A program made the translations under genes and the position numbers. From the NCBI RefSeq assembly GCF_016595525.1, contig NZ_JAENII010000003.1:248001-312000 (forward strand): a stretch of DNA of 64,000 bases, written 5' to 3'. The DNA comes from Haloferula rosea. GTDB taxonomy: Bacteria; Verrucomicrobiota; Verrucomicrobiia; Verrucomicrobiales; Akkermansiaceae. This document shows positions 1 to 64,000 of this stretch, piece by piece. Position 1 is the stretch's first letter, and each line of letters opens with the position of its first letter. The notes below the pieces were generated by a model that was not told the origin of the DNA, ran no database searches, and was given only the letters and a program-made list of their open reading frames with translations.

Positions 1-690
1 TTCCTCCCGGGACCCACCGCCGTGTCGGCTTCCGAAATCAAGACCCTCCAAGAGGAACACGGGCTCGGCATCGCCGCCGTTGGCACCGGTGCCGGACTTG
101 TCAGACACGGGCTCTCGCTCACTGATCCGGATGCAGGCATTCGCCAAGCCGCCCTCCAGTTCATTCAGGAGATGGTTGAACTGGGCGGGAGTCTCAAGGC
201 TCCAGCCATCCTCGGATCGATGCAGGGAAAATGGGGTGGCACAATCCGCCGCGAGCAGGCGCTCGATTGGCTCGCCGAGGCCTTGGCCACGATCGGTGAC
301 ACCGCCTCCAAGCACGGCGTGCCCTTCATCTACGAACCCCTCAACCGCTACGAAACGAACCTGCTGAACCAGGTTGGGCAAGCTGCGGAGTGGATCACGG
401 AGCTCGGACTCCAGAACATCGTCATCCTCGCCGACATGTTCCACATGAACATCGAGGAAACCGACATGGCCCGCGCCATCCAAAACGGTGGCGACCTCAT
501 CGGCCACGTGCATTTCGCCGACTCGAATCGCCACGCCATGGGATTCGGTCACAGCCAGCCGCTTCCCGTGATCGAGGCCCTCAAGGCGATCGGCTACAAC
601 GGCTACCTGTCCGCCGAGATCTTCCCCCTGCCCGATGCCGACCAGGCCGCGGCCCAGACGATTCAAACCATCCACACCCTCCTCTCATGA
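1..690 (+). CDS. Sugar phosphate isomerase/epimerase (AP-endonuclease-2-like TIM barrel), 5' end cut off
   Basis: The reading frame is open from base 1, so the start lies upstream of the window; an internal GTG at 22 is probably not the true start. The visible part (about 229 residues) has the metal-ligand pattern of the xylose-isomerase-like TIM barrel family (tagatose 3-epimerase, hydroxypyruvate isomerase): Glu in YEPLNRYE, Asp in LADMFHMN, His in HVHFAD and Glu in SAEIFP, in the expected order. These enzymes isomerise or epimerise ketoses or sugar acids using a divalent metal in the cytoplasm. It overlaps the next gene by ATGA and heads a sugar-acid catabolic cluster, so an entry-sugar isomerase or epimerase role is likely. 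The exact substrate cannot be told from sequence. Confidence 0.85.
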   Translation, partial: FLPGPTAVSASEIKTLQEEHGLGIAAVGTGAGLVRHGLSLTDPDAGIRQAALQFIQEMVELGGSLKAPAILGSMQGKWGGTIRREQALDWLAEALATIGDTASKHGVPFIYEPLNRYETNLLNQVGQAAEWITELGLQNIVILADMFHMNIEETDMARAIQNGGDLIGHVHFADSNRHAMGFGHSQPLPVIEALKAIGYNGYLSAEIFPLPDADQAAAQTIQTIHTLLS

Positions 691-1625
691 ACACGCGCCC
701 CTTGGGAAAATCCGGAATCCAGCTCCCCGTGCTTGGCTTCGGCGCCTCATCGCTGGGCCAGGAATTCCGGCAGGTCCGGCTCGATGAAGCCCTGGAGGCG
801 GTCCACACCGCCCTCGATCTCGGGATCAACCTCATCGACACCTCGCCATTCTACGGTCGCGGCATGTCGGAGGTTCTGCTCGGCGTCGCCCTGCGCGATG
901 TCCCCCGCGATACCTATCAGCTCTGCACCAAGCTCGGCCGCTACACCGACCGCCACTTCGATTTCTCCGCCCGCCGTGTCGAGGAGTCCGTCCACACCTC
1001 GCTCCAGAGGCTGGGCACCGACCATGTGGAAATCCTGCTCCTGCACGATGTCGAGTTCGTCCCGCTCCCGCAGATCTGGGAGGAAACCCTGCCCGCCGTG
1101 CTCAAGCTCAAGGAGCAAGGAAAGGTCCGCGCCGTCGGCTTCTCCTGCTACCCGATGAAGACCTTCCATACCGTCCTCGACCACGTCGCCGACGAGATCG
1201 ACTGCATCCTCTCCTACAACCGCTACACACTGCAGAACACCACTCTGGTCGACCAGTTGCTGCCCCGGTTGAAGGACAAGGGCCTCGGCGTGATGAATGC
1301 CGGACCCTTCTCGGCACGCCTGCTCACCCGCACCGGACCACCGGAGTGGGTGAAGGAACCGGATGATGTGAAACAAGCCGCCGTCGCCGCCACGAAGCTC
1401 TGCGACGAGCACGGCGTCGACATCGCCCAGCTCGCCCTCCAGTTCTCCTGCGCCCACCAAGACCTCGCCACCTGCATCGCCGGATCCGCAAATCCCGACA
1501 ATGTCCGCAAGTGGGCCGAATGGATCGATCAGCCGATCCCGGAAGACCTCCTGCGGGCCGTCCGCCTGATCTTTGAACCCGTCTTGAATCAAGGCCACCA
1601 GGAAGGGCTTCCCGAGAACAACTGA
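687..1625 (+). CDS. Aldo/keto reductase, L-galactose 1-dehydrogenase-like
   Basis: 312 residues. The start is the ATG inside the ATGA overlap with the previous stop; the frame is open further upstream but that part is a shadow. The AKR tetrad is visible as Asp51, Tyr56, Lys82 and His120. The motifs GFGASSLG, DTSPFYG, LHDVEF and LSYNRY, and the C-terminal layout, closely match my memory of plant L-galactose dehydrogenase rather than generic AKRs. That enzyme oxidises L-galactose (and L-fucose in bacterial relatives) with NAD to the 1,4-lactone. A lactonase and an L-galactonate dehydrogenase-like gene follow in the same cluster, which supports this. L-fucose dehydrogenase is the main alternative. 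Confidence 0.85.
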   Translation: MNTRPLGKSGIQLPVLGFGASSLGQEFRQVRLDEALEAVHTALDLGINLIDTSPFYGRGMSEVLLGVALRDVPRDTYQLCTKLGRYTDRHFDFSARRVEESVHTSLQRLGTDHVEILLLHDVEFVPLPQIWEETLPAVLKLKEQGKVRAVGFSCYPMKTFHTVLDHVADEIDCILSYNRYTLQNTTLVDQLLPRLKDKGLGVMNAGPFSARLLTRTGPPEWVKEPDDVKQAAVAATKLCDEHGVDIAQLALQFSCAHQDLATCIAGSANPDNVRKWAEWIDQPIPEDLLRAVRLIFEPVLNQGHQEGLPENN

Positions 1626-1632
1626 CGCTCCC

Positions 1633-2166
1633 ATGTTCGGTCTGTTCAAGAAACCCACGAAGCCTCCACTCACATCCCCGGTGGTGGATCTCGCACGATT
1701 CAGCCTCGACGACCTGCGCATCGGGCAGCCGGTTCCCACCGACTCACCATACCACCCTCACTTCCTTCCCTCACCGGATGAACCCGGCGCCACCCGCTAC
1801 CACAATCCGCGATCCGGATTGGAGCTCACGACGAAGGATGGCGTGGTGGACAGCATCTTCCTCGCTCTGCGAAAATTCTCCGGACGCCTCGCCCGTGACG
1901 GCCAGCCTCTCGACATCCGGCATGAGAGCACCGAACTCGAAGTCGCGACCGAGTTCGGAGAACCCTACTGGAAGGATGTGTCCGACCCGCTTGAGGTCAT
2001 CGATTTCCACGAGTTCCATTCCGGGGAAATCGAAATCCAGTTCGAGTTCCCCGACATGTGCCAGCTGGAGTTCATCACCATCCTCTCTCCCGGCATCCTC
2101 GCCGATCCCGCCCAGCGGAAATCCTACGGCGTCACCAAACCCTGGCCCCCTTCCTCCACCCCATGA
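1633..2166 (+). CDS. Conserved-looking hypothetical protein inside the sugar-acid operon
   Basis: 177 residues, soluble, no signal peptide or membrane segment. It starts seven bases after the dehydrogenase stop and ends in an ATGA overlap with the next enzyme, so it is almost certainly translated as part of the operon. The middle is rich in acidic and aromatic residues (for example FHEFHSGEIEIQFEFP) and looks like a compact beta-rich domain. I do not recognise the family. Possible roles are an accessory or immunity-like domain or an unrecognised enzyme of the pathway; the sequence alone does not decide. Confidence 0.7.
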   Translation: MFGLFKKPTKPPLTSPVVDLARFSLDDLRIGQPVPTDSPYHPHFLPSPDEPGATRYHNPRSGLELTTKDGVVDSIFLALRKFSGRLARDGQPLDIRHESTELEVATEFGEPYWKDVSDPLEVIDFHEFHSGEIEIQFEFPDMCQLEFITILSPGILADPAQRKSYGVTKPWPPSSTP

Positions 2167-3197
2167 ACGCTCTCGAATTCTCCGCCCCGGAAACCATCCG
2201 CCCCCTCGACCTGCCCGATGCGCCACCACCCGGACCCGGTGAGGCCGTCGTCCGCACCCACCGCATGGGCATCTGCGGCACCGACCTGGCCTGCTACCTG
2301 GGGAAGTTTCCATTCTTCGACTACCCGCGCACACCCGGCCATGAACTCGGCCTCGAGGTGGTGGCGGTTGGCGACGACGTCACCCACATCCAACCCGGCG
2401 ACAAATGCTCGCTGGAACCCTACATCAACAACCCCGGCTCACCGACCTCACAAAAGGGAGCCGGCAATTGCTGCCCCGCTGTCGAGGTCGTCGGAGTGCA
2501 CAAGAACGGCGGCCTCAGACGGGGGACCTTCACCGTCCCGGCCCGCAAGCTCCACCCCGGCAACGACCTCAGCTACGACCAGCTCGCCTTGGTCGAAACC
2601 CTCGCCATCGGCTACCACGCCGTCCAACGCGGCAACCCCAAGCCCGGCGAAACCGTGCTCGTCATCGGCGCCGGTCCCATCGGCCTGGCCTGCTTGGAAT
2701 TCCTCAAGTTGATGGACGGCGTGAACGTCATCGTCATGGACATGGTCCAGAGCCGCCTCGACTTCTGCACGAAAGAACTCGGACTCACCCAAACCCTCCA
2801 GTTCCAGGCCGACGGCTCCCACCTCACCCGACTGGAAGACCTGACAGGAGGCCAACTGGCCGACGTCATCATCGACGCCACCGGGAACCCCGGCTCCATG
2901 TCGTCCTGCTTCACCTACGCCGCCTTCACCGGGCGCGTCGTCTACGTCGGCATCACCACCTCCGAGCTCAGCTTCCCCCACGCCCCGGTTTTCCACCGGC
3001 GCGAGCTCACCCTGCTCGCTTCGCGCAATGCCCTGCCCTCCGATTTCGCCGACATCATCCGCTTCATCCGCGAAGGCCGGATCAATACCGATCCATGGAT
3101 CACCCACAGGATCACCTTCGACGAAGTCCCCGGAAAGTTCGCCCAGTTCACCGATCCGAACATCGGAGCGATCAAAGCCATCATTGAAATCTGCTAG
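2163..3197 (+). CDS. Zinc-dependent medium-chain alcohol dehydrogenase, L-galactonate 5-dehydrogenase (LgoD/YjjN)-like
   Basis: 344 residues, start in the ATGA overlap. Catalytic-zinc ligands are visible as Cys38 (GICGTD), His60-Glu61 (PGHE) and Glu145. The Rossmann nucleotide site is GAGPIG at 169-174. The C-terminal part (FHRRELTLLASRNALPSDF) resembles E. coli LgoD, which oxidises L-galactonate to D-tagaturonate. The lobe that normally carries four structural-zinc cysteines is reduced: only a Cys-Cys pair at 103-104 remains. The next gene is a tagaturonate epimerase, which uses exactly the LgoD product, so the assignment fits its neighbours. A related polyol or sugar-acid dehydrogenase remains possible. 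Confidence 0.85.
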   Translation: MNALEFSAPETIRPLDLPDAPPPGPGEAVVRTHRMGICGTDLACYLGKFPFFDYPRTPGHELGLEVVAVGDDVTHIQPGDKCSLEPYINNPGSPTSQKGAGNCCPAVEVVGVHKNGGLRRGTFTVPARKLHPGNDLSYDQLALVETLAIGYHAVQRGNPKPGETVLVIGAGPIGLACLEFLKLMDGVNVIVMDMVQSRLDFCTKELGLTQTLQFQADGSHLTRLEDLTGGQLADVIIDATGNPGSMSSCFTYAAFTGRVVYVGITTSELSFPHAPVFHRRELTLLASRNALPSDFADIIRFIREGRINTDPWITHRITFDEVPGKFAQFTDPNIGAIKAIIEIC

Positions 3198-3202
3198 ACA
3201 GA

Positions 3203-3263
3203 AGGGAGCGCCGGCTTCAGCCGGCACGAACCTCCAACGATGCCGGCTGCAGCCGGCGCTCCG
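3203..3263. repeat. REP-like paired palindrome (BIME-type), copy 1
   Basis: Between the dehydrogenase stop and the next gene, GGAGCG followed by a CCGGCTTCAGCCGG hairpin (3205-3225) faces its inverted partner GCCGGCTGCAGCCGGCGCTCC (3242-3262, given here in full as a 21-base arm). The arrangement of a GGAGCG head plus a perfect short palindrome, present twice in opposite orientation, is typical of bacterial REP doublets. Confidence 0.7.
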
Positions 3264-3320
3264 TCCCAAAGCCGTCCATCTCATTCGACTTCACCATTCA
3301 ATTTTCACTCCTCACCATCC

Positions 3321-4565
3321 ATGAAACTCTGTCCTAAATTCACCTTCGGCGTTGGCGATCGTTTTGCCCACGGCGCTCACGCCCAGCTCCAGGCCTTCAT
3401 CGCCGCCAAGGAGCTTGGCATCGACATCACACCCGTCTGGAACAAGTCGAACCGCGAACACCTCATCATCGGTTCCGAACCGCAGACGACGCGCGATGCG
3501 GCCGACACGGCCGTGGCGGATCTCGGATGGACCGGTGACTACCTGCTCGATGCCGACCACATCAACCTCGACACCGTCGACCGCTTCATCGCCCCCTGCG
3601 ACTTCTTCACCCTCGATGTGGCCGATGACATCGGCGAAGCCGCCGACCCTGCCGAGATCGATGCCTTCATCGCCCGCCACCCCGAACTGATCGGCACGAT
3701 CACCATCGAGGGCATCGACGAGCCGTTCGAGATCACCCGCGGGGATGTCGAAAGAACCGCCAACCAGTTCCTCAAGGCAACCCAGAAAGCCAAGGCGATC
3801 CATCAGCACATCGTTTCCGTGAAGGGCCCCGACTTCGTCACCGAGGTTTCCATGGACGAGACCGACAACCCACAGACGCCGCCGGAAATGCTCATCATCC
3901 TCGCCGCCCTCGCCGACCAGGAGATCCCCATCCAGACCATCGCCCCCAAGTTCACCGGCCGCTTCAACAAGGGCGTCGACTACGTTGGCGAGATCGACCA
4001 ATTCGAGAAGGAATTCAACGATGACCTCGCCGTCATCGCCCATGCGGTCAAGATCTACGGTTTTCCTCGTAGTTTGAAGCTCTCCGTCCACTCCGGCTCG
4101 GACAAATTCTCCATCTACCCACCGATCAAGCGTGCCCTCGCCCGCACCGGAGCCGGCCTGCACATCAAGACCGCGGGCACCAATTGGCTGGAGGAAGTCA
4201 TCGGCCTCGCCGAATCCGGCGGCCAAGGCCTCGCGCTCGCCAAGGAGATCTATGCCAAGGCCCTCGAAAAGAAGGAGGCCCTCTGCGAACCCTACGCCAC
4301 GGTGATCGACATCGACTTCGACAAACTCCCCACCAGCGAGGAAGTCGGGGAATGGACCAGCGGGCAGTTCACCAGCGCCGTGCGCCACGACCCGGAAAAC
4401 CCCGGCTACAACCCGAACGTCCGGCAACTCCTGCACGTCGGATTCAAGGTCGCCGCCCAACTCGGAGACACCTACCTCGACGCCCTCAAGGCCAACCGCA
4501 CCGCCGTCGCCAAGTGCGTCACCGAGAACCTGCTCGAGCGCCACATGAAACCGCTATTCTCGTAG
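3321..4565 (+). CDS. uxaE: Tagaturonate epimerase family protein (UxaE-like)
   Basis: 414 residues. The start chosen is the ATG giving MKLCPKFTFGVGDRF, which matches the start of the family; an upstream in-frame ATG lies within the palindromic spacer. Motifs I associate with UxaE are the N-terminal GVGDRFAHGAHAQLQAF, VTEVSMDETDNPQTP in the middle, and KLSVHSGSDKFSIYP, a segment likely to carry metal and substrate contacts. UxaE interconverts D-tagaturonate and D-fructuronate in Thermotoga and related hexuronate pathways in the cytoplasm. Family length is about right. Its position after an L-galactonate dehydrogenase-like gene makes tagaturonate the obvious substrate. The stop codon is part of the following REP-like element. 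Confidence 0.85.
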   Translation: MKLCPKFTFGVGDRFAHGAHAQLQAFIAAKELGIDITPVWNKSNREHLIIGSEPQTTRDAADTAVADLGWTGDYLLDADHINLDTVDRFIAPCDFFTLDVADDIGEAADPAEIDAFIARHPELIGTITIEGIDEPFEITRGDVERTANQFLKATQKAKAIHQHIVSVKGPDFVTEVSMDETDNPQTPPEMLIILAALADQEIPIQTIAPKFTGRFNKGVDYVGEIDQFEKEFNDDLAVIAHAVKIYGFPRSLKLSVHSGSDKFSIYPPIKRALARTGAGLHIKTAGTNWLEEVIGLAESGGQGLALAKEIYAKALEKKEALCEPYATVIDIDFDKLPTSEEVGEWTSGQFTSAVRHDPENPGYNPNVRQLLHVGFKVAAQLGDTYLDALKANRTAVAKCVTENLLERHMKPLFS

Positions 4566-4664
4566 GGAGCGCGGGTTTGCAACCCGCATCTCCGGCGGAC
4601 CAACCCATCGGCATACCCTTGAGAAATCATCTTCACCCAAGCGGGTTACCAACCCGCGCTCCCC
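4562..4664. repeat. REP-like paired palindrome (BIME-type), copy 2, overlapping the uxaE stop
   Basis: GTAGGGAGCG plus a GCGGGTTTGCAACCCGC hairpin (4562-4587) faces an inverted partner, GCGGGTTACCAACCCGC followed by GCTCCCC (4641-4664). The GTAG head seen in REP sequences of other bacteria is present, and its TAG is the stop codon of uxaE. The right arm ends only four bases before the next start codon, so it may also influence translation of the lactonase gene. Confidence 0.75.
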
Positions 4665-4668
4665 ACCC

Positions 4669-5502
4669 ATGATCGACGCCCACCACCACCTCTGGTCATA
4701 CTCGAAAGAGGAATACCCGTGGATCCCCGCGAAGTCGCCGCTGGCCACCGACCAACTCCTACCCGAACTGGAAACCGAAACGGAGCAGGCCGGAGTCGAC
4801 GGCTCCATCGTCGTTCAGGCAAGACAGGAACTGGAGGAGTCCGACTTCCTTCTCGCCCTCGCCGACCAATCCGACGTGATCCGCGGCGTCGTCGGCTGGG
4901 TGCCACTGACCGATGAATCAGTCGGCACGGAACTCACCCGGCTCGCTTCGCTGGAGAAATTCAAGGGCGTCCGCCATGTCCTTCAGGATGAGCCCGACGA
5001 GTATTTCCGGCTCGGCACCTTCCACCGCGGCTTGTCGATGCTTCCCTCCCATGACCTGCGCTACGACCTGTTGATCTATCAGCGACAACTCCCCGTCGCC
5101 CTCGAACTCGTCGATCAGGTACCGGAACTCGGCATCATCCTCGACCACCTCGCCAAGCCCGAAGCACGCAACGGCCGGGTCGAGGAAGACTGGCGCCGCG
5201 GCATGCGGGAGCTCGCCCGGCGCGACCACCTGCTGGGAGTGAAATTCTCCGGACTCGTCACGGAGTTTCCCGAGGACCCGATCGACCCCGCCACCGTCCG
5301 TGCCTACTTCGAGGAAACCCTCGAGATTTTTGGCACCGACCGCGTCATGTTCGGCACCGACTGGCCGGTGTGCCTCCTCCGGCTCGGATCCTACAGCGAG
5401 TGGGCGGATACCGTCCGCGACCTCGTCGCCGCCCTGAGCCCTGACGAAAGGAAGGCCATCCTCGGTGGCAACGCCACCCGGACTTACCGCCTGTCCGCCT
5501 GA
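4669..5502 (+). CDS. Amidohydrolase-2 family lactonase (L-fuconolactonase/L-galactonolactonase-like, COG3618)
   Basis: 277 residues. The N-terminal metal motif HxH is in MIDAHHHLW, a later His in DHLAKP and the Asp in FGTDWPV complete the amidohydrolase TIM-barrel site. This subgroup hydrolyses sugar 1,4- or 1,5-lactones such as L-fuconolactone, L-rhamnonolactone and L-galactonolactone. It would open the lactone made by the aldo/keto reductase to give L-galactonate for the LgoD-like enzyme. No Shine-Dalgarno sequence precedes the ATG because a REP-like palindrome fills that space. It converges with the ThuA gene, nine bases apart. Confidence 0.85.
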   Translation: MIDAHHHLWSYSKEEYPWIPAKSPLATDQLLPELETETEQAGVDGSIVVQARQELEESDFLLALADQSDVIRGVVGWVPLTDESVGTELTRLASLEKFKGVRHVLQDEPDEYFRLGTFHRGLSMLPSHDLRYDLLIYQRQLPVALELVDQVPELGIILDHLAKPEARNGRVEEDWRRGMRELARRDHLLGVKFSGLVTEFPEDPIDPATVRAYFEETLEIFGTDRVMFGTDWPVCLLRLGSYSEWADTVRDLVAALSPDERKAILGGNATRTYRLSA

Positions 5503-5511
5503 GGCCCCGAC

Positions 5512-6513
5512 TCAATCGGCGTCCTTCAACTTGAATGGACGCGAAGCCGACTTCCCCTTGCTCGGGAAGTCATCAGGGATCGGCTGGGTCACCTTGCCGG
5601 TCGCCGCCCACTCCGCACCTCGGAGGAAGGTCGTGATGAAGCCAACACCCTCGAATGCCGGAGTGTCATGGCCCAGGGTGGTGTGAAACACCCGGCCCTT
5701 GTGGTAGTCGATGACCATCAGCATGGGCTCGTTCCTGCCCGCCTTCTGCAGTGCAGGCGTATCCGCCGCCGTCGCCAGGATCGTCATGTTCTCCGCCGGA
5801 CCTCGAAGCTGGGAATAGCACTCATCCTCCGAGTGCGTCCAGAAGTCCGGCAAGCCCTTGGTGATCGGGTGATTCGAATCGCGCATCGTGATCAGGAACT
5901 CGTTGCGCGGACCGTGCTTGCCACACCCACCCTTGCTCGTATCCCGGACGATCTCCCCATCCGCATTGTAGTAAACGTAGGGGCCACTCTTCTCATCGCG
6001 ACCGCCCCAGCCACCCAGGCCGATCATCCGGTTGAACTCCGGCCACTCCGGCCAGCTGTTGTCCGCCGCATGGACCACGACCAGTCCACCACCGTCCGCC
6101 ATGTACATCTCAAACGCCCGCTTCGTCTTCTCCGGCCACGCCGCCGCCTTCCAGCCGAAGTTGCTCACCACCACATCGTATTTGGAAAAGTCCGGCGCAA
6201 ATCCCGGATCAGGCTTGGGATTCTTCACCCCCTCCTTCTTCCCGACACCCGCCATCGGCAGATAGTCCTGCTCGCGCTCATGCTTCCAGATGAAGCGCGT
6301 GCGCTCCACATCCACCTCGAACAACCCCGTCTCCTCAAGATACTGCCGCATCATGATGGTCGACTTCGGCCACACCTGGTGGTTGTTCTGACCATCCACG
6401 ATCAGCGCCTTCAACTTCTCCGCACTCAAGGCACTGGAAGCAGGAAGTAGAACGAAGCCCAGAAGGACGGCAGGAAGGTGACGGAATGCGCGGAGTTTCA
6501 TGGTGGGAATCAT
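5512..6513 (-). CDS. Secreted ThuA-domain protein (trehalose-utilisation ThuA-like fold)
   Basis: 333 residues. I chose the ATG at 6513 because GAGGGG sits about ten bases upstream; a second ATG at 6501 would shorten the protein by four residues. The N-terminus is a signal peptide (hydrophobic AVLLGFVLL, cleavage near ALSA). The ThuA-like domain, related to class I glutamine amidotransferases, runs through most of the protein: KALIVDGQNNH, YDVVVSNFGW, GGGLVVVHAADNSW and the C-terminal GRVFHTTLGHD. ThuA proteins are abundant in Planctomycetes and Verrucomicrobia and are thought to act on sugars or sugar derivatives, but their chemistry is mostly unproven. Likely periplasmic. Confidence 0.85.
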   Translation of the reverse strand: MIPTMKLRAFRHLPAVLLGFVLLPASSALSAEKLKALIVDGQNNHQVWPKSTIMMRQYLEETGLFEVDVERTRFIWKHEREQDYLPMAGVGKKEGVKNPKPDPGFAPDFSKYDVVVSNFGWKAAAWPEKTKRAFEMYMADGGGLVVVHAADNSWPEWPEFNRMIGLGGWGGRDEKSGPYVYYNADGEIVRDTSKGGCGKHGPRNEFLITMRDSNHPITKGLPDFWTHSEDECYSQLRGPAENMTILATAADTPALQKAGRNEPMLMVIDYHKGRVFHTTLGHDTPAFEGVGFITTFLRGAEWAATGKVTQPIPDDFPSKGKSASRPFKLKDAD

Positions 6514-6625
6514 ACGATGGTTTCCCCTCATGTTTTCCATCCATCCACCCCACGACCAGACTTTCCACAGTCATCATCCGGCTTCCTGCTCGACCTCCAT
6601 GCGAATGCACCGATGCTCTTCCATC

Positions 6626-7387
6626 GTGAGCGATGCCCTCCTCTCCATTCAGAAGATCGTCAAGAAATTCGGCGACTTCACCGCCGTCGATGGCGTGACC
6701 CTTGAAGCCAACGCCGGCGAAACCGTCGGACTCCTCGGCGTCAATGGCGCCGGCAAGACCACCTTGATGAACATGATCCTCGGGCTCATCACCCCGACCG
6801 ACGGCAGCATCCACGCCTTCGGCATGGACCTCGCCAAACACAGGATCGCCATCCTCGAGCGAACCAACTTCTGCACCACCTACGCCACCCTGCCCGGCAA
6901 CCTCAAGGTCCACCACAACCTCGAAATCTTCGCGCGACTCTATCAGGTGAAGCATCCCAAACAGAAAGTCGCCGACCTCCTCGACCTCCTCGAGATCTCC
7001 CGCCTCGCCGACAAGATCACCGGCCAGCTCTCCGCTGGAGAATCGACCCGCGTCAACCTCGCCAAAGCCCTCCTCAACGACCCCGAGTTGCTTCTCCTCG
7101 ACGAACCCACCGCCTCGCTCGATCCCGACATCGCCGACAAGGTCCGCAAGCTCGTGCGGCGTATCCAGCGCGAGCGCCATCCCGCCATCCTCTACACCTC
7201 GCACAACATGCGCGACATCGAAGAGGTCTGCGATCGCGTCCTCTTCCTTCACGAAGGCTCCATTCTCGCCGAAGGCACCGCCGACCAGATCACCGAGCAA
7301 TTCCAAGGCAAGGACCTCGACGAAGTGTTCATCAAGATCGCCCGCGACGAAGTCCCCGGACTGGCCAAACCAAGATCCGACACCTGA
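6626..7387 (+). CDS. ABC transporter ATP-binding protein (CcmA/NatA-type)
   Basis: About 253 residues from the GTG at 6626; ATGs at 6599 and 6605 are alternatives, and none has a convincing Shine-Dalgarno sequence. Walker A is GVNGAGKTT at 38-46, the signature is LSAGE at 135-139, Walker B with catalytic Glu is LLLLDEP (Glu160) and the H-loop His is in YTSHNM. The Q-loop position (NFCTTYATLP) has no glutamine, as in some homologues I remember with NFSSPY there. The partner permease is not in the window; the only neighbour is a small membrane protein overlapping the stop (TGATG). Substrate unknown; an exporter subunit is most likely. Confidence 0.85.
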   Translation: MSDALLSIQKIVKKFGDFTAVDGVTLEANAGETVGLLGVNGAGKTTLMNMILGLITPTDGSIHAFGMDLAKHRIAILERTNFCTTYATLPGNLKVHHNLEIFARLYQVKHPKQKVADLLDLLEISRLADKITGQLSAGESTRVNLAKALLNDPELLLLDEPTASLDPDIADKVRKLVRRIQRERHPAILYTSHNMRDIEEVCDRVLFLHEGSILAEGTADQITEQFQGKDLDEVFIKIARDEVPGLAKPRSDT

Positions 7388-7713
7388 TGCGACTCCTAGC
7401 ATTCCTGGCCAGCTTCGCCACCCTCAACCTCCTCCTCGCGGTCGCTTGGGAAGCATGGTTCCCCGAAAACATCTACCACTGCACCGACAGCCTGGGGATG
7501 GACTACTTCCTCCCGGGGGACTGGATCCACGGCGAATGGCAGAGCAGCGACACCATCGAAGCCCACCACGACATGTCCCAGCCCGACACGCTCAAATCCG
7601 GTTGGACCCTCAGCAAACTCTGGCTCGCCTGGCTCGGATGCGTCAGCACCTCCATCGCAGCCAGCCATCTCGTCGCCCTCCGATTCAAACCCAAATATTC
7701 CCCAGCCACCTAA
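7387..7713 (+). CDS. Small membrane protein translationally coupled to the ABC ATPase
   Basis: 108 residues, start codon overlapping the ATPase stop (TGATG). It has a hydrophobic N-terminal segment (LLAFLASFATLNLLLAVAW), a soluble loop with His and Asp residues (about 25-70) and a second hydrophobic helix near the C-terminus (LWLAWLGCVSTSIAASHLVAL). Both ends are therefore probably membrane-anchored. I do not recognise the family. The coupling suggests it works with the ATPase, but it is too small to be the permease. Confidence 0.7.
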   Translation: MRLLAFLASFATLNLLLAVAWEAWFPENIYHCTDSLGMDYFLPGDWIHGEWQSSDTIEAHHDMSQPDTLKSGWTLSKLWLAWLGCVSTSIAASHLVALRFKPKYSPAT

Positions 7714-8290
7714 CACCCCATTCCGGCCAAGGGGTCAGGGACTGGGGGGTCAGGGGCCAAGCGATGCCAGCAGATAAGGAGCGCGGCTTTCCAAGCCGCT
7801 GCAGCTCACCCACCCCCTTTCCACTTTCTACTTTTTACTCTCCACTCAAAAACCGCAGAGCACGCGAAGCCCCCCCACTTTCCACTCTATACTTTCTACT
7901 TTCCACTCACCCTCAGCGCCCCTTTCGCGGTTCTCCAATTCTTCAACCCCCACCAACCTCTCAGCCGATTGAGGGGCCAAGCCCCGACCGTGTGACGCCG
8001 TCACGCCTCCCCAGAGCACACGGAGCCTCCATGCTCTGCCTCCCATTCAGCAGAATCCTCTTCTGAGTATCCGGAAGAAGCCGCTCAGACCATCCGCGAG
8101 GGCCGGTAGATCACTACCCCACCACCCCCGCTCCGTGACGCCGCTCCAACTGCCTGATCTACCGACTCAGCAGCTTGAAATCCCTTGCCAGATCAACGGA
8201 TCCCCCCTCAAACTTGGGACAAATTCAATCTGAATATCCTCCCCGGATCACCTACAGAATAAATACTGTCGTGCCACAAAAACCAATCCG
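7714..8290. other. 577-base gene-free spacer with a REP-like unit and pyrimidine-rich tracts
   Basis: No convincing coding frame. It holds a single REP-like hairpin (7776-7801) and two C/T/A-rich, almost G-free tracts of similar wording (about 7817-7850 and 7878-7913, built of CTTTCTAC and CTTTCCACTC units). The strand bias and reiteration look like decayed or amplified spacer sequence. The part near 8200-8280 is more A/T-rich and probably holds the promoter of the next gene, but I could not assign boxes. Confidence 0.6.
7776..7801. repeat. REP-like single palindrome, copy 3
   Basis: AAGGAGCG followed by GCGGCTTTCCAAGCCGC: the same GGAGCG head and 6-base palindromic stem as the other copies, with a different stem sequence. 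No inverted partner is seen nearby. Confidence 0.55.
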
Positions 8291-8989
8291 ATGCGCCTCC
8301 TTCTCTTCACTCTCGCGCTGATTTGTGTGCCGACTGCTGGGGCTGCTATTCTCTTTTCCAAAGATTACAACATCACCGGATTGGGGCGTGTCGATCAGGT
8401 AGCATTCTCGACAGATATTCCCCTCGGCTCACTCACCGCAATGTCGACCGTTGAACTAGAGTTGACACATTCCTATGCTGGAGAACTGGTGCTGACCCTG
8501 CGTAGTCCGACCGGAGAGGAGTTTTCCCTACTAGATCGCGATGGCTCACGAACCCGCATCGGTGCTGGGAATGGGTTATTGAGTGGCGTTGAGCTCTACA
8601 CGCTGCGCAATCCCACTGAGGCCGCGTTGAGCGTCGTCGATTGGGATTTTTCCCGCTATCAGCCAGGTGGCACATATGGGGCTCGAGAATGGCCCACGGG
8701 ATCATGGGAAGCCGGAGTTTGGAATCTCACCCTGTTCAACGACGACAGGTCTTTTGCAGAGGATGGTGTCGTCGGGACAGTCAGGATAACGGGAGAGCTA
8801 GTTCCTGAGCCCTCCGCGTCGATCTTGCTTCCAATCGGGGGAGCGATACTGGGCCTTTACCGCAGACGAAGCAAGAAGGCGAACAAGACGAGCCACAGTA
8901 ACCGCCACGAGCCTCGTTGTCGGCAACGTCACCCGTATGTGAACCTCAACTCCCGTCTCAACTCCCGTCTCAACACCCGCTCCCGCTAG
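8291..8989 (+). CDS. Exported PEP-CTERM-like protein with P-domain-like body and abnormal C-terminal extension
   Basis: 232 residues. Signal peptide at 1-18. Residues about 25-168 resemble the proprotein-convertase P domain (VELELTHSYAGELVLTLRSP and VWNLTLFNDD, ending in a GTVRITG strand), a beta-sandwich adhesion or processing domain. A PEP-CTERM sorting signal follows: VPEP at 171-174, a hydrophobic helix 177-190 and an RRR cluster at 191-193. Such proteins are normally cut by an exosortase and attached to the surface. Unusually, 36 further hydrophilic residues follow the arginine cluster and end in repeated LNSR units encoded by a 12-base tandem repeat. This suggests a lost stop codon. No exosortase gene is in the window. 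Confidence 0.75.
   Translation: MRLLLFTLALICVPTAGAAILFSKDYNITGLGRVDQVAFSTDIPLGSLTAMSTVELELTHSYAGELVLTLRSPTGEEFSLLDRDGSRTRIGAGNGLLSGVELYTLRNPTEAALSVVDWDFSRYQPGGTYGAREWPTGSWEAGVWNLTLFNDDRSFAEDGVVGTVRITGELVPEPSASILLPIGGAILGLYRRRSKKANKTSHSNRHEPRCRQRHPYVNLNSRLNSRLNTRSR
8945..8980 (+). repeat. 12-base tandem repeat (three copies) at the 3' end of the PEP-CTERM gene
   Basis: CTCAACTCCCGT occurs at 8945-8956 and 8957-8968, with a third copy, CTCAACACCCGC, at 8969-8980. The unit is four codons long, so it encodes LNSR, LNSR, LNTR in frame. Confidence 0.85.
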
Positions 8990-9030
8990 TTGCGGCGCGT
9001 GATCTTTGACGTTGTTCCCAAAAAAGCGTG

Positions 9031-9474
9031 ATGCAATTTGTCCTAGTCATCAGTAGTTTGATCTTTGCGGCTGGATGCTTGGTTTCCATCTGTGCCGCAT
9101 CGAATCCGCAGAAGTGGCGGAAGAAGATTTTCGAAGGCTGGACAGGCCGGCGCTATGGGGATGATGACGAGAAGCTAGCTCCATCCAGATCCGTCCAGCA
9201 GATCACTGCGATATTTTCTGCCCTTCTTCTTGGAGGTCTCTCGGCACTTTTAGCGGTTGCGGCACTTGAATACAAAGATCCGGAGACGGCTGCGCGGGAG
9301 AAGGAAGTGCTCGAAAGGCACTTTCGTGAGTCCACGGAAGCTCGGCAGCGCGAATCCCAAGAAGAGTTCTTGAAGGCAGTTGAGGAAGGATTTCCAGTCA
9401 AAGACAAAGGCGAACCCCAAAAGGACGAAGAGGACAGTGGTGGACGCCCGGCTTCTCGTCCCGAGTCGAAATGA
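9031..9474 (+). CDS. Small two-helix membrane protein with charged C-terminal tail
   Basis: 147 residues from the ATG at 9031 (a GTG directly precedes it). Two hydrophobic helices are visible: residues about 3-24 (VLVISSLIFAAGCLVSICAA) and about 58-80 (ITAIFSALLLGGLSALLAVAA). The last 65 residues are highly charged and probably form a helix or coiled coil (EKEVLERHFRESTEARQRES). No family recognised. It lies in a run of small membrane genes with less biased codon use than the housekeeping genes around it. Confidence 0.6.
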   Translation: MQFVLVISSLIFAAGCLVSICAASNPQKWRKKIFEGWTGRRYGDDDEKLAPSRSVQQITAIFSALLLGGLSALLAVAALEYKDPETAAREKEVLERHFRESTEARQRESQEEFLKAVEEGFPVKDKGEPQKDEEDSGGRPASRPESK

Positions 9475-9487
9475 CCCTATTCAATTC

Positions 9488-9516
9488 AACCCGGTTGCGA
9501 ACCGGCGCTCCCCGTA
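9488..9516. repeat. REP-like palindrome, copy 4 (inverted orientation)
   Basis: CCGGTTGCGAACCGG (9491-9505) followed by GCGCTCCCC and CGTAG. Read on the minus strand this gives GGGGAGCG plus the palindrome, the same layout as the other copies. It lies just behind the stop of the membrane protein gene and may act as a transcript end. Confidence 0.6.
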
Positions 9517-9547
9517 GCCGATGCCACACTTCAGACCTCGGCAGAGA

Positions 9548-9820
9548 ATGAAGAGCCTTGGTGTGTCGCTTCTGATCATCGTGTTCATGGTTGGAGCCTT
9601 CTTCCTTGGCTCGTGGTGGGAGCGGCAAGGGATCATCGCGGCGGTCGCCGTTGGACCAGACAGCGACACCATTGGTCCCGCTATTCGGAACATTGAGTCC
9701 GCTCGGACAGCGTTGAGCCAGGACGACACGCAACGTGTTCTCGAGAAACTTGATGAGGTGGAGAGGCAGATCGAGGCGATTGATCAGTGGTTCGACAAGC
9801 TGCGCGACCTCTATCGATGA
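9548..9820 (+). CDS. Small single-span membrane-anchored protein
   Basis: 90 residues if started at ATG 9548; an upstream ATG at 9521 would add nine residues but lies inside the edge of the REP-like unit. The N-terminus is one hydrophobic helix (GVSLLIIVFMVGAFFLGSWW), followed by a helical, charged soluble part with heptad-like spacing (LEKLDEVERQIEAIDQWFDKL). It is probably anchored in the inner membrane with its coiled-coil part exposed. Function unknown. Confidence 0.55.
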   Translation: MKSLGVSLLIIVFMVGAFFLGSWWERQGIIAAVAVGPDSDTIGPAIRNIESARTALSQDDTQRVLEKLDEVERQIEAIDQWFDKLRDLYR

Positions 9821-9965
9821 GCCGGCAGATCCACGAAGTCAAAATTGGCGACATCTCACGGCCTCCTTGTTGAATTCCCGTTTGGGTGATTAGACTGCGA
9901 CAACGAAATCCGTAGTGGCGTCGTAAGGGACGGCACCGCCAGTTTTCCAAGATTGAGCGAAAAAG

Positions 9966-10478
9966 ATGAAACTGCATTTGTCCACCAGCCTCCTTGCCTG
10001 GTCGCTCGCAGTAGGCTCGATGCTTTGCATCGTGACGGCGGTGAGGATCGAATACCTGAACTACCGCACCGGTGGCGCGATTCAACGAAAGGCTGAGCAG
10101 GAACCGCACTCGAAGTGGAGGACTGGACGTGGATTCTTCAACACCTATGAGCAGGTGGAAGCGAATTGGCGTAAAGAGCACGGTAAGGACGATGACGCAG
10201 AGCTCAACCCAAGCGACTATCAGGCCATTGAAGAGAGAGTGATCGCTGCCGGGTGGTCGCCTTCTCCATCGGACCGACTCGGCAAGCTACTTGGGTCTTG
10301 GGGGTTGGTTCAGTATCCTCTCGCCGCCTTTCTCGTGTTTGCGTCACTGCGTGCCGCAAGAGCGCGCCGAACGAGCGGGAGCATTCCATGCAAGGCCTTC
10401 TATGCAGCGACCGCAGTGGGAGTCCTCGCACTCGGTCTGGCCTTCTATCGAGGCTATTTCTCAAGCCTCGGGTGGTGA
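9966..10478 (+). CDS. Hypothetical membrane protein, about three helices
   Basis: 170 residues. One helix at the N-terminus (residues 7-26), a soluble middle rich in charged and aromatic residues (WRTGRGFFNTYEQVEANW), and two helices near the C-terminus (about 108-127 and 145-163). No catalytic motif is recognisable. It follows two other small membrane genes on the same strand but with a 145-base gap, so co-transcription is uncertain. It converges with the secreted I78-like gene. Confidence 0.6.
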   Translation: MKLHLSTSLLAWSLAVGSMLCIVTAVRIEYLNYRTGGAIQRKAEQEPHSKWRTGRGFFNTYEQVEANWRKEHGKDDDAELNPSDYQAIEERVIAAGWSPSPSDRLGKLLGSWGLVQYPLAAFLVFASLRAARARRTSGSIPCKAFYAATAVGVLALGLAFYRGYFSSLGW

Positions 10479-10585
10479 TCGGAAGAGGCAGAACATTCCA
10501 ACCAACGATGAACCGAAGCGACCCCCGCCGCCGTTTGGAGGGTTCGGGCGGATCGAGCCGCACGGAATGGTCCGCGAACTGGGAC

Positions 10586-11182
10586 TCAGCGCCTCGTTGC
10601 CCTCACGACCTTCCCCCCGCTCATGAACAGGGTAACACGCTTCGGATCGATGTCAGTGGTGACGGAAGATGCCCAAGGATCATTCGCAAAAAAACATGTG
10701 AAGCCACGCCGCCCTGCCAACTCCGTTGCCTGCGCTCGGGTCAAGCCGACGAACCCAGGAGCATCCGAACCCCTTGGCCGACTGTAGATTTCCCGGCTTC
10801 CCTCAAGCGCTTTTTGCAATTGCGCCCGAGTGACGGCGGCATAGGCGTCCTCCCGCTTCCAGTCCGGGCCGTTGAAGAATGATTCCTTCCATGTCTTTCC
10901 GGTGATCAGAAGGCGTCGAGGCAGCTTGCTCCACTCCTCGGCAACCGGCAGCTGATCCGTGACCTTTGAAATTCGTGGCAGGCTTTTGTCGTTCAACAAA
11001 ACCAGTTCTCCCACGACCCACAATTGCCCGTCCTTGAGATGGAGACTCTTGAGTTTCAGATCCCATCCACTGCTTGGCACATCGATCTCGACTTGGATCA
11101 ATGACGGATCCTTCCTCTCCGCCAAGACCGGCCGACATGGACCAAGCAGCATCAACAGAAGTATCATCGCACGCTTGGCCAT
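10586..11182 (-). CDS. Secreted protein with a peptidase-inhibitor I78-like C-terminal domain
   Basis: 198 residues from ATG 11182, chosen because it directly begins a signal peptide (MAKRAMILLLMLLGP, cleavage near VLA). Residues about 20-130 form a beta-rich region of unknown type. The last 55 residues (FVGLTRAQATELAGRRGFT ... VTLFMSGGKVVRATRR) follow the pattern of the I78 family: a GL-x3-A-x3-A-x2-RG helix, a charged turn and a final strand ending in V-x-A-T-R. I78 proteins inhibit serine proteases or fold as small beta-alpha units in the periplasm. Whether this one inhibits anything is unknown. Confidence 0.7.
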   Translation of the reverse strand: MAKRAMILLLMLLGPCRPVLAERKDPSLIQVEIDVPSSGWDLKLKSLHLKDGQLWVVGELVLLNDKSLPRISKVTDQLPVAEEWSKLPRRLLITGKTWKESFFNGPDWKREDAYAAVTRAQLQKALEGSREIYSRPRGSDAPGFVGLTRAQATELAGRRGFTCFFANDPWASSVTTDIDPKRVTLFMSGGKVVRATRR

Positions 11183-11664
11183 CGGCCCATGATTAGCATA
11201 CCGGCCATGAAGGTTCAAACGGTCAGATGGTCGATGCAACTCGTGGGATCGGTGCCGCACCAGGGAAAACAGAGGACCGGGTCCCCATGACCAGTTCAGA
11301 GCACCCACCCTTGGGTTGCAGCCGTTGCCGTCGATCCCATCCTTGATCGACTGGGACCCCCGGCTGGTTGGCTGTGATTGACCGCCCCCCGGCTCATTGT
11401 TGGATCACGATGCCCCCTCGCTGTCACTTCGTTTCAAGGCTTCCTCCAGAGGACTCGCCTCTCGTTCACCAAGCGTCATGCAGCGGATACCCGGAGCCCT
11501 GATTCACCTCGTTTTATCGGCTGGAATGCGGTATGAGGGGGTGAAGTAGTGCTGTCCCGGACGGCACCTCCATCCCTCAGACCTCGCGTCTGCCAAATTG
11601 GGGGGACTGCGACCCGCCACCGCTTGAGGATTGAAGTCGGTGCGTCAAAAGAGGAATGTGCCGC
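11183..11664. other. 482-base spacer between divergent genes
   Basis: No coding frame with plausible codon use and no clear hairpin were found. Short motifs such as the GAGGGGGTGAAG around 11535 stand out but I cannot assign them. A good Shine-Dalgarno sequence, AGAGGA at 11650-11655, belongs to the following upp gene. The region should contain promoters for both flanking genes. Confidence 0.5.
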
Positions 11665-12285
11665 ATGCTGCAAGTCTGCGACCACCCCCTCATCCATGAA
11701 GAAATCGGCCGTCTGCGGGATCGAGCATGCCCATCGGCTGAGTTCCGCCAGCGGATCCGCCGGGTGGCCTCGTTGATGCTTCCGCAGGTCACCGCCAATC
11801 TGCCGACGCGGCCGACCTCCGTCGAGACCCCGCTGGAGGTGACCGCCGGGGCAAGACTCCAGCGCCCGATCGTGCTCGCCCCGATTCTCCGCGCCGGCAT
11901 CGGATTCCTCGATGGCTTTGCCGACCTGCTGCCGGAGGCCTCGGTGGGCCACATCGGACTCGCCCGGAATGAAGAAACGCTCCAACCCGAGCCCTACTAT
12001 TTCAAAGTGCCGCCCAATCTCGCGGAGGCCGAGGTGATCGTCCTCGACCCTATGCTGGCCACCGGCGGGTCGGCGGCCGAAGCCATCTCCGCGCTGAAGA
12101 AGGCGGGAGCCGTCCACCTGCGCTTCGCCTGCCTGGTCGCCGCCCCCGAGGGGGTCGAGCATCTGGAATCCGCCTTCCCGGAGCTCCCGATTTTCACCGC
12201 TGCGCTGGACCGCTGTCTGAACGAAAAAGGGTACATCCTGCCGGGATTGGGCGATGCCGGGGACCGGATCTTCGGAACGGTCTGA
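11665..12285 (+). CDS. upp: Uracil phosphoribosyltransferase
   Basis: 206 residues. The ATG at 11665 is preferred over 11656 because AGAGGA lies nine bases before it and would overlap the earlier ATG. The enzyme makes UMP from uracil and PRPP in pyrimidine salvage. The PRPP loop is LDPMLATGGSA and the uracil-binding end is YILPGLGDAGDRIFGT, both diagnostic; the early PILRAGIGFLDG segment also fits. Family length is normal. It stands alone, without an adjacent uracil permease gene. Confidence 0.95.
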   Translation: MLQVCDHPLIHEEIGRLRDRACPSAEFRQRIRRVASLMLPQVTANLPTRPTSVETPLEVTAGARLQRPIVLAPILRAGIGFLDGFADLLPEASVGHIGLARNEETLQPEPYYFKVPPNLAEAEVIVLDPMLATGGSAAEAISALKKAGAVHLRFACLVAAPEGVEHLESAFPELPIFTAALDRCLNEKGYILPGLGDAGDRIFGTV

Positions 12286-12340
12286 TTTCGTAGGCACTGG
12301 GCTGACCCGGGAATTGCGCTGGAATCGCGTTTCTTTCCCC

Positions 12341-12369
12341 TTGCCATCCGCCCTCGACCCCCCTAGTTT
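12341..12369 (+). promoter_or_regulatory. Promoter-like motif before the small basic protein gene
   Basis: TTGCCA at 12341-12346 and TAGTTT at 12364-12369, spaced by 17 bases, 42 bases before the start codon. The same pair recurs before several other genes of this window. Confidence 0.5.
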
Positions 12370-12411
12370 CCGCGCCCCGTCAGACGGGATCAGCCTCAAC
12401 TACTTTTTCTC

Positions 12412-12567
12412 ATGTCCAAGCACAGCAGCCTCAAACTCAAGGGTGGAGCCGAAGGTAAGCGCTCCGTGATGAAGCGCTTCGAACGCGTCAAGCTCATGAA
12501 GCAACGCGGCGAGTGGAAAGAAGGCCAAAGCCCGATCGGTCTCCCGAAGACCAAGGGTGAAGCCTGA
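12412..12567 (+). CDS. Small basic protein of the Chlamydiae/Verrucomicrobia type
   Basis: 51 residues beginning MSKHSSLKLKGG and ending LPKTKGEA, with KRSVMKRFERVKLMKQRGEW in the middle. This matches the small basic protein family (I recall it as TIGR04137) restricted to Verrucomicrobia and Chlamydiae and often noted near rRNA genes. It is strongly basic and likely nucleic-acid or ribosome associated, but its function is not established. It has its own promoter-like motif and a strong terminator, so it is a single-gene unit. Here no rRNA operon is adjacent. Confidence 0.9.
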   Translation: MSKHSSLKLKGGAEGKRSVMKRFERVKLMKQRGEWKEGQSPIGLPKTKGEA

Positions 12568-12599
12568 CCCAGCTCGATTCCCCGAATCCTTTTCGAAGA

Positions 12600-12632
12600 G
12601 CGCGGTTCCTCTCTGAGGCCGCGCCCTTTCTG
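12600..12632 (+). terminator. Rho-independent terminator behind the small basic protein gene
   Basis: GCGCGG (12600-12605) pairs with CCGCGC (12619-12624), with an inner CCTC/GAGG stem, followed by a short CCTTTCTGT tract. Confidence 0.75.
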
Positions 12633-12688
12633 TATCGACCCACAGCGCTTGGGCGCTGAGAATCGAAATCACCAATCACCGCATCCCC

Positions 12689-13630
12689 ATGGACCAAGGC
12701 ACCCGACTCAACAAGTATCTCGCATCCTGCGGAGAAGGATCGCGTCGTGCGTGCGACAAACTCATCCAGGAAGGTCATGTGGAAATCAATGGGCAGCCCT
12801 GCCTCAACCCCGCACAGCGGGTCGGCCCGGACGACCACGTGAAACTCGACGGGCGCCGCGTCTCCCCCAAGGAAACAGGCGTGGTGATGCTCAACAAGCC
12901 ACGGGGACTGGTCAGTTCCAAGGACGACGAATTCGGGCGTGAAACCGTCTTCGAGCTCCTGCCGGGCTCACTCCAACACCTGAACCATGTGGGTCGCCTC
13001 GACCGCGATTCCGAGGGACTGCTTCTCCTCACCAACGACGGCAACCTTTCCCAAACCCTGCTGCATCCCTCGAAGCACATCGAGAAGGAGTACATCGTCA
13101 CGGCCAACCAACCGGTGGCCGACGAACACCTGCGGCAATTCCTGAGTGGCCTCTACACCGAAGATGGCAAGATGGTTGCCAAGGAGGTCGAGCGGCTCTC
13201 TCCACGCCGCATCCGGGTGGTCCTCATCACCGGCCACAAGCGGCAGATCCGCGTGATGTTCAAGACCCTGGGCTACACCGTCCAGCGCCTCATCCGCATC
13301 CGCATCGGTTCCTTCGAACTGACCGACATTCCTCCGGGGAAATGGCGTTACCTTGAGCCCAAGGAGATCGAACTCCTGCTCCAGAACCCGACCGGTCGGA
13401 AGGCCCGGGTCAAGGCACGACGCCCGGGAGATCGCCGTGACGCCCCCGCCAAGGGTGCGCGCAAGACGGCCAGGAAGACGGCGAGAAAGACCGCGAAAAA
13501 GACCGCGCGAAAGGTCACCAAGCGTCGCCCGAAACAGGATCCATACGAAAGCGACGAACGCTCCACCCGCGGCGCTCGACGTCCCCCCTCATCCCGTTCC
13601 AAAAAACCCGGCCGCGGCAGGAAGTTTTGA
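12689..13630 (+). CDS. rluB: 23S rRNA pseudouridine synthase of the RsuA/RluB family with basic C-terminal tail
   Basis: 313 residues. An S4 RNA-binding domain occupies about 1-58 (TRLNKYLASCGEGSRRACDKL), then the catalytic domain with the pseudouridylation motif GRLDRDSEGLLLLTNDG; the catalytic Asp is 105. The HKRQIRVMF segment is the typical C-terminal signature. The enzyme isomerises uridine in rRNA; RluB is the best guess, though RluE, RluF or RsuA specificity cannot be excluded. From about residue 235 the protein adds a histone-H1-like tail with repeated ARKTARKTA units, longer than in the E. coli enzymes. Confidence 0.9.
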   Translation: MDQGTRLNKYLASCGEGSRRACDKLIQEGHVEINGQPCLNPAQRVGPDDHVKLDGRRVSPKETGVVMLNKPRGLVSSKDDEFGRETVFELLPGSLQHLNHVGRLDRDSEGLLLLTNDGNLSQTLLHPSKHIEKEYIVTANQPVADEHLRQFLSGLYTEDGKMVAKEVERLSPRRIRVVLITGHKRQIRVMFKTLGYTVQRLIRIRIGSFELTDIPPGKWRYLEPKEIELLLQNPTGRKARVKARRPGDRRDAPAKGARKTARKTARKTAKKTARKVTKRRPKQDPYESDERSTRGARRPPSSRSKKPGRGRKF

Positions 13631-13706
13631 ATCGCCGGGGCTCAGTCTGGACCGCTAGTTTACCGCCCTTCACCGGCGCACCACGTGGCCGCAAACCCCA
13701 GAAAAG

Positions 13707-15659
13707 ATGAGCAAAAAGAGCGTTAACACCCCTTTCGAGGAGCAAGTTTTCAAACCTAGCAAGGATTTCGCGAAGAATGCACGGGTCTCCAGCATGGCCC
13801 AATACAATCGGATGTGGAAGGAGTCGGTCGAGCAACCGGCCAAGTTCTGGGCAAGCGAAGCGAAGGAACTCGAGTGGCAGAAGCCATGGAGCAAGGTACT
13901 CGATTGGAAGGCCCCCGATGCGAAATGGTTTGTCGGAGGGAAGCTCAACGTCACCGAAAGCTGCCTGGACCGCCACGCCCGTGGACCGCGCCGCAACAAG
14001 GCCGCGATCATTTTCGAGGGTGAACCCGGCGACAAGCAGGTGCTCACCTATGCCCAGCTTCACCGGGAAGTCTGCAAGTTCACCAACGTGCTCATCGCTC
14101 GGGGCGTGAAGGCCAAGGATCGGGTCCTGATCTACATGCCCATGATCCCCCAGGCCGCGATCGCCATGCTCGCTTGTGCACGGCTCGGCGCCGTGCACTC
14201 GGTGGTCTTCGGCGGTTTTTCCGCAGAGTCCATCCTCGATCGGCTGGAGGACTGCGGAGCCACCCACGTGATCACCGCGGACGGCGGCTGGCGCCGTGGC
14301 AAGACCGTGGCACTCAAGGACAACGTCGATGAAGCCCTCAGCCGCACCAAGATCGTCAAGAGCGTGATCGTGTACAAGCGCACCGGTCAGGACGTGAAGA
14401 TGAAGAAGGGGCGTGACTTCTGGTGGGACGAGCTCGCCGCGGAAGCCTCCGCCAAGCATGAGGCCAAGGCCTTCGACTCGGAGCATCCGCTCTTCATTCT
14501 CTACACCTCCGGTTCGACCGGGAAACCCAAGGGCATCCTGCATACCAGCGGCGGCTACCTCACCGGCACCTACACCACCTGCAAGTACATCTTCGACATG
14601 CAGGATGAGGATGTCTACTGGTGCACCGCCGACGTCGGCTGGATCACCGGGCACAGCTACATCGTCTATGGTCCCCTGGCCATGGGCGCGACCCAGGTCA
14701 TGTATGAGGGGGCTCCCAACTACCCGGACTTCAGTCGTTTCTGGCAGATGATCGAGGAATACGGCGTGTCCATTTTCTACACCGCCCCAACCGCCATCCG
14801 CGCCTTCATCAAGGCAGGCGACTCGTTCGTCGATGGTCACGACCTGTCGTCTCTGCGACTGCTCGGCTCGGTCGGCGAACCGATCAACCCCGAGGCCTGG
14901 CGCTGGTACTACGAAAAGATCGGCGGCAGCCGTTGTCCGATCGTGGATACCTGGTGGCAGACCGAAACGGGAGCGATCATGATTTCCCCACTCCCCGGCG
15001 CCACGCCCACCATCGCCGGCACCGCCACCCTGCCCTTCTTCGGCGTGGACGCCGCCATCCTCGATGACGCCGGCAACGAGTGTAAGGCCAACGAAGCAGG
15101 GCGCCTCGTCATCCGCAAGCCGTGGCCCTCGATGACCCGGACCATCTATGGCGACAAGGCCCGCTTCAAGAAGACCTACTGGGCCGACTACGACGGGCTC
15201 TACACCGCCGGCGACAGCGCCCGCCGTGACAAGAAGGGCAACTTCTGGATCGTGGGTCGCCTCGATGATGTGCTCAACGTGTCAGGCCACCGACTCGGCA
15301 CCGCCGAAGTGGAAAGCGCGCTGGTCAGTCACCCCTCGGTGGCCGAAGCCGCCGTGATCGGGCGCCCGGATGACCTCAAGGGCCAGGCCGTGGTCTGCTT
15401 CGTCACCGTGAAGGGTGGCATCAAGAGCACCCCCGCCCTGCAGAAGGAACTCAGGGATCACGTCGGCAAGGTGATCGGGGCGATTGCAAAACCTGACAAT
15501 GTCTACTTCGCCCCAGCCTTGCCAAAAACGCGTTCCGGGAAGATCATACGCCGTCTGTTGAAAGAACTGGTGAGCACCGGCGAAGTCAGCGGCAACACCA
15601 CGACGCTCGAAGACCACAGCGTCATTGAACAACTGAAAAAAACCATCGCCGACTCCTGA
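13707..15659 (+). CDS. acs: Acetyl-CoA synthetase (AMP-forming)
   Basis: 650 residues, the usual family length. It activates acetate with ATP and CoA to acetyl-CoA, AMP and PPi. Visible motifs are the P-loop [11 protein letters not shown], the WWQTETGA substrate-pocket segment, [10 protein letters not shown], and the C-terminal [15 protein letters not shown], whose lysine is the residue usually regulated by acetylation. The N-terminal extension (residues 1-90, with [19 protein letters not shown]) is the ACAS-N domain. A TAGTTT element lies about 45 bases upstream of the start. The next gene follows after 30 bases. Confidence 0.95.
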
Positions 15660-15689
15660 TTCCAGCCGTCGGCTCCTGAAATCAAATCG

Positions 15690-16559
15690 ATGACCCCCAC
15701 CCGCTACTTCATCGCCCGGATGGCGCTGGCTTTCGGCATCAGCCGCAAGCAGCGCCGCATGGCTGAGGCGGCCAGCGAGACGCACCTGCTGCGCGAAGCC
15801 GAGCAATTGCTCGGCCAGCGGGTCTGGAATCGCGTGGAGGCCGTCGAAGAACTCGGGATCGAATACTGGAACCTGCGGCGGCTGATGACGGAAAAGACGT
15901 CGATCACCGAGAAGCTGCATAGCGCGGAGTCGATGCTCACCGAGGCCCACCATCAGCGGGCCGCCCTGCTGACCGACAAATCGACCAAGCAGGAGCAACT
16001 CGACGGAGAACGCTCCGAACTTCTCGAGGAACTCGACCACCTCGCCCGTGAGCGGGATGAAATCGTGCGCAACGCGCGCGGGCTCCGGCGACTGTACGAC
16101 GGGCTCAAGACCAAGCTCGAAGTGCTCAAGTCCGAGTCCCGGGAAGACGAGCAGACCACCGCCACCACCCGGGCCCGCATGAGCGAACTTCGGAGCCAGT
16201 TCGAAGCCCTGAAGATCGACCGCGACAAGGTCGCCGCGCGCATCGCCGAGCGAAATCTCGTCCTCGACGAGATCGATGAGAACCTCGACAACGAACGCAA
16301 GAAGCACCGTTCCGAAGCTGCGGAAGCCTTCCAGATGATCGGCGAAGCGAATCGCAAGATCTCTTCCTACAAGGCCGAGCTCGGCCTGCTGGACACCCAG
16401 ATGAACCAGCTCTATGGCGAGATCGGTCGCCACGTCAGCCGCAACACAAAGGTCAATCCGCACTGCCGCGAGGCCACCGGCGAATACAATGCCTTGGTTG
16501 AGGTGATGAGCGCCCTGCGACGCTCCATCAACATGAATCACCGCTTGGCCGGCAACTGA
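15690..16559 (+). CDS. Coiled-coil protein of unknown function
   Basis: 289 residues. Almost the whole chain from about 25 to 260 is predicted helical with long heptad runs of Leu, Glu, Lys and Arg (for example SELLEELDHLARERDEIVRN and LDEIDENLDNERKK). There is no signal peptide; a weak hydrophobic patch (YFIARMALAFGI) is at the N-terminus. It begins 30 bases after acs and may share its transcript. The pattern suggests a structural or scaffold protein rather than an enzyme. I do not recognise the family. Confidence 0.75.
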   Translation: MTPTRYFIARMALAFGISRKQRRMAEAASETHLLREAEQLLGQRVWNRVEAVEELGIEYWNLRRLMTEKTSITEKLHSAESMLTEAHHQRAALLTDKSTKQEQLDGERSELLEELDHLARERDEIVRNARGLRRLYDGLKTKLEVLKSESREDEQTTATTRARMSELRSQFEALKIDRDKVAARIAERNLVLDEIDENLDNERKKHRSEAAEAFQMIGEANRKISSYKAELGLLDTQMNQLYGEIGRHVSRNTKVNPHCREATGEYNALVEVMSALRRSINMNHRLAGN

Positions 16560-16579
16560 CCTTTCGACTCCGTGTGGAG

Positions 16580-17968
16580 TCACTCGCCGCGGGACAAACG
16601 CTCCAGCAACTTCGAGTGGATTCCACCAAACCCGCCATTGCTGAGCACCGCGACCACGTCGCCGCTCACGGCCTCATTGCCCACGGCCTCGACAATTTCA
16701 TCGACCGTGGCGATGTAGCGGCCACGCCCACCGGGCACTTCGCTTGCCACCACGGCAGGATCGAGCCTTTCCGATGGCGGCACCTTCTCCGGGTCGGGTA
16801 GAGCCGAGATGATCGACACATCCGCACCCGCGAGACATTCAGCGATTTCGCGCTGGAAGACCTTCCGCTTCGTGGTGTTCGAGCGGGGCTCGAAAATGAC
16901 CCACAGCCTTCCATCCGGATGCTGCTGGCGCAGCGCCTGAATCGCTTGCCGGATCGCCGTCGGGTGGTGGGCGAAGTCATCGACCACCTTGACGCCCCGT
17001 TCCTCACCCCGGACCTCCTGGCGCCGCGCCACCCCGTCGAAGGAATGGAGGCCATCCTGGATCTCGCCCACGGACAACCCGCCGAGCAAACCGGCGACCA
17101 CCGCCATCGCCGCATTCCTCACATTGAACTCACCGGGCATTCGCACCGAGTAACGTTCGCCTTCCAAGGTGAACGAACTGCAGTCGCGCGCATAGTCCAC
17201 ATCGACGATCCTGATGTCACAGTTCGAACCAAAGCCCACGCGCGTCACCGGACACGGCGCATCCACCACCACGTCGAGGCAGTTGGCATCATCGCCATTG
17301 ACCACCGCCCTGCCCGTCCGCGGAACAATCCGGATCAGGCGCTTGAAGGTGAGCTTGATCTCATCGATGTCGTTGTAGATGTCCGCGTGATCGAACTCGA
17401 TGTTGTTCACGATCGCCACCTCCGGGAGGTAGTGCAGGAACTTGGAACGCTTGTCGAAGAAGGCGGTGTCGTACTCGTCCCCCTCCAGCACGTTGAAATC
17501 CGAATCCGTGAAACGCGCGCCACAGCCGAGGTTCCTCGGCAGGCCGCCGATCATCCATCCGGGATTGCGCCCCGCGGATTCGAACAACCATGCCAGCATG
17601 GCGCTGGTCGTCGTCTTCCCATGGGTCCCGCTGACCACGAAGTTCCTCCGGCCGCGGAGGAAATGCTCCTTCATCACCTCGGGCAGCGAGACATACAGCA
17701 AGCGCCGCTCCAGGGTCGCCTCGGCTTCCTCATTGCCCCGGCTGATCGCGTTGCCGATGACGATGGAGTCCGCCTCCGCCGGGATGTTCGCCGCCGCATA
17801 CCCCTCGGTCAGATCCACGCCTTCACTGCGCAGGAAATCCGACATCGGAGGATACACGTTGGCATCCGACCCCGTCACCGTGAACCCCTTGCGCTTCATC
17901 GCAGCAGCCACCGAACCCATCGCCGTGCCACAGACACCGACGAAATGAAAATGCTTCTTCTCTGACAT
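16580..17968 (-). CDS. mpl: UDP-N-acetylmuramate:L-alanyl-gamma-D-glutamyl-meso-diaminopimelate ligase
   Basis: 462 residues, typical for Mpl. It recycles murein tripeptide by joining it to UDP-MurNAc in the cytoplasm. The Mur-ligase nucleotide start is VGVCGTAMGSVA, the ATP P-loop is GTHGKTTT (114-121), a conserved EFDHADIY lies in the central domain, and VVDDFAHHPTAIR plus FEPRSNTTKR mark the C-terminal domain. The N-terminal domain lacks the MurC pattern, and the AxxRGNEE segment (NAISRGNEE) is Mpl-like. It lies downstream of two genes on the same strand. Confidence 0.93.
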   Translation of the reverse strand: MSEKKHFHFVGVCGTAMGSVAAAMKRKGFTVTGSDANVYPPMSDFLRSEGVDLTEGYAAANIPAEADSIVIGNAISRGNEEAEATLERRLLYVSLPEVMKEHFLRGRRNFVVSGTHGKTTTSAMLAWLFESAGRNPGWMIGGLPRNLGCGARFTDSDFNVLEGDEYDTAFFDKRSKFLHYLPEVAIVNNIEFDHADIYNDIDEIKLTFKRLIRIVPRTGRAVVNGDDANCLDVVVDAPCPVTRVGFGSNCDIRIVDVDYARDCSSFTLEGERYSVRMPGEFNVRNAAMAVVAGLLGGLSVGEIQDGLHSFDGVARRQEVRGEERGVKVVDDFAHHPTAIRQAIQALRQQHPDGRLWVIFEPRSNTTKRKVFQREIAECLAGADVSIISALPDPEKVPPSERLDPAVVASEVPGGRGRYIATVDEIVEAVGNEAVSGDVVAVLSNGGFGGIHSKLLERLSRGE

Positions 17969-18019
17969 GAAAAATTGATCGAACCTCGCTGACCTAACAG
18001 ACTCTCCTCCTTCGACGGA

Positions 18020-18901
18020 TCAGAAGGTGGGGGCCGCCACCGTTCCGCTTTCGGTTTCCTCCCTCCGCTGGCGCAGGATCCGGTCCGCGATCTCGCGGAC
18101 CATCTCGCTCAGCAACAACCACAGATGACTCCCTTGGCGGTAGTCCGCCGGCGCGATGTGCTTCACCCGGTTCGCATGGGCACTGAGCTGGTAGCACTTG
18201 CGGAAACTCCTCCCGCTTTCATCCTCCGGATTATAGACCGCGATGCCATGTCCCCCGTTCCGGGTGATCACGGTGAAACACGGCACATCCGTCGGCCCGT
18301 CGCCGACATACACCATGTTCTCGAAGGGGACCGGCCTCAGCTCGGCCGGCATGTGGTCGTTCACATCCTGCGTGTATTCCAGCATCCCCTTGTTGATGCG
18401 GAACAGGAACTGGGTCTTGGTGGTGTGGGAAATCGCCCGTTTCGGGAAGGCGATGTGGCCCGCCTCGTTCTCACCGAACTCGCAGCCGAAGATGCGCTTC
18501 ACCCGGGACTTCAGTGGCGACCCGTCGAGCAGCACCTTCAGGCCCGATGAGATGATGTAGTGTTCGATCTGGATACCGGCCGCCTCGTGATCGGGCGACA
18601 GCACCTGACCGGGCAGCTCGTCGAAAATTTCGGGCACCCCGGGGAAGAAATTCAAACCCGCACCCAGCTCCCTCAAGCGGGCATTGCTCACCTGGTCCAT
18701 CTCGAGGTAGTCGAGCAGACATTTCAGGTAGGCCAGCTCACCGTCCCACTGCGCATCGCGGACCAGGTTGTTGCACTTCTGCCAAAACTGCTCGGGATTG
18801 ATTCCGAACTCGGGGAAGAGCACGTCATCCTGCATGTATTTCGGACTGAGCGTCTGGTCGTAGTCGAAGACCAACGCAATCTTGTTCTGTGGGGCCGCCA
18901 T
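18020..18901 (-). CDS. HAD-superfamily phosphatase-like hydrolase
   Basis: 293 residues from ATG 18901 (an upstream GTG/ATG frame extends to 18949 but lacks a reason to be used). Motif I is [10 protein letters not shown] with the nucleophile Asp13 and general acid Asp15, motif II is HYIISSGLK with its Ser, and motif IV is [12 protein letters not shown]. The large cap insert between motifs I and II is helical. HAD proteins of this shape dephosphorylate small metabolites or phosphoserine-like substrates; the exact one is unknown. It sits between a SDR39U1 gene and mpl on the same strand. Confidence 0.85.
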
Positions 18902-18976
18902 AAAGCTGAAAGAAACCCAATCGGGCGACCCGTCCCTGCGCAAGCGCAATCGGTGGCCCGAAATCGAGCCGGCAGG

Positions 18977-19867
18977 CTAGCAAAGCTCGACCAGGGCCGA
19001 ATCCAGCGACGGATACCTGAATCGGAACCCGCTCTTCAGGAGTGCATCGGGAAGCGCCCGCTGGCTGGCCAACAAGGCACCGGCAAAATCACCCAAGCCC
19101 AGCTTCAGCCCCCAGCCAGGTGCATGGAAGAAGGCCGGACGACTCAGCGCCGAGGCCAGCTTCTTCGTGAAGTCACCGTTCCTCTCCGGCTCGGGAGCCA
19201 CTCCATTGACCGGTCCCGTCACCCGATTCTGCGCCAGGTGAAGCATCGCGCCGACCAGGTCTTCGACGTGGATCCACGGCATCCATTGCTGGCCGGATCC
19301 GAATTTCCCTCCCAGTCCCAGCGAGAACACCTTCCGCATCTGTTCCCACGCATCTCCACCGCGCCCCAACACCACCCCGGTTCTCAACCAGGCGACATCG
19401 ACTCCACGCTCGACGAGCGGCTGGGCCGCCTTCTCCCACTCGACGCACAGATCCGCCAGATAGCCTTCCCCCGGATGGGCTGCCTCGGTCAGCTCCTCAT
19501 CGCCACGATCTCCATAAATTCCGACCGCCGATCCATTGATCAGCATCCCCGGGCCATGGTCAGCCTCCACCATCGCCTTCACCACCGCGTTCGTCACCCC
19601 CACCCTGCTGGCATGAAACTTCTCCCGGTTCCCTTCCGTCCAACGCTGCGCGATCGATTCACCCGCCAGATTCACCAAAACCGTGAGCCTCGACAGGTCC
19701 GGCCGATCGGACCACTCCCTCCATTCGTCCACCGGACCACCGGGCTCCCTCCGCTTCCGGCTGAACCCCACGACCCGCCAGCCACGCCGATGCGCCAGCT
19801 CGGCGAGCGCCCCGCCGAGGAAGCCCGAGGCCCCGACAATCCCCATGATTCCATTCGTCCCCTCCAT
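18977..19867 (-). CDS. SDR39U1/TIGR01777-family NAD-dependent epimerase-like protein
   Basis: 296 residues. The nucleotide loop GASGFLGG (12-19) is preceded by a strand only if the ATG at 19867 is used, so I kept that start over the ATG at 19846. Typical family segments are LVNLAGESIAQRWTEGNREK, INGSAVGIYGDRGDEELTE and MPWIHVEDLVGAMLHL. This family, known in E. coli as YfcH, is widespread but without an established reaction. The HAD and mpl genes follow on the same strand. The upstream region is shared with divergent lptD. Confidence 0.9.
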   Translation of the reverse strand: MEGTNGIMGIVGASGFLGGALAELAHRRGWRVVGFSRKRREPGGPVDEWREWSDRPDLSRLTVLVNLAGESIAQRWTEGNREKFHASRVGVTNAVVKAMVEADHGPGMLINGSAVGIYGDRGDEELTEAAHPGEGYLADLCVEWEKAAQPLVERGVDVAWLRTGVVLGRGGDAWEQMRKVFSLGLGGKFGSGQQWMPWIHVEDLVGAMLHLAQNRVTGPVNGVAPEPERNGDFTKKLASALSRPAFFHAPGWGLKLGLGDFAGALLASQRALPDALLKSGFRFRYPSLDSALVELC

Positions 19868-19907
19868 GCACCCCCATCATCCCCCACATCCTTCACCCCG
19901 CAATCGC

Positions 19908-19937
19908 TTTCCACCTTTACTTGCGAGTCGGTAGCCC
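19908..19937 (+). promoter_or_regulatory. Promoter-like motif before lptD
   Basis: TTTCCA (19908-19913) and TAGCCC (19932-19937) with an 18-base spacer, ending 16 bases before the chosen start codon. It is a weaker version of the recurring motif. Confidence 0.35.
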
Positions 19938-19953
19938 CTGTGATCCTGCCTCG

Positions 19954-22470
19954 ATGAGGCTTACTTCCTCCCTCTTTCTCAGCTCCGCGCTGATCCTTTC
20001 CGCGCAGCAACCCGATCTCGCCGAGGACGAACCGGCACCCATCGGGCCTGTCGCCCCGGTTCCCCTCCCCACCGACATCGATCTGATCGATGCGGCGGAC
20101 GTGGCACCGGCGCGCCCCAGCTCGGTCGAGCTTGAATTCGATGGCGGAGCCGACTTCGTCAAAGCCACCGAAACCGTGACGTCCCGCGGGGCCGTGCGCG
20201 CCGTGGCCGATACCGGCATGAGCCTCTCCGCCAACCGGGGACGCTACCTCGGCAAGGAGAAACAGCTGATCGTTGAGGGCAACGTCAAGCTGAAGACCGA
20301 AACCGGCATTGAGATCTTCGCCAATCACGGCGTGCTCGATGACACCGCCAAGACCGTCACCCTCACGGGAGATGTCAGCATCTATCAGGGACAGGGCGTC
20401 CAGCGCGGAAAGCGGGTCGTCTATTTCATGGAAGACCAGAAGATCGACGCCTCAGGTCTGAGGACCGGCGTCGACCCTCTCCTCCTCGAAGCCGATGGCT
20501 TCACCATGGAGGAGCGCGATGGTGAAACCGTCTTTGTCGGTCGTGATGCCGGCATCACCACCCACGACGTGGAGAATCCCGCCGTCTGGGTTCGGGCCGG
20601 TGAAACTACCGTCTTCCCGAACGACCGGGTGGAATTCAAGAACATGAAGCTCTATGCCGGAGATACCCCGATCTTCTGGCTCCCCTACTTTTCCCAGCCG
20701 CTTGACGGAGAACTCGGCTACCACTTCATCCCCGGTGCCCGCTCGAACTGGGGTGCCTACCTGCTGAACAGCTACGGCATCATGCTCGGCGAGGGCGAGG
20801 ACCGCTGGCTCCTCTCCCGCTGGAATTTCGACCTGCGTACGTCCCGCGGCGTCGCTGCCGGGCTCGACCTCGTCGACCGCCGAAGCCTCAAGAGCAACCC
20901 GAACTACACCGGCTTCTCCTTCTACTACGCCAACGACCTCGACCCGACCATCAGCCGCACCGGCCTGCCCCGCCCCCAGCTGAATGAAGACCGCTGGCGT
21001 GTGAAGCTCCAACAGCGCTTCAACCTGCCGTTCGAAGGCGGTGACGCCTGGAGGATCGATGCCAACCTGACCGCACTGAGCGACAACTACTTCCTCGAGG
21101 ACTTCGATCCGCGCACCTTCTCGACCGATCCCAATCCGGACAACACGCTGGGGCTCTTCCGCCGCGATGACAGCTCGCTGTTCGGAGTCCTCGCCCGATT
21201 CCGGCCCAATGACTTCTATCGCTCGGATACCCGGCTGCCGGAAATCACCTTCGAACAATCCAGACGCCCCCTGTTCGGACTCCCCATCCTTCACGAGGGT
21301 CAGACTTCATTTTCCGTGGTCGAAGAGGAGATCGGCACCGCCAACCAAAGCACGCTCAACAGCATCCTCGCCCTGCCTCCCGGCAATGCGACCGCCGAAA
21401 CGCTCATCCAGAACCTGCCCACCTACGAGCGGCAGCTCGTCAGGCAGATCCAGGCCCTGCCTCCGGGCAGCCCGCTGGTTCCAGCACTCACCACCCAGCT
21501 CCTCAACCCCGGCTTCACCCGGTTCCACACCTATCAGGAGCTTTCCACCCAGTTCAAGATCGGCGGATGGCTCAATCTCACCCCCGAAATTGGAGCCGGA
21601 TACTCGAACTACAGCGGCATCAACGGACCCGCAGCGACGGTCGACCGCGCGATCTTCTACGCAGGTGCCGAAGCCTCGATGAAGCTCAGCCGGGACTACG
21701 GAGGATTCGTCAGCCGGGACTGGGGACTCGACGGACTGCTCCATGTGTTCCAGCCCTACGCCCGGTTTTCCTATCTCAATACCAACGACCTCGGCCGCTT
21801 GTTCCCACAGATTGACCGGGAAAACTTCACCACGCGCCCACGGACCCTCGCTCCGAACCGCTACACCGCCATCGACTCCTTCACCGACTGGAACATCCTG
21901 CGGATGGGCATGCGCAACCAGCTCATCACACGGCGCGATGGGCAGAGCTACCAGTGGCTCTACATCGACACCTACCTCGACAGCTTCTTCGACGACCCCG
22001 AGGAGCTGAACCGGAATTTCTCGAACCTCTACAACGACGTCACCTGGCGCCCCTTGGAGTGGCTGTCCCTGAATCTTGAAACCCAGTTCCCCGTCCTCGA
22101 CAACGGATCCGGGTTCAGCGAAGTGTCCGCTCGCCTCCGCTTCATGCCGACCGAGAACCTCGAGTTCTCCATCGCCAACCGCTACCTCGACAACCATCCC
22201 ATCCTGGATGACTCCAACCGGATCGACCTGCGTGGATACGTTCGTCTGAATGACAAGTGGGGACTCGGTGCCACCCACATCTGGGAGCTCGATGATGGAA
22301 TCCTCGAAGTCCAGCAATACACCGTCCACCGCGACTTCAACCATTTCGTGGGCTCCCTTGGTTTCACCGCCAGAGACAACCGCCTCGACGAAGAATACGG
22401 GGTCGTCCTCTCGCTCGCCTTGAAGGACTTCCCCTCCGCCTCCCTCCCTTTCAGCCTCGACGCCCAGTAA
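19954..22470 (+). CDS. lptD: LPS-assembly outer-membrane protein LptD (OstA/Imp) family
   Basis: 838 residues from ATG 19954, which begins a signal peptide (LTSSLFLSSALILSAQ). Residues about 60-160 form an OstA/LptA-like beta-jellyroll with repeated strands (TSRGAVRAVADTGMSLSANR, KQLIVEGNVKLKTETG, AKTVTLTGDVSIYQG). The remainder is a beta-barrel with alternating aromatic strands and the conserved start FWLPYFSQPLDGELGYHFIPG. LptD places lipopolysaccharide in the outer leaflet, so its presence indicates an LPS-bearing outer membrane. The C-terminus lacks the usual final aromatic residue. LptE is not adjacent. Confidence 0.85.
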   Translation: MRLTSSLFLSSALILSAQQPDLAEDEPAPIGPVAPVPLPTDIDLIDAADVAPARPSSVELEFDGGADFVKATETVTSRGAVRAVADTGMSLSANRGRYLGKEKQLIVEGNVKLKTETGIEIFANHGVLDDTAKTVTLTGDVSIYQGQGVQRGKRVVYFMEDQKIDASGLRTGVDPLLLEADGFTMEERDGETVFVGRDAGITTHDVENPAVWVRAGETTVFPNDRVEFKNMKLYAGDTPIFWLPYFSQPLDGELGYHFIPGARSNWGAYLLNSYGIMLGEGEDRWLLSRWNFDLRTSRGVAAGLDLVDRRSLKSNPNYTGFSFYYANDLDPTISRTGLPRPQLNEDRWRVKLQQRFNLPFEGGDAWRIDANLTALSDNYFLEDFDPRTFSTDPNPDNTLGLFRRDDSSLFGVLARFRPNDFYRSDTRLPEITFEQSRRPLFGLPILHEGQTSFSVVEEEIGTANQSTLNSILALPPGNATAETLIQNLPTYERQLVRQIQALPPGSPLVPALTTQLLNPGFTRFHTYQELSTQFKIGGWLNLTPEIGAGYSNYSGINGPAATVDRAIFYAGAEASMKLSRDYGGFVSRDWGLDGLLHVFQPYARFSYLNTNDLGRLFPQIDRENFTTRPRTLAPNRYTAIDSFTDWNILRMGMRNQLITRRDGQSYQWLYIDTYLDSFFDDPEELNRNFSNLYNDVTWRPLEWLSLNLETQFPVLDNGSGFSEVSARLRFMPTENLEFSIANRYLDNHPILDDSNRIDLRGYVRLNDKWGLGATHIWELDDGILEVQQYTVHRDFNHFVGSLGFTARDNRLDEEYGVVLSLALKDFPSASLPFSLDAQ

Positions 22471-22486
22471 CCGTCACCCCATTTTC

Positions 22487-23125
22487 ATGACTCCCGCCGA
22501 GCTCACCTCCGCCCTCCAGTGGCGCTACGCCACCAAGGTCTTCGACCCCTCACGCTCCATTCCATCCGAGACTTGGGAAGCACTGGTCGATGCCCTCGTC
22601 GCCGCTCCATCGTCATTCGGGCTGCAACCTTGGAAGTTCTTCATTGTCGACGATACCGCGAAACGGGCCCAGCTGCGTGAAGTGTCCTGGGGTCAGTCTC
22701 AGGTCACCGATGCCGACAAGCTCGTGGTCTTTGCCGCGAGGACGGACATGACACCCGCCGACACCGAGCGTTGGCTGACGCGTCTCGCCTCCGTTCACGG
22801 CCAGGCACCCGACGAACTCACCGGCCTTGGCAAGGTGATCGACGGCTTCTGCAACAACATGACCGTCGAAGGCCGGCATGCATGGAACGTACGACAAACC
22901 TACATCGCACTCGGCCAGTTCATGGCTGCCGCCGCCATGGTGGGCGTCGATACCTGCCCGCTCGAGGGGCTCGACCCCAAGAGCTACGACAAGATCCTCG
23001 GACTCGAGGACAGCGGATACGCCACCTGCGTCGCCTGCGCTGCCGGCTACCGGTCCGGCGATGATAAGTATGCCTCCCGTCCGAAGGCACGCTTCGAGCG
23101 CGACGAAGTCGTCGAGCATCGCTGA
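22487..23125 (+). CDS. Nitroreductase-family NAD(P)H oxidoreductase (NfsB-like)
   Basis: 212 residues. FMN-binding features are RYATKVFDP near the N-terminus, APSSFGLQPWKFFIVDD in the middle and a glycine/cysteine-rich end (YATCVACAAGYRSGDD). The family reduces quinones, nitro compounds or flavins using NAD(P)H as a cytoplasmic dimer. The C-terminal VGVDTCPLEGLDP is the usual substrate-pocket segment. It begins 16 bases after lptD but probably has no link to LPS assembly. Confidence 0.9.
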   Translation: MTPAELTSALQWRYATKVFDPSRSIPSETWEALVDALVAAPSSFGLQPWKFFIVDDTAKRAQLREVSWGQSQVTDADKLVVFAARTDMTPADTERWLTRLASVHGQAPDELTGLGKVIDGFCNNMTVEGRHAWNVRQTYIALGQFMAAAAMVGVDTCPLEGLDPKSYDKILGLEDSGYATCVACAAGYRSGDDKYASRPKARFERDEVVEHR

Positions 23126-23351
23126 GGCTCGCCTTCCCTCAAGACCGTGCCGAGCAAGGATTGCGGCCTTTTTGCAAATCAGGCCGTAGTTCCTTCAAGC
23201 GGCATCGTTAGGGTGAGAACCGGAGCCTGAGCTCCTCCCTTTGCTCCCCCGGCACGAAGGGTGGCGGCCCGCACAGGATGGTCGGCGCCATCCCGGTACG
23301 GACCTCCTTCCAGAGCGCACGCGGGAGTTCCCCTCTCACCCGTGCCGCACC

Positions 23352-24131
23352 ATGCAAGCCCCGCTCCACCCTGAGTCCCGGCTGATCAGACCGTTTCTGG
23401 AGTTCTTCCAGCTGACAACCGGGGTTGCGGCACATGCATTCGCCCGCATCGGCGTCCTTCGCTTTCCAGCCACCCAGCGCGTCTTCCACAAGCAGGTCCT
23501 CTTCACCGGCATTCAGGCCCTGCTGCCGGTGACCATTGCCGGTCTGGCGGTGGGCATCGGGCTCGTCTCCCAGATGCGGTCGCTGCTCGGCAGCGGCGTG
23601 GAGCTCAATGTGAAGATGATGCAGGTCGTCGTGCTACGAGAATTCGCACCACTCCTCACCGCCTTCATCGTGCTCGGCCGGAGCGGATCGGCCATGGCGA
23701 CCGAAATCGCCGCGATGAAGGTGCGCGGAGAAATCCGCAGCCTCTATCGGCTCGGGATCGATCCCGGTGACTACCTCATCGTTCCCCGTGTGGTCGGCTG
23801 CTGCATCGCCGTTCCCGCCCTGACCCTGTTGTTCCAACTCGTCGCCACCGGCGTGGGCCCCGCCTTCGCCTCGCTCTTCGTCGAAATGCGGCTCCTGCCC
23901 TACTACTCCGCGCTGTTCCAACAGATCGCCCTTTCCGACATCCTCATCGGTCTCTCCAAGAACGTCAGCTTCGGGCTCATCATCGCCAGCGTCGCCTGCT
24001 CGACCGGAATCCACGTGCCCGCACAGCCTGCCTGGATCCCCCAAGCCGCTGAACTCTCGGTGCTGAGAAGCTTCATCCTCCTCCTGCTCGCCGACTTGCT
24101 CTTCGCCTCCATCTACCTCATCCGCTCATGA
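23352..24131 (+). CDS. mlaE: MlaE-type ABC permease of a phospholipid/MCE transport system
   Basis: 259 residues, the family length. The start is the ATG at 23352; upstream in-frame codons belong to non-coding sequence. Five or six hydrophobic segments and the MlaE signature are visible: QALLPVTIAGLAVGIGLVSQ, VVLREFAPLLTAFIVLGRSG, and AMATEIAAMKVRGEI, the loop that normally touches the ATPase. It overlaps the next gene by ATGA. In Gram-negative bacteria MlaE with MlaF and MlaD moves phospholipids between membranes. Here it is paired with a degenerate ATPase. Confidence 0.92.
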   Translation: MQAPLHPESRLIRPFLEFFQLTTGVAAHAFARIGVLRFPATQRVFHKQVLFTGIQALLPVTIAGLAVGIGLVSQMRSLLGSGVELNVKMMQVVVLREFAPLLTAFIVLGRSGSAMATEIAAMKVRGEIRSLYRLGIDPGDYLIVPRVVGCCIAVPALTLLFQLVATGVGPAFASLFVEMRLLPYYSALFQQIALSDILIGLSKNVSFGLIIASVACSTGIHVPAQPAWIPQAAELSVLRSFILLLLADLLFASIYLIRS

Positions 24132-24832
24132 CCGTCACGGCATCCACTGAAGTCCTCAGGATTCGTCAGCTCGACGGGCAGTTGTTCCAACCCTTCAGCT
24201 GCTCAATCCAGGCTGGCACGGGAGCCATCGTCCACGGGGATGACCCCCACACCTTCGATGAATTCATCGATCTTGTCGGTGGACTGGAACCCAGCCTCAC
24301 CGGCACCATCCAGCTTGCAGGAATCGGCGACCCCGCAGCCGATTCCGGGGACTGGAAGGCTCGCTCACGGCACATCGGCTACGCCGCGGGAGACTCCGGC
24401 ATGATCTCGAACCTCAAGGTTTTCGAGAACCTCCTGCTGCCTCTGCAAGCCGACGGTGATCCCCACGCCCGACTTGCCGAGGAGGAACTCGAAAATTCCA
24501 TCCTCCAGGCGTTCGATGCCGCCGGGTTCGACGCAGCCTGGGTCCACTCACGACTCCGCCTCAGTGCCGACGGACTGAGTCGCTTCGAGCGCGTCATCTG
24601 CGGACTCGTCCGCTGCCACCTGACCGGCTTCCGGCTTCTCCTCGGCGAACAGATCTTTGCCGAGCTCGACCCCTCACAAACCGGACGCCTCATCCACTTC
24701 CTCAACTGGCTCGGAGCCATGCATCCGGACTCTGGCATCCTGCTCACCTGCCTCAGGAACCAGCACCCTGATCTCTCGGAGTTGTCCGCATGGCAGCCCA
24801 TTCAAACCCTCACCCTTGAACCGTCATCATGA
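24128..24832 (+). CDS. Degenerate MlaF-like ABC ATPase (probable pseudo-ATPase)
   Basis: 234 residues. It sits in the mlaF position with ATGA overlaps on both sides. The fold landmarks of an ABC domain are present in order, but every catalytic motif is changed. The P-loop is IVHGDDPHTFD (34-44) without Gly-Lys-Ser/Thr. The Q-loop is GYAAGDSGM without Gln. The signature is LSADGLS (145-151) instead of LSGGQ. Walker B is LLLGEQ (170-175) without Asp-Glu, and the H-loop is LLTCLRNQ. A VFENLLLPLQ segment after the Q-loop still matches MlaF. The frame is intact, so this is a maintained protein, not a decaying gene. A regulatory or structural role is likely. Confidence 0.8.
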   Translation: MTVTASTEVLRIRQLDGQLFQPFSCSIQAGTGAIVHGDDPHTFDEFIDLVGGLEPSLTGTIQLAGIGDPAADSGDWKARSRHIGYAAGDSGMISNLKVFENLLLPLQADGDPHARLAEEELENSILQAFDAAGFDAAWVHSRLRLSADGLSRFERVICGLVRCHLTGFRLLLGEQIFAELDPSQTGRLIHFLNWLGAMHPDSGILLTCLRNQHPDLSELSAWQPIQTLTLEPSS

Positions 24833-25845
24833 CCCGCTTTCTGAAAGACTCCGATCCCAGATTCCACCTTGTGGAGCTCCGTTCGAAGACCTTTGTCGCC
24901 CTGTTGATCCTCGTCCTCGCTGCGATCACGGGCTTCGCCGCCTTCAAGCAGGAGTGGTTCCGCTCCGTGAAACCCTACTGGATGCTCGCCGAAACCAGCG
25001 AGAGCCTCCAACCGGGGATGGCGGTCCGCTTGAGTGGCTTCCGCATCGGCAGGGTGAAGAGCATCTCCCTCAAGGCGAACCGGCAGGTGAAGGTCGACCT
25101 GGAGATCTTCGACGAATACACCGACTACGTCAGGGGCGAAACGATCGCCAAACTCCGTGGCGAGAACCTCATTGGCGACCACTTCATCGAACTCTGGCTC
25201 CCCACCGAGCACAGCGGGGCGCCCCCACTGGCACCAGACTCGCGCATCACCTTTTCGCGCGGCAAGACCATCGACGAATTCGTCGAGTCACTGGAAAAGA
25301 AGTTCACTCCCATCCTCACCAGTCTGGCCACCCTGGCTGAGTCACTTCCGGACACGGCCGGGCGACTCGACTCCACCCTCGACCAAGCCAATGGCCTGAT
25401 CACCGACCTGAGGAGCGACGAGGGACATCTCGTCTCCAGCCTCAAGTCACTCCAGCACGCCCTCAGCGAAATCGATCAACTGGCCAGCGACCTGCGCTCG
25501 GAGGACCACGGACTGATGGCGGGAATCAGCCAGTTCAATGAAACCGCCGCCACCGTGAACCGGAAAGTCGAACCGCTCATCGACAGCCTGCAAAGCGGAG
25601 CAGTCACCCTCGATGAAACCGCAGGAGAAGCCCGCAAGCTCTTCGTTTCCGCCAACGAGATGATCGAGAACCTGAACCAGGTCGTGAAGGAAAGCTCGGG
25701 CGACATTCCCAAGATGGTCCACAAGGGTGCCGATGCCGCCGACAAGGCCGACGACGTCATGGACTCGGTTCGCCGCATGTGGCCGGTTCGCCAAGGCGTC
25801 AGCGACGGCAGCGACCAGGTCCTGCAAACCGGAAGCGATGATTGA
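24829..25845 (+). CDS. mlaD: MlaD-type MCE-domain protein, membrane-anchored
   Basis: 338 residues, start in an ATGA overlap. An N-terminal membrane helix (about 22-41) is followed by the MCE domain (about 50-130) with the core GMAVRLSGFRIGRVKSISL and the strand ending TIAKLRGENLIGDHFIEL. The C-terminal 200 residues are helical with long coiled-coil potential and several LxSLxxL repeats. MCE proteins form hexameric lipid channels in the periplasm. A longer helical tail suggests a bridge-forming, PqiB/YebT-like rather than a short MlaD-like molecule. Confidence 0.9.
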   Translation: MTRFLKDSDPRFHLVELRSKTFVALLILVLAAITGFAAFKQEWFRSVKPYWMLAETSESLQPGMAVRLSGFRIGRVKSISLKANRQVKVDLEIFDEYTDYVRGETIAKLRGENLIGDHFIELWLPTEHSGAPPLAPDSRITFSRGKTIDEFVESLEKKFTPILTSLATLAESLPDTAGRLDSTLDQANGLITDLRSDEGHLVSSLKSLQHALSEIDQLASDLRSEDHGLMAGISQFNETAATVNRKVEPLIDSLQSGAVTLDETAGEARKLFVSANEMIENLNQVVKESSGDIPKMVHKGADAADKADDVMDSVRRMWPVRQGVSDGSDQVLQTGSDD

Positions 25846-25849
25846 TCCC

Positions 25850-26725
25850 ATGAAAACCTTCTCCCTTCCCGCCCTCGTGAGCGCCGCCTTCCTCTTCGCA
25901 GGCTGTGCCACCACCGAGCAGGAACCCACGGTTCTGGCGGAAGCTCGCAGTCACTCACGCGACGGCAACGAAGCCTATCGGGAAGGCCGATTGGATGACT
26001 CCAGAAAAGCCTATGGGCGCGCTCTTGAGATTCACCGGTCGGTCGACCATCCGGAGGGCATCATCCGCGACCTGATCAACCTCGCCGTGGTCAGCGAAGC
26101 CCACGGCAGCCCAGCGGACGCGGCGGACTGCCTCGATGCCATCGATCGCTACATGCTCACCCTGCGTTCCTCAGGCGAAAATTCCCCATCGAGTCGCGAT
26201 CTGAACGAGCTGCTGCTCGAAGCTGGCTGGATGCGGGCCTACCTCCATGCGGACGCGGGAAACACGGCTGCAGCACGACGGGCACTGACTTCCACCCTCC
26301 AGAACTACGGACCCGCCGGCCGCAAACAGCGGGGCCGCTTCCTCAACCTCGAAGCAAGGCTCGACCTCGAAGACGGAAACGCAGCAAGCGCTCTCACCAA
26401 AGCCAGGCAGGGCCTCAAAGCCAACCAACGATCCGACCACCGCCGTGAAGTCGCCGACTCCCACCGCATCATCGGCCGAGCCCTCATCCCCATGGGCGAC
26501 CCGTCGGCCGCCCATCAAGCATTCACCTCGGCCCTCGAACTCGACCGCAAGCAAGGACGACCCGACAAGGTCGTCGATGACCTGCTCGGCATGGCCAGGG
26601 CATCGCAAGCTGCGGGCAATCCGGCGGAGGCACGAGCGGCCGCCGATCGCGCAATCATCGCAGCTCGCTCTTCAGGAAACCCTGCAGCTCAAGCCGAAGC
26701 GACACGATTCAGACAACGCCTCTGA
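25850..26725 (+). CDS. TPR-like lipoprotein of the MCE operon
   Basis: 291 residues from ATG 25850, four bases after mlaD. Lipobox LFAG-Cys with Cys19 gives a lipoprotein. The mature part is helical with tetratricopeptide-like units (RDGNEAYREGRLDDSRKAYGRALEI, then further repeats around 110, 200 and 240 of the chain). Such proteins usually hold complexes together at the inner or outer membrane. Its place at the end of the operon suggests it is a partner of the lipid transporter, taking the position where E. coli has MlaC and MlaB. It converges with the next gene by six bases. Confidence 0.75.
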   Translation: MKTFSLPALVSAAFLFAGCATTEQEPTVLAEARSHSRDGNEAYREGRLDDSRKAYGRALEIHRSVDHPEGIIRDLINLAVVSEAHGSPADAADCLDAIDRYMLTLRSSGENSPSSRDLNELLLEAGWMRAYLHADAGNTAAARRALTSTLQNYGPAGRKQRGRFLNLEARLDLEDGNAASALTKARQGLKANQRSDHRREVADSHRIIGRALIPMGDPSAAHQAFTSALELDRKQGRPDKVVDDLLGMARASQAAGNPAEARAAADRAIIAARSSGNPAAQAEATRFRQRL

Positions 26726-26731
26726 ACCAAA

Positions 26732-27406
26732 TCACTCCGCCGTCAGGTGCATGAAGTCGCGGAAACTGATGGATGACACCTTGCCTTCCTCGTCATCGAA
26801 AAGCACCACCACATAGGTCCCCTCATCCATGACCGGGATGGGACTGAGCTTCTGGTCCCCCACCCTGAGCGGCACATAGCCCTCCGGGTAGTTCATCGGT
26901 AGATTCGCCGTACCGAAGCGTTTCACGAACTGCTTGGTCCAACCGCCCTCCGGCTCCCGCATCTCGACCGCAAGCTCGGGCTGGGCACTCACCGAGACGA
27001 AGGTGGCGACCCGACCTTCCTGCTTCTTGGTCTGCTTCAGCCGGAGAATGCGGATCTGCCAATGCGCCGGTTCATCATCCGTTGCAGGAATGCGTTCCGC
27101 GAAGGGAATCACCGTAGTGGTTTCCCCGACCTCCACATCGACCGTCGTCGTGCCTTCCGTCACTCCGTCACGACGGATCACGACCTTGCAGCGTCCGGCA
27201 TCCACTCCGATGCCGCCCGTAGCATTTCCCAACTGATAGCCCGACGGATAAACATCCACGCCATTCAGCAAAAGGGACAGCTTCCCCTCTCCGGGGGCGA
27301 GAGCGTGGATCAGGCGGATGAAACCCACCTTCTTCTCTCCTTCCTGCGCGCTGGCCAGCGACCCAAAGCACAGAAGCACGGCAACCCATCTAGAAATCGT
27401 TTTCAT
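26732..27406 (-). CDS. Secreted protein of unknown function coupled to the Verru_Chthon cassette
   Basis: 224 residues from ATG 27406, which lies inside the end of cassette gene A (17-base overlap), so the two are translationally coupled. Signal peptide MKTISRWVAVLLCFGSLASA. The mature part is rich in beta strands (KVGFIRLIHALAPGEGKL, CKVVIRRDGV, TYVVVLFDDEEGKV) and may be two immunoglobulin-like or jelly-roll domains. No family recognised. The gene is the fifth member of the operon and is a candidate for a secreted or surface partner of the pseudopili. Confidence 0.75.
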   Translation of the reverse strand: MKTISRWVAVLLCFGSLASAQEGEKKVGFIRLIHALAPGEGKLSLLLNGVDVYPSGYQLGNATGGIGVDAGRCKVVIRRDGVTEGTTTVDVEVGETTTVIPFAERIPATDDEPAHWQIRILRLKQTKKQEGRVATFVSVSAQPELAVEMREPEGGWTKQFVKRFGTANLPMNYPEGYVPLRVGDQKLSPIPVMDEGTYVVVLFDDEEGKVSSISFRDFMHLTAE

Positions 27407-30341
27407 AGAGTATTTCGACATCAACCCTGTTTTCGCGGATCCTTCCATCCGCATCACGCTCGCCCGGATCCGCGAACAGGGAGAACACCTTGCGGGACTC
27501 CGCAAGCACCGTCGGCGTGTCCCGCCAGGCCGTGCCGGTCGCATCCGTGGGAGCGATGGACTGTCCGATCACCCACACGCGGAAGTTGCGTGACCGCAAG
27601 GTCGACGACTCCCAGAGACGCGCGAACAACTCCTCCGCCGCCGCATCCGTCCAACGAAGCTTGCTGCCGAGATCGAACAGCTCCTCATTCCCCCAGATGG
27701 AGCGCTCCTGCTCGTCCTCCACCATCGCCAGGGCGTAGGCTGAATCGAAGGGCCTCTCGGCAATGATGGCTTCCGCAATCAAGTCGGCCGCCTTCTCACG
27801 GGCGGGCGTTCCAACATCCGACTGCACCGTCCGCGGTGCCATCCACGGCATGTTTGAGTGGCTCGAGCTCAGCACCCGGCCGATCTTCGGATCCTGCCTC
27901 AGGTTCCCTGCCACCAACGCGCGGATCGCGTCTTCCGAGGCCGTATTCAGATTCACATGACCATCGACGGTCACCAATGGCGACTCCCGTTCCTCCTCTT
28001 CCTGCAAGGTCGATTTGCCCGCATGGAAGAGATCAAGGAGTCTCACTGCATGCTGCTCCTCATTGCGGAACCGCTGGTGCTCAGTCCGCCCGATCCGCAG
28101 CGTGTTGCCGCCACCGTAATCCGCACTCGGCACGCTCGCCGCCGTGACCTCCGGCCATGTGGTCCGCGAGGTCGGCATTCTTGGACTGCTGTCCAGCAAG
28201 GTCTTGGTGTCCAGACGACCGCTACCGGAACGGTTGGGCAAATCCGCATAAGCCGGCTGCCACATCACCGGGTCGAAAACCCGGCCCAGCTCCGCCGCGG
28301 AATAAAAGCGGCCCTGCTGCGAAAGTCGCTGCACCGCATTCTCCCGTTCCGGCGCCGGCAGATTCCCAATCAGTCGGCTGTCGGTCGGGAGCGACCTCTC
28401 ATCACTCCCCGGATTCCATGATCCCACCATCGAGTTGTGCCCGCCATCCGGCCATTCACTCGGAAGCACCCGCCCGTAGTGTCTGGGCTTCGTCGACGAG
28501 TCCCTGTCGTAGATCGTCCCACGCCGGACGTTCCTTCGTCCGGGGCTGGCATTCTCCGGGTAAGCGTTCTCACCGGCCGCTTCGTTGCGGATGTAGTGGG
28601 CGATCCGAGGGTCCCCCATGTTGTTCACAAAATCGCCGTAGGGGCCGTAACTGTGCCCTGGAATGGCCGCCTCCACCGCGACACTCTGGCGAGTGGCATA
28701 GAATGTGAGATTCTGGGGACTGCGCACGATCCGCTCGACACGGGCCACCTCGTCGTCGTTCCAGCGCAGGGACATCCCCGCCGCTCCGAGCGGTTCACTC
28801 AATGCGAAGGTCTTGATGAACTCACTGCCGGGCCCGGAGATCGGGCCCACGTCGAGCGAATACTCCACCGTCGCCATGAGGAAGACCCCATACTCGTCAG
28901 GCTCGAGCGAGACATTGAGACTAGGACTCCAGTACTTCCCGTCCTTCTTCTCGAGGTTGTGGGTCGATTGGATCGGATCGTCCAGCAGGGATGGATCGTC
29001 GAAGCGACGTCCCTGGGGAATCACCCCGATCCCCGTTGGTCCCAGACCATTCTCGTAGCTGACCTGACAAAGTCCGCTGACCGACTCGCTGGTCATGTTC
29101 CAGAACTCGGTGAAGACCTGAAACTCCCATTTCATGTACTTCCGGCCATCCTTGAATTCCAGACCGTTGTATCCAATGCGCAGGAAAATCTCGCTCAACA
29201 GCGGGTAGGCATCGAGCCCTCGGTAAGAGCCGCCAAGGGTGGGCGTGTCATCCGTGTCGGCATAGTCCAAGGCCCCCGCAGCCAGGGTCCGCAGGTAGTC
29301 ATCGGGGAAGCCCCCACCCCTCTCGTCGAACTCGGGCAGCCCTTGTTCCACATGCCGGGCGAACTCATCCACCGCCCGATCTCGTTCCATCCCGAGCAGT
29401 TCATTCAGGTTCAGCTTCGGCTCCCCGGTGAGAGCCTCATCAATCCCGGCCGAGAAGGGAACGATCGGCAATTCTTCATACGACCGCAGCCCTGCCACCA
29501 CCGAGCGCTCCACCACATCGGCCATCGGGTCTTCCAGTCGTCCTTGATCATCGCGATCCAAGCCCGGCTCACGCCCCAAGGCAGCCACCGCGGATTCAGG
29601 CGACACCAGTACCTCACGCCCCCCGTCGAGCAGTGAATCGAGTTCGCTGGATTCTTCATCGCCGGTTCTCGAAGGGTCCAGCGCATGGAAGCTCACCACG
29701 GCTTCTTCATCCCCTTCCTCGTCACTCACCCCCGGAGCAGGAAACGGCCACTCGACGCGTCCGTCACCACCCGCCTGCGAGGCGTCCAGCCTGGCCTGCA
29801 GGTCCTCAACCCAGAATCCATAGCGTCCCACCACCTTGCCCGCATCATCCTCCACCGGGATCCACGCAATGCGGGCGGACTCCGACCAAGGCCGGACCTC
29901 CATCTCCCCGGCGGAGGTGGGCTCGGACCAATCAGTGACCGGAGGCAAAGCGCTCAAATCCGTGACCGTCCGCCGTTCCAGCGGACTGCTGAAGAGTGGT
30001 TGCAGTTCATACTCAACGTCGTCGCCGCCTCCGCTGCCACGGACGAGAAAAAGGTAGTCCAAGGGATCGAGCGTGCTGCCCGCGTCCACTTCACCGGGCT
30101 GACTGACGATCAGGTAATCATCATTCGCCGTCTGCTCGCCCAATCGCGCCCTGACATCCTCCATGCCGGCCCGCGCAATCCACTCCGCGCGCTTCGAGTC
30201 GATGTACGACCGCGCCGTCTTGCGCTCGATGCCGACCACGGCGAGCACGCCCACCGCCAGCAGCAGGATCGCGGCCATCACGACCAGCACCACCGCCAGC
30301 GTGAATCCTCGGCGTGGGTATCTCTGTCGACTATGATTCAT
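27390..30341 (-). CDS. Verru_Chthon cassette protein A-like large pseudopilin-like protein
   Basis: 983 residues. The N-terminus is RRGFTLAVVLVVMAAILLL, a type IV pilin-like signal with a hydrophobic helix (about 11-37) but with the fifth residue after the cleavage site being Val, not Glu. A long exported body follows. Gene order and size match what I recall as Verru_Chthon cassette protein A (TIGR02600), found with cassettes B, C and D only in Verrucomicrobia. It resembles GspK-type minor pseudopilins that cap pseudopili. The start overlaps the end of gene C by 11 bases. Confidence 0.8.
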   Translation of the reverse strand: MNHSRQRYPRRGFTLAVVLVVMAAILLLAVGVLAVVGIERKTARSYIDSKRAEWIARAGMEDVRARLGEQTANDDYLIVSQPGEVDAGSTLDPLDYLFLVRGSGGGDDVEYELQPLFSSPLERRTVTDLSALPPVTDWSEPTSAGEMEVRPWSESARIAWIPVEDDAGKVVGRYGFWVEDLQARLDASQAGGDGRVEWPFPAPGVSDEEGDEEAVVSFHALDPSRTGDEESSELDSLLDGGREVLVSPESAVAALGREPGLDRDDQGRLEDPMADVVERSVVAGLRSYEELPIVPFSAGIDEALTGEPKLNLNELLGMERDRAVDEFARHVEQGLPEFDERGGGFPDDYLRTLAAGALDYADTDDTPTLGGSYRGLDAYPLLSEIFLRIGYNGLEFKDGRKYMKWEFQVFTEFWNMTSESVSGLCQVSYENGLGPTGIGVIPQGRRFDDPSLLDDPIQSTHNLEKKDGKYWSPSLNVSLEPDEYGVFLMATVEYSLDVGPISGPGSEFIKTFALSEPLGAAGMSLRWNDDEVARVERIVRSPQNLTFYATRQSVAVEAAIPGHSYGPYGDFVNNMGDPRIAHYIRNEAAGENAYPENASPGRRNVRRGTIYDRDSSTKPRHYGRVLPSEWPDGGHNSMVGSWNPGSDERSLPTDSRLIGNLPAPERENAVQRLSQQGRFYSAAELGRVFDPVMWQPAYADLPNRSGSGRLDTKTLLDSSPRMPTSRTTWPEVTAASVPSADYGGGNTLRIGRTEHQRFRNEEQHAVRLLDLFHAGKSTLQEEEERESPLVTVDGHVNLNTASEDAIRALVAGNLRQDPKIGRVLSSSHSNMPWMAPRTVQSDVGTPAREKAADLIAEAIIAERPFDSAYALAMVEDEQERSIWGNEELFDLGSKLRWTDAAAEELFARLWESSTLRSRNFRVWVIGQSIAPTDATGTAWRDTPTVLAESRKVFSLFADPGERDADGRIRENRVDVEILYENDF

Positions 30342-31074
30342 GCGAAAAAGCGTTCACGACTTCGTAGACTTCGAGGTCCGGAGAATCCTCCGCATCCTCT
30401 GGATTTCCAAGGAGGGGGCTTGAATCCCAATCACCGGCATTCCGCAATTTACCCATCAGCTCGCGTCGCGCCACCACAAGTCTCAAACGGACCGCGTCAG
30501 GACCGTCCCACTCCGGGTCCGCGGCTCGCGTCCACGCCCCCCATTCGCCCCCGGTTTCACGCAGCAAGGGATCGGCCTCGAAACCCAGCACACCGAACGC
30601 CACCGGCTCGTCCACCTCCGCGGGCTCGTAGAGCGATGCCACCGTGCCCGCACGAAGCGCATCAAAAGTCTCCTTGCTGTCGCGGAATCCCCGCATCAGG
30701 CAGCGCACCGGATCACGCCCCATCTGCAGATCCTTCAGATAATAAACCACCGCGCACAGGTCACCCACCCGATCGTCCGCCGATTGGGCGTCCGCCGGCT
30801 GCAGGCAGAGAAATCCAAGCCGATCCTTCCGCCATCCCGTGTCACCGCCACCGAAAACCATTTCCCGCCCCGTCACCGCCTTCGACAAATCCTCCGCCGC
30901 GATCGTCAGGACCGCCCTCGCCTCGCGCTCGGCAGCCATGCTGTTGGTGCTTTGATTGTAGCCATCTCCCGTGGATCTCAGGCTGGTCACCGCCAGCAGC
31001 AGCACGATGGTTCCGATCCCCATCGAGACCATCATCTCCACCAGCGTGAATCCATGGGGGGAACGAACTCTCAT
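30331..31074 (-). CDS. Verru_Chthon cassette protein C-like pseudopilin
   Basis: 247 residues. The prepilin motif is HGFTLVEMMVSMGIG, with Gly before Phe and Glu at position five, followed by a hydrophobic helix. The remainder is globular (CLQPADAQSADDR to YEVVNAFSHES). The family is what I recall as TIGR02599, a GspJ-like minor pseudopilin. The start overlaps gene B by ATGA. A prepilin peptidase is not encoded in the window, so processing must come from elsewhere. Confidence 0.8.
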   Translation of the reverse strand: MRVRSPHGFTLVEMMVSMGIGTIVLLLAVTSLRSTGDGYNQSTNSMAAEREARAVLTIAAEDLSKAVTGREMVFGGGDTGWRKDRLGFLCLQPADAQSADDRVGDLCAVVYYLKDLQMGRDPVRCLMRGFRDSKETFDALRAGTVASLYEPAEVDEPVAFGVLGFEADPLLRETGGEWGAWTRAADPEWDGPDAVRLRLVVARRELMGKLRNAGDWDSSPLLGNPEDAEDSPDLEVYEVVNAFSHES

Positions 31075-31565
31075 GGCAGTTTCGTGTGAAAGCTCACCCC
31101 TGAGCGCTGACTCCGTTCGCGGACCGCCGGGTGCTCGACCCGGACCGTCACGGTGACCCCGGGATCATCGAACCGCCCCGAGATGCTGGCCACGTAGTTC
31201 ACGTCTTCTCCATCAATGGTTTCCCGCATTCCTCCCTCGAAACTCGACTGATCCAGTGTCCCAAGAAGCTGCCCATCGCGCGAGAACCCAAGCACCAGAA
31301 CCTGGCCGGCGCCGGGAAAGGATACCGCAGGCTCCAAGGTCGGCAGCACCGCGGACTCCCCGCGCCGAGCCGCCTTCACCTCCATCAAACAACGTTCCGC
31401 AATCGCAGGAGCCCGTGTTTCCGCGCGCGCCGCACTTCCCACCGAGCCGGCCTTGCTCATCGCCGCCAGAGCCAGAGGCACGGCGACCGCCAGCACGCCC
31501 ATCGCCACGACGGTTTCGATCATCGAAACGCCGGGCAGTCGCTTGCGGGCTCGGGTCCTCTTCAT
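31071..31565 (-). CDS. Verru_Chthon cassette protein B-like pseudopilin
   Basis: 164 residues from ATG 31565, which overlaps the stop of gene D by ATGA. The prepilin signal is LPGVSMIETVVAMGVLAVAVPL, that is Gly followed by a helix with Glu at position five. The C-terminal beta-rich domain ends with VTVRVEHPAVRE. It corresponds to my memory of TIGR02598, a GspI-like minor pseudopilin. Part of a tight D-B-C-A operon. Confidence 0.8.
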   Translation of the reverse strand: MKRTRARKRLPGVSMIETVVAMGVLAVAVPLALAAMSKAGSVGSAARAETRAPAIAERCLMEVKAARRGESAVLPTLEPAVSFPGAGQVLVLGFSRDGQLLGTLDQSSFEGGMRETIDGEDVNYVASISGRFDDPGVTVTVRVEHPAVRERSQRSGVSFHTKLP

Positions 31566-32194
31566 ACGTCCAGATTCCATGCTCGGGCCACGACGCGACC
31601 AATCCGGATCGCCCTGCGGCCACCACCCGAGGCCTCCACCGTCTGATTCCCCTGATACACCCCACTTCCCAGCGAAATCACCACCGACTCCGAACCCGCC
31701 GGGGCCAGAAGCCCACCACGGGCAGAAAACACCAACCCGGGAAACTCGCCTGCTTCGTCGCCGTCCTTCCACGTGAGGCGAATGTCCGACTGATCAAACA
31801 CGTTGTCCAATTGATCCACATCCCCCCCGAAAAAAGCGACCCCAGCGGGCAAAACCGCCCAACGCTGGAGCTGGCGACCCACGAGTTCCTCGCCATCCTC
31901 CCAACCCTCGAGCTCGAACAGCCCGACGCGGGACATTTCGTCGCTGAAGCCGCCATCCCCCGGCTTGAGGAAAACCATCGCCACCGGCCGACGACGCGTG
32001 ATCGCCGAGGTGCGGCCCTGCTCGATGAGCGCGGACACCTGCTCCGTCGAGGTTTGCACCGCCTCGGCCCGGTTGTTCCGGAACAAGCTGACCCCGACTG
32101 CCAGCAGAAGAATCGAGATCGTCACCACGGCGATCAATTCAATCAGGCTGAAGCCACAAGGCTGGCGATCCTCTGGACAAGGGGAATGCGTCAT
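31562..32194 (-). CDS. Verru_Chthon cassette protein D-like pseudopilin, first gene of the operon
   Basis: 210 residues. The leader is MTHSPCPEDRQPCG, followed by FSLIELIAVVTISILLLA, a textbook type IV prepilin site with Glu at position five. The globular part contains RRRPVAMVFLKPGDGGF. Matches TIGR02596-like cassette D, a GspH-like pseudopilin. The operon is divergent from the gene at 32353; the 158 bases between hold its promoter, which I could not assign. Confidence 0.8.
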   Translation of the reverse strand: MTHSPCPEDRQPCGFSLIELIAVVTISILLLAVGVSLFRNNRAEAVQTSTEQVSALIEQGRTSAITRRRPVAMVFLKPGDGGFSDEMSRVGLFELEGWEDGEELVGRQLQRWAVLPAGVAFFGGDVDQLDNVFDQSDIRLTWKDGDEAGEFPGLVFSARGGLLAPAGSESVVISLGSGVYQGNQTVEASGGGRRAIRIGRVVARAWNLDV

Positions 32195-32352
32195 GGGGTT
32201 GGTTCAACGATAAGCAGTCTGCGCTCCGGTCACCGTTAAAAAAGCACGTTTCTTCTCACTCACCAAGCCTCGGCGAACAAAGGACGCAAGGTGACGATCC
32301 TGCCATGATCCCGGAGTTCCCATGAAATCAGGCATAGGCTCCCTTCCTCAGC

Positions 32353-34077
32353 ATGCCGCTGCGCCTGTTCCTGATCGATGCCATCGGTCCGTTTTTCCGA
32401 GGCTACGGAAAACGGCGCATCAATTGGTCGAAGATCCCATTCACCCACCTCGCCACCACAGGCGAAACGCGCCGCACCCAATGGGCCCGGATTCGTCACG
32501 ATCTGCGCCGATTCGCCGCGGAAGTCAGCGCCATGGGCTACAACGCCGTCACCCTCGACGATCTGGCCCACCTGGCACCCCACCCGCTGCACGAACCCGA
32601 GATCGCCGCGAGGATCGAGGTCTTCCGCGAGGAGTTCACTCAGCTTTTTGCCATCCTCCACGAGTTCGACCTGAAAATCTACCTCACCTCGGACATCATC
32701 CCCCTCACCCCCGCCATCGACGCCGCCATCGGCGATGACCGGGAAGCCCTCGAACTCTACTTCCTCGACCTCGTCGACCGCCTGCTCACCGACTTCCCCG
32801 AGCTCAGCGGACTCATCCTCCGCATCGGGGAAAGCGATGGAGTGGATGTGAAGGACCCGATCCACACCCGACTCCACCTGACCTCGCCGCAGCAGACCCA
32901 CGCCATGCTCCGACGCCTCCTCCCGGTGTTTGAGGAAAAGGAACGCGATCTCATCCTGCGGACCTGGACGGTCGGCGCCTACCCCATCGGGGACCTGATC
33001 TGGCACCGGCAGACGCTTGCCCGGGCACTCGAAGGCATCGACTCACCGCGTTTCATCGTCTCCATGAAACATGGAGAGAGCGACTTCTTCCGCTTCCTCC
33101 CCCTCAACCGCGCGTTCTTCCGCATCTCCCAGCCCACCATCATCGAACTCCAGGCCCGCCGCGAATACGAAGGCGCCGGCGAATGCCCGGCCCCGATCGG
33201 CCCCGATTGCGAACGCTTCGCTCGCGAGCTGGAGGAGTCCGGCAATCTCATCGGCATGTCCGTCTGGTGCCAGACCGGTGGCTGGCACCGCTTCCGCCGC
33301 CTTCCCTTTCTCGAAGAGGCCGGAGACGACAGCTGGGTCAGGATCAACGTGCAGCTCGCCATCCGCATCTTCCGCGATCGGGCGAGCGTGGAAAGCGCCC
33401 TGAGCTCGATGTTCCCGCCGGACAAGGCCGACGCCGTGGCTGAACTGCTGCGCCACGCGGAAACGATCTATCGCGACCTGATCTACATCGAGGAGTTCGC
33501 CCGGCAGAAGCTGTTCTTCCGCCGGGTCCGCATCCCTCCCATCCTGCACATTTACTGGGATTGCCTGTTCATCAACCATGCGGCCCGGAAGCTGATGCGC
33601 CATTTCGTGACGGACCCCGAACGCGCCCTGCGCAGCGGTGAAGCCGCCTACTCGCTCTTCCCCCGCATGATCGAACTCGCCCGCACCGCTGGACTCCCCG
33701 CGACCGACATCGAGCACTGGAGGGACTTCTGCAACCTCGTCCGACTGGCGCGGCGCTACTATTTCCTCCCCTACGACGAAGCCCTCCTCGACCGCATCCG
33801 ATCCGCCAAAAGCGGCTACAAACGGGCATGGCCGCGCGAAGTCCGCTCGCGCTACCGCATCAAGCTCTCCTTCCAGCCCTTCAAACTCAAGCGGCGCACC
33901 CTCGGCTGGCTTTCCAGCCTGCTCCTCCGGCGTCAGCGTGGCTATCGATGGATCGATCAGGTCTTCACCCTGAATCTCCTCGGAATGATGTTCCGCCTCA
34001 TCAAGACCTCAAACCCCAAGGTGCTGCCCAAATTCCTGCGCAAGTCCGCCATGGGCGTTGAAACCCTGTTTCGCTGA
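32353..34077 (+). CDS. Unrecognised cytoplasmic protein, possible glycosidase-like TIM barrel
   Basis: 574 residues, no signal peptide or transmembrane segment. The first 350 residues alternate strands and helices like a TIM barrel: MGYNAVTLDDLAHL, FDLKIYLTSDI, LSGLILRIGESDG and LILRTWTVGAYPIGDL. The ends of these strands are rich in Asp, Glu and Trp, as in GH67-like alpha-glucuronidases and related enzymes; Glu in LRIGESDG is a candidate acid. The last 200 residues are helical and basic. A sugar-processing role is only a guess. The gene stands alone between two divergent or convergent units. Confidence 0.6.
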   Translation: MPLRLFLIDAIGPFFRGYGKRRINWSKIPFTHLATTGETRRTQWARIRHDLRRFAAEVSAMGYNAVTLDDLAHLAPHPLHEPEIAARIEVFREEFTQLFAILHEFDLKIYLTSDIIPLTPAIDAAIGDDREALELYFLDLVDRLLTDFPELSGLILRIGESDGVDVKDPIHTRLHLTSPQQTHAMLRRLLPVFEEKERDLILRTWTVGAYPIGDLIWHRQTLARALEGIDSPRFIVSMKHGESDFFRFLPLNRAFFRISQPTIIELQARREYEGAGECPAPIGPDCERFARELEESGNLIGMSVWCQTGGWHRFRRLPFLEEAGDDSWVRINVQLAIRIFRDRASVESALSSMFPPDKADAVAELLRHAETIYRDLIYIEEFARQKLFFRRVRIPPILHIYWDCLFINHAARKLMRHFVTDPERALRSGEAAYSLFPRMIELARTAGLPATDIEHWRDFCNLVRLARRYYFLPYDEALLDRIRSAKSGYKRAWPREVRSRYRIKLSFQPFKLKRRTLGWLSSLLLRRQRGYRWIDQVFTLNLLGMMFRLIKTSNPKVLPKFLRKSAMGVETLFR

Positions 34078-34087
34078 GACACCCAAT

Positions 34088-34126
34088 GAAAAAGCCCCGG
34101 CACGCGATGCGCACCGGGGCCTTTCG
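34088..34126 (-). terminator. Rho-independent terminator of the pseudopilin gene, possibly bidirectional
   Basis: GCCCCGG (34094-34100) pairs with CCGGGGC (34114-34120) around a loop that can itself pair. AAAAA lies on the left side, so the minus-strand transcript ends in a U tract; a shorter CTTT lies on the right for the plus strand. Confidence 0.75.
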
Positions 34127-34144
34127 AAAAACGAGAATCAACGA

Positions 34145-34723
34145 TCAGCGTTGGAAGGTCGTGATGTCGTCCACCGTGCCCTCTTCCTGGTCCGCACCGG
34201 CGCTGTAAACCGCCACATTGCGGCCCCGGAGATTGTACTGCTTGCCACCGTAGCTGAAGCTCAGCGTGTCGTCGTAGTTGGTATTCAGCACCACGTTGAA
34301 GGGATTGCCAAACGGGTCATACATCCCTTGGGCCGAACCGCCACTGCCTGAACCGTAGTCGATGCCACCCTTCTTCGCCTTGGCTTCCTTCGCTTCGAGG
34401 AACACCACCTGGCGAGGGTTCTCACTGTCGGATCCGGTTCCTTCGTCGCCGAGCAGGATCGTCAGGAGTTGCACACCCGGACCGGCATCGGTCTGCATGT
34501 TCTCCGGCAGGTCAGGCAAGCGGTTGTATTCGCTGTAGAAGCGCTCCACCGCATCGGAGAGAGCAGCAGCGGCCACGGTGCCTTCGGTCTTGCGCGCCTT
34601 TTTCAGCGCGGCATTCACACCAGCGAAGCTCATGGCCGCAAGCACGGCCACGATGGTGATCACAACGAGGAGCTCAATCAGCGTGAAGCCGGACGGACGA
34701 CGGGTTTTATTGTCGATTTTCAT
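34145..34723 (-). CDS. Type II secretion-like major pseudopilin (GspG-like)
   Basis: 192 residues from ATG 34723. The prepilin site is SGFTLIELLVVITIVAVLAAM, canonical with Gly/Phe cleavage and Glu at position five. The globular part shows GspG-like features: the YSEYNRLPDLPENM region after the helix, GMYDPFGNPFNVVLNTNYDD and a C-terminal NVAVYSAGADQEEGTVDD, reminiscent of the calcium-binding GspG end. It is a stand-alone gene with its own promoter-like motif. It would be processed by a prepilin peptidase encoded elsewhere. A paralogue lies at 40546. Confidence 0.85.
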   Translation of the reverse strand: MKIDNKTRRPSGFTLIELLVVITIVAVLAAMSFAGVNAALKKARKTEGTVAAAALSDAVERFYSEYNRLPDLPENMQTDAGPGVQLLTILLGDEGTGSDSENPRQVVFLEAKEAKAKKGGIDYGSGSGGSAQGMYDPFGNPFNVVLNTNYDDTLSFSYGGKQYNLRGRNVAVYSAGADQEEGTVDDITTFQR

Positions 34724-34782
34724 GGTTCCAATGGATGGTTTTGCACGGCGGGTGGGCCCACGGCACCACACGTTCGATGGAC

Positions 34783-34812
34783 AAACTAAACCCGAAAATC
34801 GGGAGCCCGCAA
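34783..34812 (-). promoter_or_regulatory. Promoter-like motif before the GspG-like gene
   Basis: On the minus strand TTGCGG (34812-34807) and TAGTTT (34788-34783) are separated by 18 bases; the start codon lies 60 bases further on. Confidence 0.45.
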
Positions 34813-34921
34813 GTCCCCAGCGCCCCACAATCACCGCCAACTCGCTGCCGCCCGCGGAAAATCCCGAGGAATTGTTCCACGAAACCCACCCGAACCACCG
34901 CTAAGGCCGACGAAAGAAACC

Positions 34922-36940
34922 ATGAAACGCATTTTCATCCCGTTCGCTGCACTGGCCCTGAGCTGCGGCCCGATCTCCGCTGAAAGTTCCGCCGGAACCG
35001 ACCAGATCGACATTCGTCCCGCCATCGAACGCATGTTCCCCACCCTCGTCCGCATCCACGTGGTGATGGAAGAGGGATCCGGCGGCCGGATGAAGAAACA
35101 GCAAGGTAGTGGCAGCGGTGCCATCATCTCTGCCGATGGCTACGTCCTGACCAATCACCACGTCGCTGGCCGTGGCACCCGCTTCCTCTGCACGCTGTCC
35201 AATCGGGAAGAAGTCGACGCCACTCTCGTCGGCACCGACGCCCTGTCCGACCTCGCCGTCATCAAGCTCGACCTTTCCACCCGCCGCAATCCTGAGGAAC
35301 CACTGGCCGTCGCCACCTTCGGAGACTCGGACGCGCTTCAGGTCGGCGACGTCGTCCTCGCCATGGGCTGCCCCGGCGGGCTGTCCCAGTCGATCACCCG
35401 CGGCATCGTGGCAAACACCGCCATGATCGTCCCTCGCAATCAGATCTCCATGAAACTGGATGGCGAACGGGTCGGCGAACTCGTCCGCTGGATCGGGCAC
35501 GACGCCGTCATCTTCGGCGGCAACTCCGGTGGCCCCCTCGTGAACCTTGCCGGTGAAATCATCGGCGTGAACGAGGTCGGCATCGCCTCGCTCGGAGGCG
35601 CCATTCCGTCGAATCTCGCCAAATCCGTGGCCGCCGAACTCATCGAGCACGGTGAAATCACCCGGTCGTGGATCGGGCTCGAACCCCAACCGCTGCTCCG
35701 CCGGGGCGGCGATGGCAAGGGCGCCCTCGTCGCCGCCGTCTGGAGCGGCAGCCCCGCTGACGAAGCTGGCATCGAAGCCGGAGACTACATCACCCACTAC
35801 AATGGCGAGGAAGTCCCGGACTGCCACGCCCCGGAAGACCTCCCGGTCTTCAATGCCATGGTCCTCGAGACCGACCCGGGCACCGAGGTGACGCTCAAAG
35901 GACTGCGCCGGGGAGAAGCCAAATCGTGGACCCTCACCACCGAGCTCCGCGAACCCACCCTCGCCAAGGAATCCGAGGCCCGCAGCTGGGGACTCACCCT
36001 GCGCAACCTGACCAAGGTTTCCGCATTGGAACGCCGACGTGACGACACCCACGGCGTCCTGATCGACTCGGTGAAGAATGCCGGGCCCTCCGGACAAGGC
36101 AAACCACCACTCCGCCCGGATGACATCATTCGCAAACTGAACGGCGAAGCGATCGAAACCGTGGCCGCCTTCGAGGCATTCACCGACAGGTTCACCTCCG
36201 AACTCTCGGAGCCCGCCCCCGTCCTCGTCGAGTTCGAGCGCGGACCGGAGTCGCTTGCCACCGTCATCGAAGTCGGCCCGGAACTCGAATCGCAGCGTCC
36301 ACGCACCGCCGACAAACCATGGCTCGGCTCCACCGCCCAGGTCATCACCGATGACCTCGCCAAGGCACTCGGAGTCAAAGGAAAGCGCGGCGTCCGCCTC
36401 ACCTCGGTCGCCGACGAGTCCCCCGCCGGACGCGCCGGCCTCAAGCCGGGCGACCTCCTTCTCAAGCTCGATGGCCGCGTCATCCCTGCCCGCCGCCCGG
36501 AAGATCAGGGCGTCCTGCCCGAACTCATCCGCAGCTACCCGACGGATGCCGAGATTGAATTCGACCTCATCCGTGACGGCGAACCCATGAAGCTCACCGT
36601 CCAACTCGAAGCCCGCCCCGACCCCGACAGCGGACCGGCCGACTTCAAGGACGACCGCTTCGAATTCACCGCCAGCAGCCTTTCCGACAGCCAGCGCCGC
36701 CTCGCTTCCCTACCGGAATCCGGCGTCCTCATCGAGAAGGTCGAAGCCAATGGCTGGGCCGCACTGGGCGGCTTGATCGCCGGCGACATCGTCCTCGAAA
36801 TCAACCACGAGGCCGTCCCGTCGCTCGACAAGCTCAAGGAGACTCTGCTGAGCTTCCGCAAGTCCCAACCCCGCAGCATCGTGCTCTTCGTCCAACGCGG
36901 ACCGCGCACCCTATTCCTCGAACTCGAACCTCGTTGGTAA
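34922..36940 (+). CDS. Periplasmic HtrA/DegP-like serine protease with several PDZ domains
   Basis: 672 residues with a signal peptide (about 1-20). The trypsin-fold catalytic triad is visible as His80 (TNHHV), Asp110 (DLAVIK) and Ser202 (GNSGGP). After about residue 235 there are three to four PDZ-like modules: GSPADEAGIEAGDYITHYNG, then about 390-460, a third with SPAGRAGLKPGDLLLKLDG, and a last one with GVLIEKVEANGWAALGGLIAGD. DegP normally has two PDZ domains, so this is enlarged. It degrades or holds misfolded envelope proteins. The next gene encodes a related protein without the active site. Confidence 0.9.
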   Translation: MKRIFIPFAALALSCGPISAESSAGTDQIDIRPAIERMFPTLVRIHVVMEEGSGGRMKKQQGSGSGAIISADGYVLTNHHVAGRGTRFLCTLSNREEVDATLVGTDALSDLAVIKLDLSTRRNPEEPLAVATFGDSDALQVGDVVLAMGCPGGLSQSITRGIVANTAMIVPRNQISMKLDGERVGELVRWIGHDAVIFGGNSGGPLVNLAGEIIGVNEVGIASLGGAIPSNLAKSVAAELIEHGEITRSWIGLEPQPLLRRGGDGKGALVAAVWSGSPADEAGIEAGDYITHYNGEEVPDCHAPEDLPVFNAMVLETDPGTEVTLKGLRRGEAKSWTLTTELREPTLAKESEARSWGLTLRNLTKVSALERRRDDTHGVLIDSVKNAGPSGQGKPPLRPDDIIRKLNGEAIETVAAFEAFTDRFTSELSEPAPVLVEFERGPESLATVIEVGPELESQRPRTADKPWLGSTAQVITDDLAKALGVKGKRGVRLTSVADESPAGRAGLKPGDLLLKLDGRVIPARRPEDQGVLPELIRSYPTDAEIEFDLIRDGEPMKLTVQLEARPDPDSGPADFKDDRFEFTASSLSDSQRRLASLPESGVLIEKVEANGWAALGGLIAGDIVLEINHEAVPSLDKLKETLLSFRKSQPRSIVLFVQRGPRTLFLELEPRW

Positions 36941-36976
36941 TCCACCAACTCATCCCGACCAAGCCTCACTTTCATC

Positions 36977-37855
36977 ATGAACATCCACAGCACCATGCTC
37001 CGATTCCTCGCTCCCGCCCTCATCGCATGCGCCCCGGCGCAGGCAGCGACCGGCGAACTCCACGCCACCGCCACCCAGCTCCACGAAACCCATGCCGACT
37101 CCGTGGTCTGGCTCAATGTGATCGCCAAGACCTCCATGTCCGTCGATGGCGATGCCCCTGCCCAACTCAAGGCGCAGTTGTCCGCCCAGGACCGGGAAAC
37201 GACCACCGAGACCACCGGCACCTTCATCAGCAAGGACGGCCTCATCGTCACCGCCCTAGCCCAGCTCGATCAGTCATCCCTCGTCGACGGCCAAACCGTC
37301 AACAGCCCGATGGGCCCCATCAAGTTGAAGGCCAAGTCGGAAGTGAAGGAGATCAAGGTCATCATGCCCGATGGCACCGAAATCCCCGCCGATCTCGTCC
37401 TCAAGGACACCGATCTCGGTCTCGGATTCGTGAAGCTGCGGATGGACAGCGACGAAGCCGACGGCGTGGAAATCAAGGCCATCGACCTCGCGAACTCCGC
37501 CAAGGGATCGCTGCTCGACGACTGCATCGGCCTCGGTCGGCTCGACGATTCCATGAACCGCGAACCCTCGGTGATCACCTCCGAGATCTCCGGGATCACC
37601 ACCAAGCCACGCACCTTCTACCGCGTGAATGCCGACGCCATCGGCTCCCCCATCTTCCTCTCAAACGGCAAGCTGCTCGGCATCACCGTCGTGCGCAAAC
37701 CGGCAGGAAACCTGAGTGGTTCAAACACCAAGCTCACCCCGGTCGTTCTCCCCGCAGCCGACGTGGCCAAGATCGCCGAACAGGCAAAGGACGCTGAACC
37801 CGAGATCCCTTCCGAAGCGGAAGAGCCGGAAGAGGAGGCCGCGGCAGAAGAGTAA
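36977..37855 (+). CDS. Exported trypsin-fold pseudoprotease next to HtrA
   Basis: 292 residues with a signal peptide (about 1-23). The chain follows the HtrA protease domain: TGTFISKDGLIVTALAQL aligns with GSGFIISKDGYIVTNNHVV, TDLGLGFVKL with the Asp strand, and DAIGSPIFLSNGKLLGI with GNSGGPLVNLAGEIIGV. The catalytic His becomes Ala95 and the Ser becomes Ile222, so it cannot be a serine protease. The C-terminus is a low-complexity acidic tail (EIPSEAEEPEEEAAAEE). It is 36 bases downstream of the active protease and probably regulates it or binds its substrates. Confidence 0.75.
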   Translation: MNIHSTMLRFLAPALIACAPAQAATGELHATATQLHETHADSVVWLNVIAKTSMSVDGDAPAQLKAQLSAQDRETTTETTGTFISKDGLIVTALAQLDQSSLVDGQTVNSPMGPIKLKAKSEVKEIKVIMPDGTEIPADLVLKDTDLGLGFVKLRMDSDEADGVEIKAIDLANSAKGSLLDDCIGLGRLDDSMNREPSVITSEISGITTKPRTFYRVNADAIGSPIFLSNGKLLGITVVRKPAGNLSGSNTKLTPVVLPAADVAKIAEQAKDAEPEIPSEAEEPEEEAAAEE

Positions 37856-37878
37856 GCCACACCACCAATTCACTCACC

Positions 37879-37914
37879 GGCCCCACCTCCCACCGCGGGA
37901 TGTGGGGCCTTTTC
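37879..37914 (+). terminator. Rho-independent terminator behind the htrA-pseudoprotease pair
   Basis: GGCCCCAC (37879-37886) pairs with GTGGGGCC (37902-37909), followed by TTTT. Confidence 0.85.
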
Positions 37915-37962
37915 GTGTCAGGGTTCCGGGAAAACCGTCGCATCGCACGCTCGACTTCCGCC

Positions 37963-37990
37963 TTGCAGTTCCCCGGAGACCCGCTAGCTT
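37963..37990 (+). promoter_or_regulatory. Promoter-like motif before rnr
   Basis: TTGCAG (37963-37968) and TAGCTT (37985-37990), 16 bases apart; the start codon is 177 bases further downstream. Confidence 0.4.
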
Positions 37991-38167
37991 GCCGCCAGTT
38001 CAGCCGATGCCAGAGCGTCTAGCAGACGATCCAGTCCGGCTCTTCCCATGGACCCAAGTGTGTCCGTCCACGCCTCCCTTTGGCGTTACCGAACCCGGTC
38101 GATTTCCGGTCTTCGCATGGACTTTCATTTGCGTTGTCCCCTTACCCACAATTCATCATCATTTGAT

Positions 38168-40525
38168 ATGCCATCCGCATCCCTGCGTGACCGTTTGCTC
38201 AAACTCATGAGCCAACCGGACTACACGTCCCTCAACAAGTCCGAGCTCGCACGCCGACTGGAGATCCCATCCAACGACCGTCCCAAGCTCCGGAAAACCC
38301 TCCAACAACTCGAAGAAGAAGGACTCATCGTCGCCGGCAGGAAAGGCCGCTACGAATCCACCGAAACCGAAGCCGGCCAGCTCCGCGGCTCCATCAAGTT
38401 CCAACCGAACGGACACGCCTGGTTCTTCCCCGATGCCGCCAACCCCGAAAACGTCGCCACCGGCCACGACCTCGAGAAACTGTCGCGCATCTTCACACCG
38501 CGACGGGATACCGGCAATGCGCTCGACGGCGACCGCGTCCTCGTCTCGCTGCGCGAACCCAAGATCAGCCCGAATCAATTCCGCCGCAACCGCCAGACCG
38601 GCGGCATCCCCGAAGACGAAGAACCGGAAACCCACGCCATCGTCGAAAAGATCCTCGAGCGACGCTCCGGGAAACTCGTCGGCATCTATCAGGGCGGCGG
38701 GAAGAAGGGCTGGGTGAAGGCCGACGACTCCGCCTACGAGGGAAGCATCGAGCTCATCGGTGACAGCACCGCCCGGCAGGGCCAGATCGTCGTCGTCCAG
38801 ATCGAGAACTGGCAGCACAAGACGCCCCATGGCCGCGTGATCGAAGTCCTCGGCTGGCCCGGAGACGCCGGCGTGGACATCATGTCCATCATTCACCGCA
38901 ACGGCATCCGCACGTCCTTCCCCGATGACGTCCTCGATGCCGCCCGCGCGATCCCCGACGAAGTCGACCCGGAGGAAGTCAAGAAGCGCGAGGACTGGCG
39001 GGACCGACTGGTCATCACCATCGACCCCGCCGACGCCAAGGACCACGACGACGCCATCTGGGTCGAGAAGACCAAGAACGGATGGAAGCTCGCCGTGCAC
39101 ATCGCCGACGTCTCTCACTACGTCAAACCTCGTACTCCACTCGACGTCGAAGCCGCCAAGCGGGGCAACTCGACCTACCTCGTCGACCGCGTCATCCCGA
39201 TGCTCCCCGTCGAGCTTTCGAACGGACTCTGTTCGCTCAAGCCCGACGTCGACCGCCTGACCAAGTGCGCCGTGATGGAAGTGAACCGTCAGGGCAAGGT
39301 CATCAAGAGCCGGTTCTGCAATGCCGTGATCCACTCGCAGGCCAAGCTTTCCTACGAACAGGCACAAACCATCCTCGATGGAGGCAAGCCCCCGAAGGGA
39401 TCCTATCCCGGACTCGAGGAGATGGTGCGCGAAGCCTGGAACATGGCATCGAAGGTCCGCGCCCGCCGGTTCAAGGATGGAGCCCTGGATCTGGAAATGA
39501 AGGAGATCCGCGTGAAGCTCGGCGAGGACGGCCGTGCCAGCCACATCGAGAATGTCGAGCACACCGCCAGCCACCAGCTCATCGAGGAATGCATGCTGCT
39601 CGCCAATGAGAACGTCGCGCGCATCCTGAAACTCCGCAACAAGCCCGCCATCTACCGCATCCACGAGGACCCCGACTTCGGCCGCCTCCAGGACTACGGC
39701 GAGACCGCCGCGGCTTTCGGCTACGACTTCGGCGACCTCACCAACAAGGCACACATCCAGAAACTTCTCGATGCGGCCAAGGGCAAGCCCGACGAACACG
39801 CGATCAAGGTCGGCCTGCTGAAATCCCTCAAGCGCGCCGCCTACTCGCCCGACCCACTCGGACACTACGGCCTGTCGAAGGGCGACTACTGCCACTTCAC
39901 CTCACCGATCCGCCGCTACGCGGACCTGGTGGTGCACCGTGCCCTCCAACCCTTCCTCGACAACCCGCCGAAGCAGGCCGACCGGAATCCCTCGCAGGCC
40001 GAACTCACCGAGCTCGCCCGCCACATTTCCGATACCGAGCGCGCTTCATCCGATGCCGAGAACGAATCGAAGCAGATCAAGCTGCTGGAGTATTTGGAAG
40101 ACACCATCAAATCCGACAAGGCCGTGGTCTTCGAAGGACTCATCACGGAAGTCCGGGCCATGGGGCTCATGGTCGAGGCCACGGACATCTCCACCCGCGG
40201 AGTCATCAAGCGCGAGGACCTTCCCGGCGGCGGACCATGGCGCTTCGAAGCCAGCCAAGCACGCCTGACCGGACCGGGTGGCCGCCAGTATCAGATGGGA
40301 CAGCGGATCAAGATGGAGGTTGCCAACATCAATCACGAACGACGCTTCGTCGACTTCTGCATCGCCGGCGAAAAACGCACCAGCTCACCGAAGGACGACC
40401 GCCGACCACGTGGCAGACGATCGGAAAAGCCATCCGGCAGGACGACAAGCAAAGGCGCCAAGAAAAAGACCGCGAGCAAGCGCACCGGAACGCGCAAGAA
40501 CAGCAGCCGTAGGCGCCGAAGCTGA
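38168..40525 (+). CDS. rnr: Ribonuclease R
   Basis: 785 residues from ATG 38168, which gives MPSASLRDRLLKLM and a winged-helix domain. Order of domains: N-terminal helix-turn-helix, two cold-shock-like domains, the RNB exonuclease core with the metal site in DPADAKDHDDAIWV and the HIADVSHYV strand, a later CHFTSPIRRYADLVVHR, then an S1 domain and a Lys/Arg tail (KGAKKKTASKRTGTRKNSSRRRRS region). RNase R is a processive 3'-5' exoribonuclease that degrades structured RNA. The tail is typical and helps RNA binding. The gene runs alone; it converges with a pseudopilin gene. Confidence 0.95.
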   Translation: MPSASLRDRLLKLMSQPDYTSLNKSELARRLEIPSNDRPKLRKTLQQLEEEGLIVAGRKGRYESTETEAGQLRGSIKFQPNGHAWFFPDAANPENVATGHDLEKLSRIFTPRRDTGNALDGDRVLVSLREPKISPNQFRRNRQTGGIPEDEEPETHAIVEKILERRSGKLVGIYQGGGKKGWVKADDSAYEGSIELIGDSTARQGQIVVVQIENWQHKTPHGRVIEVLGWPGDAGVDIMSIIHRNGIRTSFPDDVLDAARAIPDEVDPEEVKKREDWRDRLVITIDPADAKDHDDAIWVEKTKNGWKLAVHIADVSHYVKPRTPLDVEAAKRGNSTYLVDRVIPMLPVELSNGLCSLKPDVDRLTKCAVMEVNRQGKVIKSRFCNAVIHSQAKLSYEQAQTILDGGKPPKGSYPGLEEMVREAWNMASKVRARRFKDGALDLEMKEIRVKLGEDGRASHIENVEHTASHQLIEECMLLANENVARILKLRNKPAIYRIHEDPDFGRLQDYGETAAAFGYDFGDLTNKAHIQKLLDAAKGKPDEHAIKVGLLKSLKRAAYSPDPLGHYGLSKGDYCHFTSPIRRYADLVVHRALQPFLDNPPKQADRNPSQAELTELARHISDTERASSDAENESKQIKLLEYLEDTIKSDKAVVFEGLITEVRAMGLMVEATDISTRGVIKREDLPGGGPWRFEASQARLTGPGGRQYQMGQRIKMEVANINHERRFVDFCIAGEKRTSSPKDDRRPRGRRSEKPSGRTTSKGAKKKTASKRTGTRKNSSRRRRS

Positions 40526-40545
40526 GCGCCCGCTCCGCTCGGCCT

Positions 40546-41109
40546 TTACCAGGAGATCAAATCATCCTTCGTCCCCAACTTCCCGTCCTCACCAGCGGCG
40601 AAGACGGCGGCGAATCTCCCACGCAATCGCACCTTGGTCCCCGCGTGCTCGAATTCGAACACGTCGGTGTAACCCGTATTCACCACCACTTGAAACGGGC
40701 GACCCTGCGAATCAAACATGCCCTTGATGTCATCTGAATCACCAGAGGCATACGCAACTCCACCTCGATCCCCCTTGGCCTCCCTCACCGCCAGAAACAC
40801 GATGTCCCTTGGGTTCTGCGGTTTTGACCCGGCCGGCTCGTCCGCCAGCAGGATGCGAAGCAAGGCAATCCCGGATTCCGAATCCGATTCCAGCGTGGCC
40901 GGGACCTTCGGGAGCTGACTGTATTCACCATAAAAATTCTCGATGGCTGTCGCCAAGGCATTCACATGGACCGCATCCCTTGTCTGATCCGCGTTTCCAA
41001 GCTGCTGCCCTCCCTTGAAAAGCACCACCGCGCTTGCAAGGAGAATGGCGACGACGAGCAGCGTCAGCCCGCTGCGCTTCCGTTTGATCGCGCTCTCCTG
41101 ATGATACAT
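40546..41109 (-). CDS. Pseudopilin-like protein lacking the canonical prepilin glutamate
   Basis: 187 residues from ATG 41109. It is a paralogue of the GspG-like protein at 34145: FYGEYSQLPKVPATL matches FYSEYNRLPDLPENM, and MFDSQGRPFQVVVNTGYTD matches MYDPFGNPFNVVLNTNYDD. The leader reads KRKRSGLTLLVVAILLASAVVLF, so the Gly is kept but Glu at position five is Val and the cleavage consensus is weak. It may be an inner-membrane-anchored or specialised minor subunit. No catalytic site. Confidence 0.75.
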   Translation of the reverse strand: MYHQESAIKRKRSGLTLLVVAILLASAVVLFKGGQQLGNADQTRDAVHVNALATAIENFYGEYSQLPKVPATLESDSESGIALLRILLADEPAGSKPQNPRDIVFLAVREAKGDRGGVAYASGDSDDIKGMFDSQGRPFQVVVNTGYTDVFEFEHAGTKVRLRGRFAAVFAAGEDGKLGTKDDLISW

Positions 41110-41267
41110 CGTCCTGTCTCTACCAGACTCCGGTGCCCGCCACAACATGGCAGTGCTTCCACCAGACACCCGGCACCTCTGCCATTTCACGGGGATCTCC
41201 CCGCCAATGGGAACAATTCCCACCATTTCCTTGAAACTTCGGCCCGTTCCCTCCGTTCTCTCCGCCG

Positions 41268-42287
41268 ATGAAATCCACGCTTTTCCTCAGCCTTCTTCCC
41301 GCGCTCGTGCTCGCCCACCCCGACCACGACACCCAACCCGGCGACGCACCGCAAACCGCGCTGCGCACCGGCAATGGCGCGTGGACCTACGAAGCCGTCC
41401 CCAACTGGGATGACCTTCCCGACGACAAGAACGTCGGCCCGACCCACGGCGGCGTGGTCGTCGACAACAAATCCGGCCTGATCTACGCCTCGACCGATGC
41501 CGATCACGGCATCCTCGTCTATCAACCCGACGGCACCCTGGAAAAATCCATTGCTCCGGAGTGCAAGGGCTTCCACGCCATGGACATCGCCGAGGAAGAC
41601 GGAAAGACCGTCCTCTACGGCGCTCAGCTCGCCGGCCCGAACCCACTGCGCGTCTGCAAGATCGACACCGACGGCAAGCTCCTCCTCGAGATTTCCGCCA
41701 AGACCACCCCCGACCTCAAGGGCGGGTGGAAAGGCCTGACCAGCGTGGCCGTCGCTCCGGACGGCTCGATCTTCTGCTCGATGGGCTACGGTGCCCAGTT
41801 CATCCACAAATTCGACGCCTCCGGAAAGCACCTCAAGAGCTTCGGCGGACGCGGCAAGGGCGAACAGGTCCTCACCAACACCAGCCACGGACTCAAGGTC
41901 GACCTGCGATACGACCAGCCCCGCCTGCTCGTCTGCGACCGCGAGAACCGACGCCTCTTCCACACCGACCTGGAAGGAAACTGGATCGGCGAGTATGCCA
42001 CTAACCTGCGCCGCCCGTGTGCCGTCTCCATCCTCGGCGACGTCTGCGCCGTGGCAGAACTTGAGGCCCGCGTCACCATCATCGGCAAGAACGGTGCTCC
42101 CCTCGCCTTCCTCGGCGACAACCCGGACCGCAAGCAGTGGGCGAAGTTCCCCATCGAGCCGAAGGACATGACCCCGGCCATCTTCACCGCCCCCCACGGA
42201 CTCTCCTTCGACAAGGACGGCAACCTCTACGTCGAGGACTGGAACAAGACCGGCCGCGTCACCAAATTGAAGAAAATCACCCCCTGA
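41268..42287 (+). CDS. Secreted beta-propeller (NHL/6-bladed) protein
   Basis: 339 residues with a signal peptide (MKSTLFLSLLPALVLA). Six similar blades carry G-G-x-V-V-D, S-V-A-V-A-P-D-G and H-G-L-S-F-D-K-D-G-N-L-Y-V-E-D-W type strands. The shape is that of NHL-repeat proteins such as peptidyl-alpha-hydroxyglycine lyase or lactonase-like propellers. Planctomycetes and Verrucomicrobia encode many of these extracellular propellers, mostly of unknown substrate. It is a single gene, no operon partner. Confidence 0.8.
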   Translation: MKSTLFLSLLPALVLAHPDHDTQPGDAPQTALRTGNGAWTYEAVPNWDDLPDDKNVGPTHGGVVVDNKSGLIYASTDADHGILVYQPDGTLEKSIAPECKGFHAMDIAEEDGKTVLYGAQLAGPNPLRVCKIDTDGKLLLEISAKTTPDLKGGWKGLTSVAVAPDGSIFCSMGYGAQFIHKFDASGKHLKSFGGRGKGEQVLTNTSHGLKVDLRYDQPRLLVCDRENRRLFHTDLEGNWIGEYATNLRRPCAVSILGDVCAVAELEARVTIIGKNGAPLAFLGDNPDRKQWAKFPIEPKDMTPAIFTAPHGLSFDKDGNLYVEDWNKTGRVTKLKKITP

Positions 42288-42325
42288 TCCCGGCTTTCCC
42301 CACCCGAAAGATTACCAAATCAGGA

Positions 42326-42355
42326 TTCGTCATTCCCCGAATTCACCCCTAGCGT
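42326..42355 (+). promoter_or_regulatory. Weak promoter-like motif before the FKBP gene
   Basis: TAGCGT (42350-42355) lies nine bases before the start codon, with TTCGTC (42326-42331) 18 bases further up. The -10-like half fits the recurring motif, the -35-like half is poor. Confidence 0.25.
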
Positions 42356-42364
42356 CCCCGCGAC

Positions 42365-43231
42365 ATGAAACGACACACCATCCCCGGCGCCCTGGCCCTG
42401 AGCCTCGCCGCATCGCTTTCTGCGGCAGCCCAAGAGGGTTCCGCCGAGGAAAAACCGGCGGCCAAGGCGGTCACACCTCCGATCGAGGTCCCCGCTGCTC
42501 CAGCCGAGCCAGCCGCCCCAGCACCCGATCCTGCCAAAACCAAGACCGACTCGTCCTACGGACTCGGTTACCGCACCGGCGGTGAATTCGGTCAGCGCTA
42601 CGGCAACTTCGGCGTCACCGCAGACGACCTCGAGATCGAGACCTTCATCAAGGGCTTCATGGACGGCTTCAAGGGTGAGGACCCGACCGTCTCCGAAGAA
42701 GCCCTCGGTGCCGCCATGCAGGCACTCGGTGACATGCTCCAGAAGCGCGAAGAGGAACTGGCTGCCGCCAACCTCAAGAGCGGAGAGGAATTTCTCAAGG
42801 CGAACTCCGAGAAGGAAGGCATCGTTACCACCGAGAGCGGTCTGCAGTACCAGATCCTCGAAAAGGGCGGCGAAGAAAAATACGTCGAACCCAAGGAAGG
42901 CGAACCTTCCAAGCAGTTCCTCGTGAACTACAAGGGAACCCTCATCGACGGCACCGAGTTTGATGCTTCGCCCGAAGGTCAGCCGGTCCCCATGGACCTC
43001 AACGTCATCGACGGCTTCAAGGAAGCCCTCTCCATGATGCCGGTGGGCGCCAAGTGGAAGCTCTTCATCCCCAGCAAGCTCGCTTACGGAGAACAGCGTC
43101 GTTCCGCCGAGATCGGTCCGAACACCGCCCTCGTCTTCGAACTTGAGCTGACCAAGATCCAGGATGCTCCCGCCCCACCGGCTGGCGGCATGCCGTTCCC
43201 GATGCCCCAGGGCAATCCACACGGTCAGTAA
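42365..43231 (+). CDS. Exported FKBP-type peptidyl-prolyl cis-trans isomerase
   Basis: 288 residues with a signal peptide and a Pro/Ala-rich linker (about 22-58). The N-terminal dimerisation domain (SSYGLGYRTGGEFGQ to about 150) resembles FkpA/Mip. The FKBP fold follows at about 165-262, with LVNYKGTLIDGTEFDAS, GFKEALSMMPVGAKWKLFIPSKLAYGEQ and NTALVFELELTKI. It speeds proline isomerisation during folding of exported proteins in the periplasm. The tail is Pro/Met-rich. A strong terminator follows. Confidence 0.93.
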   Translation: MKRHTIPGALALSLAASLSAAAQEGSAEEKPAAKAVTPPIEVPAAPAEPAAPAPDPAKTKTDSSYGLGYRTGGEFGQRYGNFGVTADDLEIETFIKGFMDGFKGEDPTVSEEALGAAMQALGDMLQKREEELAAANLKSGEEFLKANSEKEGIVTTESGLQYQILEKGGEEKYVEPKEGEPSKQFLVNYKGTLIDGTEFDASPEGQPVPMDLNVIDGFKEALSMMPVGAKWKLFIPSKLAYGEQRRSAEIGPNTALVFELELTKIQDAPAPPAGGMPFPMPQGNPHGQ

Positions 43232-43255
43232 GCAACCTGACTCATCCTCATTCCA

Positions 43256-43290
43256 CGGCCGATTGCCCCCTGCGGGCAGTCGGCCGTTTT
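43256..43290 (+). terminator. Rho-independent terminator behind the FKBP gene
   Basis: CGGCCGATTGCCC pairs with GGGCAGTCGGCCG around CCTGC, followed by TTTT at 43287-43290; one internal mismatch. Confidence 0.9.
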
Positions 43291-43383
43291 GCATGTACCC
43301 CACTCCGCATTCCTTCGCAAAAAGAGCGCATGAGTTAGAGTTCACTTGGGAACCGCAGATCGATGTGATGGCATGCAAGCGTC

Positions 43384-44814
43384 GTGAAACGGCACAAGGA
43401 GACCCTCGTCAGGGAGTCCCATGCTCCCCTGCAATTTCCACACCCGTGGGGAAAGATCGGGGTGGTGCTGTTCGCCTTCATCCTCTTCTTCACCATTCGT
43501 CGCTGGCTGCCGGTCGACGACCTGCCGGCCGACCAAACCGCGCACGAAGTCCGGACCGGGATCGCCATCCTCGTCCTCGCCGCGACGCTCTGGCTGAGCG
43601 AGGCACTTCCACTCGCCCTCACCGCCGTTCTGGTCCCCGTGGTCGCCTCGTTGACGGGAAGCCTTGATGTCACCGCCAGCTTCGCAGGCTTCGCCCATCC
43701 GCTGATCTACCTCTTCCTCGGCGGCTTCGGGTTGGCTGCGGCCCTCTCCCGGCAGGAACTCGACCGCTGGCTTGCCGGACGCATCCTCCAGCTCGGACGG
43801 GGTCACTTCCACACCACCACCATCGCCCTCTTTCTCGTCTCCGCGGTGCTCTCGATGTGGATCTCCAATACCGCCACCGTGGCACTGCTCCTCCCCGTGG
43901 CCATCGGGATCATCGCCAGCCTCAGGTCCCAGTGTGATGAAGCCTCGATGGCACGCATCGCCCCCTACCTGCTCCTCGGCATCGCTTACTCCGCAAGCAT
44001 CGGTGGCATCGGCACCTTGATCGGCACGCCACCGAACGCAATTGCCGCAGCCAACCTCAAGATCGGTTTCACCGAATGGCTCCACATCGGCCTCCCCTGC
44101 GTCGCGCTTCTCCTTCCCGTCCTCTTCGTCACACTCCGCATCCTTGCCCGACCCGGAAAAGTGCCGAGGTTCCAGGTGACATCCACTCCGTTCGCCTTCA
44201 CCGGCCCACGCCTGGCCACCCTCGGCATCTTCGTTCTCGCCATCACCGGTTGGTTGTTCAGCAGCAAGCTATCCGGCTTCTTCGGCATCGAAAAATCCTT
44301 CGATACACTCATTGCCATCTCCGCCCTGCTCATGCTGGCCACCTGCCGCCTCGTCGACTGGAAGGACATCGACCGCACGACGGATTGGGGAGTCCTTCTC
44401 CTCTTTGGCGGAGGCATCTGCCTGAGCAAGGTACTCGAGGTCACCGGCGCGAGTCTGTTCCTCGCCCGGCAAATCCAGCATCTCGCCGAAGGGTGGCCGG
44501 TCTTCCTGCTCGTCGGGGCCGTCGTGCTCTTCATGATCTTCCTCACCGAGCTTTCCAGCAATACCGCCAGCACCGCGCTCCTTGTCCCCATCTTTGCCGC
44601 CGTTGCCATCGACCTCGGCGTCTCCGTCGAACAGATCGTCCTCCCCCTCACCCTCGCGGCATCCTGCGCATTCATGCTGCCGATCGCCACGCCGCCCAAT
44701 GCCATCGTCTTCGGCTCCGGCCTCGTCCGCCAGCGGACCATGCTCCGGATCGGCCTCGCCCTCAACCTCCTCTTCGCGGTCCTGCTCACGCTCCTCAGCG
44801 CGCTGTTCTTCTAG
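43384..44814 (+). CDS. DASS/SLC13-family sodium:anion symporter
   Basis: 476 residues starting with GTG at 43384. About eleven to twelve membrane helices. Two family signatures are visible: SNTATVALLLP in the first half with GTLIGTPPNAIAA, and SSNTASTALLVP with LPIATPPNAIVFGSG in the second half. These SNT and TPPNA loops bind sodium and anion in VcINDY-type carriers. Substrates are commonly C4-dicarboxylates, citrate or sulfate; here not decided. It is followed by a TSUP gene after a 63-base gap. Confidence 0.9.
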   Translation: MKRHKETLVRESHAPLQFPHPWGKIGVVLFAFILFFTIRRWLPVDDLPADQTAHEVRTGIAILVLAATLWLSEALPLALTAVLVPVVASLTGSLDVTASFAGFAHPLIYLFLGGFGLAAALSRQELDRWLAGRILQLGRGHFHTTTIALFLVSAVLSMWISNTATVALLLPVAIGIIASLRSQCDEASMARIAPYLLLGIAYSASIGGIGTLIGTPPNAIAAANLKIGFTEWLHIGLPCVALLLPVLFVTLRILARPGKVPRFQVTSTPFAFTGPRLATLGIFVLAITGWLFSSKLSGFFGIEKSFDTLIAISALLMLATCRLVDWKDIDRTTDWGVLLLFGGGICLSKVLEVTGASLFLARQIQHLAEGWPVFLLVGAVVLFMIFLTELSSNTASTALLVPIFAAVAIDLGVSVEQIVLPLTLAASCAFMLPIATPPNAIVFGSGLVRQRTMLRIGLALNLLFAVLLTLLSALFF

Positions 44815-44877
44815 CAGAAGCAACCACCCGGCGGAATCCGGACTTGGCACAAGCCACCAACGGAGGCGAAGTGGGCC

Positions 44878-45639
44878 ATGCTCACCGCGCCCGAATGGAT
44901 CGTGCTGCTCTCCGGCCTGCTGGCCGGAGCCATCAATGCCATTGCCGGCGGCGGGACGATGCTCACCTTTCCCGCCCTGCTTGCGGCCGGGCTCCCGCCG
45001 GTGCTCGCGAACACCACCTCGACCGTCGCCCTCTACTTCGGCATGCCCGGATCCGTCTGGGCCTTCCGCAAGCGGCTCAAGGAAGTCAAACACTGGATCC
45101 TGCCTCTCGGAATCGTTTCGCTCATCGGTGGCCTGTTGGGCGCCGCACTGCTCCTCTACCTCCCGGAGTCCGTCTTCGAGCGCTCGGTCCCATGGCTCAT
45201 TCTCGGAGCCACCCTGCTTTTCCTCCTGAACGAACCCATCAAGCGCTGGGCCGGCGACCACGCCAACTCAAGGGAACCCGAAAAGCCCACCCGTCTCGGC
45301 ATCGCCTTCCAATCCGGCGTGGCCATCTACGGCGGATACTTCGGCGCGGGCATCGGCATCATGATGCTCGCAGGCCTCAGCGTCATCGGTCTGCGCGACG
45401 TCCACCGCATGAACGCCCTCAAGAACGTGCTCGGACTGCTGTGCAACACCGCCGCCATGGTCTTCTTCCTCCTGTCCGGCTCGTTCGATGGCAGACTGGC
45501 CCTCATCCTCCTCGCAGGTTCGGTGCCCGGCTACTTCCTCGGCGGGCATTTCTCCCAGAAAATCCCCGCCAAGGCCGTGCGCGCCATCGTCGGCCTGGTC
45601 GGCGTCTCCATCGCCGCCCATCTACTATTTAAATCGTAG
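44878..45639 (+). CDS. TSUP/TauE-SafE-family membrane permease
   Basis: 253 residues with about eight hydrophobic segments. The family repeat motif is visible twice: AINAIAGGGTMLTFPALLAAG near the N-terminus and GGYFGAGIGIMMLAGLSVIG in the middle. Members export or import sulfoacetate, sulfite or other small anions. It follows the DASS carrier on the same strand and converges with the Mnh operon. Together they could handle sulfur- or carboxyl-containing anions; that is an inference. Confidence 0.88.
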   Translation: MLTAPEWIVLLSGLLAGAINAIAGGGTMLTFPALLAAGLPPVLANTTSTVALYFGMPGSVWAFRKRLKEVKHWILPLGIVSLIGGLLGAALLLYLPESVFERSVPWLILGATLLFLLNEPIKRWAGDHANSREPEKPTRLGIAFQSGVAIYGGYFGAGIGIMMLAGLSVIGLRDVHRMNALKNVLGLLCNTAAMVFFLLSGSFDGRLALILLAGSVPGYFLGGHFSQKIPAKAVRAIVGLVGVSIAAHLLFKS

Positions 45640-45684
45640 TTCAGGACATCAAAACCGCCATCATCCACGGCGCGGGCGCCACCG

Positions 45685-46020
45685 CTACCTGTGGCGCTGC
45701 AGAAGGTCACCCGACTCATCCACCACGAATGGCTTCGCCGGCTCGATCCCGCGTCGATAGGTCGTGCGCCCCAGCACATGCCCGGCAAGCGGAAGCGTCA
45801 TGTAGAAGAAGCCGATGATCAGCATCCCGAAGATGAAGCTGGCGGGTTGGGGATGGATCATCGCGTGACTGACCACGATCATCGTGCCGCCGAAAGCCAC
45901 CGCCTTCGTCGCCACGTGCATGCGCGCATAGGTATCCTTCATGCGCAGACAGCCGACAGCCGACAGCAGGCAGAAGAAGCAGCCCGCGAGAAGCAGAATG
46001 GAAGCAAGAATCGTGATCAT
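45685..46020 (-). CDS. mnhG: Na+/H+ antiporter subunit MnhG/MrpG
   Basis: 111 residues from ATG 46020, overlapping mnhF by ATGA. Three hydrophobic helices and the family sequence GCLRMKDTYARMHVATKA. It is a small core subunit of the Mrp sodium/proton antiporter in the inner membrane. Last gene of the operon. Confidence 0.9.
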   Translation of the reverse strand: MITILASILLLAGCFFCLLSAVGCLRMKDTYARMHVATKAVAFGGTMIVVSHAMIHPQPASFIFGMLIIGFFYMTLPLAGHVLGRTTYRRGIEPAKPFVVDESGDLLQRHR

Positions 46021-46313
46021 GGTCGTGGTCGGTCGAGGTAGCGGGAAAGCGCCACCGTTCCAAGAAACAGGATCACGGCAAACCCAAGCGTGATCTGCAG
46101 GTAGAACGGATTGTCCGAAGTGATCCCGGAAATCAACAGACCGGCCATCACCAGACTGGCAAGCAGGTCGACCGCCACGATCCGATCTGGCGATGTCGGT
46201 CCACGCAGGATGCGGATCAAGGTGCACACCACAGCAATCCCGATCATCGTCGCGGCGATCCAGATCACGGGCGCAGGCAGGGCTTCAACCGAGTTTGAGG
46301 ACACGTTCGACAT
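46017..46313 (-). CDS. mnhF: Na+/H+ antiporter subunit MnhF/MrpF
   Basis: 98 residues from ATG 46313. Three helices, with IRILRGPTSPDRIVAVDLLAS as the conserved loop and helix. It begins inside the end of mnhE (29-base overlap), which ties their translation. Needed for assembly and activity of the Mrp complex in other bacteria. Confidence 0.9.
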   Translation of the reverse strand: MSNVSSNSVEALPAPVIWIAATMIGIAVVCTLIRILRGPTSPDRIVAVDLLASLVMAGLLISGITSDNPFYLQITLGFAVILFLGTVALSRYLDRPRP

Positions 46314-46623
46314 AGTTTTGTTGCAGGTGGTTGCGGGTGACTTCGACATCCTCATCCAGATAAAGCACATGGATCAGGAGGGTCCGACGATCCGGCGAGA
46401 GCTCAAGACTGAGCGAGCCCGGGGTCATGGTGATCAGGTTGGAAATGAGGAGGATCTGGCCATCTCCCAGACGTTCGGGGAGATCCAGCGCGATGATCCC
46501 GGCCCGTGTCTTGTCGGTCGGCGTCAGCACGTCCCACGCGATCAGCAGGTTGGATTTCATGACCTCCCCCAGATAGAATCCGGCGAAACGGGTCCAACCG
46601 AAGACTTTCGCCAGCGGATTCAC
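46285..46623 (-). CDS. mnhE: Na+/H+ antiporter subunit MnhE/MrpE
   Basis: 112 residues, start in ATGA overlap with mnhD. The family segment NLITMTPGSLSLELSPDRRTLLIHVL is plain. The N-terminal membrane part is shorter than in Bacillus MrpE, where two helices precede the soluble domain; here one is left. MrpE supports the complex but is sometimes dispensable. Confidence 0.88.
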   Translation of the reverse strand: MNPLAKVFGWTRFAGFYLGEVMKSNLLIAWDVLTPTDKTRAGIIALDLPERLGDGQILLISNLITMTPGSLSLELSPDRRTLLIHVLYLDEDVEVTRNHLQQNYVERVLKLG

Positions 46624-48113
46624 AGCGCACCCCCTTTCAAGACCGCATTCAGGTACCCGGACGGATCACAGAGTTCGGTGGCTGCTTGTTTCGCCAGCTT
46701 GAAGACGAACGCTCCACCCAGCGAGAAGACCAGAGTCAGGACGCACAGCAGGAGCATGGCCGGATAGGGCCGGCCGGAAAGTGGCCGATCCGCCTCCATG
46801 CCTTCGGGCGGCGCCTTCCAGAAGGATTCGTTCCAGATCTTGATCATCGAGAAGAGCGTCAGGATGCCCACGACCAGAGCGGTGCCGATGAACAGCCAGT
46901 GCTCGGTTTCCACGCCGGCCTGCAGCAGGTTGAGCTTGGCCCAGAACCCCGACAGCGGAGGGATCCCGCCCAGCGAGAACGCAGGAATCAGGAAACAGAG
47001 CGCGAGCAGCGGGGAGCTCTTGTAGAAGCCTCCATGCTGACGGATGTCCGCCGTGCCGGTCCGGGCCTCCAGCACCCCGCCGACAAGAAACAGCGTGGAC
47101 TTCACCGCGATGTGATGGATCACGTAAAAAATCACCGCGGCAAGTGCCAGCTCCCCACCCAGTGCGAGCCCCGCCGTCATGTAGCCGATCTGCGAGATGA
47201 TGTGGAAGGCGAGCAAGCGCCGGATGTGATACTGGGCCACCGCTCCGAGCACTCCGATGACCATCGTCGCCATGGAGAAGTAGAGGATGAGTGTGCTGGA
47301 AAAACCATTGTCAGGCGTGAACACGAGCGTGAACAGACGCAGAAGCGCATAGACTCCCACCTTGGTCAGCAGACCGGCAAACAAGGCCGAGATGGCCGGG
47401 GCCGCGCGGTGGTAAGAGGCAGGAAGCCAGAAGTGGAACGGGAACAGCGCCGCCTTCGCAGCAAACGCCACGAAGATCAATGCACCTGACGTATTGACCA
47501 GATCCGGGTCCTCGAGCGCCCCGAGCTTGGAAGCCATGTCCGCCAGATTCAGCGTGCCCAGCTTGCCATAGATCAGCCCCGCACCGCTCAAGAACAGCGC
47601 GGAAGCGAGAAGATTCAGCAACACATAACTCAGCCCACCCGGCAACTGGGAGCGCTTCCCTTCCCGCACCATGAGGATGAATGACGAGATCAGCATGACC
47701 TCGAACCAGACATAAAGGTTGAACAGATCCCCCGTCAGGAACGAGCCGTTCACCCCCAGCATCAGACCATGAATCAGCACGTGCAGGTGCCCGGGACTGC
47801 TGTCCTCTTCCCCTCCCCGCACACCATAGATCAGGACGGCGAGTGCCACGATCGAGCTGATCGCCAGCATCAGCACGGACAGGGTGTCGGCTACCAGCAC
47901 GATCCCGAAGGGTGGCGCCCACGAACCAGCGCGAAGTGTGAGTGTCCCGTGGGAAGCCACTTGCACCAAAAGTCCCACGCAGGCAGCCACGAGCACGAAG
48001 GCCGAAAACAGTGAAACCGTGTCGGACGCCCGGCGGCTCAGGCCGGGAAGCAGACACGCGATCACCGTGATCAAAGGGACCAGGATCGGGGAAATGACGA
48101 GCAGGTCGTTCAT
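46620..48113 (-). CDS. mnhD: Na+/H+ antiporter subunit MnhD/MrpD
   Basis: 497 residues, about fourteen helices, homologous to complex I subunits NuoM/NuoN. The conserved Glu is in FNLYVWFEVMLISSF and the Lys in AKAALFPFHFWLPASYHRA; a broken helix with HIISQIGYM follows. It provides a proton or sodium path in the antiporter. Overlaps mnhC and mnhE by ATGA. Confidence 0.95.
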   Translation of the reverse strand: MNDLLVISPILVPLITVIACLLPGLSRRASDTVSLFSAFVLVAACVGLLVQVASHGTLTLRAGSWAPPFGIVLVADTLSVLMLAISSIVALAVLIYGVRGGEEDSSPGHLHVLIHGLMLGVNGSFLTGDLFNLYVWFEVMLISSFILMVREGKRSQLPGGLSYVLLNLLASALFLSGAGLIYGKLGTLNLADMASKLGALEDPDLVNTSGALIFVAFAAKAALFPFHFWLPASYHRAAPAISALFAGLLTKVGVYALLRLFTLVFTPDNGFSSTLILYFSMATMVIGVLGAVAQYHIRRLLAFHIISQIGYMTAGLALGGELALAAVIFYVIHHIAVKSTLFLVGGVLEARTGTADIRQHGGFYKSSPLLALCFLIPAFSLGGIPPLSGFWAKLNLLQAGVETEHWLFIGTALVVGILTLFSMIKIWNESFWKAPPEGMEADRPLSGRPYPAMLLLCVLTLVFSLGGAFVFKLAKQAATELCDPSGYLNAVLKGGAL

Positions 48114-48457
48114 GACCCGTCCTCCTTTCCGAGATCCCTCACGTCATCGATGGCCTTCCCGCGGAAACAGGAACGGGCAAGCACGAGGGTAAACACACTC
48201 AAGCCGAACCCGATCACGATGGCGGTAAGAACCAGCGCCTGCGGAAGCGGATCCGCCATCCCCGGAGTCGGTTGACCGTCGGGACCAAGGATCGCAGGGT
48301 TCCGCGTGAGAGGTGCCGAGGCCGACATCAGGAGCAGATTCACGGCATGGCTCAGCAGCAGGATGCCGATGAGCACCCGCATCAGGTTGCGACGCAGCAG
48401 ACAATAAGTCGCAGCGGCAAACAGGAGACCGATCAGAATGGCGAGCGCTGTCGTCAT
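48110..48457 (-). CDS. mnhC: Na+/H+ antiporter subunit MnhC/MrpC
   Basis: 115 residues with three helices, a NuoK homologue. Family features: YCLLRRNLMRVLIGILLLSHAVNLL and DPLPQALVLTAIVIGFG. Overlaps both neighbours by ATGA. Confidence 0.93.
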   Translation of the reverse strand: MTTALAILIGLLFAAATYCLLRRNLMRVLIGILLLSHAVNLLLMSASAPLTRNPAILGPDGQPTPGMADPLPQALVLTAIVIGFGLSVFTLVLARSCFRGKAIDDVRDLGKEDGS

Positions 48458-48873
48458 GATTCCTTTTCGTTGAGGGTGTCAGCCAGCAGGAGAATGAAGC
48501 CGATCACGGTGAAATAGACGCCCACATCAAAAACCAGCGGCGTTCCCAGATGCACCTTGCCGAGCAAGGGCAGTTCGAATCCCGGGAGCCATGCCCCCGT
48601 CATGAAGCCTGCACCGAACAGCCCCGGCAGGGCACTGAGGACGGCAAGACCAAGACCCAGCGGCATCAACACGAAGGGCGACACGGAAAACACCCCGGCC
48701 TTGGAACGATCTGCTCCGGATAGGTCGAACAACATGAAGGCGGAAGCGGCTAGCAGCCCACCGATGAAACCTCCACCGGGCAGGTTGTGCCCCCGATACA
48801 GCAACCACAGCGACACGATCACCAGCGGCCAGGACAGGAAACGGGCGGCAATTTGAAGGAGTTGCGAGTTCAT
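48454..48873 (-). CDS. mnhB: Na+/H+ antiporter subunit MnhB/MrpB
   Basis: 139 residues from ATG 48873, in ATGA overlap with mnhA. Four hydrophobic helices; the family motif GHNLPGGGFIGGLLAASAFML is intact. A longer upstream reading frame is only the shadow of mnhA. Confidence 0.93.
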   Translation of the reverse strand: MNSQLLQIAARFLSWPLVIVSLWLLYRGHNLPGGGFIGGLLAASAFMLFDLSGADRSKAGVFSVSPFVLMPLGLGLAVLSALPGLFGAGFMTGAWLPGFELPLLGKVHLGTPLVFDVGVYFTVIGFILLLADTLNEKES

Positions 48874-51197
48874 GGCGTCTGGCTGGGAGGTTGGGACTTC
48901 TCGGACGCCCGGCTGTTCTTCCAAAGCAGGCGCACACCCACGGCGGCGATCGTGACCACCACGATCTCTCCCAAGGTGTCCAGAGCCCGGAAATCGACCA
49001 GGATCACGTTGACCACGTTCTTCCCCTTCGCGAGCGGGTAGGACCAGTCGGCAAGGGTATTGGAAATCGAGGGATGGGTCTGAACCGCAGCAACCTTCAG
49101 TGCCAGCAGAGTCATCATCAGCCCCATACCGCCGGCGAGCAGGATGTCCAGCAGACGCTCGCGGGGAGGAGCGATGTTGCGCAGCTGCGGCAGACCACCA
49201 ACGATCCGCATGAAGAGGATCACGGTGAATGTTTCCACCAACAGCAAGGTCAGGGCCACGTCCGGCGCCCCCAGGCGGGCGAAGACGAATGCGATCGCGA
49301 GCCCGACCACCGCGAGTGAAAGCAGGGCGAAGATCCGTGAGCTCGTCGTCACGGTCACCCACAGGAACACCGCGAGTGCAGGCACCAGCGCCCATTCGAT
49401 CCATGGCACCTCATCCGCCCCCCCGGGCAATGAGATCGCTGGAAACCCGGACATCCACCACTTGGCCCCGACCAACAGCAGCACCGCTGCGAAGAACCAG
49501 CGGAGGTAACTGCGAAGGTCGCCGTTCTGAAGGTGGGAGGTGAGCATCGACGAACCCTTCATCAGGCCGTCGAAGCAGAGCTTGTAGAACGACTCAAATC
49601 CGCCCAGAGCGCGGGCAGCGAGGTTGGGATTCCCGTGGGAAGGCCATTTCTGATAGAGGAACCAACCGCTTGCGAGCGTCGCAAGACTGAGCAGGAACGC
49701 CGGGTTCACCCCGTGCCACAGTTTGATGACCAGATCCACGGGAGCTCCATGGATCTGGGACACGGCCGCCCCCACCACCGGAGTGAGCAGTTGGGGTGAG
49801 AGCACACCAAGCACGAGGCCGGCCACAGCCAGGGCAACAGGCCCGGCCATCATGAGGCCGTTCAGTTTCTTCACCGACCCGGGGACCATCTTTGCTTCCC
49901 CGCGGAACGGAGTGAAGGCCACCCGGAGTGCCAGCGCCATCAAACCGAGGTTGATGATGAAGAGAAAGACCAGCAGGGCTTGAGCAAGGACGGGGCCGCC
50001 AAAGCCGAACTTGTAGACGTATTCCTTCCCCACGAATCCCAGCGATGGTGGGAAGCCCGCCTTCGAGAGTGCGAGCACGAAGCTGCTCACCGCGAGCACG
50101 GGAAGCACCGCGCGGAGGCCTCCGAGTTCCCGCACATCTCGAGTCCCGGCCGCCTTGTCGATGGCACCCGCCGCCATGAACAGCCCGGCCTTGTAGCACG
50201 CGTGACCAAGCATCACGAGAACCGCCGCCTTCAAGGCCTCGGGAGTTCCAAGGCCCAACAGAAGCGCAAGCATCCCGAGAATGCTCAGTGTGGTGTAGGC
50301 GAGGATCTTCTTCAGATCCGTCTGCACCCACCCCAGAATCAAACCGGTCAGCGCCGTGATCGATCCCGTCACAACCAGGGTTCCGAGGATTGCAGGGGAC
50401 GTGGCGAACAAGGGATGCAACGCACCAATCAGATAGATGCCGGCCTTCACCATGGTCGCCGAATGAAGAAATCCGCTGACGGGTGTGGGCGCGCTCATCG
50501 CATTCGGCAGCCAGAAGAAGAACGGGAAAACCGCCGACTTGGTCATGGCGCCGAGCAAAATCAGGATCAGCGGTGCCATCGAAGGAAGCGAACCGGCCGC
50601 AATCTCGGCCCTCCAGTCGGTCAGCGACAAGGTGCCCCACTCGCTCCCGAGCATCAGGAAGCCGGCCAGCATCGCCACCCCGCCAAGCCCGGTGATCAAC
50701 AAGGCCTGCAGGGCATTCCATCGCGCTTTGCCATCCTCGTGGTTGAAGCCAATCAGGAAGAAGGATGTGATGCTGGTCAGCTCCCAGAAGAGGAACAGCA
50801 GCACGCTGTCATCCGCCAGCACGAGTCCCAGCATGGCAGCTTCGAAAGCCAGCAACGGGGCGAAGAAGCGGCTCGCCTTCGCAGAGGAACCGAAATAGCC
50901 CACCGCATAGAGGAAGATGAGCAGGCCGATGCCCGTGATCATCACCGCGAAGAGCAGGGACCATGGAGTCCCCGAGAAACTCCATGCGATCAGATCCGTT
51001 GGAAACCACTCGCTGGATTGCCGGACAGGAGCATCACCGCCTCCACTCACAGCCGCCAATTGCCCGAGGTAGTAGAGCAAATGGCCGCCGTGAAGGAGTC
51101 CTCCAACGATGAGGAAAGTGGTTCTGCTGGCCGCAAACCACCACGGTGACGCCACTGCCAGAAGCAGCGTCAACAAAATGGGAAGATCAAGAGACAT
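48870..51197 (-). CDS. mnhA: Na+/H+ antiporter subunit MnhA/MrpA
   Basis: 775 residues. The NuoL-like part has the conserved Glu139 in FWELTSITSFFLIGF and Lys220 in GAMTKSAVFPFFFWLP. A long C-terminal part (from about 590) adds the MrpA-specific helices with a segment VALTLLLVETFTVILFMRIVGGLP and LVDFRALDTLGEIVVV, features of the MrpB/MbhE-like extension. It is the largest subunit of the Mrp complex, which exports sodium in exchange for protons. First Mnh gene; the universal stress gene is only 12 bases upstream. Confidence 0.95.
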   Translation of the reverse strand: MSLDLPILLTLLLAVASPWWFAASRTTFLIVGGLLHGGHLLYYLGQLAAVSGGGDAPVRQSSEWFPTDLIAWSFSGTPWSLLFAVMITGIGLLIFLYAVGYFGSSAKASRFFAPLLAFEAAMLGLVLADDSVLLFLFWELTSITSFFLIGFNHEDGKARWNALQALLITGLGGVAMLAGFLMLGSEWGTLSLTDWRAEIAAGSLPSMAPLILILLGAMTKSAVFPFFFWLPNAMSAPTPVSGFLHSATMVKAGIYLIGALHPLFATSPAILGTLVVTGSITALTGLILGWVQTDLKKILAYTTLSILGMLALLLGLGTPEALKAAVLVMLGHACYKAGLFMAAGAIDKAAGTRDVRELGGLRAVLPVLAVSSFVLALSKAGFPPSLGFVGKEYVYKFGFGGPVLAQALLVFLFIINLGLMALALRVAFTPFRGEAKMVPGSVKKLNGLMMAGPVALAVAGLVLGVLSPQLLTPVVGAAVSQIHGAPVDLVIKLWHGVNPAFLLSLATLASGWFLYQKWPSHGNPNLAARALGGFESFYKLCFDGLMKGSSMLTSHLQNGDLRSYLRWFFAAVLLLVGAKWWMSGFPAISLPGGADEVPWIEWALVPALAVFLWVTVTTSSRIFALLSLAVVGLAIAFVFARLGAPDVALTLLLVETFTVILFMRIVGGLPQLRNIAPPRERLLDILLAGGMGLMMTLLALKVAAVQTHPSISNTLADWSYPLAKGKNVVNVILVDFRALDTLGEIVVVTIAAVGVRLLWKNSRASEKSQPPSQTP

Positions 51198-51209
51198 CAG
51201 AAGGTCACG

Positions 51210-52112
51210 CTACTCGCCGATCCCAAGAATGGATTCGAGGAAGCCCCGGCCCGTCCCCTTGGCCTTCACCGCAAGGACCGGCACGGTCGAACTCTCGAGG
51301 ATCTGCTCCACCACGCTCCCCAACAGGACCGCAGAAAGCGCATCACGACCTCGACAACCCGCCACAATGCAGTCGATTCCGTTCTGATTGACGTAGTCCA
51401 AGACTCCAAATGGCACGGACTCATGATGGTGGATCACCCTCTGCTCCTCCGCCGGCGGAGGGTCGAGACTTTCACAGAATTCCGCCATCTTCGACCTCGC
51501 ATACTTCTCGTTCGCCTTCACGATCTCATCCTTCGGCAGGATGCCCCATCGGTGGCCCTTATGGATCTGACTGACGTAAACAAGCTTCGGCCCCCCACTA
51601 CCGATCACCCTCGACAGGGCTGACCCGATCTCGAACGCCTGGCGTGAATACTCCGAAAAATCGGTGGCCACCATCGTGGTCCTGATCTCCTCAGGGATCG
51701 CTGCAGGAACGACGCACACCGAGCATGGAGCCTTGCGCGCCAACCGCACCGCGATGTCTGAACGCTCCGAACCGGTGACCAGCAGGTCACAGTCCTTCTC
51801 GATCACCAGTTCCAGCGACCGGGAGACCGGATTCGCCTCCTCGACATGGAAGTCGATGATTGACGGGTCCGGGAAAAGCCCGGTCTCAAGCACCGCCTTC
51901 TCCATCCGCTCACGCGCCTTCTCGTCGATGGGCTCCAGGAGCCACGGATGGCTCTCCATCAGGCTCTCCGGAATGTCCACCTTCGGGCTGAAATGACAGA
52001 AGGTGATCGAAGAGGGTTCCGACCAACGGGCGAGATGGGAGACCATCGTGATGACCGCCCGATCGGACTCGACGAACTGGAGGGGAACGAGAATTTTCTG
52101 GAAGCGTTTCAT
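51210..52112 (-). CDS. Tandem universal stress protein (UspA) leading the Mnh operon
   Basis: 300 residues from ATG 52112, the start of MKRFQKILVPLQF; upstream codons are non-coding. Two UspA domains: about 1-145 (ends CDLLVTGSERSDIAVRLARKAPCSVCVVP) and about 150-290 (with VATDFSEYSRQAF and the ATP-binding signature GCRGRDALSAVLLGSVVEQIL). The second domain keeps G-x2-G-x9-GS and probably binds ATP; the first is less conserved. It ends 12 bases before mnhA and is therefore likely to be in the same transcript, perhaps sensing energy state. Confidence 0.88.
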   Translation of the reverse strand: MKRFQKILVPLQFVESDRAVITMVSHLARWSEPSSITFCHFSPKVDIPESLMESHPWLLEPIDEKARERMEKAVLETGLFPDPSIIDFHVEEANPVSRSLELVIEKDCDLLVTGSERSDIAVRLARKAPCSVCVVPAAIPEEIRTTMVATDFSEYSRQAFEIGSALSRVIGSGGPKLVYVSQIHKGHRWGILPKDEIVKANEKYARSKMAEFCESLDPPPAEEQRVIHHHESVPFGVLDYVNQNGIDCIVAGCRGRDALSAVLLGSVVEQILESSTVPVLAVKAKGTGRGFLESILGIGE

Positions 52113-52344
52113 CGGACTATTGAGGAAAGACGCCGCTTTCTGGGGCGCGCCTGACACATGAACACGATGTCACCTTTTCCATAGAACGCCAACAAATTCG
52201 CGCATTTCATATCGTGTTATTCATGACATTCTAATACCCAGCAGGTCGCGTGCCGGATCCACCCCGGAAAACCGAACCTCCAGCCTCATCCAGCACGACA
52301 CCCCACGGTCGCACGGAATGAACTCCACCCCCCTTGGGACCAAG

Positions 52345-53181
52345 CTACCGGGGAGGACCCTCCTCGATTTTTGCCCGCAGCGACCGGAGATCCCGGTCGA
52401 TGTTCTCAAGCAACTTGCGCACCTCGGGATCCGTCGTCCCCACTTCCGGCGCAAGTGCGAGTTCCTGCATGGTCGATACGATGATGCCGATGAAGAGGTT
52501 GAGAATGGTGAAGGTTGCCACGATGATGAAGGGCACGAAGAACGCCCAGGCCCACGGATGGGTTTCCATGACCGGACGCACGATGCCCATCGACCAACTT
52601 TCGAGCGTCATGATCTGGAACAAGGTGTAAAGACTGCTTCCCAGCGAGCCGAACCACTCGGGGAAGCTCTCCCCGAACAGCTGGGTGGCCAGCACCCCGG
52701 CCGTGTAGAAAAAGATCGCCATCACCGCCATCACGCTCGACAGGCCCGGAATCGCATGAATGAAGGCGGCAACCACCTTGCGCAGCGAGGGCACCACGGT
52801 CAGCAAGCGCAGCACCCGAAGGACCCGCAGCGAACGCAGCACGGACCAGGCACCCGAACCGGGCACCAAGGCGACGGCGACGACGAGGAAATCAAAAAGA
52901 TTCCAGCCGCTTCGCCAGAAGTACCTCCCGAAGGCAACCAGCTTGACGCCGAGTTCCGCCACGAACACGACCAGACAGGCTCGGTCCAGAGCCACGAGCC
53001 ATGCACCCCACTCCGTCATCAGATTCTGGTTCGTCTTCAGACCCAGAAGCACGGAGTTGAAGAGAATGACACCGATGATGAACCCCTGAACCGGGCGCGA
53101 CTCGACCCAGCGTGCCACTGCGATCCGGCGAGCCGAAACATCCTGTTGCGCCTCAAGGAACTTCAACTCGCTCTCACCCAT
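52345..53181 (-). CDS. Bacterial voltage-gated sodium channel (NaChBac/NavAb-type)
   Basis: 278 residues with six helices. The voltage sensor S4 lies at about 113-135 with regularly spaced Arg116, 119, 122 and 125 (VLRSLRVLRVLRLL). The selectivity filter is TLESW at 192-196, the NaChBac sodium-selective signature. The pore helix S6 is FVPFIIVATFTILNLFIGI and the C-terminal helix (ENIDRDLRSLRAKIEE) is a tetramer-forming coiled coil. The protein admits sodium upon depolarisation and is linked to pH or motility responses. Upstream of usp by 232 bases, same strand. Confidence 0.93.
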   Translation of the reverse strand: MGESELKFLEAQQDVSARRIAVARWVESRPVQGFIIGVILFNSVLLGLKTNQNLMTEWGAWLVALDRACLVVFVAELGVKLVAFGRYFWRSGWNLFDFLVVAVALVPGSGAWSVLRSLRVLRVLRLLTVVPSLRKVVAAFIHAIPGLSSVMAVMAIFFYTAGVLATQLFGESFPEWFGSLGSSLYTLFQIMTLESWSMGIVRPVMETHPWAWAFFVPFIIVATFTILNLFIGIIVSTMQELALAPEVGTTDPEVRKLLENIDRDLRSLRAKIEEGPPR

Positions 53182-53310
53182 GCACCGTCAGATACAGGGA
53201 ATTCCGAAATCCGCAAGTTGCAGACCACGAAAACGGCGTCCAAGTCACCGCGTGAGACCCGAACATTCCAATTCGACCCGCGGGCATTCCCGTGCGAGCT
53301 GTCCCCCGTT

Positions 53311-54039
53311 ATGGGAACCAACGCCATCACCAACCAAGTCGCCCTCGTCACCGGAGCCAACCGCGGCATCGGCAAAGCCATCGTTCAGGCGCTCCTCGCC
53401 AAAGGAGCCGGCAAAGTCTACGCCACCGCCAGGAAACCCGAGGAGATCGATACCTCGGACTCGCGGGTGGTGCCACTGGCGCTCGACCTGAGTTCCGCAG
53501 ACTCCGTCTCCGCCGCGGCAGCGGAAGCTCAGGACGTCGAGATCGTCATCAACAACGGCGGTGTCCTGAAGGTGTGCAGCCCTCTCGATGCCGAAGCCTT
53601 CGAGAACTTCATTTTCGAAACCGACATCAACGTGCTCGGCCTGATGCGCGTCGCCCAGCATTTCGCCCCCATCCTCAAGGACAACGGAGGTGGCGCCCTC
53701 GTCCAACTCAACTCGGTCGCCTCGCTCAAGGCCTTTGGTAGTTTCGCGACCTACTCAGCCTCGAAGGCCGCCTCCTACTCCATCACCCAGAGCCTCGAAC
53801 AGGTTCTCAAGGACCAAGGCACCCAGGTCGTGAGCGTGCACCCCGGCCCCATCAACACCGACATGGCAGACAGCGCCGGGCTCCCCGACGGCGAACCCCC
53901 ATCGGTTGTCGCCGACGCAATCATCGACGCTTTGGTCCACGGCCGATTCCACGCCTTCCCCGACGCCATGGCACGACAGGTCGGCGAAGCCTACCAACCG
54001 TTCGCCGAGAACGTGATCGAAGCCGAACTTCAGGGCTGA
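53311..54039 (+). CDS. Short-chain dehydrogenase/reductase (classical SDR)
   Basis: 242 residues from ATG 53311. The cofactor loop is GANRGIG (15-21), the NNAG motif is changed to NNGG (81-84), and the catalytic Tyr and Lys are in YSASK (148-152) with the Ser in LNSVASL. It uses NAD(P)H to reduce or oxidise a carbonyl or alcohol. A longer upstream frame is a shadow of the channel gene. Substrate unknown; similar to many bacterial fatty-acid- or sterol-like SDRs. Confidence 0.9.
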   Translation: MGTNAITNQVALVTGANRGIGKAIVQALLAKGAGKVYATARKPEEIDTSDSRVVPLALDLSSADSVSAAAAEAQDVEIVINNGGVLKVCSPLDAEAFENFIFETDINVLGLMRVAQHFAPILKDNGGGALVQLNSVASLKAFGSFATYSASKAASYSITQSLEQVLKDQGTQVVSVHPGPINTDMADSAGLPDGEPPSVVADAIIDALVHGRFHAFPDAMARQVGEAYQPFAENVIEAELQG

Positions 54040-54239
54040 TTCTCCTCCGCTCGCCCATTGCAGTCGGCCGCAATTCCCCAGGACTGCCCAAAAAACCTGT
54101 AAAAAGTTTTGAAGAGACTGACTCGATAACCGAATTACCACAATCAACTCATTCTCAATCAGTTAAGATCTTACCCCAACTCAATCCCACCATCTACTTT
54201 GGCGAGCCTGACTAGAAATTCACAAAAACTTTCCGTTTC

Positions 54240-54389
54240 TTTTGAACGTCTTGAAGGCTGAAGGGTCTATCCCTCTGAACGCTGCAATAGCAGCTTCACC
54301 GTAAGGGTAACAGCACAGTCGATTTCCCATGGGTGTGGGACTTCTGACAAACTTGACCGCCGGCCGTGGGACGCCGGCGGTCTTTGTTT
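54240..54389 (+). ncRNA. Candidate structured small RNA ending in a terminator
   Basis: Successive perfect stems: AGGG/CCCT (54262-54274), GCTGC-AATA-GCAGC (54281-54294), CCCA/TGGG (54326-54339), then the terminator stem at 54355-54382. No gene on this strand except the SDR gene ending 200 bases earlier could use this terminator. The left boundary and any promoter are guessed. Confidence 0.35.
54355..54389 (+). terminator. Strong Rho-independent terminator
   Basis: GACCGCCGGC (54355-54364) and GCCGGCGGTC (54373-54382), a perfect 10-base stem with an 8-base loop, then TTTGTTT. Confidence 0.85.
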
Positions 54390-54465
54390 GTACGCAGAGC
54401 GCCTTACGGGCATTCACTCACGAACCCAAGTTCCATGGAAGTTGCGCGGTTCCCGATCCTGGGAC

Positions 54466-54942
54466 TTACAGGTCCTTCTCCAAAGCTGCCAAGCGAGCCG
54501 AGGTTTCCTCCAGCCGTTTGGCCAGCACCTCGGCGAGGAAGCGATAGAGCACGATGTAGTAGGCCGACCGCTCACTCTCGGACAGCCCATCGATGAAGTT
54601 CTGTTTCACCTTCAGGAGGAAACAGTGGGTCGCTGCGGAGACCGTCGCAGTGCGGGCCTCGCCGGTCAGCGAGCGAAGCTCTCCAAGAATCTCTCCGGAC
54701 TGCGCGAGGGTGGCCACGGCCTCCCCGGCCTTCTTCACCTCCACCTCTCCCTTCAGGAGAATGTAGAACTCGGTCGAGATCTCACCCTCCTGGAGAATGT
54801 CCTCGCCGCAATCAAACTCGACCAGGCTGCTGTTCGAGAGAATGCCGTCCAGCGCCGCCTGATCGACATTCGCGAGAAATTCCACCTTCGCCAAGGTCGG
54901 CGGCAGTTTCCCCTTCTCGTGTCGGTATGGATATTCGCGCAT
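54466..54942 (-). CDS. Cyclic-nucleotide-binding-domain protein
   Basis: 158 residues from ATG 54942 (a much longer frame upstream is the shadow of the sulfatase gene). The cNMP fold covers about 18-115: LANVDQAALDGILSNSS, then EDILQEGEISTEFYILLKGEVEV and GEILGELRSLTGEARTATV, where FGELAL-type motif is ILGELRSLTG. It lacks a DNA-binding domain; the C-terminal helices (AEVLAKRLEETSARLAALEKDL) may dimerise. It may sense a nucleotide or act as a lipid- or protein-bound regulator. Confidence 0.8.
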   Translation of the reverse strand: MREYPYRHEKGKLPPTLAKVEFLANVDQAALDGILSNSSLVEFDCGEDILQEGEISTEFYILLKGEVEVKKAGEAVATLAQSGEILGELRSLTGEARTATVSAATHCFLLKVKQNFIDGLSESERSAYYIVLYRFLAEVLAKRLEETSARLAALEKDL

Positions 54943-55131
54943 GAGGGGAACGCTAGGACTCCCCCGACGGTCCGACAAGCATCCGCTTCCAGCCCACCTT
55001 GCGGAAATGGAAATCGTCCTCACGCCTCCGGGCATGGACCGCCAGCCATTCACGCAAGATCCTCGGGCCCGGCGATGTATGATCCGTCGACCGCGTCGGA
55101 GAACCGACCAGCCATCAACCCACTCCCCGAG

Positions 55132-56472
55132 ATGAAACCTCTCCGTCACCTTTCCCCCCTGCTTATCCTCGGCACCCTTTCCGGAGCGCTGGCCACCGCG
55201 CGCACCCCCAACATCGTCGTGCTCTACTCCGACGACGCCGGCTACGCCGATTTCGGCTTCCAGCCCGAGTGCCGCCCGGAAATGAAGAAGCTCACCCCGA
55301 ACATCGACCGCATCGCGACCGAGGGAGCGCGCTTCACCGACGCCTACATGAGCGGCTGCGTCTGCTCGCCTTCCAGAGCCGGCCTGATGACCGGGGTCTA
55401 TCAGCAACGCTACGGCTACGACAACAACCTGCCCCCCGGCACCAAGGACGGGCTTCCTCTGGACGTGACATTCGGGAGCAAAAGACTCCAGAAGCTTGGC
55501 TACCGAACCGGTCTGATCGGCAAATGGCACCTCGGCTATCCGGAAGCATTTCACCCCAACAAGCGCGGCTTCGACTGGTTCTATGGACTCCTGCAGGGGT
55601 CGCGTCCCTACCACGCCATGGACAAGGCTTCGCCCCACCGTGTGATCCTTGAGAACAATACCCCCACCAAGGAGGAAGGATACGTCACCGATCGGTTCGG
55701 CGATGCCGCCTGCCGCTTCATCCGCGAAAGCAGGGAGAAGCCGTTCTACCTCTTCGTCTCATTCACCTCCCCCCACGGCCCGCTTCAACCGAAGGAAGAA
55801 GACCTGAAACGCCTCGGCCACATCGATGAAAAGAAGCGGAAGAACTATGCCGGGCTGATCGTCTCACTCGACGACAACGTGGGCAAGATCCTCAAGTGCC
55901 TGGAGACTGAAGGCCTTGCAGATGACACAGTCGTGATCTTCACCAACGACAACGGCGGCCAAACCGGTACAGGCGCCGACAACACGCCGCTTCAGGGGAA
56001 GAAGGGCACCCTCTATGAAGGGGGCGTGCGTGTCCCTTGCGCGGTCCGCTGGCCTGGCAAGATCCAGCCGGGTTCCGTCGTTCGCGATCCGGTGATCGCG
56101 CTGGACCTCACCCCGACCTTCGTCGAACTGGCCGGAGGCACCGTGGAGGATTCCTGGAAGCTCGATGGCGTTTCCATCCTCGGCCACCTCACCGGAAGGA
56201 AGGAGGAACTCGCCGAGCGGCCCTTGTTCTGGAGGCAACATGGAAGCACCGGCGACCGGGCCATGCGCCTCGGATCCTGGAAGCTCACCCACCCACGCAG
56301 CAAAGGACAGGCGCCCATGCTCTTCAACCTGAGCGAGGACATCGGCGAAAGCACCGATCTCGCCACCAAGAAGCCCGAAGTCCTCCAATCGATGCTGACC
56401 CGACTGGATGCCTGGGAGGCGGAACTGATGGAACCCCGCTGGGGACCCGGCAGCCCAGGGAAGAAGAAGTAA
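55132..56472 (+). CDS. Secreted type I sulfatase
   Basis: 446 residues with a signal peptide. The formylglycine motif is Cys78 in CVCSPSRAGLMTG (C-x-P-S-R), followed by the GKWHLG strand, the metal-site start NIVVLYSDDAGYADFG and the later FTNDNGG and FYLFVSFTSPHGP segments. It hydrolyses sulfate esters, most likely of sulfated polysaccharides or host/algal glycans, in the periplasm after formylglycine modification. S1 arylsulfatase-like. Marine Verrucomicrobia encode many such enzymes. No maturase is adjacent. Confidence 0.92.
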   Translation: MKPLRHLSPLLILGTLSGALATARTPNIVVLYSDDAGYADFGFQPECRPEMKKLTPNIDRIATEGARFTDAYMSGCVCSPSRAGLMTGVYQQRYGYDNNLPPGTKDGLPLDVTFGSKRLQKLGYRTGLIGKWHLGYPEAFHPNKRGFDWFYGLLQGSRPYHAMDKASPHRVILENNTPTKEEGYVTDRFGDAACRFIRESREKPFYLFVSFTSPHGPLQPKEEDLKRLGHIDEKKRKNYAGLIVSLDDNVGKILKCLETEGLADDTVVIFTNDNGGQTGTGADNTPLQGKKGTLYEGGVRVPCAVRWPGKIQPGSVVRDPVIALDLTPTFVELAGGTVEDSWKLDGVSILGHLTGRKEELAERPLFWRQHGSTGDRAMRLGSWKLTHPRSKGQAPMLFNLSEDIGESTDLATKKPEVLQSMLTRLDAWEAELMEPRWGPGSPGKKK

Positions 56473-56510
56473 CACTCACGGCCCGACCCGGCCGCTCCCC
56501 AGCGACCTCT

Positions 56511-56551
56511 CCGTACTGGGCGGGCCCATGGCGTCAAAGGCTACAGTACGG
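56511..56551. repeat. Inverted repeat between convergent genes
   Basis: CCGTACTG (56511-56518) and CAGTACGG (56544-56551) face each other around a 25-base loop with further self-pairing potential (GGGCGGGCCCATGGCGT). It could be a bidirectional transcript end or a repeat element; no U tract is visible. Confidence 0.4.
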
Positions 56552-56564
56552 CAACCCGAGGCCA

Positions 56565-57662
56565 CTACTCGAGGCAGTCCACGAGCGCAGCCAGCACGAG
56601 GTCGACGTTGGCCTGCGTGGCGGAGTGCCCCATCAGGCCGATCCTCCACACCTTGCCTGCCATCTCAGCCAACCCTCCTCCAATTTCGATCCCGTAGGTA
56701 TCGAGCATGCGGGATCGCACCTTCGCATCGTCCACGCCCTCGGGAATCCACACGCAGTTCATGCTGTGCAGCGATTGGTCGGGCACATACTCCAGCCCGA
56801 TCTCCTCAAGTCCCGCCCTCAACCGCTTGTGCATGTGCGCATGCCGCTCGAAGCGGGCTTCCAGGCCCTCTTCCAGAATGATCGCAAGCGCCTCGTTGAG
56901 CGCGAAGATCATGTTCACCGGGGGCGTGTGGTGGTAAGCCCGCGTGCTACGCCCTTCGTAGTAATTCTTGAGCATGCCGACATCGAAATACCAGTTGTCG
57001 ACAGGGCGCTTCCGGCGCTCGATCACTTCAACCGCGGCCGGAGAGAATGAAACCGGTGCAAGCCCCGGCGGACACGAAAGGCACTTCTGGGTCGCCGAGT
57101 AGACAGCGTCGATGTGCCACTCGTCGACCTCCACCGGATGTCCCCCCAGGGAAGTCACCGCATCGACGATGAACAGCATTCCCTCTTCATGGAGCATCTT
57201 CGAGATGGCTGCCAACGGCTGGTGGGCTCCGGTCGATGTCTCGGCATGGACCATGGCCAGGGCCTTGGCCCGGGGATGCCGATGCACGACGTCGGCCACT
57301 TCATCCTCGGTGAAGGAACTGCCCCACTTCGCATCAAGGCGATGGACCACGATCCCATGCCGCTCCATCACCTCCACCATGCGGCCACCGAAGAGGCCGT
57401 TGACACAGACAATCGCCTGATCCCCCGCCTCCAACAAATTGCTTACCACGCACTCCATGCCCGCCATCCCGGTTGCGGAGACCGGAAAGGTCAGGGGATT
57501 CTCAGTCCGGAATACCTGTCTGAGCTTCAGGCAGGTATCATCGAGAAGCTCGACGAACTGGGGATCAAGGTGCCCGATGGTGGGTGCTGACAGGGCACGC
57601 AGGACGCGATTCGGCACCCGGCTCGGACCAGGCCCCATGAGGATTCTCTCTGAACAGACCAT
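56565..57662 (-). CDS. PLP-dependent alanine/serine-glyoxylate aminotransferase family protein
   Basis: 365 residues. Class V fold: the PLP lysine is Lys193 in YSATQKCLSCPPG, the Asp that contacts the ring is Asp167 in IVDAVTSLGG, and MGPGPSRVPNRVLRALS opens the chain as in SPT/AGT enzymes. Family members move amino groups between alanine or serine and glyoxylate, or act as purine catabolism pucG-type enzymes. The start could also be the ATG at 57638. No partner genes; a single gene converging on the sulfatase. Confidence 0.9.
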   Translation of the reverse strand: MVCSERILMGPGPSRVPNRVLRALSAPTIGHLDPQFVELLDDTCLKLRQVFRTENPLTFPVSATGMAGMECVVSNLLEAGDQAIVCVNGLFGGRMVEVMERHGIVVHRLDAKWGSSFTEDEVADVVHRHPRAKALAMVHAETSTGAHQPLAAISKMLHEEGMLFIVDAVTSLGGHPVEVDEWHIDAVYSATQKCLSCPPGLAPVSFSPAAVEVIERRKRPVDNWYFDVGMLKNYYEGRSTRAYHHTPPVNMIFALNEALAIILEEGLEARFERHAHMHKRLRAGLEEIGLEYVPDQSLHSMNCVWIPEGVDDAKVRSRMLDTYGIEIGGGLAEMAGKVWRIGLMGHSATQANVDLVLAALVDCLE

Positions 57663-57726
57663 GTAGTTAGGTTTTCTTAAGCAAAAAGCTCAGAGAATCG
57701 CCCCCCGGTCAACCTCCGGGATCCCA

Positions 57727-57757
57727 ACAAAAACGCACCGACCTTGCCGGTCGGTGC
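57727..57757 (-). terminator. Rho-independent terminator of the sigma/anti-sigma operon
   Basis: On the minus strand GCACCGACC (57757-57749) pairs with GGTCGGTGC (57743-57735), followed by GTTTTTGTT. It lies 42 bases behind the anti-sigma stop. Confidence 0.85.
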
Positions 57758-57798
57758 GAAACCCATTGAATTCCAGAAGCCGCGAAACGATCAGTCCG

Positions 57799-58716
57799 TT
57801 AGAAAAGTTTATCCAAGTCATCCGTCCCGGACTTTCCCAGGAGCAGGAAGACCCGCTTCGAATCATGCCAGCGGGCGACCGCCCAATTGCCATGCTGATC
57901 GATGACAGGCTTGGTCGCCTCCTTGAGGTCGCAGCAGTCCACATCACCCTTCCTGAAAACAACCAGATGAACGACCTCGTCATCGCTCTTGCGGAAGCAG
58001 ACGATGGCACCGGACTTGCCTTCCACATCGAGCACCCTGCATCCGAGCCCGGGAATCCCCTCGAGGCCCCGTGGCACTCCGCCTTCCGGGCACGCACGCC
58101 CCTGTTCCCGGATGAATTTGAACAGCACCTTCTGGTCAGCGTTCTTCAGGTCCAGAGTGAAACCAGGAGAGGTCAGGGTCGAGATGGCCTCTTGCTCAAC
58201 GTGCGAGATCGGCACTGAAGAGACGTAGGTTTCACGCCCCGTCAACTGATCCCCTTCGCCAAGCGTGGTGGCGTCAGGGCGGGTCATCACAACGGCGAGC
58301 GCAATGCCGGCTGCCGCGGCAATCGGCACTCCAAAACGCCACCACGAACGCGACGGCTTCGCCACAGGTCGGGCCGACTGCTCCATGGCAGCCAGAATCT
58401 CGCGGCGGAATCCTTCCGGAGGCGTGATTTGCGCCAGCGCCCCGATCATCTGTCCATCGTAAGCATCCATTTCCAGCTCCTGTCCCTGCGCCACGGCGAG
58501 CCCCGCAAGAATCTCCTCGCGCAGACCATCCGGCAGTTCCAGCCGTCCCAAGGCGGACGAAAATGCGGCATCCTGAGCCCGTTCTTCGGCCAGCCACTCA
58601 CCGAGTTCGCGATCCGAGGCGGCGAGCTGGAGCGCCGCTGCAAAGTCCTTGTCATCCGCATCCGCACCATCCGGCCGGAAACAGCGGAGAACAAATCTGG
58701 CTTGTTCCTTATCCAT
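57799..58716 (-). CDS. Putative anti-sigma factor / transmembrane regulator
   Basis: 305 residues from ATG 58716, overlapping the sigma gene end by eight bases. The N-terminal half is helical and cytoplasmic (FVLRCFRPDGADADDKDFAAAL), one membrane helix at about 130-150 (FGVPIAAAAGIALAVVM) and a periplasmic part with several cysteines (VDCCDLKE and others). This is the usual layout for a regulator that holds an ECF sigma factor. A classical zinc anti-sigma HxxxCxxC motif was not found. The trigger is unknown. Confidence 0.8.
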   Translation of the reverse strand: MDKEQARFVLRCFRPDGADADDKDFAAALQLAASDRELGEWLAEERAQDAAFSSALGRLELPDGLREEILAGLAVAQGQELEMDAYDGQMIGALAQITPPEGFRREILAAMEQSARPVAKPSRSWWRFGVPIAAAAGIALAVVMTRPDATTLGEGDQLTGRETYVSSVPISHVEQEAISTLTSPGFTLDLKNADQKVLFKFIREQGRACPEGGVPRGLEGIPGLGCRVLDVEGKSGAIVCFRKSDDEVVHLVVFRKGDVDCCDLKEATKPVIDQHGNWAVARWHDSKRVFLLLGKSGTDDLDKLF

Positions 58717-59257
58717 GATGTTTGCCGAGGTTTTGGGGTTCGATCTGTAAAATGTTCTTCGGAGCACTGAGCGGATCAGCGGTCATCCGCTTGCGCAGCA
58801 TCTCCTTCGCTCTGGAGATCCGCGACATGACGGTTCCAATCGGAATGTCGAGAATGGCGGCAATCTCCTTGTAGCTGTGCTGCTGGAGATAAAAGAGGGT
58901 GATGGGCGCGCGGAAGGTCTCGTCGAGGTCGCCAAGTAACTCCACCGCGCGTTGACCGTCCATCTGACGGTCGGTGTCGTCCTCGGAGGAATCCAGGCGC
59001 CCTGCCACCGCCTCAGTCAGTTCCTCATCAGAGAAGCGCTTCGATCGGCGCGCATGGGACAGGAACTCCCGATGCAGGGTGGTGAACAACCACGTCTTCG
59101 CCTTCGAGCGATCACGAAGCTGATCCCCTTTCTGCGCCCAGATGCAGAAGGTCTGCTGCACCAGATCAGCTGCAGTCTCCCGGTTCTTTGAAAGGGAGAC
59201 CGCGAATCGGAAGAGCGCTTGGTAATGCGCATCAACCAGTTGTTCGAATTCGCTCAT
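58709..59257 (-). CDS. ECF-family RNA polymerase sigma factor
   Basis: 182 residues from ATG 59257; a GTG two codons earlier is possible. Region 2 is present (LFRFAVSLSKNRETAADLVQQTFCIWAQ) with the -10-recognition segment, and region 4 has YLQQHSYKEIAAILDIPIGTVMSRISRAKEMLRKRM, a clear helix-turn-helix. Length normal for ECF. Works with the next gene, the putative anti-sigma factor. Target genes not known. Confidence 0.92.
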   Translation of the reverse strand: MSEFEQLVDAHYQALFRFAVSLSKNRETAADLVQQTFCIWAQKGDQLRDRSKAKTWLFTTLHREFLSHARRSKRFSDEELTEAVAGRLDSSEDDTDRQMDGQRAVELLGDLDETFRAPITLFYLQQHSYKEIAAILDIPIGTVMSRISRAKEMLRKRMTADPLSAPKNILQIEPQNLGKHHG

Positions 59258-59417
59258 GGACACTCTTCAGAGAACCCACGAACCGAACTTATTCCATCGG
59301 AATCCGTCGTTTTCGCAAAACCCACCCCATCAACGGACGGGTTTCGAAAGATCGGTCGGTCGCTCCGACACCACGCCACTCCGGGCACCTGAATCGGGCC
59401 CGCGAAGTGGGCGCCGC

Positions 59418-59591
59418 TCAGCAACCGGGAAACACGATCACATTGTCCGGGTAATCCTCGGTCTCCCGATCCTCATCGGTACAGACCCGATCCATCAGGC
59501 GTCCGGCCAGGTCGAGAATTCGGTTGAGATCGCTACGATCAGCGGGTGGCTTCGCAATGAAAGCCCCTGAAGAGATTGCCTCTCGGCTCAT
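59418..59591 (-). CDS. Small hypothetical protein upstream of the sigma gene
   Basis: 57 residues, below the usual gene-finder cut-off. It begins MSREAISSGAFIAKPPADR and ends DNVIVFPGC. The middle looks helical (DLNRILDLAGRLMDRVC), composition is protein-like and codon use fits the neighbours. It lies 160 bases upstream of the sigma gene on the same strand; no Shine-Dalgarno sequence. It could be a real small regulator or chance. Confidence 0.4.
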   Translation of the reverse strand: MSREAISSGAFIAKPPADRSDLNRILDLAGRLMDRVCTDEDRETEDYPDNVIVFPGC

Positions 59592-60054
59592 GGTAATGTC
59601 GGAATAGGGTTGGGTGAGAACTCTAATCCCGTAGGCCTGACCTTGGGGGGTACGGGCTGGACCATGCGGGTGTGGGTGAACGGTGCTGATAAATATGTAA
59701 AACTTGATTCAAAGCAAGACATAAAACCCTGAAAACCAGATGGTTCTGAATACAAAATAACTTTGCTTCTCTATTTATCAATGTTTCTTGAATATTCGAT
59801 TCACCAAGAAGCAAACCTCATTTTTCCCAAGATCTAGGCGATTTCTCCACCTGCAGCTGGGGCGTCGCCGCGTGGAGATTCCGTCACTCGGGCTCCCGCG
59901 CGCGGAATGGAAGCAATTTGAGAAAATTGAAGATCGGCAGAATCATATCAAACTTTCGACTCAGGGACGCCCGGTTTCTCCGGATGAAGGCAGTCTGAGT
60001 TCGAGACCTCGACAGAGTTGCCATGGCGGGAGGCAAGCCTCTAGGCTTCCGCCC
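59592..60054. other. Spacer with an A/T-rich segment before the phosphatase gene
   Basis: About 59690-59810 is notably A/T-rich (for example AAATATGTAAAACTTGATT), which stands out in this GC-rich window. No coding frame is convincing. The promoter-like motif of the next gene lies at the right end. A longer frame running from 59788 into the phosphatase has no coding character here. Confidence 0.5.
60018..60047 (+). promoter_or_regulatory. Promoter-like motif immediately before the PhoD-like gene
   Basis: TTGCCA (60018-60023) and TAGGCT (60042-60047) with an 18-base spacer; the start codon is at 60055, so transcription would begin at or next to the ATG. Confidence 0.45.
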
Positions 60055-62385
60055 ATGAAAGCTCTCTGGCTGCTTGCCCTCTTGCCAACCACCCTGCTCG
60101 CCGACTCGGTCGTGCCCGTGCTTACCCCCCGCACGGATCGTCCGTGGCTGGGCAAGGATTTCTGGAGCAATCCGGCGGAAGATTGGCTGCTCCGCGATGG
60201 TCGTCTCGAGAATCGTTTTTCCGGTGGCAACCGCTCGGTCGTCATCCTTACCGCCGAGGTCGGCCCGAAGCGGGAATCGATGACTCTCAAGACGGTGGTC
60301 GACCAAATCTCCTTTGAGACGCGGGGCGAGGGCTACGTCGGATTCGAAATCGGCCGTCAGGGCAAATTCGGAGATTACCGAGATTCGGCCATCTATGGAG
60401 CCGGACTCGCCGCCGGGATTGATTTTTCGGGGCGACCTTTCATTGGCGAACCGGTCGCGGACTCGCCGCCCCTCAAGATGCCCCTCAAAAATGTCTACCT
60501 GGAGTTCAAGGCGGATCCTGCGGAGGACGCCTCGTACCGCTGCACGCTGCGGGCGATGGACGGAGCCGGGCGCGAACTCGGGAGTGCCGTGCGCACGGTT
60601 CACGGTTCCCGTCTCGAGGGCCTGGTGGCTCTGATGGCAACGACGCGCATGCCCGCCGCCCAGCCTCTGACCCAAGCGCGGAAGGGCCCGGGAAAACCCA
60701 TCGCCCAAACACGGGGTGACGAAGGACGCTTCGCTTTCTCGGCAGTCTCCCTTGATGGCGGGAAGATCATCGCCCGACCTGAGCGGGCCTTTGGCCCGGT
60801 CCTGTGGACCACCTACACTTTGGACAACCGGGGCACCCTTCGGCTCTTGGTGCAGGGCGCTCCGTTTTCCCGCAACGCCAAGCATGAACTCACCCTCACC
60901 CTGCCCGGCCGGCAACCCATTGTCACCAACATGGAGCCGAACTCCCGCACCGGGCTTTTCCGCGTGCTTAAAGTCCCAACCGACCAGGACAGCCCCTTCA
61001 AGGTCACCCTCGCTGGTGAGACTTGGGAAGGCACGATCCGGGCCATTCCGAAGGGCCGAGACCTGGTCCACACCGCGCTCTCCTGCAACGATGCGACCGG
61101 TTTCCCACACAACGACCTCGTCGCCAATGTGGCGGAACAAAAGCCCGATTTGATCACCTTCCACGGCGACCAGATCTACGAAGGAGTCGGCGGCTACGGC
61201 CTGATCTACGACCAGCTCGAAAATGATCGCTCGCTGCAATCCTACCTCCGGAAATACGCCATGCATGGTTGGACATGGCGGGAAATCCTCCGCGACACCC
61301 CCTCCATCACCATCCCTGATGATCACGATGTGTTTCACGGGAACCTGTGGGGGGCGGGCGGTAACCCCAGCGACGTCAGCAAGGGCTTCGGCAACACAGC
61401 GCAGGATTCGGGCGGCTACAAGATGTCGGTCGAATTCGTCAATGCGGTCCACCGAACCCAAACCGGAAACCTTCCTGAACCCGCCGACCCAGCACCCTGC
61501 CGCAGCGGAATGTCGGTCTACTTCACCCGGCTCCCCTACGGCCCGCTCGATCTCGCCATCCTCTCGGACCGACAATTCAAGTCCGCACCACGGGACCTGC
61601 TTCCCGCCGCCGAGATCGAGAATGGCTGGCCCGCCAATCTCCGCTGGGATCCCATCACCCAATCGTCCCACCCGGATGCCGAACTCCTTGGGCCCCGCCA
61701 GGAAGCCTTCCTGCGCCGCTGGGTCAAGAACCCCGCCGAGGGCCATCAATTCCGCGTCGCCATCTCCCAGTCGCCTTGGCTCGCTCCCCAGACGCTTCCA
61801 AAGAACATCCATCACGACAAGTATGTCCCCACCCTCCCCGTCTATGCCCCGGGTGAATACGCGCCCGACGATGAGCCGAAGCCGGATTTCGACACCAATG
61901 GCTGGCCCAAGGAAAAGCGTGACCTCGGCCTGAAGCTCCTCAAGGAAGCCGGCGCCCTTCACATTACCGGTGACCAGCACCTCGGCACGACGGGACAGTA
62001 TGGCATTGAAACCCACCGCGACGGCCCATGGTGGATCTCCTCGCCCGCCATCGCCAATGTCTGGCCTCGTCGCTGGATGCCCGCCACGGAAGGCAAGAAC
62101 CGCCGGTCGGGCGATCCGAAGTGGCTGGGCGACTTCGCCGACGCCTTCGGCAATGACTTCACCCTGCACGCCGTCGCCAACCCGCACGATATCGACCGCG
62201 AGCCCGCCCGTTTGTTCGATCGTGCCGTCGGATACAGCGTCATCACCTACAGTCCGTCCACCGGGCACGCCACCCTTGCGAACTGGCCCTACTGGGCTTC
62301 CCCCGCCAAGGAAGCACCCGACAACTCGCCCTACCCCGGTTGGCCGATCGTCATCGATCCGAAGTCCGGGAAACGCATTCGCTGA
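60055..62385 (+). CDS. Secreted PhoD-like alkaline phosphatase / metallophosphoesterase
   Basis: 776 residues from ATG 60055, which starts a signal peptide (MKALWLLALLPTTLLA). A beta-rich N-terminal part (about 20-300) precedes the PhoD core: ITFHGDQIYEG, then TIPDDHDVFHGNLWGAGG, LAILSDRQFKS and LHITGDQHLGTTG. These Asp, His and Asn residues bind iron or calcium in PhoD enzymes. The family releases phosphate from phosphodiesters and monoesters outside the cytoplasm, usually under phosphate starvation. Longer than Bacillus PhoD; the N-terminal domain is an extra. No Pho box could be recognised. Confidence 0.88.
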   Translation: MKALWLLALLPTTLLADSVVPVLTPRTDRPWLGKDFWSNPAEDWLLRDGRLENRFSGGNRSVVILTAEVGPKRESMTLKTVVDQISFETRGEGYVGFEIGRQGKFGDYRDSAIYGAGLAAGIDFSGRPFIGEPVADSPPLKMPLKNVYLEFKADPAEDASYRCTLRAMDGAGRELGSAVRTVHGSRLEGLVALMATTRMPAAQPLTQARKGPGKPIAQTRGDEGRFAFSAVSLDGGKIIARPERAFGPVLWTTYTLDNRGTLRLLVQGAPFSRNAKHELTLTLPGRQPIVTNMEPNSRTGLFRVLKVPTDQDSPFKVTLAGETWEGTIRAIPKGRDLVHTALSCNDATGFPHNDLVANVAEQKPDLITFHGDQIYEGVGGYGLIYDQLENDRSLQSYLRKYAMHGWTWREILRDTPSITIPDDHDVFHGNLWGAGGNPSDVSKGFGNTAQDSGGYKMSVEFVNAVHRTQTGNLPEPADPAPCRSGMSVYFTRLPYGPLDLAILSDRQFKSAPRDLLPAAEIENGWPANLRWDPITQSSHPDAELLGPRQEAFLRRWVKNPAEGHQFRVAISQSPWLAPQTLPKNIHHDKYVPTLPVYAPGEYAPDDEPKPDFDTNGWPKEKRDLGLKLLKEAGALHITGDQHLGTTGQYGIETHRDGPWWISSPAIANVWPRRWMPATEGKNRRSGDPKWLGDFADAFGNDFTLHAVANPHDIDREPARLFDRAVGYSVITYSPSTGHATLANWPYWASPAKEAPDNSPYPGWPIVIDPKSGKRIR

Positions 62386-62464
62386 GCTTGTTTCCGCGAA
62401 CCGCCGACCGCTTCCCCGACTTTTTATCCCCTACGGGGATTGCGGACACCGCCAGCGAATCCCC

Positions 62465-62494
62465 TTGCCAAGTTGCCCCCTGCCCGTCTAGTCC
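62465..62494 (+). promoter_or_regulatory. Promoter-like motif before topB
   Basis: TTGCCA (62465-62470) and TAGTCC (62489-62494), 18 bases apart, 30 bases before the start codon. Confidence 0.45.
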
Positions 62495-62524
62495 GTCGCC
62501 ACCGCCATTACGGCGACCACTTTC

Positions 62525-64000
62525 ATGGGTAAGACACTGATCATCGCAGAAAAACCGTCCGTCATGACCGATCTCAGCAAAGCGCTGGGCAAGGTGATGG
62601 GCAAATTCGAGAAGAAGGGGCAGGCACGCGACGCCTACTTCGAAAATGACGACGCCGTGATCACTTCGGCCGTCGGTCACCTCGTCGAACTGCGGATGCC
62701 CACCGGCCCGAACGGGAACAAGCTTCCCTGGAAGTTCGACGTCCTCCCCGCCATCCCCAAGCGCTTCGAACTCGACCCGATCGAGCAGACCGCCCCGCGG
62801 CTCCGCCAGGTCGTGAAGCTTGCCAAACGCAAGGATATCGACCGGATCGTCAATGCCTGTGACGCCGGTCGCGAGGGTGAATTGATCTTCCGCTACATCA
62901 TGGACATCGGGAAGATCGACAAGCCCACCCAGCGCCTGTGGATGCAGTCGATGACCCAGGGATCCATCATCTCCGCCTGGGAAAAACTCCGCAGCGACGA
63001 CGAAATGCAGCCGCTTGCCGACGCAGCACGGTGTCGCTCCGAGTCCGACTGGCTGGTGGGCTTGAATGCCACCCGCGCCCTGACCTGTTTCCGCTCCCGC
63101 CACGGCGGCTTCAACATCACCTCCGCCGGCCGCGTGCAGACCCCGACTCTCGCCATCCTCGCGAAGCGCGAAGCCGAGATCCAGGCCTTCAAGCCCGAAG
63201 GCTACTACGAAGTCCACGGCACCTTCGGCGTGCAGGCGGGCAACTACCTCGGCAAGTGGATCGACGAGTCCTTCAAACGGGACCCCTCGAAGCCACACGG
63301 TCGGGCCGAACGCATCTGGGACCGCGAACTCGCCGACGCCATCAAATCCCGCTGTGAAGGCAAGACCGGCACGATCGAGGAAAAGAAGCGCCCTTCCACC
63401 CAGCGCTCGCCCCAGCTCTACGACCTGACCACCCTCCAGCGCGAAGCCCCCTTCTCCGCCAAAGGCACGCTGTCGCTCGCCCAGGCTCTGTATGAGAAGC
63501 ACAAGATGGTCACCTACCCGCGGACCGACTCGCGCTACCTGCCGGAGGACTACATGGCCACCGTCCGCTCGACCATGAGCGAGATCGCCAACTCCAGCCT
63601 GCCCGTCGGGGACTACGCCCGCAAGGTCCTCGAAGAACAGGACGGCGCCAAGCTGACCATGAACAAGCGGATCTTCGACTCCTCCAAGGTCACCGATCAC
63701 TTTGCGATCATCCCCACAGGCCGCGTCGTCAAACTCTCCGAAGCGGAAGAGAAGCTCTACGACATGATCGTGAAGCGCTTCATCGCCGTGTTCTTCCCCA
63801 ATGCCGAGTTCGAGCAGACCACCCGCCTCACCCGCATCTCCACCGATGCCACGGTCGATACCTTCAAGACCGAAGGCCGCGTGCTGGTCAAACCCGGCTG
63901 GCTCGCCGTGCTCGGAAGGAAACCCGGTGTGGCTTCCGGCAAGGATGACCTGACCGCCGTCTCCCCCGGTGAAACCGCGCAGACCGAGGCCATCGAGATC
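62525..64000 (+). CDS. topB: DNA topoisomerase III (type IA), 3' end cut by window
   Basis: 492 residues are visible and the frame is still open at the last base. Toprim features are [13 protein letters not shown] with Glu9 and the metal-binding DAGREGE (113-119). The active-site Tyr331 is in [28 protein letters not shown] is also family-typical. Type IA topoisomerases cut and rejoin one DNA strand to remove negative supercoils or separate intermediates. The overall layout fits TopB better than TopA. Confidence 0.93.

Follow-up and report, generated by a model that had tools for sequence, protein, structure and literature searches.

An MlaE-type lipid transporter operon with a predicted catalytically dead ATPase subunit in Haloferula rosea and its relatives

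What does an MCE lipid transporter run on when the subunit in the position of its ATPase has lost the motifs for binding and splitting ATP? This question is raised by a locus of Haloferula rosea, which we analysed within a window of 64,000 nucleotides (the whole stretch of DNA under study). It touches a wider debate on the power source of MCE systems and the direction in which they carry lipids; PMC7790496 presents two opposite transport models.

Table 1. Genes of the MlaE-type operon in the window, with the evidence for each.
Feature	Coordinates	Strand	Evidence
MlaE/YrbE-type permease, 259 aa	23352..24131	+	PF02405, 164.5 bits
Predicted pseudo-ATPase in mlaF position, 234 aa	24128..24832	+	ABC-ATPase-like profile, catalytic motifs lost
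MCE-domain protein, 338 aa	24829..25845	+	PF02470, 51.6 bits
TPR lipoprotein, lipobox LFAGC	25850..26725	+	TPR matches in Pfam scan

The locus encodes a permease, a protein in the ATPase position and an MCE protein in one operon, the gene set of an Mla/MCE ABC lipid transporter (Table 1), and these three components are present and conserved together. ATGA overlaps link mlaE to the pseudo-ATPase gene and the latter to mce; an earlier reading of the sequence, which had claimed an intact frame coupled in this way to mlaE and to the gene in the mlaD position, was right in its coordinates and at both junctions. The permease scores 127.2 bits against TIGR00056, below the NCBIfam cut-off of 212.2, and the MCE protein scores 87.3 bits against TIGR00996, under its cut-off of 140.5. 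Alignments and the coupling-helix consensus identify KVRGEIRSLYRLGIDPGDYL as the conserved cytoplasmic coupling-helix segment of the MlaE, while the long C-terminal part of the MCE protein ends, in the alignments, with KADDVMDSVRRMWPVR and then a short tail. The membrane protein is MlaE and not of PqiA type, which sets the operon apart from PqiAB/LetAB, and a Pfam scan found no MlaA, MlaB or MlaC among eight proteins around the operon. The TPR lipoprotein gene probably belongs to the operon as its fourth member. TPR proteins that resemble lipoproteins are also encoded 3' of the MCE gene in two of the related genomes (G014 and G017), as they are in operons from other classes; similarity between the window protein and one such protein (L300) is weak (E 0.006), and we take the likeness across classes as a positional hint only.

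The protein in the mlaF position has no Pfam match at E<=0.01, and its NCBIfam matches all lie far under cut-off, the best at 21.5 bits. Its homology to ABC ATPases is established by hhalign comparison with canonical MlaF (98.6% probability, E 1.3e-15, 192 columns). As support to this profile comparison only, a structure model of low confidence (mean pLDDT 53) gave nearly all of the 50 PDB matches listed to entries titled ABC-type ATPases, and aligned to MlaF 6XGY over 171 residues (Z 9.5, rmsd 5.0). The original prediction held that the P-loop, Q-loop, signature, Walker B and H-loop had all changed in this gene, and alignment to intact MlaF bears this out. The P-loop GGSGAGKS has become GDDPHTFD, leaving no Walker A GxxGxGK[ST] pattern (GDDPHTFDE); the Q-loop FQGG reads AGDS, with loss of the Gln; the signature LSGGM reads LSRFE, which is no LSGGQ/M; Walker B YDEP reads GEQI, without the Asp-Glu pair; and the H-loop VTHE reads LTCL (LTCLRN), without the His. 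The region C-terminal to the H-loop is also shortened. The window Walker B pair is Gly-Glu or Glu-Gln depending on where a one-residue gap is put, and because this placement is ambiguous a Glu may still occupy the catalytic column. With both its ATP-binding and its hydrolysis motifs gone, the protein is predicted to be catalytically dead, a prediction that the sequence supports, and the energy of such transporters therefore probably does not come from ATP through that subunit.

Two congeners and three genomes of other families carry this operon as well, again with a dead subunit. Walker A, the signature and the Walker B pair are lost in all six members of this dead clade, so that the motif losses looked for in relatives proved to be conserved. 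Because separate assemblies agree in this state, a sequencing error is improbable, and we reject a local mutation or assembly error; no frameshift was found either. Among the remaining five fully dead members of the class, the catalytic Glu column holds Arg, Arg, Asp, Asp and Asn, and the H-loop column is still His in 2 of the 6 (G014 and G238). Within the genus the operon is present in only 3 of 18 genomes and thus appears dispensable for many of them, and the idea that it is unique to the genus was rejected by its occurrence in other families and classes.

Beyond the dead clade, we found this MlaE type in 81 of 384 class genomes searched, and the neighbouring ATPase was degenerate in 79 of these, missing as a gene in 2 and canonical in none. 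These numbers of positive genomes are minimum values, because scoring in the class- and phylum-wide searches was limited to the best 6-7 candidates of each genome, and the genome groups were even draws from larger ones. Most class members are semi-degenerate: the Walker A Lys is kept in 72 of 75, while the majority lack the Q-loop Gln, the signature, the catalytic Glu (mostly replaced by Asn) and the H-loop His. Exceptions retain the Walker B Glu (L230, L238, L312), the Q-loop Gln (L262, L312, L320, L334) or a His in the H-loop column (L339). Four proteins (L312, L313, L315, L332) are counted as keeping Walker A on a reading by eye of the P-loop Lys, which is followed by Arg in L315 and lies within GPAGAKKS in L312; L328 is the sole loss of that Lys in the same batch. 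Walker A is lost beyond the dead clade in three further class members. In two class genomes, both from one genus of the semi-degenerate lineage, an ATGA overlap joins mlaE to mce, and the stretch read contains no ATPase gene. No neighbouring ATPase was seen at one further locus (L244, on G253:C104), and the other locus of that genome (L326) is degenerate.

In other classes of the phylum, 53 MlaE matches were found, and the neighbour lacks Walker A in 41 of them. A canonical ATPase stands beside MlaE in four genomes (G460, G695, G648, G520), while in five of one family (G440, G449, G630, G642, G656) the stretch read holds mlaE and mce but no ATPase; the MlaEs of this family group with canonical MlaEs in all three cases tested. 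In two genomes (G506, G496), the stretch read beside mlaE gave no match to an ATPase or to MCE, the G506 MlaE grouping with the degenerate type, and in G685 the contig stops just after mlaE. The window operon is one end of a graded series that runs through the phylum. In an MlaE tree of 45 chosen rows, rooted on E. coli, the degenerate MlaEs form a clade (support 100/99) nested inside the canonical ones. The trees of 45 and 58 rows are hand-picked subsets, a 106-row tree includes 5 of the 14 unlinked MlaEs of the genus, and a partial MlaE piece (L148) was omitted.

When 33 fully dead proteins are aligned, the segment that follows the Q-loop ranks with the best conserved parts, with N99, E104 and N105 (E. 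coli MlaF numbering) invariant, and the coupling-helix region of MlaE is still conserved beside dead subunits. We give slightly better than even credence to the reading that the operon specifies an MCE lipid conduit with the MlaE-F-D layout, in which the ATPase subunit has turned into a pseudo-enzyme, a scaffold on MlaE, with transport not powered by ATP from that subunit. The MlaE coupling helices would still carry two pseudo-ATPases, which would keep the MlaE-MCE complex assembled or serve as its gate, and lipids would travel by way of MlaE and the MCE tunnel, with no ATP power stroke supplied by the pseudo-ATPase. Movement could be down a gradient, which would amount to two-way equilibration between the membranes, or an acceptor at the outer-membrane side could draw the lipids along. 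The subunit probably degenerated stepwise, beginning with loss of the signature, Q-loop, catalytic Glu and H-loop while Walker A was kept, as in most class members read, continuing with repeated loss of Walker A (in the window operon and in other classes) and ending with loss of the ATPase gene in one genus. The broader proposition, to which we assign a little under an even chance, is that a phylum-wide MlaE-type lineage gave up ATP-driven transport, passing from ATP that is bound but not split, through several independent losses of binding, to loss of the gene, and that its conduits either equilibrate lipids between the membranes or have their driving force on the outer-membrane side.

An energised transporter could be rescued by a canonical MlaF or another ABC ATPase from elsewhere that docks on this MlaE or forms a heterodimer with the pseudo-ATPase. 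We consider such borrowing, an option already raised by the original prediction, unlikely. The second mlaF that it calls for does exist: the window genome has a canonical mlaF elsewhere, together with mlaD, and a canonical mlaE that lies alone at another place, and since these are unlinked, this MlaF can be presumed to serve an MlaE from another locus already. Every dead-operon genome except one owns a canonical-type MlaF, so a hybrid would be possible in these hosts, and the mlaE-mce pairs without an ATPase, seen in two genomes of the class and five from other classes, fit a shared enzyme. A precedent for a shared, unlinked ATPase is offered by Mce1/Mce4, as described in PMC9947336. The exception is Verrucomicrobiaceae bacterium E54, which keeps the dead operon and in which canonical MlaE, MlaF and MlaD were not found. 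Its best MlaF match is just 38% identical, against 72-100% in G000, G014 and G004, and mlaFD is missing between conserved flanking genes; a borrowed MlaF is therefore unlikely in E54, although this genome has other ABC ATPases. Furthermore, the pseudo-ATPase is kept in 79 of the 81 class operons, where it would compete with a borrowed ATPase for the same site. A complete composite ATP site needs Walker A and the signature from paired subunits; judged from this architecture, a heterodimer with a subunit that has neither would form no complete site.

Retention of the Walker A Lys in nearly all semi-degenerate class members, with the other motifs mostly lost, could instead mean that these relatives bind ATP without hydrolysis as a switch, and that in the window operon the switch has moved to another ligand or partner. 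Degenerate ABC sites can hold ATP for minutes, according to PMC7756269. Against such a nucleotide-sensing or regulatory subunit, Walker A is gone in the whole dead clade, in the three further class members and in the 41 operons of other classes, so ATP is not the general ligand, and no alternative ligand site was identified. We regard this explanation as quite unlikely.

The pseudo-enzyme reading also has to be set against simple decay, in which the ATPase is heading for loss and its protein has no function. The patchy occurrence in the genus and the absence of the gene from one genus of the semi-degenerate lineage would fit decay, as would the rate of evolution: dN/dS (NG86) is 0.30 for the pseudo-ATPases of G014 and G017 and 0.11 for MlaE, and because the former evolves faster, constraint on it appears partly relaxed. 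Both values are nevertheless well below 1, and eight pairs of pseudo-ATPases from other classes give 0.12-0.41. Several of the dS values behind these estimates are coarse, lying close to 1 or higher, and L278 and L284 each enter two of the eight pairs. These ratios point to purifying selection on the pseudo-ATPase gene. In addition, the frames are uninterrupted in the ATPases read, including the 41 from other classes, the ATGA link to mlaE is present in 5 of 6 dead members checked by codon, and the segment after the Q-loop is conserved, which together make decay very unlikely. It is scarcely credible that ATP is still bound and hydrolysed through other residues, since, although the protein retains an ABC-like profile, a GK[ST] P-loop is absent from the fully dead members in the alignment, and their motif positions vary with no new motif standing out there among the 33. 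Sequence, conservation, selection and phylogeny thus agree on the central claim of the original prediction, that a predicted catalytically dead MlaF-type subunit sits in an otherwise intact Mla-type operon.

A transporter that keeps the permease, the MCE tunnel and the ATPase-like subunit but not the ATP chemistry would set structure apart from energy, and stages of this separation occur naturally within the lineage, from canonical through Walker A only and dead to absent. For annotation, a gene next to mlaE that is labelled an ATP-binding subunit purely from its position would, in many genomes of the phylum, carry a functionally wrong name.

The original prediction knew of no described Mla system of this kind. 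Full-text searches of an open-access library gave no paper whose title or abstract describes an Mla or MCE system in which the ATPase is catalytically dead. In its plan, the operon resembles E. coli MlaFEDB and the minimal MlaEFD of Veillonella parvula, with a coupling-helix MlaE, an ABC-ATPase-like subunit and an MCE protein in one operon, and its MCE protein is long, as PMC10665443 reports for MlaEFD systems outside Proteobacteria. It differs from both in an ATPase subunit without catalytic motifs, an MlaE under the TIGR00056 cut-off and an extra TPR lipoprotein. PqiAB/YebST (LetAB) have a PqiA-type membrane partner and neither MlaE nor an ATPase-like subunit. Asymmetric ABC exporters such as TAP and CFTR provide a parallel in chemistry, in that one of their nucleotide-binding sites no longer has the catalytic Glu and often shows changes in the H-loop too; their other site stays canonical, according to PMC7756269, whereas the window operon encodes the degenerate subunit only and has lost Walker A as well. 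Mycobacterial Mce1 and Mce4, which share the ATPase MceG, likewise combine MlaE/YrbE-type permeases and MCE proteins with no working ATPase of their own in the operon; in contrast to them, the operon described here keeps a dead ATPase-like gene, and one of its hosts, E54, has no detectable canonical MlaF to share.

The noted motif losses in the mlaF-position gene of an Mla-type operon are confirmed, and the reading of its product as a catalytically dead subunit is supported at the sequence level. On alignment to canonical MlaF, the protein in this position (the pseudo-ATPase) has lost Walker A, the Q-loop Gln, the signature, the Walker B Asp-Glu pair and the H-loop His; whether the Glu of a GEQ segment in the window protein falls in the catalytic column is a matter of placing a one-residue gap. 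The window protein had no Pfam match at E<=0.01, while profile-profile comparison of five pseudo-ATPases with five canonical MlaFs returned 98.6% probability (E 1.3e-15, 192 columns), and a low-confidence model (mean pLDDT 53) matched mostly chains titled ABC-type ATPases, MlaF included. Within the window (G000:C33:248001-312000), two ATGA overlaps link mlaE, the mlaF-position gene and the MCE gene. As to the surroundings, an LptD-like gene followed by a nitroreductase gene lies just 5' of the operon, and the products of a series of minus-strand genes have prepilin-like GFTL segments at their N-termini and are perhaps pseudopilins.

Coordinates of the operon, its surroundings and related features in other sequences
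Feature	Sequence	Position	Strand	Remark
LptD-like outer-membrane protein gene	window	19921-22470		PF04453
nitroreductase gene	window	22487-23125		
mlaE	window	23352-24131	+	
mlaF-position gene	window	24128-24832	+	
MCE gene	window	24829-25845	+	
TPR lipoprotein gene	window	25850-26725	+	
genes for products with GFTL segments	window	27390-32194	-	by eye
725-residue open frame, three MCE-domain matches (PqiB/LetB-like)	G000:C33	217392-218414		~30 kb ahead of window
canonical mlaFD pair, intact motifs	G000 contig C5, L041	4748-6567		outside window
solitary canonical mlaE	G000 contig C22, L003	5961-6755	-	outside window
ABC exporter-like gene	G238, L082	16-699		intact P-loop
M48 peptidase and CHASE2-cyclase after dead-ATPase operon	L300	10728-13854		Pfam
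M48 peptidase and CHASE2-cyclase after dead-ATPase operon	L295	788-3855		
similar cyclase end adjoining operon	G332, L090	3077-3565	-	by eye

Operon and losses are shared by five related genomes. The pseudo-ATPase has a strong match in 3 of 18 genus genomes, and the matching MlaE was found in the same three. A three-row pseudo-ATPase profile, searched against 384 genomes of the class, yielded G238 and G332, which are from other families and have the same three-gene operon with the same motif losses, and an MlaE profile search of the class brought in G271. The fully dead state (Walker A, signature and the Walker B pair lost) is common to six genomes from three families: these three, the genome of the window (G000), and its congeners G014 (MAG Verrucomicrobiia Co_bin.296) and G017 (Verrucomicrobiaceae bacterium E54, phylum Verrucomicrobiota, called E54). 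The mlaE-pseudo-ATPase junction is an ATGA overlap in all five placed by codon (G000, G014, E54, G238 and G332). In G238, the exporter-like gene stops 4 bases short of the ATG taken for dead-operon mlaE. Two operons of other classes, L295 and L300, were read one gene at a time: after the MCE gene comes a TPR lipoprotein weakly similar to that of the window, then a lipobox-bearing M48-peptidase protein and a CHASE2-cyclase.

The breadth of the degenerate state was the unexpected result. The subunit beside the next-closest MlaEs is semi-degenerate, keeping the P-loop Lys and Walker B Asp and lacking, with few exceptions, the signature, catalytic Glu (mostly replaced by Asn), Q-loop Gln and H-loop His. 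Using an MlaE profile built from both kinds (E<=1e-50), we found this MlaE type in 81 of the 384 class genomes and read the neighbourhood in all 81: the ATPase was fully dead in 4 (G000, G238, G332, G271), semi-degenerate in 75 (P-loop Lys kept in 72, absent in G198, G171 and G285) and canonical in none, and two genomes of one genus (G123, G154) had no ATPase gene within the stretch read, mlaE directly overlapping mce by ATGA (L314 around 4168, L316 around 2474). G014 and E54, outside this draw, add two fully dead members. Of 387 genomes drawn phylum-wide, 56 passed E<=1e-45, a looser cut-off that is not specific because one passer, G099, has a canonical ATPase; it is among three own or same-class passers. 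For the 53 from other classes, the neighbour lacked Walker A in 41 and was canonical in 4, with no ATPase in the stretch read in 7 and a contig end in 1. Among 70 class loci read from the MlaE profile search (30 supplied by the search itself, 40 retrieved separately), the neighbour was canonical in 17, degenerate in 52 and without an ATPase match in one (L244). Two loci show individual patterns: L312 (G105), the least degenerate member, keeps the Q-loop Gln and Walker B Glu, has the P-loop GPAGAKKS and has lost the signature and H-loop, its MlaE being a long branch within the degenerate clade; L146 (G254), adjoining a canonical-type MlaE, is an otherwise canonical MlaF with the P-loop Lys changed to Met (GGSGCGMST).

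With E. coli MlaE as the root, a careful tree of 45 selected MlaE rows brought all 29 degenerate rows together in a single clade (100/99), nested inside the 16 canonical or unlinked rows. Fully dead members of the class (99/97), fully dead members of other classes (100/100) and semi-degenerate members (100/99) each formed one group, the latter two being sisters (98/83). A 106-row quick tree set degenerate apart from canonical rows at 99, with less support for the sister pair (81). All 17 canonical-neighbour class loci fall outside the degenerate clade, and the MlaEs of G123 and G154 place inside its semi-degenerate part. This topology suggests that catalytic loss probably had a single origin in this sample, whose rows were picked for likeness to this MlaE type, with further origins elsewhere possible; Walker A was probably lost at least twice, plus scattered losses within the semi-degenerate clade. 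The tree builder warned of long branches meeting.

Judged by substitution ratios, the pseudo-ATPase gene is evidently kept by purifying selection, less strict than that on MlaE: dN/dS (NG86) for the pair G014/E54 was 0.30 for the pseudo-ATPase, 0.11 for MlaE and 0.12 for MCE, and ranged from 0.12 to 0.41 in eight pairs of dead proteins from other classes and from 0.09 to 0.23 in five semi-degenerate pairs. Six residues (Gly34, Gly56, Asn99, Glu104, Asn105 and Arg157, E. coli MlaF numbering) are invariant in 33 fully dead proteins. The stretch Asn99-Asn105 comes after the Q-loop, near the permease docking site of ABC transporters. The coupling-helix region of MlaE is also conserved, with Gly-Glu in degenerate types versus mostly Glu-Glu or Glu-Gln in canonical ones; in MlaFEDB this helix connects MlaE with MlaF (PMC7790496).

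For the energy of such a transporter, the candidates were another source, a borrowed ATPase and passive transport. MlaF acting in trans on the dead-operon MlaE is a real option in G000, because a search for a second mlaF there located canonical mlaFD on C5, and a solitary canonical mlaE lies on C22; a solitary mlaE of this kind occurs in 14 of the 18 genus genomes, where the ~1.5 kb on each side lacks an ABC ATPase motif set. In E54 (assembly rated 97% complete), however, the MlaE of the dead operon is the only one found: no canonical MlaD or MlaE was detected at E<=1e-10, and the best MlaF match is 38% identical, versus 80% in G014 and 72% in genome G004. E54 keeps the dihydrouridine synthase that flanks mlaFD elsewhere (72%), but the next conserved gene lies ~0.9 kb away, where the G000 gap of ~2.5 kb houses mlaF and mlaD. 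Furthermore, MlaF paired with a subunit without Walker A and signature would form a heterodimer without a complete composite site. These gene absences and the incomplete site favour a putative ATP-independent conduit, in which the pseudo-ATPase would serve as scaffold. That another ATPase powers the transporter in trans is possible.

Our full-text search of open-access literature turned up no paper describing an Mla ATPase that is catalytically dead. One survey (PMC10665443) used gene neighbourhood to assign MlaF and notes that some MlaF annotations are uncertain; its available text makes no mention of lost MlaF motifs. Among other MCE systems, Mce1 and Mce4 have MceG in common (PMC9947336), and PqiAB and YebST work with PqiA-type partners (PMC5561183). 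Mla/MlaEFD has the same plan as the window operon, but there the ATPase works.
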